Origin: a virus
Strand: one strand, 5' to 3'
DNA: 21,090 nt
Virus record (IMG/VR): IMGVR_UViG_3300009551_000130
Location: 1-21,090 of that record
Shown: positions 1 through 21,090 of the stretch, in pieces
Position numbering within the stretch: position 1 is the first letter of the stretch
Layout: the number at the start of each line of letters is the position of its first letter
The notes under the pieces: generated by a model
Seen by the model: the letters and a program-made list of their open reading frames with translations, nothing else
What the model was told of the DNA's origin: nothing
Databases searched by the model: none
Program-made: the position numbers and the translations under genes

Positions 1-719
1 ACCGTGTCATTCGGTGTGTCGGTGAGCAATGCGCCGGCCTGCGCGCCTTGCGAAAATGCCCCGCCTGGCAGTCGGCTCAACAGTACTGCGCCGGTTACCT
101 CACCGGCGAACTTCCCGAGCCCTCCGCTCTGATACGGCGATTGGTCGCGGCTCTGCTGTTGCGTATCACGCGCGGCCTGTACGCTTGGCGCCATACCGAG
201 AGGTGCGCCAAGCTTGTTGATCGCATCACCCGCCTGGAGGTTGCCGTTACCTTCAAGGGCTGCTCCCGCATACGAAGCACCCGCAAGGCCCATCTTGATC
301 AACGCAGATGGATCAGCAAGCATCGAAAGGTCTAAATTGCCCGTTGCGGCCTCTCGTGCAGAGGGAATAGTTTTATTTATGCCCTGCGTGAGCCAGTCAG
401 CCGCGTTGTTCCACGGCTTCTCAAAGCCCTCGGCAAAGCCCTGCGATTGCGATACCGGGCGCTGATCCGGTGCTTTCGGCAGCAGATTACCATGGGCATC
501 GGTCTGATAGCCAGCGCTGATGAAATTGCTATATCCTGGTTCGTTCGGTCCAGGCAGGCGTCCGCCTTCAACCTGAACCGTACTAGGAGCTAAGTCACCC
601 GCCGCCTCCGGGTGAACGCGCAAGACTTCAGCCTGAATGTCGGCATCCGTAGCATCGTCTGGAGCCTCGATATCATACGTCTTACCGTTCGGGGTAGTGA
701 CGGAAAGCTTGCGGGCCAT
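1..719 (-). CDS. Large virion/DNA-ejection-type protein, N-terminal part (cut by window edge)
   Basis: This frame stays open from the ATG at 719 to the left edge, giving at least 239 residues; the C-terminus lies outside the window. The first 40 residues (MARKLSVTTPNGKTYDIEAP, then an acidic helix) resemble the small N-terminal module (K-x-V-T-x-P-D/N-G-K-x-Y) that I recall starting many large podovirus internal or ejection proteins. After about residue 90 it becomes Ala/Gly/Gln-rich with amphipathic or weakly hydrophobic stretches, as in proteins that leave the capsid with the DNA. The stop of the upstream gene and this start share one base (TAATG), with GGAGCG ahead, so expression is coupled to the lysozyme-domain gene. 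By position it corresponds to the last P22-type ejection protein or a T7-type core protein. No enzymatic motif is visible in this part, so the role is inferred from context. Confidence 0.65.
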   Translation of the reverse strand, partial: MARKLSVTTPNGKTYDIEAPDDATDADIQAEVLRVHPEAAGDLAPSTVQVEGGRLPGPNEPGYSNFISAGYQTDAHGNLLPKAPDQRPVSQSQGFAEGFEKPWNNAADWLTQGINKTIPSAREAATGNLDLSMLADPSALIKMGLAGASYAGAALEGNGNLQAGDAINKLGAPLGMAPSVQAARDTQQQSRDQSPYQSGGLGKFAGEVTGAVLLSRLPGGAFSQGAQAGALLTDTPNDT

Positions 720-2554
720 TATTTGCGCTCCGTGATCTTCCAGCCGGCTTTCGGCTGCGGACGCGGTGCGTTGGACTTCTTCTCATCGACGGTATAGGTG
801 CGCGCCACATTGTCCGGGTTGACGCCCGCCGACTGCGCATAGCCACGATACTGAGTGGCGACGTTGTTGTAATTGTCGCGCATGACCGAATAATTGCGAT
901 AGGCTGTGTTGACCATATCCTGCCGCTGATTGGCGTTCAGGCGGGTTCCTTTTAGCATCTGGTTGTAATAATTCTTCATGCGGTCAGGCACACCGGTAGC
1001 GTTTTGGGCGGTCGCGAACTCACCTTCGCGAACAACCGATTGGGGGTCGAGCGCCTTCATGAAAGAGTATACCGACGAAATATCGTCAGATGCCGTCGCA
1101 TTTGGATTGAGGGCCGTTTTCCGCAGCGCATAGTACTGATTGCGGGCCGTCACGAAAGATTTCACGTCCTGGCGCTGCTCAAACTCCTTGCGGTAGTCCG
1201 TCTCGGCTTTGCGGTTGCTCTGGACATTGCGGGAGGTTGGCGTGCTTGGGTCAGCCGGGCCACCCTTGATCGGCTCAAGCGTGTGGCCATCGGCCGTATA
1301 CTGATACCCGGCAGGTGCGTTTTGTGGGCGCGGCCCTGCGATCGGGACGAAGCTACCATTCGTCGCAGTCGACTGAGGTGTTTGCGGCGCGCCACCAATG
1401 CCAGTCTCACCGTGAACGATAGTGTCACGCACTTGCGACCACGGCTTACCCTGAAGGCTGGCGGCTTCTTGCGGAGACAGCGACGCCCAGACCTTATTGA
1501 GCGGCGTCCCGCTACGCTGCGCATCATTGTAGATCGCTTCGCCTAGCCGGTCCTGAACCTCAGGTGTGAACGTTTGCTGCTCCCAATCGGCGCCAAGCAC
1601 TTGAGGGGCGATCCTGCGAAGAGTCTCGCCCGTGATCTGGTAAGCTCCAGCCGCGCTTGAGCCGATCAAGCCACGGTTGTCTCTGCCAACGCCGGCTTTC
1701 TTACTGTTGGGGATCAAGACGTTGCGGCCGAAGTCGTACACGTCCCCCAGCGTCATGCTGGTGAGCGGAGCAGGCGGCTTGCCATAGGCACCGTTGCCGA
1801 GAACAACGTCATAGGGGTTGCCCCCAGGCCCAGACGAAGTTCCGGGAGTGCCACCGCCGAGCGGCGTCATCGATCCGGTTGGGGCACTCGCGCTAGGCGG
1901 ATACACCCAGCCGCCACGCGCCGAATCCCACACCGGCTTTTGCGGCGTAATGTCCTTCGTGTTCTCGGCGATCAGCGGGCGCGGCCCACCGCCCATCGGG
2001 GTGGCGCCGAACACCTGCGCACCATCGGCTACCGTAAGGGCCTGTTGCGACTTGTAATACGTCTCCAGCGCGTCTTTCGTGGTCGATGCCGCCGCGATAT
2101 AGCCCTTGAGCCCATTGTTGCTTAGATTGCTGCGGGCCTGCGCGAGCTCATCTGGCGTAAAGCCCTTTGCCGCCAATGATGGCAGTGCGGCGTCGAATGC
2201 AGCCAACCTATCCGGCCCCTCCGGGAGGGCGGAAAGATTGGCTGCCACAGAGGCAATTGTATCAGCGTGATCGGCCACGATCTTGCGTTGGTTTTCCTGA
2301 AGGCCACTGACAAACTTGAGTGCATCCATGTCACCATTGGCGAACGCGGTATCCTGCGCCCCGCTGAAATCCCCTGCACGCGCCTGCGTCAGGATTTGCG
2401 GGCGCTGCTGATCGGCCGTGCGCTGCCGGTTGAAGTTGTACTGATTCTGTGCCAACCCCTGCTTCTGCGCCGCGATCTGGCCCATTTGCTGGAGGCTTTG
2501 CAGATAGTCGTACGGGCCGCCCTGCGGCTGGCCTAGACCCCATTCGACGGCCAT
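719..2554 (-). CDS. Virion-associated protein with lysozyme-like (transglycosylase/muramidase) domain
   Basis: This 611-aa protein has three parts. Residues 1-240 are Gln/Ala-rich and helical, ending in a Pro/Gly linker. Residues about 247-385 form a lysozyme-like domain with a PLTSMTLGDVYDFG stretch, SSAAGAYQITGETL (compare the TGAGRYQ segment of lambda R) and an F-T-P-E-V-Q-D-R-L-G-E-A-I-Y motif. Residues 400-611 are a charged helical tail ending in basic residues. Proteins of this kind travel in the virion and open the peptidoglycan locally during DNA ejection. The gene sits among ejection proteins, not beside a holin, which argues against a lysis endolysin. No glutamate is seen just before the NPYDVV segment, where related domains usually have an E-S-G-type catalytic residue. 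Its start directly follows the previous stop (TAA-ATG), with GGAGGGC as ribosome-binding site. Confidence 0.75.
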   Translation of the reverse strand: MAVEWGLGQPQGGPYDYLQSLQQMGQIAAQKQGLAQNQYNFNRQRTADQQRPQILTQARAGDFSGAQDTAFANGDMDALKFVSGLQENQRKIVADHADTIASVAANLSALPEGPDRLAAFDAALPSLAAKGFTPDELAQARSNLSNNGLKGYIAAASTTKDALETYYKSQQALTVADGAQVFGATPMGGGPRPLIAENTKDITPQKPVWDSARGGWVYPPSASAPTGSMTPLGGGTPGTSSGPGGNPYDVVLGNGAYGKPPAPLTSMTLGDVYDFGRNVLIPNSKKAGVGRDNRGLIGSSAAGAYQITGETLRRIAPQVLGADWEQQTFTPEVQDRLGEAIYNDAQRSGTPLNKVWASLSPQEAASLQGKPWSQVRDTIVHGETGIGGAPQTPQSTATNGSFVPIAGPRPQNAPAGYQYTADGHTLEPIKGGPADPSTPTSRNVQSNRKAETDYRKEFEQRQDVKSFVTARNQYYALRKTALNPNATASDDISSVYSFMKALDPQSVVREGEFATAQNATGVPDRMKNYYNQMLKGTRLNANQRQDMVNTAYRNYSVMRDNYNNVATQYRGYAQSAGVNPDNVARTYTVDEKKSNAPRPQPKAGWKITERK

Positions 2555-3274
2555 TTACTGCCCTCCGAAATAGCCGATGGGCTGCATCGGGTTGAATGCT
2601 CCATATCCTGGCATTTGTCCGCTGATCGGCGCTCCGCCGCCCGCTCCGCCAAAGCTTGTCGCCATGCTCGACCCGATGTTCGTCAGGTTCTTTAGGGCAT
2701 TCTGCCACCCCGCACCTGAGATAAGCGCCGCGTTCGATTGGGCGTCAGCCGCATTCTGCAAAGCGGCATTATTGGCGCCGGTCGTCTGCGTCGAAACCCC
2801 TGCGACATTCCCGATCGCACTGTTGCCCGTCTGAATGAGGTTGTTGAGGTTGGACATGTAAATGCCCTGCGTCTGGTTGGCGAGCGACTGGCCCCTGTTC
2901 TGGAGCGCCTTCAGCGTCGCGCCGCTATCACCCATGCCGCGCGCATACGCGTTCGCATTGACGGCGGCATTGCCGGTCTTAAGCAGATCGTTATAGCTGA
3001 TCGAGCCGCGCCAGGTGTCCAGCGCTTTTTGCGAAGCCGCTGCGTCGCCCAACCCGAGCAACCCACCATAAACGCTTCCCGCCGCGTTGCCGCGATCGAT
3101 GGTCGGCTGTTCCATGCCGATGATCTGCTGACGATTGGCGTTGTTGGCGGCGATCTGCTGCTGAGCAACGGACTGTTGGGCCTTGGCCGCCTTGCTGGCC
3201 GCCCCCGACGAAATGGCGCCTCCGATGATGGAGCCGCCGGCCGCAATGCCCGCCGCGATGGCTACAGGTGGCAC
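2555..3274 (-). CDS. P22 gp7-like DNA transfer (ejection) protein
   Basis: The protein has 239 residues, close to the 229 of P22 gp7. It opens with an Ala/Gly-rich hydrophobic helix (AIAAGIAAGGSIIGGAISSG) followed by a Gln/Ala-rich amphipathic helix. The rest is low-charge and Ala/Asn/Gln-rich with many small residues, and the C-terminus is a Gly/Pro tail ending in YFGGQ. That composition is typical of podovirus proteins that are ejected first and build the channel through the cell envelope. Translation starts at GTG; the upstream stop TAG overlaps it (TAGTG) and a strong GGAGGACTT lies ahead. The GNAT-like gene precedes it and the lysozyme-domain gene follows, making a compact ejection cassette. 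Family assignment rests on composition, length and position rather than on a catalytic motif. Confidence 0.7.
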   Translation of the reverse strand: MPPVAIAAGIAAGGSIIGGAISSGAASKAAKAQQSVAQQQIAANNANRQQIIGMEQPTIDRGNAAGSVYGGLLGLGDAAASQKALDTWRGSISYNDLLKTGNAAVNANAYARGMGDSGATLKALQNRGQSLANQTQGIYMSNLNNLIQTGNSAIGNVAGVSTQTTGANNAALQNAADAQSNAALISGAGWQNALKNLTNIGSSMATSFGGAGGGAPISGQMPGYGAFNPMQPIGYFGGQ

Positions 3275-3705
3275 TAGAAGTCCTCCGTCACGAAATACTG
3301 CACGTCACCAGCCGCCGCATCCGTACCGAAACCAGCCGATTTCAGGCCCATTCGGCGGATAAAGCATATGGCGGCACGATTGTAGATTGATGGACGCCCC
3401 CATACCAAACGAGCGCCTTGTTCGCGCATATGTGCCAACATCTCGCGGGCCGACGCCATGCACGACGCACCCCTTGCCGACTTGGGCGCCATAATATGGC
3501 ATTCGTACACGCCGGGCGCGCTCCACTGGAAAATGGAGCAGAAGCCCTTGTCGTCCATCAGACAGATATTCTGCTTGTTATCCAGGCAATCCGAGAAATC
3601 GAGATCGTGCAGTGGGTACATCATGCCCACGAACATCAATTGCCTGACCGTCGCTTCGTTCGCGATTGCGTTGATCATGTTGGCATCATGCACTCGCTCG
3701 ATCAT
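3274..3705 (-). CDS. GNAT-like internal virion protein (T7 gp13-like)
   Basis: The 143-aa product has the outline of a GNAT acetyltransferase: an N-terminal helix (IERVHDANMINAIANEATVR), strands around LMDDKGFCSIF and VYECHIMAP, a long helix near residues 83-95 and a late strand-helix unit with GRPSIYNRAAICFIRRMGL. The N-R-A-A-x-x-F-x-R-R-x-G-L segment is characteristic of GNATs. The usual acetyl-CoA loop (Q/R-x-x-G-x-G/A) appears degraded: the matching stretch reads KSARGASCMASAR. T7 gp13 is a comparable small GNAT-like protein encoded just before the internal core proteins, and this gene occupies the same place before a gp7-like protein and a lysozyme-domain protein. An assembly role is therefore more likely than acetyl transfer. 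The start overlaps the upstream stop by four bases (ATGA). Confidence 0.7.
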   Translation of the reverse strand: MIERVHDANMINAIANEATVRQLMFVGMMYPLHDLDFSDCLDNKQNICLMDDKGFCSIFQWSAPGVYECHIMAPKSARGASCMASAREMLAHMREQGARLVWGRPSIYNRAAICFIRRMGLKSAGFGTDAAAGDVQYFVTEDF

Positions 3706-4313
3706 GCGCCGGACAGCTTCTTGATCGCGCCAGCGCCTGGCGGAAGCACTGGATCGCCGTCGATCGGCGCCCCCGCTGCTAGTGGCGTTGTCGTGGACCC
3801 GACAACATGCCTGTCCCCGGTCTGCGCGGCAATCGTCGGGTCCGTCGTGCTCTGATAGGTTACGGACCCCCCTGACCGGCTCGGCTGGTCGTAATAGACA
3901 TAATAGGTCGTATCGTAGGCCAGGCCCGTCAGAGAGCCGCCAGAGACGCTTACCGACGTGCCATCCCCATAAACCCGCGTGTGGGCAGAGATCGTGATAG
4001 TTGCGTCCGTGCCGGCGTCCGTGGCCGTCAGCGTTAGGCCAGAAACATAACTGTTAGCCAGCGAAGTGGCCGCTGTGTTCGTTGCCGTCGCCGCATTCGC
4101 ATTGTCTGCCGCCGCCTGCGCGGCGGCCGTGGCGGCATCTAATTCTACCAAAGCGTCCTGTATCTCGGGAAGTGCGGCAATCGCGTTGATGGCCACCACG
4201 ATTTGCCCGAGGGCATCGTTTAAGGTGCTCAATGTGGCGTTCGTGAAGCGGCCATCTTTATCAACCGCCGGATCGCGCTGCGAGAATGTTGGGATGCGGA
4301 CGAAATCTGCCAT
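3702..4313 (-). CDS. Small tail/fibre-like structural protein
   Basis: The product is 203 aa. The N-terminal third (FVRIPTFSQRDPAVDKDGRF) leads into an Ala/Asn-rich predicted coiled coil at residues 55-90. A beta-rich Thr/Gly/Ser domain follows (LTLTATDAGTDATITISAHT, then TYYVYYDQPSRSGG). The C-terminus is a Gly/Pro-rich tail ending PGAGAIKKLSGA. A helical trimerisation stalk followed by repeated short strands is the usual build of small phage fibre or tail-tip proteins. It lies between the gp10-like hub protein and the ejection cassette, so it probably belongs to the tail machine. I recognise no enzymatic motif. The start shares one base with the upstream stop (TGATG). Function is inferred from composition and position only. 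Confidence 0.6.
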   Translation of the reverse strand: MADFVRIPTFSQRDPAVDKDGRFTNATLSTLNDALGQIVVAINAIAALPEIQDALVELDAATAAAQAAADNANAATATNTAATSLANSYVSGLTLTATDAGTDATITISAHTRVYGDGTSVSVSGGSLTGLAYDTTYYVYYDQPSRSGGSVTYQSTTDPTIAAQTGDRHVVGSTTTPLAAGAPIDGDPVLPPGAGAIKKLSGA

Positions 4314-5647
4314 CAGGCCCAGCCCGAATTAACGACCATGCCAAACAGGCTAATCTTCTCAGGCGAGATGCAGCTTATTTCCAGCGTCCGATAAGGTTGA
4401 TCTGGTTGGCCAAGTCTCCAGAGTTGCGCTACATCGAACGGCGCACGAGTTGCAATCTCATCGTAATAATCCAGGTAGTCGTCCTGCCCGTCTTTCCAGC
4501 GCAACCGAATGATCGTGTCACTCGAACACCCGACGCCGATCGACACGCTATCGTTGCGAGGAGGTTTGGCGTTGATCCCAACCGTCGCGGTCACGATGCG
4601 CTCGATCAGCGTCCCGTCATCGGTCGCGTTCTCAGGGTCTACCTTATAGATTTTCCCGTCTACTGATGAACCGGCCAGGATAACCCCGTCATGCTGGATG
4701 CCAACATGTGGGCGCCAGACGGACTCCTGATAGGTTGAGAACTCCGACCACGATTGCGTCAGAGCGTCATAGGAAAAAGTACCTTGTCCTGGAATACGCA
4801 GCACATAGAAATCATGGCCATCGACTGCAAATGTCCAAGCAGAACAATCGCCCGTAGCGCGACGAATGCGATCCGAAAGCGCGGGGTTGCTAATGACCTG
4901 AGGAACGGCAGATGCCCGACACACTTCATACTGATCGGTCACCCATACTAGAGTGTTGTCGAACCTGACAGCGGTATCGCGATAGAGGCAGCCCTTCTCA
5001 TAACCACGCCCGGTCGCGCGCTGGAATGGGGCATCCGCGTCCCCCGTAGGCTGCCACACCTCTCCGCTTTCAGTACCGAGAATGACGAACTCATCCCCCA
5101 GCCGCACGATTGCCTCTGCCCCGTCCGGCAGGCTTTCGGCTGTGGCGAAGTTCAGCGGGTCAATTGTCGCCTCACCAGGAACTACCCAGTAGAAACGACC
5201 ATTCGGGAGCAGCACTAGGCAATAACCGTTGAGCTGGTCGATGTCCTGCACCGTTCCGTCATCCGGAGCATCATCAGGCAACGCGATCGTAGCCAGAACC
5301 GTATCGTAGGCGTAGAGCGCGCCACCGCCAGCAATGAACAGACTGAAAGGCGTTGCCACCATCGGCGTAATGCCTACCCCGGCAATCGCCCCAACGGGGG
5401 AACTTCCGTTGTATAGCAGGCCACCGCCAACCGTGAATGTCTCGCTTGTCGAATCCCGGAAGTTAATTCCCCGGATGCTTTCGGGAAGCGTGTTATATAC
5501 CGTCAGACCGGGGCGCTGGATACGAAGCGTCTTGTCAGGGCTGATCCCCGTAGCATCCTGCTCAAGAATAAGATTAACAAGACGCACCTCGGGAACGAAT
5601 CCCGAGGCTCTTTGATAGGCGCCTATTCCCAAGGGTACGATTGGCAT
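4313..5647 (-). CDS. P22 gp10-like tail hub / packaged-DNA stabilisation protein
   Basis: The product has 444 residues (P22 gp10 has 472). It shares with gp10 the start MPIVPLGIGAYQRASGFVPE, an early R-x-x-P-G-L (compare R-S-F-P-G-I), a V-G-G-G-L-L-Y-N-G strand pair (compare V-C-G-G-K-L-Y-K-G) and repeated beta-propeller blades. It also has a D-I-D-Q-L-N-G-Y-C segment followed by F-Y-W-V (compare the D-I-T-R-L-R-G-R-Y and S-W-F-I region) and F-V-I-L-G-T-E-S-G-E-V-W (compare F-I-V-C-F-G-S-S-T-I-E). In P22 this protein plugs the portal channel after packaging and links gp4 to the needle. A portal of the same type and a gp4-like protein in this window support the call. One-base overlaps (TGATG) join it to both neighbours. 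Confidence 0.8.
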   Translation of the reverse strand: MPIVPLGIGAYQRASGFVPEVRLVNLILEQDATGISPDKTLRIQRPGLTVYNTLPESIRGINFRDSTSETFTVGGGLLYNGSSPVGAIAGVGITPMVATPFSLFIAGGGALYAYDTVLATIALPDDAPDDGTVQDIDQLNGYCLVLLPNGRFYWVVPGEATIDPLNFATAESLPDGAEAIVRLGDEFVILGTESGEVWQPTGDADAPFQRATGRGYEKGCLYRDTAVRFDNTLVWVTDQYEVCRASAVPQVISNPALSDRIRRATGDCSAWTFAVDGHDFYVLRIPGQGTFSYDALTQSWSEFSTYQESVWRPHVGIQHDGVILAGSSVDGKIYKVDPENATDDGTLIERIVTATVGINAKPPRNDSVSIGVGCSSDTIIRLRWKDGQDDYLDYYDEIATRAPFDVAQLWRLGQPDQPYRTLEISCISPEKISLFGMVVNSGWA

Positions 5648-7731
5648 CAGGTAACTACCCCCAAACGTTCGTACATGTAGCGCTTGACCACCTGAATGGT
5701 CGGCCCAGCATCGAGTTGGGAGCCGCCGTGGGCATAGCCAAGGCGCCTCTGGCTGAATCCAGTTGAGTTACCAAGTAGGGTGAGATTGCCATTGGGGAAG
5801 GCGGTCGGCGTCACCGTTGAGGTCGTTTTCGAGTTCTTACTGCGCAAATAGATGGCTTTGGTATTCGATCCACGTTGCGACATCACCAGGAAAGCGGCTG
5901 ATCCGACAGACACTGAAAGGCTGGTGCTGTCAGCCAGCAGCGTGCTTGCATTATTACTGGTCGATTGCGCCGACAGGGTGAGGGCGGCTGTCGTCGCTGT
6001 CGTGCCGAGATCGCTGCTAGGGGCCGTGACATTCGCTGTCGGAACGATGCATAGCTGGATGCTTGTCGTGGTCATTCGCTTTGTGACGGATGTAGAAGGG
6101 TTGAATGCCGCAGTCAGCTTGGCGCTCGCGGTGCTGGTGAAGCCGAGATATGGCGTATACGTCACGCTCGCCGCCGTATCGGTCAATGACGTGCCGGAGT
6201 TCACGCTTTCGAACACGTTTTTGCGCGCCACCGCCTCAACCGGCTCGCCGAGCAGATAGGCGAAATCGCCCTTGAGCCACCATCCTACCCGCTTGATCCC
6301 ACGGAAATAATTGGTGACGATCTGCCGATCAACATTGCTATATGACGCACCCCCAATATAGGCAGCAGCGTCAGTATCTTCTACGAATGGCGTGGTGACA
6401 ATCCCGTTGCCCCCCCAGCCAAAGGTGCGCAAATTACCGCCTGTTGAGAAATCGAGATCATCGATAGCGCGCTCGCAGAAGGCGAACCGGAAGTTGCTCG
6501 GCGCACCCTCGACGCGGGCCACGCCATCCAGGGGATGGACGGGGGTCGTCGCCATGATCAGCTCAGCAGCGGACCAAGACCCGCCGGCCGGGCGCGTGGT
6601 TCGATAGATATTCCCGCCTCTGACGAAGGCCGCCTGGGTTTCCATATCGTTCACGGCACCGACAAGCGATGGATACAGGACTTCGACGCCTCCGCCGGGA
6701 AGTGGGCCGATCGCCGGGGTCGAATAGCGATACGGCGCGGCGCCGAGGTTCGTCGGGCCTTCAAGAAGAGCGCCCGAGGTGCTGTAGCGCGCATAATAGA
6801 AGATCAGGCCGCTCGCGCCGCCCTGGTAGAGACAGTGGATTCCCTCGGCGTCGATGAAGATCGATGGGGTATTGCTTTCCTCGATCCCAGCCGTGGTCTG
6901 GTCGACTAGCCTAAACGAGGCATCGGCCACGGAGCGGAGAAGTGGGAAGCCGGCACCGCTTACCGACACGGTTCCGGCGAGATTGCGGAAGGTGTCGGTG
7001 GTGGTGTCATAGACGCCCATATAGAGGTCGAGCCGGATGCTGTCGGCCGCGTTGGCGCGGCACCAGGGGATATAGATCAGATTGCCTTGCGCGACGAGCG
7101 TACCGGCATAGGTGCGCGAATCGTTCTCCATATCGATGACCGTCACCTTGGCATTCCAGGAGACGGCGCCGGTCGAGGCGTTGATGCTCGATGATTTATA
7201 CAGCACGAGCGGGTAGGTATTGCCGCCCGGCGACTCCCGCATGAACAGATATTGGGTGTTCCCGACGTGCACGGGATGCGGGTAGGTCATGCCGGTGCCC
7301 ACGGCGCCCTGAGCAGACCATGTGGCGCCGCCGTCGATCGAGATGCTGTGCTTCATCGGCAGGCTGTGCGCGCCACCGTACGAGTGCAAGAACCCATATT
7401 GGTCTTTGCAGAGAACGCCGACGCCGTGCTGGTCGGCGGTACCGACGACATTGCTGTCATCGGTCATGATCACGTTGCCGACTGATGCCACACCAGCGGT
7501 CAGGTCGTAGGAGAAGAACGTATTCTCCTTCAGCACCGTCCCGCCGTTGTAATTGTATCGCTGGATCACACCGAGGACGCGGTTGGTCGGCGCGTCATAG
7601 ACCCATGCCGGGCCGGAATTGGCGCCGTACCAGAGCCCGGCGGAAGCGCCGCCATCATCGAGATAGGATATAAGCGGAATGGAGGCGGCGCCCTGCTGAG
7701 CCGCCGTCATCAGAATGTCCTGAAAGCGCAT
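5647..7731 (-). CDS. Tail fibre/tailspike-type protein with BNR-4 (sialidase-like) propeller
   Basis: I place the start at ATG 7731 (MRFQDILMTA, 694 aa), one base after the upstream stop; a start at 7764 would overlap the previous gene by 32 bases. Residues about 40-450 look like a BNR-type beta-propeller: there is a clear Asp-box, S-I-D-G-G-A-T-W, at residues 131-138, and an earlier H-G-V-G-V-L-C-K-D-Q-Y-G-F-L-H stretch typical of BNR-4 proteins. From about residue 470 a linker (VDRQIVTNYFRGIKRVGWW) leads to a Ser/Thr-rich beta domain that may bind host glycan. BNR-4 domains occur in sialidases and in polysaccharide lyases, so it may bind or degrade surface polysaccharide. Its place among connector genes supports a receptor-binding role. 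No catalytic residues can be assigned from sequence alone. Confidence 0.72.
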   Translation of the reverse strand: MRFQDILMTAAQQGAASIPLISYLDDGGASAGLWYGANSGPAWVYDAPTNRVLGVIQRYNYNGGTVLKENTFFSYDLTAGVASVGNVIMTDDSNVVGTADQHGVGVLCKDQYGFLHSYGGAHSLPMKHSISIDGGATWSAQGAVGTGMTYPHPVHVGNTQYLFMRESPGGNTYPLVLYKSSSINASTGAVSWNAKVTVIDMENDSRTYAGTLVAQGNLIYIPWCRANAADSIRLDLYMGVYDTTTDTFRNLAGTVSVSGAGFPLLRSVADASFRLVDQTTAGIEESNTPSIFIDAEGIHCLYQGGASGLIFYYARYSTSGALLEGPTNLGAAPYRYSTPAIGPLPGGGVEVLYPSLVGAVNDMETQAAFVRGGNIYRTTRPAGGSWSAAELIMATTPVHPLDGVARVEGAPSNFRFAFCERAIDDLDFSTGGNLRTFGWGGNGIVTTPFVEDTDAAAYIGGASYSNVDRQIVTNYFRGIKRVGWWLKGDFAYLLGEPVEAVARKNVFESVNSGTSLTDTAASVTYTPYLGFTSTASAKLTAAFNPSTSVTKRMTTTSIQLCIVPTANVTAPSSDLGTTATTAALTLSAQSTSNNASTLLADSTSLSVSVGSAAFLVMSQRGSNTKAIYLRSKNSKTTSTVTPTAFPNGNLTLLGNSTGFSQRRLGYAHGGSQLDAGPTIQVVKRYMYERLGVVT

Positions 7732-7732
7732 C

Positions 7733-8125
7733 TTAGGTGAAGTTACCGAACGCGACCACCGCAACGTTCGCGCCCGTCGTTACTTTCCAGCCGCCGGCAT
7801 TGACGCTGACCGCGCCAAAGGGGACCGTGATCGGTTTCAGATCCCCCAGAGTGCCAGTCGTGAACGTGTAGATGACGGTAGTTCCGTCTTTGACCGTGCA
7901 GGTTCCTGCCCCCGTTGTGGCGGGCTGGATAATGATATGGCTTAGATAATCGCCAACGGCTCCCACCGCGCCAAGCACCTGGTCGGTCGCTGATGCCGCG
8001 ACAGTCTCATACTCAGTTGCCCCGCTAATGACGCTCATAGGCGCACTGGCCGTGCCCACTACGGCGCCCGTGCTGTCAACCGCGTAAACCGCACGGGCGT
8101 TGGTGAAGCGATCAATATCGACCAT
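7733..8125 (-). CDS. Small beta-rich structural protein (decoration or fibre-base candidate)
   Basis: This 130-aa product is mostly short strands rich in Val, Thr, Ala and Gly. A D-Y-L-S-H-I-I-I-Q-P core is followed by G-T-C-T-V-K-D-G-T-T-V-I-Y-T-F and a final A-N-V-A-V-V-A-F-G-N segment. The pattern suggests a compact jelly-roll or Ig-like unit of the sort found as head decoration or fibre-base domains. It lies between the gp4-like connector and the BNR fibre, which would suit a fibre-attachment protein, but nothing in the sequence proves that. Start and upstream stop share one base (TAATG), with GGAGTG ahead. I do not recognise a named family. Confidence 0.6.
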   Translation of the reverse strand: MVDIDRFTNARAVYAVDSTGAVVGTASAPMSVISGATEYETVAASATDQVLGAVGAVGDYLSHIIIQPATTGAGTCTVKDGTTVIYTFTTGTLGDLKPITVPFGAVSVNAGGWKVTTGANVAVVAFGNFT

Positions 8126-8754
8126 TACATATACACTCCAACAGCCTCGCGCCTGGGCGCAGACGGGTTATTGATCATGGCCGTTGTGTAGCGGCCTGCT
8201 TGGCGTAACGTCGTCGGCCCGATCTCAGCACCGAATGTGTCCGCCAGCTCCATCGCCAGCACGGCGGAAAGCCCTTCAGGATCAGTCACCGATCGCGGAG
8301 CCTCGGTATCCATCTGGAGCATTTCGACATGCACCCACTGGCGCAGCGTGCCGTCGTAGACGTAGCTCGCAACCTGCCCTCCGATCGTGTCCTTGATCTG
8401 CACGACAGAGCCGTCACGTGGCGGTCGGTTGGCGTAATCGGTGCCGTTCTGCACCACAGCAGGCCACAGCGCCCCATAGGGAAGCGGATTGCAATATGCC
8501 GGCACGACCTCGGGTAACGTCACCGTCACAACCGTTTCATCGCGAATGATCCGGCTATTCTCGCAAGCCGTAATGTCGGCCTCCGCGATCACATCGCGGA
8601 GGCGACCAAATGCGCCGGAAGCGATCCAGGAGAGGTACAACCCCTGGAGAGCCGCCAGCGCATCGGTAGCATCTGCCTGCCTTGGGTCGCGTCCGCCACC
8701 AAGTCTACCCAGCTTGCGCAGGGCGCCATTAATGACGTGTCGACAGGACGCCAT
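8125..8754 (-). CDS. P22 gp4-like head-to-tail connector (tail accessory factor)
   Basis: The product is 209 aa. Its N-terminus, A-L-R-K-L-G followed by an acidic loop and D-A-L-A-A-L-Q-G-L-Y-L-S-W, matches the layout of P22 gp4 (A-A-L-R-K-L-G, then D-A-V-D-D-L-E-A-M-M-A-E-W). The C-terminal segment L-S-A-V-L-A-M-E-L-A-D-T-F-G-A-E-I-G matches the gp4 helix that ends in A-x-R-I-A-P. Between them lies an insertion of roughly 45 residues, which explains why it is longer than gp4 (166 aa). gp4 forms the ring below the portal, closes the packaged head and provides the docking site for tailspikes and gp10. A P22-type portal and a gp10-like gene nearby fit that role. The ribosome-binding site is AGGAC before the ATG. 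Confidence 0.75.
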   Translation of the reverse strand: MASCRHVINGALRKLGRLGGGRDPRQADATDALAALQGLYLSWIASGAFGRLRDVIAEADITACENSRIIRDETVVTVTLPEVVPAYCNPLPYGALWPAVVQNGTDYANRPPRDGSVVQIKDTIGGQVASYVYDGTLRQWVHVEMLQMDTEAPRSVTDPEGLSAVLAMELADTFGAEIGPTTLRQAGRYTTAMINNPSAPRREAVGVYM

Positions 8755-8759
8755 TAGTC

Positions 8760-9080
8760 CTACTTCGCAGCTTCGGTAGCAAGGCGAGCACGCAGCGTTT
8801 CGAGCGAGGGGTTGCCCTGCATCGATACGCCATAGTCGTCACGGAGTCGGCGCTTGATCGCGCCCTTCTCCGTGCCTTCGTCTGGGTCGACCGGTGCGCC
8901 CTCATCGGCCTCCACGGGCTCGGCCTTGCTATCAGCCGAGAACATAGGGTTGTCCGAAAGGCGCTTGAACACGTCCTTGTTCGCAACCGGCGTCGGATGC
9001 CCCTTGACGAACGTAATGCCGTCCTGGGTCACCGACTGCGCTTCGGGATCACTGTCCCCGATCCACGTCAGTTTGGTCAT
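8760..9080 (-). CDS. Small head/neck-associated protein with HeH-like C-terminus
   Basis: I take ATG 9080 (MTKLTWIGDS, 106 aa), which shares one base with the upstream stop (TGATG) and has AGGAGC ahead. The N-terminal part carries a G-I-T-F-V-K-G-H-P-T-P-V motif and K-R-L-S-D-N-P-M-F, a pattern common in small proteins encoded beside phage capsid genes. An acidic Pro/Glu linker follows (residues 52-70). Residues about 72-103 look like a HeH/SAP-type helix-extended loop-helix (IKRRLRDDYGVSMQGNPSLE, then T-L-R-A-R-L). A role in head completion or DNA contact is plausible. Function not established. Confidence 0.65.
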   Translation of the reverse strand: MTKLTWIGDSDPEAQSVTQDGITFVKGHPTPVANKDVFKRLSDNPMFSADSKAEPVEADEGAPVDPDEGTEKGAIKRRLRDDYGVSMQGNPSLETLRARLATEAAK

Positions 9081-9529
9081 CACGCCGGCTCCTCGATATA
9101 ACCCCACAGTTCGGCAACAATCGTTCCGGTCGTAGCGCCGGTGGCCGGGGCCGTCGTAACCTTTGCCGTAATGGTGAGCGGCGCGGAGATATTGTTGTAG
9201 TAATCCACCCCCGTGGCCGCCATCGTCGTTGATACGCCGCCAGCCTGACCAATGGTCAGAGCGGTGAAATATCGATCATCATCCCCGGCATCACCCAACG
9301 CGAGAACGATCGTCGGCGTGCCGTTGGTATCGAGATCAGTCGCCTTGACGAAGCCCCCGACCACCCGGAAACGTGGGTGAATTTTGAACATGTCGATCGT
9401 GTCGTTAAGAGCTAGCGCGGCGGTAAGCGTGAACTCGCCTCGCTCGACCTTGATGCTACGGCCGCCCATACCAGGCCCGGAGACGGGGTAGCGCGGCGTG
9501 CTCATCTGAGTTGATTTGTATGCGGTCAC
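9080..9529 (-). CDS. Head decoration/stabilisation-type protein next to the capsid gene
   Basis: This 149-aa, beta-rich protein follows the capsid gene by 12 bases. The GTG start at 9529 has a strong AAGGAG plus AGGAAA ahead, consistent with high expression; an internal ATG nine codons in (MSTPRYPVSG) is an alternative. Recognisable segments are RSIKVERGEFTLTAALALND, F-K-I-H-P-R-F-R-V-V-G-G-F-V and the strand-rich end TGTIVAELWGYIEEPA. The T-L-x-x-x-L-A-L-N-D-x-I-x-M, H-x-x-x-V-V-G-G and A-L-G-D pattern is common in small proteins next to phage capsid genes, often annotated as structural. It may decorate capsomers. No catalytic motif is seen. Confidence 0.65.
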   Translation of the reverse strand: MTAYKSTQMSTPRYPVSGPGMGGRSIKVERGEFTLTAALALNDTIDMFKIHPRFRVVGGFVKATDLDTNGTPTIVLALGDAGDDDRYFTALTIGQAGGVSTTMAATGVDYYNNISAPLTITAKVTTAPATGATTGTIVAELWGYIEEPA

Positions 9530-9541
9530 TTTCCTGTCTCC

Positions 9542-10672
9542 TTAACCAATCGGAACGGCGGCGGTGAACACCTCGACCGTGCCGTAGTTGACGCCCTGAA
9601 AGCTGGTCTTTTTCTGACCGCGCAGTTCCTCGATCGCGACGCCGGGGCGGAACTTGTAATCCCGGTCCATGTCGCTACGCGGCGTCGGGTCTTGGCCCCA
9701 TGCAATCGACAGCGCCCCGGCGCCGCACAGGAACGAACGGCCCACGTTGACGCCAGCCGCGCCGGCACCGATCAACGGCGTTAGTTCGGGAATCTCGCGC
9801 AGGATAACACCGTCATAGATACGGTCTCCGCCCTGGAAAATCGGATTGCTGTCAACCCCACGCTCGCGCGCATCCTTGTCAGCCGCCATGATGGTCGGGT
9901 CGCGGCTGGCGTTCAGGAAGTCGTCAGACCCCATAAACATCACGTACCATTCCCGACCAGCGGTAGCGTCCGACTGATAGGGGTTGATAGCCATACCGTT
10001 CGTAGCGTTGGTGGTCTGTTTGGCCAGACTCTTGGCCATCTGGATCACCGTTGCCGACATCTTGTCATTGGTGCCGTCCACGTTGCCCAGCGACGTTGCC
10101 CAGTTGAGCGACGACGTGTTGGCGTAGAGATTGCCGAACAGCATCCGGTCGACGTTATTCGTCAGGAAGGTGTTGCGCTGGCCAGCCGTCGCTGCTTCGT
10201 AAAGCACCGCCGTATCCGCCAGAGGGTTACCGTCCGTGTCGAGCGTGCCGGGGATGATGATCGACTTGAGCACGTTGATGATCGCCGTGCGGAGCTGGAC
10301 CTTGCTCCATGTCCGCAAACGCTCGCGCGCCGCATTCAGGAGGTCGATCTCTGTCTTGAAGCTGGTCGACTTGGGGACGACGACACCGTTGCGAATCCAG
10401 TTGATCCGCACCTGATCGCCGAAATCGAGCATCTCCTCCTCATTGCCCTCAAGCACTTCGGCGCCCTGGACGCCTCGGCCGGAAAGTTCGAGAATGAGAG
10501 GAACGATGATGGAGGAACCCGCCTGCGTCGAAAGATCACGCAGGACACGAATGATCGCGGATTCACCGCGACCCATATAGGGCATGAACCCCGACGTGCG
10601 AACGTAGCTCGTCAGGTAATCACGCTTCCAGACCGTCAATTCGTTGACGCTGGCAAGCTGGACTTCGGCCAT
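9542..10672 (-). CDS. Major capsid protein, N4-gp56/DUF4043 type
   Basis: The product is 376 aa. Diagnostic features are an early charged helix (ELTVWKRDYLTSYVRTSGFM), then S-I-I-V-P-L-I-L-E-L-S-G-R-G-V-Q-G, the acidic L-E-G-N-E-E-E-M-L loop, D-Q-V-R-I-N-W-I-R-N and V-V-V-P-K. This order (glycine turn, LEGNEE, paired strands) is the hallmark of the N4-gp56/DUF4043 capsid group. The C-terminal half has R-E-W-Y-V-M-F-M-G, R-I-Y-D-G-V-I-L-R-E-I-P and a closing F-Q-G-V-N-Y-G-T-V-E-V. The gene follows the scaffold at nine bases with GAGG ahead. No maturation protease gene is visible, so assembly probably relies on the separate scaffold, as in P22. The capsid family differs from that of P22 itself. 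Confidence 0.85.
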   Translation of the reverse strand: MAEVQLASVNELTVWKRDYLTSYVRTSGFMPYMGRGESAIIRVLRDLSTQAGSSIIVPLILELSGRGVQGAEVLEGNEEEMLDFGDQVRINWIRNGVVVPKSTSFKTEIDLLNAARERLRTWSKVQLRTAIINVLKSIIIPGTLDTDGNPLADTAVLYEAATAGQRNTFLTNNVDRMLFGNLYANTSSLNWATSLGNVDGTNDKMSATVIQMAKSLAKQTTNATNGMAINPYQSDATAGREWYVMFMGSDDFLNASRDPTIMAADKDARERGVDSNPIFQGGDRIYDGVILREIPELTPLIGAGAAGVNVGRSFLCGAGALSIAWGQDPTPRSDMDRDYKFRPGVAIEELRGQKKTSFQGVNYGTVEVFTAAVPIG

Positions 10673-10681
10673 TTCTCTACC

Positions 10682-11446
10682 TCACTGGGTAAAGACGGAA
10701 TCCACTGCCGCTAGGGGGCCTGTCGCAACGTCGCGAATATCGCTCGGAGATGATCCTTGCGTCGCGAGGCTCCGTGGCACCTTCACAGACGGAACCGCCG
10801 GTTTAGGTTGAGCCACAGGCAAAATGTCCGTGGCCGCTACGGGAGCGCCAACGGCTGCATATCCTCGCTTGGCGGCTTCTCGGGCGAACCAGTCGTCCAG
10901 CTTCGAAACATCGCCAATATCGGTCAGCAGCGCGTCACGCTTGTGCTGCTGGACGATCCAATCGATAGGGTTTCGCTGCTGCATGTAGGACATTGCGAAA
11001 GCCGGATCGGCTGCTGCGCGGGCGCCTGCCCACTCCACTGCCTTTTCGACCGTCTCAGCCCCATGCTGCTGCCTCGCAAACATGTCGCTCATTGCGAAAC
11101 GTTCTTGCGTTAACCGCTCCTCGACCATTTTGGTCTGGTGCGCGGCGTACCCATCCGGATCATCGAAAGGATTGGGGACTTCCGGTGCCTGCTGTTGTTC
11201 GCGAAGTCGCGCCAGCTCTGCTTCCAGGGCCTTGCGTTTGTCGCGTTCGTCCATCATTGCCGCGATCGGGATATACCCGGCCTCCGGCTTTTCCGGTGCT
11301 ACAACAGGTTCGGCGAGCGGCTCTTCTACCGGCTCGATCGGCTCCGTAACTGGAGCTTCTTCTGCCGGCTGCTCGATCGGCTGTTCAACGGGCTCCGACA
11401 CTTCCGTGCCAACGTCTGCGAACAACTCTTCGGACTCTTCCGCCAT
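10682..11446 (-). CDS. Scaffolding protein
   Basis: This 254-aa product has the classic scaffold layout. It is very acidic at the N-terminus, with repeated Pro-Glu/Pro-Val units (residues 15-55). A central predicted coiled coil runs from about 62 to 88 (MMDERDKRKALEAELARLRE, then QQQ). A helical region with F-D-D-P-D-G-Y-A-A-H-Q-T-K-M-V-E-E-R-L-T follows, and residues 160-190 are R-N-P-I-D-W-I-V-Q-Q-H-K-R. The F-D-D-P-x-x-Y and N-P-x-D-W-I/V motifs are, to my knowledge, common in podovirus scaffold proteins. It lies directly upstream of the capsid gene, as expected for a protein that guides procapsid assembly and then leaves. Its translation starts after the only long untranslated gap in the operon, with AAGG-type signals ahead of ATG 11446. 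Confidence 0.78.
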   Translation of the reverse strand: MAEESEELFADVGTEVSEPVEQPIEQPAEEAPVTEPIEPVEEPLAEPVVAPEKPEAGYIPIAAMMDERDKRKALEAELARLREQQQAPEVPNPFDDPDGYAAHQTKMVEERLTQERFAMSDMFARQQHGAETVEKAVEWAGARAAADPAFAMSYMQQRNPIDWIVQQHKRDALLTDIGDVSKLDDWFAREAAKRGYAAVGAPVAATDILPVAQPKPAVPSVKVPRSLATQGSSPSDIRDVATGPLAAVDSVFTQ

Positions 11447-11615
11447 CCTTTACCCTTCCTCGCCCGTATCGTGGGCAACAACGACACGCCCGATGCGGCG
11501 GCCACCCTATTTTGTCGGGACAGGGAACCCGTACCGCCCGAAGCTCCGGCGGCGAGATCGCTATTCAGGCATAGCGACGGGGTATATTGTCCGAACTACT
11601 GTAGAGGGCGGTCAA
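11447..11615 (-). promoter_or_regulatory. Portal-scaffold gap: promoter-like sequence and a perfect palindrome
   Basis: These bases contain no convincing gene on either strand. On the minus strand, TTGACC (11615-11610) overlaps the portal stop codon. ACAATA follows at 11590-11585 after 19 bases, a weak sigma-70-like pair with a long spacer. Just downstream is a perfect inverted repeat with 7-bp arms and a 6-base loop, TCGCTAT-N6-ATAGCGA (11558-11577). A weaker G+C hairpin (CCGCC...GGCGG) follows near 11536-11554. No U-tract follows either hairpin, so an intrinsic terminator is unlikely. The site could be an extra promoter raising capsid and scaffold expression, an RNA processing or stability hairpin, or a repressor site. 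Not proven. Confidence 0.4.
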
Positions 11616-13537
11616 GCAGCGGTTTCATCGCCCGGGTGATAAAGGGCGTGGAGCGCCGATACCTCGTTGTCGACCTGCTGGCCTTGCGCCTTGGCCGTGA
11701 TCAGCGCAGTGTCAGCATTGGTCTTTTCAATGCTGGCCATTGCGGTTGCTTCACCGATCTGTTGCGCCCGTTCCTGTGCCGCTTGGGCGGCCTGTTGAGC
11801 TTGCGCCTGCTGCTGCTGCACCTGATCGCGGAATGCCTTGAGGCGCTCAAGTACACGCGTCTTGTCGGGCAGCGGGCTCATCTCAATGAGCAGTTCGAAT
11901 TGCGGCGAGAACACGTCAACGCCCTTCTGCACCAGCCCCATCAGGGCTTCGAACACTTCCTGCTCAAGCGCAACGCTATCGGGTGAGGTGCCGATGATGA
12001 TGTCCATGTCCATCTCAGCGATGGCGTTCTGCGTACCGACTTGCTGTTCGCCCACAGCCATCGATCCGTCTGGCTGCTGCACTAAAGCCGGCGCCATCTG
12101 GGGAATATTGATTTGCAGGAATGACGGCGCGCGGGGGTCATCCGTAACCCTGACATACATCGGTTCTGTCCAGAATTGCTGCGCCGTCAGCCACATTTGC
12201 TCGTAAATGCGCTCTTCAAAATCCTCCAAGCGCCCAAACCCACGACCGAACTGCGTCAGCCCCGCTTGCTGCGCAACCTGGCGAGCGCGACCACTGGCGG
12301 CGCTGCCTTCTCGTAAATCCTGAGCTAACGCCACTGGCACCATGCGTGATAGGCTGTCCTTTGCTTCCGCAAGCATGGCAAGATTACCTGATGCCATGTC
12401 GCTGGTCGGCACCGCTGCCCAGCCGGTCGGAACCACGCCGTCTGCGCGAGCCATTTCCTGACGGACCGACTCAGCATCAACCGGTGGCGCGGTGATATCG
12501 GTATTCTGCACCTGCCGAGCGTTCAAAAGGTGCAGGCCACGCGATCGGCGAGCATTCACCTCATCCTGCATCGGTCGCATGTTGCGGATTGGGCCATAGC
12601 GGTTGTTCTGGCGGTCGACCTTGAACGACTGCGCCTCGATCGGGCACCGGGTTTCACCCGTGCCCACCTTCACGTAGGGCGATTTGCTGTGCTCCAGCCA
12701 GCCAGCGCCGCAAAATACGCAACGTAGCCACTCGCCTGCATGCTGGTAATACATTTCGACCACCAGCACGCGATTGCGACGCTTATCGACCCAGCGGATG
12801 CCGTCGGTCGGGCGATCGTCCCATGTGTTGTCTATTGCGTTGTCGTGAACGGTGCAGAGGTCGCCCAGCTTCGCGGCGCGCTCGTATCCCTTGCGTACCT
12901 CATCCTCGTACATCCACTTCGCGATGCCTTTGTATTTCGCATCGCTGAAGTCTGCCTTCCGGCTCTTGGGGTCGTAGAAGAACGTTTCCCATCGGATTTG
13001 CTCAACCCGAATGGTCTTGCCGTCCCACTCGCAGATAGCGGCAGTCAATCCCTGCTTGAGATAGTCCTCTGCGCATTCCAATTTGGTCTGCTGCCAGCGG
13101 GCGACATCTGCGGCATAGCGCAACGTCTTGGTGCAGATGTCTGCCGCGCCTTGGTCCTGAGGATTACGCGGAAAGCCCCGAGGGTCGACCTTTGCTCCCT
13201 CGATCACCCCAAGAATGCCGTCGATTGCTGGCGCTATGCGGTTGTCGAATATTGCCGGCTGCCTGCGCATTTCGAGGATACGACGCACTTCGCTATTTAG
13301 CTGTGCTGGACCGTCGTAATAGTCTTGGTCTGTCTGCTGCTCCTTGCGCGCCTTATCGGTCACATCGCGCGATTCATCGAACATCTTGCGCAGCGCATCT
13401 TCGTCGGGCGGGCCTAACTCATCATCGTTGGCGCCCTGCCCCACTGGCGTAATGCTATGCCCTTCGTCGCCCGGAACCTGTCCATGCGGAACCACGGCGT
13501 GCGGGAGGCGAAGCGGGGCGTCTGCGACTTCGATCAC
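11612..13537 (-). CDS. Portal protein, P22 type
   Basis: The product is 641 aa (P22 portal has 725). The N-terminal third has the R-Q-P-A-I-F-D-N-R-I-A-P-A-I-D-G-I-L-G segment of P22-type portals (N-R-I-x-P-x-I-x-x-I-x-G). Next come C-A-E-D-Y-L-K-Q-G-L-T-A-A-I-C-E-W and W-E-T-F-F-Y-D-P-K-S-R-K-A-D-F-S-D-A-K-Y. A central M-R-P-M-Q-D-E-V-N-A-R-R-S stretch precedes the crown. The C-terminus is a long Gln/Ala-rich helix (about residues 565-620), resembling the barrel of the P22 portal. Twelve copies would form the DNA channel bound by terminase on one side and the gp4-like ring on the other. The GTG start overlaps the stop of the 56-aa gene (GTGA). A C-V-F-C-G pair near residue 275 is unusual but is not followed by a full zinc motif. 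Confidence 0.85.
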   Translation of the reverse strand: MIEVADAPLRLPHAVVPHGQVPGDEGHSITPVGQGANDDELGPPDEDALRKMFDESRDVTDKARKEQQTDQDYYDGPAQLNSEVRRILEMRRQPAIFDNRIAPAIDGILGVIEGAKVDPRGFPRNPQDQGAADICTKTLRYAADVARWQQTKLECAEDYLKQGLTAAICEWDGKTIRVEQIRWETFFYDPKSRKADFSDAKYKGIAKWMYEDEVRKGYERAAKLGDLCTVHDNAIDNTWDDRPTDGIRWVDKRRNRVLVVEMYYQHAGEWLRCVFCGAGWLEHSKSPYVKVGTGETRCPIEAQSFKVDRQNNRYGPIRNMRPMQDEVNARRSRGLHLLNARQVQNTDITAPPVDAESVRQEMARADGVVPTGWAAVPTSDMASGNLAMLAEAKDSLSRMVPVALAQDLREGSAASGRARQVAQQAGLTQFGRGFGRLEDFEERIYEQMWLTAQQFWTEPMYVRVTDDPRAPSFLQINIPQMAPALVQQPDGSMAVGEQQVGTQNAIAEMDMDIIIGTSPDSVALEQEVFEALMGLVQKGVDVFSPQFELLIEMSPLPDKTRVLERLKAFRDQVQQQQAQAQQAAQAAQERAQQIGEATAMASIEKTNADTALITAKAQGQQVDNEVSALHALYHPGDETAA

Positions 13538-13704
13538 AACGACGCCCCAAGCTTACGGCAGACCTCAGCTTGGCTGTCCGCTGTGGCCGTGATCGAATGG
13601 CCAGGCACTTCGAGAACACCCCGATATTCGTCGCTATGCCGGTAAAGGCTCACCTTTGCGCCTCCGCTGGCGGTCGCTGTCAGATAGGGAGCAGGCATCT
13701 TCAT
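13534..13704 (-). CDS. Small 56-aa protein between terminase and portal
   Basis: This gene fills the interval between the large terminase stop and the portal start. It starts MKMPAPYLTATASGGAKVSL, has a short strand-turn core (Y-R-H-S-D-E-Y-R-G-V-L-E-V) and ends C-R-K-L-G-A-S-L. Its TGA overlaps the portal GTG start by four bases (GTGA), the junction type seen across this operon, which is the main argument that it is real. It is probably a small one-domain protein made in step with the portal. No strong ribosome-binding site precedes it; two six-codon open frames lie directly ahead in overlapping register and could deliver ribosomes to it. I recognise no family. Confidence 0.6.
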   Translation of the reverse strand: MKMPAPYLTATASGGAKVSLYRHSDEYRGVLEVPGHSITATADSQAEVCRKLGASL

Positions 13705-13738
13705 GAGCGGCTTTCAGGCATAGAACACCGCCATTATC

Positions 13739-15271
13739 CTACGACCAGACAGTTCCAGAAATATCTGGTTGCCGTTTGCGGTAACGATCAGTCGGGGTGT
13801 GCTTGTCGGCAGGCTTGGCTTTAACGATCGCCGGATGCATCTCATCAAGTGCGCGTCCTATCTTCGAACACGCGTCTACCTCGTCATCGTATTTGCCGGC
13901 AGGGAAGCGCAGCAGTTCGTCAAGGACCGCATCGCCCTCTGGTGTGTCTGGCAGATAGACGCGCCCCGTTGCCGCCCTGGACTGGAAGCCTCTGGCGCTG
14001 GTTGGCTTGTCACTTATCGATGGCAATGGCTCCATGCGAACCATGGCGTTTCGCTCACGCATGCGACGCTGGAGCGCGGGCTCGATCGCTCGATAGATCG
14101 GGCCCGCCTCTCCGAACCATGCCAGCGGCTTGTGAAGCTCTACAAGGTCGCAATGCCGCTCGATCCATACATCTGACGTGGTTTGCCCGCGCCATCGATC
14201 GATCAGGTACAGATCGCCCTGTGGATCGACGCCCCAGATATGATGGACGGTGTAATCCCCGCTGCCATCCTTGGTCGCGTAGTCGCTAGTCCCGTACTTG
14301 TGGACCAACGGGAGATGCGACCAGCGCTTGAACCAATCGCGTTGAAAGTATGTGCCTTCATCCGGCGATGGCTTTTGCTGGTACAAGCTCGACCATGTGC
14401 GCGGGTTGGTCTTGAACGGCGCCCAATGCTCATGGTTGAACCACTCGGGCCACAGCGTCTCACCGATCGCTCGGCCTAACGGATCATCCTCACGATCGGC
14501 AATCGCTGGCAGACAGATGACATACCAACGCCGGCCATCCCGACCGTTGAACCACCCGCTCTCGCCCGCCCAGTTCTCAGGAAGAATGCGGCCGGCTGGG
14601 TCGTCTTGGTGCCAGCGCGTAAGGATCATGATCTGCGGTGCCCCAGGGATGAGGCGAGAGCAAAAGTCATCCTGATAAGCCTCCCACGTCTTTTCGCGGA
14701 TAGTCTCGCTCTCTGCCGCCTCACGACCACGGATTGGATCGTCCAGGACGCCTAGCGCAGCCCGGTTACCGGTCAGGCCTGACAGGATGCCGCCAGCCAT
14801 ATACTCGCTGCCGTTATCGAGCATCCACTCATCGGCGGCGGCCTTATCTGGGTCTAGAGATCGCCCCGTGCATTCGTAGAACGATGGAGATTTGATCAAC
14901 TGCCGTGCGCGCCTGCCCTGCTTGGCGGCGATGTTGCTGGCATAGCTGGCCACGATCACATGCCGGCGGGGCTTGAGCGCCATAAAGCGCGGAACGAACA
15001 CCACGTCGACGTATGTTGACTTTGCGGAGCCAGGAGGCATCAACACCATGAGGTTCGGGATACTACCATCCTCGATCCCGTCCAGCTTGTCACAGAGCAG
15101 CTTGTGGTGCGCCGCCATCCTCGCTACCTTGAGCGTTGAGTATCGCTCTTCCTCTTCATCATCGCTGATGGGTACAGTGGGGATATCGACCATGCACGCA
15201 AAGTCGGCGGTGTGCCGGCGCGTCAGTTCAAACTTGGCCTGGCGCACATGGTCTGCGGTGAGGCGTATCAC
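13739..15271 (-). CDS. terL: Terminase large subunit
   Basis: This 510-aa protein is the ATP-driven packaging motor and DNA-cutting enzyme. The Walker A-type loop P-P-G-S-A-K-S-T is at residues 79-86, and the Walker B strand A-L-G-V-L-D-D at about 172-178. A coupling-type segment I-L-T-R-W-H-Q-D-D lies near 216-224. The C-terminal RNase H-like nuclease has T-S-D (Asp330) followed by Asp339, then W-G-V-D, a glutamate in the F-G-E-A-G stretch (Glu388), and the final K-Y-D-D-E-V-D-A acidic cluster (462-466). A YQQKP motif near 298-301 is typical of this group. The GTG start overlaps the TerS stop by four bases (GTGA). The remaining C-terminus (481-510) is basic and Pro-rich. Confidence 0.92.
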   Translation of the reverse strand: MIRLTADHVRQAKFELTRRHTADFACMVDIPTVPISDDEEEERYSTLKVARMAAHHKLLCDKLDGIEDGSIPNLMVLMPPGSAKSTYVDVVFVPRFMALKPRRHVIVASYASNIAAKQGRRARQLIKSPSFYECTGRSLDPDKAAADEWMLDNGSEYMAGGILSGLTGNRAALGVLDDPIRGREAAESETIREKTWEAYQDDFCSRLIPGAPQIMILTRWHQDDPAGRILPENWAGESGWFNGRDGRRWYVICLPAIADREDDPLGRAIGETLWPEWFNHEHWAPFKTNPRTWSSLYQQKPSPDEGTYFQRDWFKRWSHLPLVHKYGTSDYATKDGSGDYTVHHIWGVDPQGDLYLIDRWRGQTTSDVWIERHCDLVELHKPLAWFGEAGPIYRAIEPALQRRMRERNAMVRMEPLPSISDKPTSARGFQSRAATGRVYLPDTPEGDAVLDELLRFPAGKYDDEVDACSKIGRALDEMHPAIVKAKPADKHTPTDRYRKRQPDISGTVWS

Positions 15272-15546
15272 GAGTTCGCGGCTATCTCGCGCAAGGTGGC
15301 TTCCGATAGGTTGCGCATCACGATCTCATGACTTACCGGCGGTAGATCTGGATCACCTCCTATCGGTTGAGACGCCTTGCCATAGGCGCGGTCTAACAAT
15401 TCCTTGATCGCAGCAACTCGGGTAGCTTCGCTCTCAGCTCCAGTTGCGAGACGCGCCAGTTCAGCCATCGCCTTCCCAGTGTGCTTCTGGGCGAGGGCCT
15501 TGATCTCAGCCGTAGATTTGTTGGGCGAGCCCTTCGGTCTAGCCAT
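15268..15546 (-). CDS. terS: Terminase small subunit (short)
   Basis: The product is 92 aa, short for a terminase small subunit. The N-terminus M-A-R-P-K-G-S-P-N-K-S-T resembles the basic start of phage packaging proteins that begin R-x-x-G-S-P-N-K. Helices follow: EIKALAQKHTGKAMAELARL and SEATRVAAIKELLDRAYGKA. The segment R-V-A-A-I-K-E-L-L-D-R-A-Y-G-K-A is a strong family signature. The protein would recognise the phage DNA end or pac site and hand it to the large subunit directly downstream. AGGA precedes the ATG. The 29-base gap upstream is distinctly A+T-rich compared with the surroundings. The family call rests on the signature plus the four-base coupling to TerL. Confidence 0.8.
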   Translation of the reverse strand: MARPKGSPNKSTAEIKALAQKHTGKAMAELARLATGAESEATRVAAIKELLDRAYGKASQPIGGDPDLPPVSHEIVMRNLSEATLREIAANS

Positions 15547-15575
15547 TGCGAAGTCCTGTCGTATTTTTGAATATT

Positions 15576-15716
15576 TTACTCTGGCTGTGCATCTTGTGCC
15601 TCGGCTTCGGCGATCTGCCGCTTGAGCGCTTCAATGCGATCCTTGTACCCCGGGCCCATGCGCTCGGAGGCGACGAGCCTGCGCTTCAGTTCGGTAAGGC
15701 GTTCATCGTTTGCCAT
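15576..15716 (-). CDS. Small coiled-coil protein (46 aa)
   Basis: A longer frame exists, but the ATG at 15716 shares one base with the upstream stop (TGATG) and has GGAGTGG ahead, so I start here. The product is almost wholly a charged amphipathic helix with heptad-like Leu/Ile spacing: E-R-L-T-E-L-K-R-R-L-V-A-S-E, then G-P-G-Y-K-D-R-I-E-A-L-K-R-Q-I-A-E-A-E-A. The helix-(GPGYK)-helix form suggests a hairpin that pairs with itself or with a partner. Similar small L-K-x-R-L...G-x-x-x-x-I-E-x-I/L-K-x-x-I-A-E-L proteins occur beside packaging and head genes of related phages, as I recall. Precise role unknown. Confidence 0.65.
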   Translation of the reverse strand: MANDERLTELKRRLVASERMGPGYKDRIEALKRQIAEAEAQDAQPE

Positions 15717-16009
15717 CACCACTCCAATGCGAAGGACTTGAGGTCGAGACTTCGGGCCATGTCGTCTATGCCGAAGTCGTCCATGTCCTCGATTTTCTCC
15801 TGCGATTCCCAACGTCTCCGAATGCGCTTCTTGACCGCGATCGGTATCTTTTTGGGCATAGTCGGGCGATTGTACCTCGCTCCGATAGTTGCACGCCAAC
15901 GCTCGATTGTGGCGCCGCCAACGTTGTAGCGCTTGCGGAGCTTCAGGTTGCCTTCGATCGATGCATACATCGCGAAGTCATCAGGGACCGAGAGCGTTGG
16001 TTTGGGCAT
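15716..16009 (-). CDS. HTH-type DNA-binding protein upstream of terminase
   Basis: I use ATG 16009 (MPKPTLSVPDDFAMY, 97 aa), preceded by GAGAGG at good spacing; an upstream in-frame start would overlap the previous gene by about 70 bases. Residues 20-41 (N-L-K-L-R-K-R-Y-N-V-G-G-A-T-I-E-R-W-R-A-T-I) read as a helix-turn-helix: one helix, a glycine turn, then a recognition helix with Trp. A basic stretch (MPKKIPIAVKKRIRRRW, 51-67) follows, and the C-terminal 30 residues are acidic. It sits at the border between replication and packaging genes, where a late-gene activator or an extra packaging factor would be placed. Either is possible; I cannot choose from sequence alone. Confidence 0.6.
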   Translation of the reverse strand: MPKPTLSVPDDFAMYASIEGNLKLRKRYNVGGATIERWRATIGARYNRPTMPKKIPIAVKKRIRRRWESQEKIEDMDDFGIDDMARSLDLKSFALEW

Positions 16010-16046
16010 CTCTACCTCTCTCGATATGCCAGGGTGTAGGGATGGG

Positions 16047-16613
16047 TCATGCGGACCGCTTCCGGCGAATGACCAGCGTCTTGTCCGGCATCCGGCGAAT
16101 GACGTTGCGGGCAATCGCGATGTCGATCCAGCGCTGTGGAACGTTTCCGATTTCGTCTGATGTAGGCAGCGCCGCTATCCACGCTTCGAAATCGCGCTGA
16201 TCGTTATCAGAGGGCGAAGGCAGTGCAGTGTAGCGGTTCGCTTGGCGCCTCATCGCGACGCGCTCCTCTGCCTCAGCCATGATGGCAGGCACGATTTTCG
16301 CTGGATGGTCTGCCTTGCGCATAGCGGCCTGGGCGGCGTCGCACAGGATATCTGGCGGAAGATGCCCGATAGCCATGTATGCGGCGTCGAACCACGTATC
16401 GCGGTCTTCGAGGCTCATGCCGACCGGTGCGCACAGATGCAGGCACGGGGTAACTGCTTGGATGAATTCAGGCAGCGAAGCAGGTCTGAGATCAGCCGGC
16501 AAATTGGGAGTTGTGGCGGGCAAGGAATCGTTGCGCTGCGTCAACTGTTGTTCCGTGGCCGCTGGCACTAGCCCCCCGATGTCCTGCCACGCTGTTGGTT
16601 CGCCGTTGTCCAT
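16047..16613 (-). CDS. Probable helicase-loader-type replication protein
   Basis: From ATG 16613 the product is 188 aa. The first 50 residues are polar and disordered-looking (MDNGEPTAWQDIGGLVPAAT). From about residue 48 an ordered helical domain follows: P-E-F-I-Q-A-V-T-P-C-L-H-L-C-A-P-V-G-M-S, then D-R-D-T-W-F-D-A-A-Y-M-A-I-G-H-L-P and L-C-D-A-A-Q-A-A-M-R-K-A-D-H-P-A-K-I-V-P. The C-terminus is very basic (R-R-M-P-D-K-T-L-V-I-R-R-K-R-S-A). A gene of this size after a DnaT-like replication gene is commonly a loader for the host DnaB helicase, in the way lambda P follows O. The start lies 122 bases inside the upstream gene; the ordered domain begins before the upstream stop, so the overlap seems real. 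No P-loop is seen. Confidence 0.55.
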   Translation of the reverse strand: MDNGEPTAWQDIGGLVPAATEQQLTQRNDSLPATTPNLPADLRPASLPEFIQAVTPCLHLCAPVGMSLEDRDTWFDAAYMAIGHLPPDILCDAAQAAMRKADHPAKIVPAIMAEAEERVAMRRQANRYTALPSPSDNDQRDFEAWIAALPTSDEIGNVPQRWIDIAIARNVIRRMPDKTLVIRRKRSA

Positions 16614-17115
16614 TTTGGTATCCGTCTTCAGGTTTGTTGATCGATCCCCAGCCCTTCGCTGCGGCGTGTTCGACCAGACGGCCGGGCGGCCAGTCCGCAT
16701 CGGTCAGGTTTTCGAGATCGCGCAGAACCCCGGCGTAGGCGGTTTCGCTGTTCGCCAGCTTCTTGCGGCGACGGTTGCCCATGAAGTCCCGCCAGTGGTC
16801 GGGATTAACCCCTTCCGGGCATGGCCAAGCGGCGCTTCGCGTGCGCGTCTCGTGTGTGTGTACGAGCGGGGTGGGATTAATTTTTGGGGTCTGGGGGCTT
16901 TTATCAAGGGAGGGGAGACGGTCACGTTCGTCACGTTCCGTCACGTCCTGTCCCGTGATGTCACGTGACCGAGCCTTGCGTTCACGCTCATTCTTGCGGC
17001 GCTCAGCTAGGATGGTCCGCTCTGCTTCGGCTTTACCAAGCTCCATCGCCACCTCCGCCACCAAGGCGGCAGGCGTGCCCGCTTCGATCAGACGTGCGAG
17101 CAGGTCGGCGCTCAC
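16492..17115 (-). CDS. Replication protein with DnaT-like C-terminal domain
   Basis: The product is 207 aa. Residues 1-50 are helical and charged (MSADLLARLIEAGTPAALVA, then R-R-K-N-E-R-E-R-K-A-R). A Pro/Thr linker follows, roughly 50-95. Residues about 98-155 carry a domain I associate with DnaT-like phage replication proteins: H-W-R-D-F-M-G-N-R-R-R-K-K-L-A-N-S-E-T-A-Y, then L-R-D-L-E-N-L-T-D-A-D-W-P-P-G-R-L-V-E-H-A-A-A-K-G-W. DnaT-type domains help load the replicative helicase on DNA. The GTG start overlaps the upstream stop (GTGA), with GGAGGCTC ahead. The linker coding DNA contains iteron-like repeats, which recalls lambda O, whose gene contains the origin. The extreme C-terminus (TVDAAQRFLARHNSQ) overlaps the next gene. 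Confidence 0.65.
   Translation of the reverse strand: MSADLLARLIEAGTPAALVAEVAMELGKAEAERTILAERRKNERERKARSRDITGQDVTERDERDRLPSLDKSPQTPKINPTPLVHTHETRTRSAAWPCPEGVNPDHWRDFMGNRRRKKLANSETAYAGVLRDLENLTDADWPPGRLVEHAAAKGWGSINKPEDGYQNGQRRTNSVAGHRGASASGHGTTVDAAQRFLARHNSQFAG
16850..16970. repeat. Iteron-like cluster with A+T-rich flank: candidate phage replication origin
   Basis: Within the linker of the replication gene, GTCACGT occurs at 16921, 16930, 16940 and 16960, with GTCCCGT at 16950. The spacings are 9, 10, 10 and 10 bases, so the copies face one side of the helix. The last copy is part of a perfect 10-bp palindrome, GTCACGTGAC (16960-16969). Beside the repeats lie A+T-rich ATTAATTTTT (16876-16885) and CTTTTATC (16898-16905) in a G-rich strand, plus a short GT run (16852-16861). 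This is the arrangement of an iteron-type origin with an unwinding element, placed inside the initiator gene as in lambda O. The encoded peptide there is an unstructured charged linker, so the DNA rather than the protein may be under constraint. Function is inferred. Confidence 0.5.
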
Positions 17116-17327
17116 TTATTGAGCCTCCCCATGGCGTGATAGATCGTCGTATGGTGGCGATTGAGGGCCTTGCTGATGCGGTGGCCAGTCCACCCCTTGT
17201 CTGCTAGGCGAGCCATGACGCACCAGCGGGCCATGCAGACGCGACGCTTTCTGCTGATGCCGATGATATCGATCGGACGGACCTCGAACGTCTCGGCAAC
17301 CTCGCTAATGATCGATTGAAGGCTCAT
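17112..17327 (-). CDS. Stand-alone DnaA domain-IV-like DNA-binding protein
   Basis: From ATG 17327 (71 aa; stop of rusA overlaps by ATGA, GGAGGGGG ahead) the whole protein matches the C-terminal origin-binding domain of DnaA. It has V-A-E-T-F-E-V-R-P-I-D-I-I-G-I-S-R-K-R-R, then A-R-W-C-V-M-A-R-L-A-D-K-G-W-T-G-H-R-I-S-K-A-L, and R-H-H-T-T-I-Y-H-A-M at 57-66. In DnaA the last part is the signature R-D-H-T-T-V-x-H-A; here the Asp is His58. There is no AAA+ ATPase and no DnaB-contact domain. It could bind the phage origin, compete with host DnaA, or act as a regulator. Its gene lies between a resolvase and the replication protein, supporting a role in replication control. Confidence 0.78.
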   Translation of the reverse strand: MSLQSIISEVAETFEVRPIDIIGISRKRRVCMARWCVMARLADKGWTGHRISKALNRHHTTIYHAMGRLNK

Positions 17328-17677
17328 GCCCCCTCCCCCGCCAAGCTCCAGATCTCGACCTCGCATTCCGAAACGGTGCGGTCGCGATCAATGCGGAGGG
17401 TATTGATCCACTGATCACCAACGATGATGCCGGCGCTAACCAGCGCATCGCAGCAGGCCTTCTCGCGGTTAGCGATGTCGCCCTGGTGGTTGAGGTTGAG
17501 GCGGATGTGGACGCCGTAGGGCTTCTCGAGTTGGGGTAGCGCGGCGTAGCGGCCGAGTGCGTCAGCCGCCCGCTTCTTCCATGCCTTGTAAGCAGGCGCG
17601 GGAAAGCGCTTGAACGTTCGCTTGTCGGTGACGAACAGGTTGTTCGCGCTCGGAGGCATAGGGAGCGAGATGATCAC
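17324..17677 (-). CDS. rusA: RusA-family Holliday junction resolvase
   Basis: I choose the GTG at 17677 because it overlaps the stop of the 53-aa gene (GTGA) and has GGGGGCAGG ahead; the product is 117 aa (E. coli RusA has 120). RusA cuts four-way DNA junctions made during recombination or replication. Family features are the early P-M-P-P-S-A-N-N-L-F segment, Y-K-A-W-K-K at 30-35 and the core G-D-I-A-N-R-E-K-A-C-C-D-A-L-V, followed by G-I-I-V-G-D-Q-W-I. Asp67, Lys73 and Asp88 fit the catalytic Asp70, Lys76 and Asp91 of E. coli RusA. The position of Asp72 is Ala69 here, as I recall for a DIANREKA-type phage subgroup; Asp77 may compensate. Confidence 0.88.
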   Translation of the reverse strand: MIISLPMPPSANNLFVTDKRTFKRFPAPAYKAWKKRAADALGRYAALPQLEKPYGVHIRLNLNHQGDIANREKACCDALVSAGIIVGDQWINTLRIDRDRTVSECEVEIWSLAGEGA

Positions 17678-17835
17678 CCCTGCCCCCACATGGTTGCCTT
17701 TGAGTTCCAGACGGACAAGCTGGGATGCTTGGTGTTGACCGGAACGGGTTGCAGGCGGTCGATCGTCACCCGGCCGGGCGTGAAGTGCACGACGCAGGGA
17801 ACCGGGGTGCCAAGGACTTTAATCTCGGCTTTCAT
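17674..17835 (-). CDS. Small early protein (53 aa), function unknown
   Basis: The frame fits exactly between its neighbours: ATG 17835 overlaps the preceding stop (ATGA), and its own TGA overlaps the rusA GTG (GTGA). A GGGGAGGG stretch precedes the start. The sequence begins MKAEIKVLGTPVPCVVHFTP, continues G-R-V-T-I-D-R-L-Q-P-V-P-V-N and ends in a Trp-containing polar tail (S-V-W-N-S-K-A-T-M-W-G-Q-G). It looks like a compact set of short strands. I do not recognise a family. Tight coupling on both sides is the best evidence that it is translated. Confidence 0.6.
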   Translation of the reverse strand: MKAEIKVLGTPVPCVVHFTPGRVTIDRLQPVPVNTKHPSLSVWNSKATMWGQG

Positions 17836-17978
17836 GCCCGCGCCCTCCCCTTCAAGGCAGCAGCGCGGCGCGCCAGGTATTGTCGATGCTCGTAGCTGGA
17901 GAGGGTTTGCTGAACCAACTCGTCCAAGCGCTTCATGGCCTTGCGTTGGCGATAGGAGGCTATGAGATGAGAGATCAT
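17832..17978 (-). CDS. Small basic helical protein (48 aa), function unknown
   Basis: This gene is coupled by ATGA overlaps at both ends and has a perfect-looking GGAGGTGT before ATG 17978. The product, M-I-S-H-L-I-A-S-Y-R-Q-R-K-A-M-K-R-L-D-E then L-V-Q-Q-T-L-S-S-Y-E-H-R-Q-Y-L-A-R-R-A-A-A-L-K-G-R-A-R-A, is very basic and predicted to be two helices. Such small basic phage proteins often bind nucleic acid or a host partner. No family recognised. Confidence 0.6.
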   Translation of the reverse strand: MISHLIASYRQRKAMKRLDELVQQTLSSYEHRQYLARRAAALKGRARA

Positions 17979-18259
17979 GCGGACACCTCCGAGGCTCTCA
18001 GCCTAGCTTCCACCAAGCGCGCGTAGCCTTGAATATCGTGCCAATTATCGATGTAGGCGGGGTCACCGTTGAGGATGCGCGCGATCTTGTCGGAGATCAC
18101 GGTCAGCGCCTGCTGCATGTCGGGCGCAAGATATTCCCAGCCAGTTTCGATCACGTCCGTCCCGCGCATCACGGTTTGGATCGACTGCGCAATGACGGCA
18201 TGCTTATCGAATGACCCGTATCGCGCGCCTCGTTCTGCCAAAGTGCTTTCAACGCTCAT
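17975..18259 (-). CDS. DUF6378-like early phage protein
   Basis: The longer open frame is trimmed to ATG 18259 (94 aa), which overlaps the stop of the preceding gene (ATGA) and has GGGGGAGGG ahead. The sequence contains L-A-E-R-G-A-R-Y-G-S-F-D-K-H-A-V-I-A-Q-S-I-Q, then D-M-Q-Q-A-L-T-V-I-S-D-K-I-A-R-I-L-N-G-D-P and D-N-W-H-D-I-Q-G-Y-A-R-L-V. The R-Y-G-x-F, K-I-A-R-I-L-N-G-D and D-x-W-x-D-I-x-G-Y-A motifs are what I recall of DUF6378, a small all-helical family frequent in phage early regions. The conserved Asp/His/Trp cluster could be a metal or ligand site, but no activity is established. Confidence 0.72.
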   Translation of the reverse strand: MSVESTLAERGARYGSFDKHAVIAQSIQTVMRGTDVIETGWEYLAPDMQQALTVISDKIARILNGDPAYIDNWHDIQGYARLVEARLRASEVSA

Positions 18260-18708
18260 GCCGACGCCCTCCCCCGGTAGCTGTCGATCGCCTCGCCAGC
18301 TTCGATCAGCGTCCGCTTCATGCGGGCGATCTCCATGTCGTCGATCACACCGTCTTCCAGCGCGATCGAGACTTCGACCATCATCTTGGCGAGACGGGTT
18401 TGCAGCGATTGGTCGGTCACCGCTTCTGTAGCGAGCGGCGAGAGCTTCATGCCGATCAGCTTGAACACGTCGCTGGCAAAGCGGCCATTCCAACGCTCGC
18501 AGCCGCGCAGGAAGGCAACTAGGCCCATCTCCGCATAGCCGGTGCGATACGCCTTGCCAGCGTCCAGGCCCTTGCCGAGAAACTGGCCCAGCTCCTTGTC
18601 GGTCAGGTTGTCCTGATCCTTGATCGAGCTCAGGCTAGCCGCGAGGGTGTCAATCAGTTTTGAACCCGAAACGGTTTTGAAATTACGGGAGATACCCGAA
18701 TTGGACAT
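18256..18708 (-). CDS. Unrecognised early phage protein, possible regulator (150 aa)
   Basis: I do not recognise this protein with confidence. It starts with a polar tail, then residues about 33-75 (N-L-T-D-K-E-L-G-Q-F-L-G-K-G-L-D-A-G-K-A-Y-R-T-G-Y-A-E-M) resemble a helix-turn-helix. A central helical part has F-L-R-G-C-E-R-W-N-G-R-F-A-S-D-V-F-K-L-I-G-M-K-L. The C-terminal helices carry V-E-V-S-I-A-L-E-D-G-V-I-D-D-M-E-I-A-R-M-K-R-T-L-I, a pattern (D-G-x-I-x-x-x-E) also found at the end of CII/CP76-type phage regulators. A CII-like role is therefore possible. The start is two bases after the upstream stop, with GGAGGGC ahead. Confidence 0.6.
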   Translation of the reverse strand: MSNSGISRNFKTVSGSKLIDTLAASLSSIKDQDNLTDKELGQFLGKGLDAGKAYRTGYAEMGLVAFLRGCERWNGRFASDVFKLIGMKLSPLATEAVTDQSLQTRLAKMMVEVSIALEDGVIDDMEIARMKRTLIEAGEAIDSYRGRASA

Positions 18709-18710
18709 GG

Positions 18711-18890
18711 CTATTGCCCTCCCTCATGGAAGACGCCCAACCGACGATTGATCCTATCCCGTTGAGCGCGGTGGTAGCGCGCGTTCTGGCGGGCATCGGC
18801 AAGCTCGATGAAACCGTAGAGGCCGCCACAAATGACCGCCATGCCGACGATACCGATCACGAGACTCCAGAAATCGATGTTGTCGGTCAC
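18711..18890 (-). CDS. Small single-pass membrane protein (59 aa)
   Basis: The GTG at 18890 overlaps the stop of the upstream gene (GTGA) and has GGAGGCACT ahead. Residues 7-28 (F-W-S-L-V-I-G-I-V-G-M-A-V-I-C-G-G-L-Y-G-F-I) form one clear transmembrane helix. The remaining 30 residues are strongly basic (A-R-Y-H-R-A-Q-R-D-R-I-N-R-R), so the C-terminus should lie in the cytoplasm with the N-terminus out. Its early-operon position argues against a holin; superinfection exclusion, a host-membrane effector or a small regulator are all open. No family recognised. Confidence 0.65.
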   Translation of the reverse strand: MTDNIDFWSLVIGIVGMAVICGGLYGFIELADARQNARYHRAQRDRINRRLGVFHEGGQ

Positions 18891-19369
18891 GCGAGTGCCT
18901 CCATTGCCTTTGAACCAAGCTTTATGACTGAGCGGCAGGTGTGCAGTGGGGCAGCCACGCCAAACACGACTTGCGTGGGCGTCTCGGCGAACACCGCCTC
19001 TGGACGAATGGTAACCAGCCGGAACCCGAGCGCGTCCAAACGCCTAAGTTCAGACGGCGAAAACCAGTCCTTTAACTGTGCGATCGACCTGAAAGCGCAA
19101 CCAGAGTGAAGCGCTGGGTCGACCAAGTTATGAGCCTCGAAAAAGCCCATCCCCAATTCATTCCACCAAGCGGGTGGATGGCGTGGGTTGGTTTTGTCAC
19201 GCCAGCGCGCGGAAAATCCGGGGCGGTATGGTCCCCTGCCCTCGGCATCCTGCACACGGAACAGCAATTCCGGGACGTCGACGCAAAGACCGGCGGGGTG
19301 TTGGAAAGGGGGTGGGGACACCCCGCCGGGAGTTTCCGCCGGTGCTGCCGGGCTGCCGTTATGGGTCAT
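18887..19369 (-). CDS. Unrecognised early protein (160 aa), phage-type
   Basis: After a Pro-rich N-terminus (1-28) a folded domain begins: P-E-L-L-F-R-V-Q-D-A-E-G-R-G-P-Y-R-P-G-F-S-A-R-W. Later segments are G-C-A-F-R-S-I-A-Q-L-K-D-W-F-S-P-S-E-L-R-R-L-D-A-L-G-F-R-L-V and V-F-A-E-T-P-T-Q-V-V-F. I recall proteins of this form in phage early regions (L-Y-R-V-x-D-x-x-G-R-G-P...R-P-G-F/M-S..W), without known function. The order of an L-F-R strand, a central F-R-S strand-helix and a late E-x-x-x-Q-V-V-F strand superficially resembles ADP-ribosyltransferase folds, which is speculation. Coupled to both neighbours by ATGA and GTGA overlaps. Confidence 0.65.
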   Translation of the reverse strand: MTHNGSPAAPAETPGGVSPPPFQHPAGLCVDVPELLFRVQDAEGRGPYRPGFSARWRDKTNPRHPPAWWNELGMGFFEAHNLVDPALHSGCAFRSIAQLKDWFSPSELRRLDALGFRLVTIRPEAVFAETPTQVVFGVAAPLHTCRSVIKLGSKAMEALA

Positions 19370-19902
19370 GCGATTGCAGCCAGGGCGGCAGCGACAGGAA
19401 CAATCAGATGAGGTTGCTCAGTTGTCGGACCGTAGCCGCGCATCATCGCGTCGGTGACGTGGCCTTTCGTGGCAGCGCCAAGTTCCTTCTCTCGCCCCGC
19501 AAGAGAAGGCAAAAGGTCCCCGAAAATGCAGCGAACCAAGTCACCAGCCGTGTTATTGGCGGGTTCTCGCCCGTTCAGATATTCACGGATGCGCGGCTTG
19601 ATGACTGCATTGATGTAAGCTTGATCGACGGCGACTTGCTTCACAAGCCTGCCGGCGTCCGCTTCACCGCGCAGATAATCAGCAAGTGCTTCCGTTGGGC
19701 GAAACCACTCCCCCTGCACCTTGTCAGCGGCGAACCTCTGCTTGATTTCGTATTCGACATCAGACCCAATCAACGCGACGATGCGAAGCGGCCAAGGCAG
19801 GCCAGTGCGCAGTGTGGCGAAGCGGGATTTGACGTTTTTGGTGCGGCCGAATTTGACCAATGCATCAGGCCCGTCCATCTGGAACACGTAGGTGATGCTC
19901 AT
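19366..19902 (-). CDS. GIY-YIG (T5orf172/MUG113-type) nuclease-domain protein
   Basis: The product is 178 aa. The N-terminal 80 residues follow the T5orf172/MUG113 branch of GIY-YIG nucleases: Y-V-F at 5-7 (GIY strand), V-K-F-G-R-T at 16-21 (YIG), S-R-F-A-T-L-R-T with the conserved Arg27, then D-V-E-Y-E-I-K-Q-R-F with Glu50/Glu52 and G-E-W-F at 64-67. The residues needed for a metal-dependent nuclease are thus present. The C-terminal 95 residues are helical and charged, perhaps giving target choice. It is the second gene after the early promoter. It may cut host DNA, aid recombination, or act as a homing-type enzyme; the sequence does not decide. GGAGGC precedes the ATG, which overlaps the cro-like stop (ATGA). 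Confidence 0.75.
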   Translation of the reverse strand: MSITYVFQMDGPDALVKFGRTKNVKSRFATLRTGLPWPLRIVALIGSDVEYEIKQRFAADKVQGEWFRPTEALADYLRGEADAGRLVKQVAVDQAYINAVIKPRIREYLNGREPANNTAGDLVRCIFGDLLPSLAGREKELGAATKGHVTDAMMRGYGPTTEQPHLIVPVAAALAAIA

Positions 19903-20123
19903 GCTGCCTCCGCGAATTTGCGCAGCAGCGCGATCTCATCATCCGAGGCCTGTTCGACCGGACCGATCTTAACGCCTGTCTTGTCGAAAACCTTAAGGGC
20001 AGTCGAAAGCGTGGGCGGCCGGGCCGAGGTAAGAACTTGGCTGGCGTATGGGACGCTCCATCCCATTGCGCTCGCCAGGTCGGTGGGCCGTATAGGGTGT
20101 TTTGGGGCTGTCTGCGTTTGCAT
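19899..20123 (-). CDS. Cro/YdaS-like HTH repressor
   Basis: I choose ATG 20123 (MQTQTAPKHPIRPTDLA, 74 aa). The in-frame ATG at 20141 lies upstream of the expected transcription start of the promoter described below, so it should not be in the mRNA. Residues about 15-52 (R-P-T-D-L-A-S-A-M-G-W-S-V-P-Y-A-S-Q-V-L-T-S-A-R-P-P-T-L-S-T-A-L-K-V-F) form a clear helix-turn-helix of the Cro/YdaS type. It is the first gene leftward, divergent from the S24 repressor, so it should act as the Cro partner in the lysis-lysogeny switch. The mRNA would begin at or within a few bases of the ATG, hence near-leaderless translation. Confidence 0.78.
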   Translation of the reverse strand: MQTQTAPKHPIRPTDLASAMGWSVPYASQVLTSARPPTLSTALKVFDKTGVKIGPVEQASDDEIALLRKFAEAA

Positions 20124-20131
20124 GGGCAACA

Positions 20132-20159
20132 GCGTTAGCATGATTGCTATTTAATGCAA
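20132..20159 (-). promoter_or_regulatory. Leftward early promoter (cro side)
   Basis: On the minus strand, TTGCAT (20159-20154) is followed after 16 bases by TAACGC (20137-20132), preceded by TG-C as an extended -10. The operator TAGCA-N4-TGCTA occupies the spacer and reaches the -10, so a bound repressor would block polymerase. The same design, base for base outside a few positions, is repeated on the plus strand at 20940-20967. The expected start point is near 20125, almost at the cro-like ATG. Confidence 0.65.
20136..20149. promoter_or_regulatory. Operator site 1 (TAGCA-N4-TGCTA)
   Basis: Perfect 14-bp inverted repeat with central TGAT on the plus strand. It lies inside the cro-side promoter. 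It is one of three exact copies near the repressor gene (others at 20195 and 20950), which marks it as the binding site of the repressor, the Cro-like protein, or both. Confidence 0.75.
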
Positions 20160-20168
20160 AGTGCCAAT

Positions 20169-20182
20169 TTGCAATCTTGCAA
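20169..20182. promoter_or_regulatory. Operator site 2, variant (TTGCA-N4-TGCAA)
   Basis: A perfect inverted repeat with the same length and spacing as the exact operator but with T/A changed at the second and fourteenth-but-one positions. Centre-to-centre distances are 33 bp to site 1 and 26 bp to site 3. It may be a weaker site, comparable to the graded operators of lambda-type switches. Confidence 0.5.
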
Positions 20183-20194
20183 CGTCTCCCGCAT

Positions 20195-20208
20195 TAGCAT
20201 TCCTGCTA
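20195..20208. promoter_or_regulatory. Operator site 3 (TAGCA-N4-TGCTA), beside the repressor start
   Basis: Perfect 14-bp inverted repeat with central TTCC, ending 11 bases before the chosen repressor ATG (20220). The right arm merges with TGC-TATCTG (20204-20212), an extended -10-like element for the repressor's own promoter, so binding here would suit autoregulation. No good -35 is visible, as expected for a maintenance promoter that needs activation. Confidence 0.65.
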
Positions 20209-20219
20209 TCTGGCAGGAT

Positions 20220-20903
20220 ATGAACGGGCTCGAATCGGACACGGCTTTCGTCAAGGATATCTGTCGATGGGCGAAGAAGGCGCCTAGCGCCCTTGCGAAG
20301 GCGGCGGGGTTGACGCCCACCACATTGTTGCGGCCATTTAACGGCACCGCCACGACGCGGCTTAGTCAGCCGACGTTTGAGAAACTTGAGGCTAAATATC
20401 CGACGTACCCCGGATGGAAGCGCCAGTTTCCCGACCAGACAAACATGCACGGCGACCGCCCTGACCCTAACGAGCGCCCCGATGATGTCGTTTACGTGCG
20501 CCAGGTCGATATAAGCTACGCCATGGGAGAGCCGGCGAATCTGGAGGAGTACCCTTCAGTTGACCTAATCCCGTTCAATGTCGGGTTCATCAAGGCGCTC
20601 ACCCACACAAATACCGAAAACCTGTTCATTGCCACTGGCCATGGCGAGAGCATGGAAGGAACCTTGCTCAGAAGTGATCTATTGATGATCGACCGTAGCC
20701 AGCGCGAGATAAAGCAGTCCGAACTAATTTGGGCGTTGGTCTATGCGGGCGGTGGCATGGTGAAGCGTGTCCGCAAGGTTCGAGAGGGCGGCGTCGATAA
20801 GTTGCTACTGCTATCCGACAACCCTGTGGTTCCTCCCCAGTTGGCAGACCCCGAGGACGTGTATGTTATCGGCAAGCTTGTCTGGGTCGGGCGGCGCATG
20901 TGA
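20220..20903 (+). CDS. CI-like repressor with S24 (LexA-type) peptidase domain
   Basis: I start at ATG 20220 (227 aa); the ATG at 20154 is rejected because it coincides with the -35 of the divergent promoter and would translate through two operators. Residues about 24-58 form the HTH (S-A-L-A-K-A-A-G-L-T-P-T-T-L-L-R-P-F-N). A linker follows. Residues 95-227 are an S24 peptidase-like dimerisation domain: G-H-G-E-S-M-E-G-T-L with Ser144, and G-M-V-K-R-V-R-K with Lys182. This marks a prophage repressor that could respond to RecA. No Ala-Gly dipeptide lies between the HTH and Ser144, so the usual cleavage site is not evident. Expected to bind the TAGCA-N4-TGCTA sites and shut off both outward promoters. 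AGGA sits too close to the ATG for a normal ribosome-binding site. Confidence 0.85.
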   Translation: MNGLESDTAFVKDICRWAKKAPSALAKAAGLTPTTLLRPFNGTATTRLSQPTFEKLEAKYPTYPGWKRQFPDQTNMHGDRPDPNERPDDVVYVRQVDISYAMGEPANLEEYPSVDLIPFNVGFIKALTHTNTENLFIATGHGESMEGTLLRSDLLMIDRSQREIKQSELIWALVYAGGGMVKRVRKVREGGVDKLLLLSDNPVVPPQLADPEDVYVIGKLVWVGRRM

Positions 20904-20911
20904 CGCGACAA

Positions 20912-20936
20912 CTTTTTTAGCAAGAATGCAAAAAAG
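20912..20936 (+). terminator. A+T-rich hairpin after the repressor gene, overlapping a degenerate operator
   Basis: CTTTTTT-A-GCA (20912-20922) pairs with TGC-AAAAAAG (20927-20936) around an AGAA loop; the single A at 20919 is bulged. It begins nine bases after the repressor stop. It could end the repressor transcript, although the stem is A+T-rich and there is no U-run after it on this strand. The same bases include TAGCA-N4-TGCAA (20918-20931), one base off the operator, so the structure may instead reflect a binding site. Confidence 0.4.
20918..20931. promoter_or_regulatory. Operator site 4, degenerate (TAGCA-N4-TGCAA)
   Basis: Left arm exact, right arm with one change. Its centre is 32 bp upstream of site 5, close to the 33 bp between sites 1 and 2 on the other side of the repressor gene. 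It lies upstream of the rightward promoter and could allow cooperative binding. Confidence 0.45.
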
Positions 20937-20939
20937 AGT

Positions 20940-20967
20940 TTGCATCATGTAGCAATGATGCTAACAC
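20940..20967 (+). promoter_or_regulatory. Rightward early promoter
   Basis: TTGCAT (20940-20945), a 16-base spacer and TG-C-TAACAC (-10 at 20962-20967) repeat the layout of the cro-side promoter. Operator site 5 fills the spacer. The expected start point is near 20974, giving a leader of about 30 bases before the ATG at 21004. This promoter would drive a second, rightward early operon under the same repressor. Confidence 0.65.
20950..20963. promoter_or_regulatory. Operator site 5 (TAGCA-N4-TGCTA)
   Basis: Perfect 14-bp inverted repeat with central ATGA, located inside the rightward promoter. It is also nested in a second inverted repeat, GCATCAT-N6-ATGATGC (20942-20961), which may be chance or a second binding mode. 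Confidence 0.75.
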
Positions 20968-20969
20968 CC

Positions 20970-20996
20970 CCTTCAACACGATCAGAGTGTTGGAGG
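20970..20996 (+). promoter_or_regulatory. Leader hairpin covering the ribosome-binding site of the rightward operon
   Basis: CCTTCAACAC (20970-20979) pairs with GTGTTGGAGG (20987-20996) over a 7-base loop: ten pairs, one of them G-U. The 3' arm contains the GGAGG ribosome-binding site for ATG 21004. If the mRNA starts upstream of the stem, the site is hidden; if it starts near 20974, only the inner six pairs form, at the very 5' end, and GAGG stays mostly free. Translation may therefore depend on which promoter made the RNA. Confidence 0.5.
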
Positions 20997-21003
20997 AACG
21001 AAG

Positions 21004-21090
21004 ATGGATCGCCCCGAAACTATTAGCCTGCTCCGGATGGGCCACGACGAGATCGTGACCCTGCGCCGCCGGATTGCCGCGATGGAGCCC
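21004..21090 (+). CDS. First gene of the rightward operon (partial, cut by window edge)
   Basis: Only 29 codons are visible, starting MDRPETISLLRMGHDEIVTL followed by a basic helix (R-R-R-I-A-A-M-E-P). GGAGG lies eight bases ahead of the ATG. The visible part looks helical, with charged heptad-like spacing (H-D-E-I-V-T-L-R-R-R-I-A-A-M), suggesting a coiled coil. The gene is under the rightward early promoter and operator. Its function cannot be judged from this fragment. Confidence 0.65.
   Translation, partial: MDRPETISLLRMGHDEIVTLRRRIAAMEP

Follow-up and report, generated by a model that had tools for sequence, protein, structure and literature searches.

Phage replication origins beyond a few model systems have seldom been located. 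The window analyzed here, an IMG/VR virus record of 21,090 bases that is probably a fragment, carries a cluster of short repeats inside a replication-type gene. The locus raises the question of whether these repeats belong to an origin of replication and which protein reads them. The gene set of the window is that of a temperate, P22-like phage, with a portal protein (PF16510), a terminase, a major head protein and a CI-like repressor. A gene with a MUG113/T5orf172 (GIY-YIG-like) domain is located at 19366–19902, near the repressor. The right-hand part of the window has no DNA-level match among annotated phage records. The phage host is probably a sphingomonad, a bacterium of soil and water, because the bacterial genomes in which relatives were found by an N-terminal peptide scan belong in every case to Sphingomonas or Novosphingobium. 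As argued below, region 16868–16969 is very probably a theta origin that lies inside its own initiator gene in the style of lambda, with the N-terminus of the initiator predicted to bind the iterons (Table 1).

Table 1. Features of the putative origin region, with positions in the window
Feature	Position	Strand	Basis
Downstream overlapping gene (188 aa) in a P-like position, putative partner of the helicase-loader type	16047–16613	−	Homologues; helical model
Initiator gene, 207 aa, GTG start, holds the putative origin	16492–17115	−	Matches to phrog_678 and phrog_6451
G-depleted tract (gene strand C/A/T, + strand G-rich), putative unwinding/loading region	16868–16918		Codon test; skew rank; four-C runs
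A+T-rich block ATTAATTTTT within the tract	16876–16885		Sequence; AATTAA-type block also in relatives
Core GGGGTCTGGGG (gene strand, CCCCAGACCCC), read in three codon frames among relatives	16886–16896		Frame comparison
TTTATCAAG (gene strand, CTTGATAAA), conserved within one branch of the relatives	16900–16908		Pattern scan
Iteron array: GTCACGT ×4, GTCCCGT ×1, palindrome GTCACGTGAC at the end	16921–16969		Sequence; codon resampling
Basic stretch RRKNERERKARSR, residues 39–51, putative repeat reader	16963–17001	−	End of long helix; covariation
N-terminal two-helix part, residues 3–50: short helix and 35-residue helix	16966–17109	−	AlphaFold2 (helices 3–12 and 16–50)
Upstream gene, isolated DnaA domain IV-like helix-turn-helix, 84 aa	17112–17327	−	PF08299, E = 5.7e-10, above cutoff

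The initiator and its relatives

Residues 56–174 of the initiator match the family phrog_678, annotated as 'replication initiation O-like' (E = 5.7e-8), and the protein also matches phrog_6451, annotated as 'primosomal protein' (E = 3.4e-5). The phrog_678 match is restricted to the C-terminal part of that family (positions 164–295 of 346), and the window protein shares the O-like C-terminal domain of the lambda O family by this match. A Pfam search at E ≤ 1 returned no family for the window protein, neither the N-terminal DNA-binding domain of O (Phage_rep_O) nor the DnaT family PF17948. Relatives carry a range of C-termini. The O-like domain is matched by L077 (E = 2.6e-13), and PF17948 is found below threshold in L006, L017, L021 and L050 (16–17.5 bits versus a cutoff of 25). 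The C-terminal part of L050 is homologous to that of proteins annotated as mycobacteriophage initiators, of RepA-like type (39% identity over 84 aa). DnaA domain I (DnaA_N, PF11638) scores above cutoff at the C-terminus of L066 (5001–5969) and L079 (5001–6017), which suggests direct recruitment of the helicase in a DnaA-type manner. By these matches, the C-terminal part is O-like or DnaT-like; it is exchanged between relatives.

In the AlphaFold2 model of the initiator, the two N-terminal helices are followed by a low-confidence segment (pLDDT < 50 at residues 54–67), and the chain is unstructured until approximately residue 104. A Foldseek search against the PDB yielded nothing usable for the initiator or the downstream protein and matched no solved fold, and a BFVD structure search returned weak matches to phage replication proteins. 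In one relative (L082:5001–5474), an HNH endonuclease domain (PF01844, 47.8 bits) lies between the N-terminal helix and the C-rich linker, which may reflect a homing-type insertion into this gene; the contig terminates shortly past this domain.

Approximately 60 related phage genes with short repeats at the same place were gathered in several ways. A protein search provided six relatives of 34–100% identity, among which L004, L006 and L007 have differing repeats and a flank with CTTGATAAA, CCCCAGACCCC and AATTAAT recurs. A DNA-pattern scan of viral contigs returned 42 stretches, of which roughly half represent distinct homologous genes. Alignment A2 proved too diverse for scanning a collection, and a set of closer sequences took its place. 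Chance pattern matches in A+T-rich contigs or unrelated genes (L013, L016, L018, L034, L044, L045 and similar) were excluded, and additional pattern scans enlarged the set. Specificity was checked on genomes from the order (298) and the class (385) to which the Sphingomonas genome G013 belongs; none of them matched the first, combined pattern. An independent scan with N-terminal peptides only produced 6 bacterial and 28 viral loci. Among 20 distinct loci from that scan, 13 have the core CCCCA(G/A/C)ACCCC and four have a second C-rich tract type; two of the others are truncated where the contig stops, and L079 has neither tract type.

The repeats exceed what the protein sequence requires

The repeats were found where the original prediction had placed them. 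Exact copies of GTCACGT start at 16921, 16930, 16940 and 16960, and the copy at 16950 (GTCCCGT) has one mismatch. Their spacing (9, 10, 10 and 10 bp) agrees with the predicted 9–10 bp, and the last copy extends to the palindrome at 16960–16969. The placement of the array in codons for a disordered linker is likewise borne out by the AlphaFold2 model. The whole-window count of GTCACGT is unremarkable at six (2.3 expected; reached in 6 of 100 shuffles), and five of the six are clustered within 49 bp.

Repetitiveness was measured as the number of bases covered by exact repeats of at least 7 nt within 78 nt of the tract. When the window protein was held fixed and its codons were resampled according to phage usage, exact repeats covered 40 of 78 nt compared with 9.3 expected (P = 0.003, a single value to be read in the knowledge that this statistic was picked after an earlier one had been seen). 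The earlier statistic, which scored the commonest 7-mer with one mismatch over fixed codons 37–78, was mostly non-significant because arginine and proline codons alone produce many near-repeats. Agreement across 42 genes and the three-frame evidence described below are independent of the choice of statistic. Over the 42 relatives, exact repeats of at least 7 nt cover a mean of 37.4 of the 78 nt before the tract, compared with 9.6 for resampled codons, and 6.3 nt elsewhere in the same genes. The excess over the synonymous-codon expectation reached P < 0.05 in 37 of the 42 relatives tested. By this measure, the window and its relatives carry in-gene repeats beyond codon expectation, at a place that corresponds to the initiator-binding repeats of a lambda-type origin.

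The spacing between neighboring sites peaks at 10 bp (44 of 154; 81 of 154 at 9–11 bp), and multiples of three are not preferred. The copies therefore lie on one face of the helix and do not keep a common codon phase. It is extremely improbable that the repeats are the mere footprint of a low-complexity protein linker rich in R, D and T. The linker is disordered and its peptide looks repetitive (RD, VT), but far fewer repeats result when the same protein is resampled synonymously, the copies in the window fall out of codon phase, and the adjoining core is conserved across three frames.

Loss of the repeats from relatives that retain the protein would have spoken against the original prediction. 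Instead, nearly every relative has repeats in the corresponding position, and their sequence varies with the N-terminus, as would be expected of an initiator and the sites it binds. Of 19 matches to GTCACGTGA in 12 relatives, 18 fall within the array region of this gene. Not every genome has its densest repeats at the array.

A G-depleted tract with a core conserved as DNA

The array was originally described as adjoining two A+T-rich blocks. Both blocks are present, but they are weak, and the flank is unusual instead for its G-free strand. The best 40-nt stretch there is 55% A+T, a value reached by 2.8% of such stretches, and the A+T excess over codon expectation is not significant (P = 0.11; P < 0.01 in 13 of 40 relatives). 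Depletion of G on the gene strand is modest in the window (P = 0.014). Across 40 genes, codon usage predicts 424 G residues on the gene strand in the 54 nt that follow the repeats, but 179 are present, with P < 0.01 in 33 of the 40. CCG accounts for 6% of proline codons in the tract versus 44% in other genes.

The 11-base core CCCCA(G/A/C)ACCCC occurs in all three reading frames, encoding PQTP-, SPRP- and PPDP-type peptides in 16, 13 and 8 genes, respectively. Judging from this comparison, the tract core is conserved as DNA, because its occurrence in three frames cannot come from protein constraint. Ordinary hairpins would be impossible on either strand of the melted tract. The G-rich strand could fold into a G-quadruplex: 35 of 50 tracts are of the four-C-run type versus 16 expected from codons, a count that is confounded with G depletion.

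A second tract type, CCCAATGAAAATAATTCTAACCCC, is equally conserved and replaces the CCCCAGACCCC core in L051, L060, L071, L093 and L096–L107, among others. Just past the G-free tract of the window, CTCGTGTGTGTGTACGAG at 16849–16866 is a short inverted repeat whose loop consists of GT repeats, and some relatives have a hairpin-like sequence after the tract.

GC skew changes near the element in most records

GC skew had been proposed as a check on the origin, and in most of 13 records it turns near the element, which supports the origin indirectly. The coding-strand GC3 skew of same-strand genes is higher downstream than upstream of the element in 10 of the 13 (Wilcoxon P = 0.0017), based on crude gene calls and on records some of which may be fragments. 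In seven of the 13, cumulative GC skew reaches its minimum no more than 2.6 kb from the element (P = 0.00025 versus random placement). The GC3 test fails in three (G006, G010 and G012), and the cumulative minimum is far from the element in G006 and G009. The clustered palindromic sites resemble in outline a partition site or another parS-like nucleoprotein site that is not an origin. The probability of such a site is very low, as the array is situated within a replication-type gene, the skew changes here, and no ParA/ParB-like pair was found among the early genes scanned.

The repeats covary with the initiator N-terminus

Among 37 dereplicated genes, repeat similarity correlates with that of the protein segment whose codons precede the array (r = 0.58; P = 0.0002 in a partial Mantel test), versus r = −0.003 for the C-terminus and r = 0.06 for the downstream gene. 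The C-terminus and the downstream gene correlate with each other (r = 0.39). The same pattern is visible in individual pairs: L006 and L024 have a common N-terminus and common repeats with unrelated C-termini, and L006 and L007 have a common C-terminus with different N-termini and repeats.

The basic stretch at the end of the long helix is proposed to be the repeat reader. Similar basic stretches on different helices share repeats, as observed for L014, L096 and L099 and for L040, L054 and L073 with GCGTCAC/GTGACGC, and for L027 and L051 with GTAACGC. This assignment remains a proposal because the 16 basic residues perform no better than the rest of the N-terminus (partial correlation in 51 genes, 0.41 for the basic residues and 0.41 for the preceding helix). 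Co-inheritance of adjacent DNA could partly contribute to the correlation between the N-terminus and the repeats, since the putative reader and its sites are neighbors.

Covariation of sites with the N-terminus would also be expected of an autorepressor, for which the array would be an operator that represses the protein's own gene, with replication starting elsewhere. This explanation is unlikely. The array is positioned mid-gene with no evident promoter role, repression would leave the conserved G-free tract and the skew change unexplained, and the C-terminus belongs to replication families.

With less than even confidence, we suggest that the N-terminus may represent a new phage origin-recognition domain, in which a long helix would dimerize and end in a basic region that reads DNA somewhat in the manner of eukaryotic bZIP proteins, the reader and its adjacent sites would swap together, and the G-free tract would form the joint. 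The window site GTCACGTGAC contains CACGTG. If this suggestion is true, a single recombination event would exchange the reader together with its sites, since the basic region is encoded beside them, and the conserved tract would join the N-terminus to interchangeable helicase-recruiting domains. The relatives would then constitute a natural library of approximately ten origin specificities: GTCACGTGAC, GCGTCAC/GTGACGC, AGCGTAACG, GGTAACGC, GTCGTACGAC, TTCCACCGGAA, TGTCCATGGAC, TGTCCACGGACA, GCGTCAG and GTGACGTAACG.

Neighboring genes and a working model

Homologues of the downstream gene occur at 34 of 45 loci and usually begin within the initiator gene. The product of the window gene has an all-helical model and no family or PDB match in profile and structure searches. 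From its position and the helical model, the gene may be the counterpart of lambda P.

The upstream DnaA domain IV-like protein was one of two proteins whose footprint had been proposed as a check. It has the DNA-binding fold of DnaA by family match and is encoded just upstream, so that an origin whose repeats are recognized by this neighbor, or by host DnaA, could be envisaged. Such recognition is very unlikely: a homologue is found near only 14 of 45 relatives, at varied positions, and in L003 the repeats are identical to those of the window but the DnaA domain IV-like protein is clearly different. The repeats are also unlike TTATCCACA and change with the initiator N-terminus. Inspection of 16840–16980 by eye revealed no TTATCCACA-like DnaA box, the array being of the GTCACGT type. 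The upstream protein might instead tune host DnaA sites.

The original prediction of a candidate origin within the replication gene is thus supported by the repeats, the tract, the covariation and the O/DnaT-like C-terminus. At the level of sequence, repeats, a G-free tract, DNA-level core conservation, N-terminal covariation and C-terminal swapping are in place, and we infer from there how binding, melting and helicase loading might proceed and what the downstream gene might do. The initiator N-terminal helix, with the basic stretch at its end, would bind the iterons at 10-bp intervals. Several bound copies would strain the DNA and open the adjoining G-free tract, in which hairpins would not readily form on either strand. 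The O/DnaT-like domain at the C-terminus and the downstream gene product would then bring in the host helicase.

Implications

Three points of this putative origin are new: a non-lambda N-terminus composed of a helix and a basic region, the G-free tract, and the natural mix-and-match of specificity and helicase-recruiting parts. Together, the features supply a rule by which origins might be pinpointed across a whole phage group, namely out-of-frame short repeats followed by a G-free tract within an O/DnaT-like gene, the tract holding CCCCA(G/A/C)ACCCC or CCCAATGAAAATAATTCTAACCCC. With so many natural combinations of basic region and repeat, recognition rules can be put to a direct test. How initiators are assembled can be seen from the independent exchange of their specificity and helicase-recruiting parts. 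Pairs of origin and initiator that differ in specificity might be used in sphingomonads as mutually compatible replicons.

Comparison with known systems

No paper describing this origin type was found in the literature searched, which excluded most subscription journals. Like the origins of iteron plasmids (RepA, RepE and TrfA type), the putative origin has tandem initiator sites beside an unwinding element. Plasmid iterons are approximately 17–22 bp long and usually lie outside the rep gene, whereas the window repeats are approximately 7–10 bp, one helical turn apart and inside the gene. The C-termini of some relatives resemble DnaT (PF17948, sub-threshold) or DnaA domain I (DnaA_N, in two), but in the relatives these are just C-terminal modules on the same kind of N-terminus and origin.

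The mycobacteriophage RepA-like initiators (Brujita, Fishburne and others) share C-terminal homology with the relative L050. For prophages with RepA, an origin upstream of or within repA has been suggested (PMC7157519). Unlike the window protein, the phage RepA proteins of that study are described with an N-terminal helix-turn-helix, and its authors found no repeats (PMC7157519).

The middle of O in lambda and Stx phages contains iterons together with an A+T-rich tract, and P comes next (PMC7466680). The analogy to lambda O drawn in the original prediction holds for this layout: the window likewise has putative initiator-binding iterons and a putative unwinding-type tract mid-gene, followed by a second, putative replication gene that overlaps the 3′ end, and the C-terminus of its initiator matches the 'O-like' PHROG. 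The window differs from lambda in the sequence and spacing of the iterons, in a flank that is G-free rather than simply A+T-rich, and in the many different iteron types within one family. Its N-terminal ~50 residues are helical with a basic end and match no Pfam family, unlike those of lambda O, and its downstream gene, unlike P, could not be related to any known family. On the basis of these sequence comparisons, the window is classified as a putative lambda-type in-gene origin by its mode of working, with an initiator from outside the lambda O protein family.
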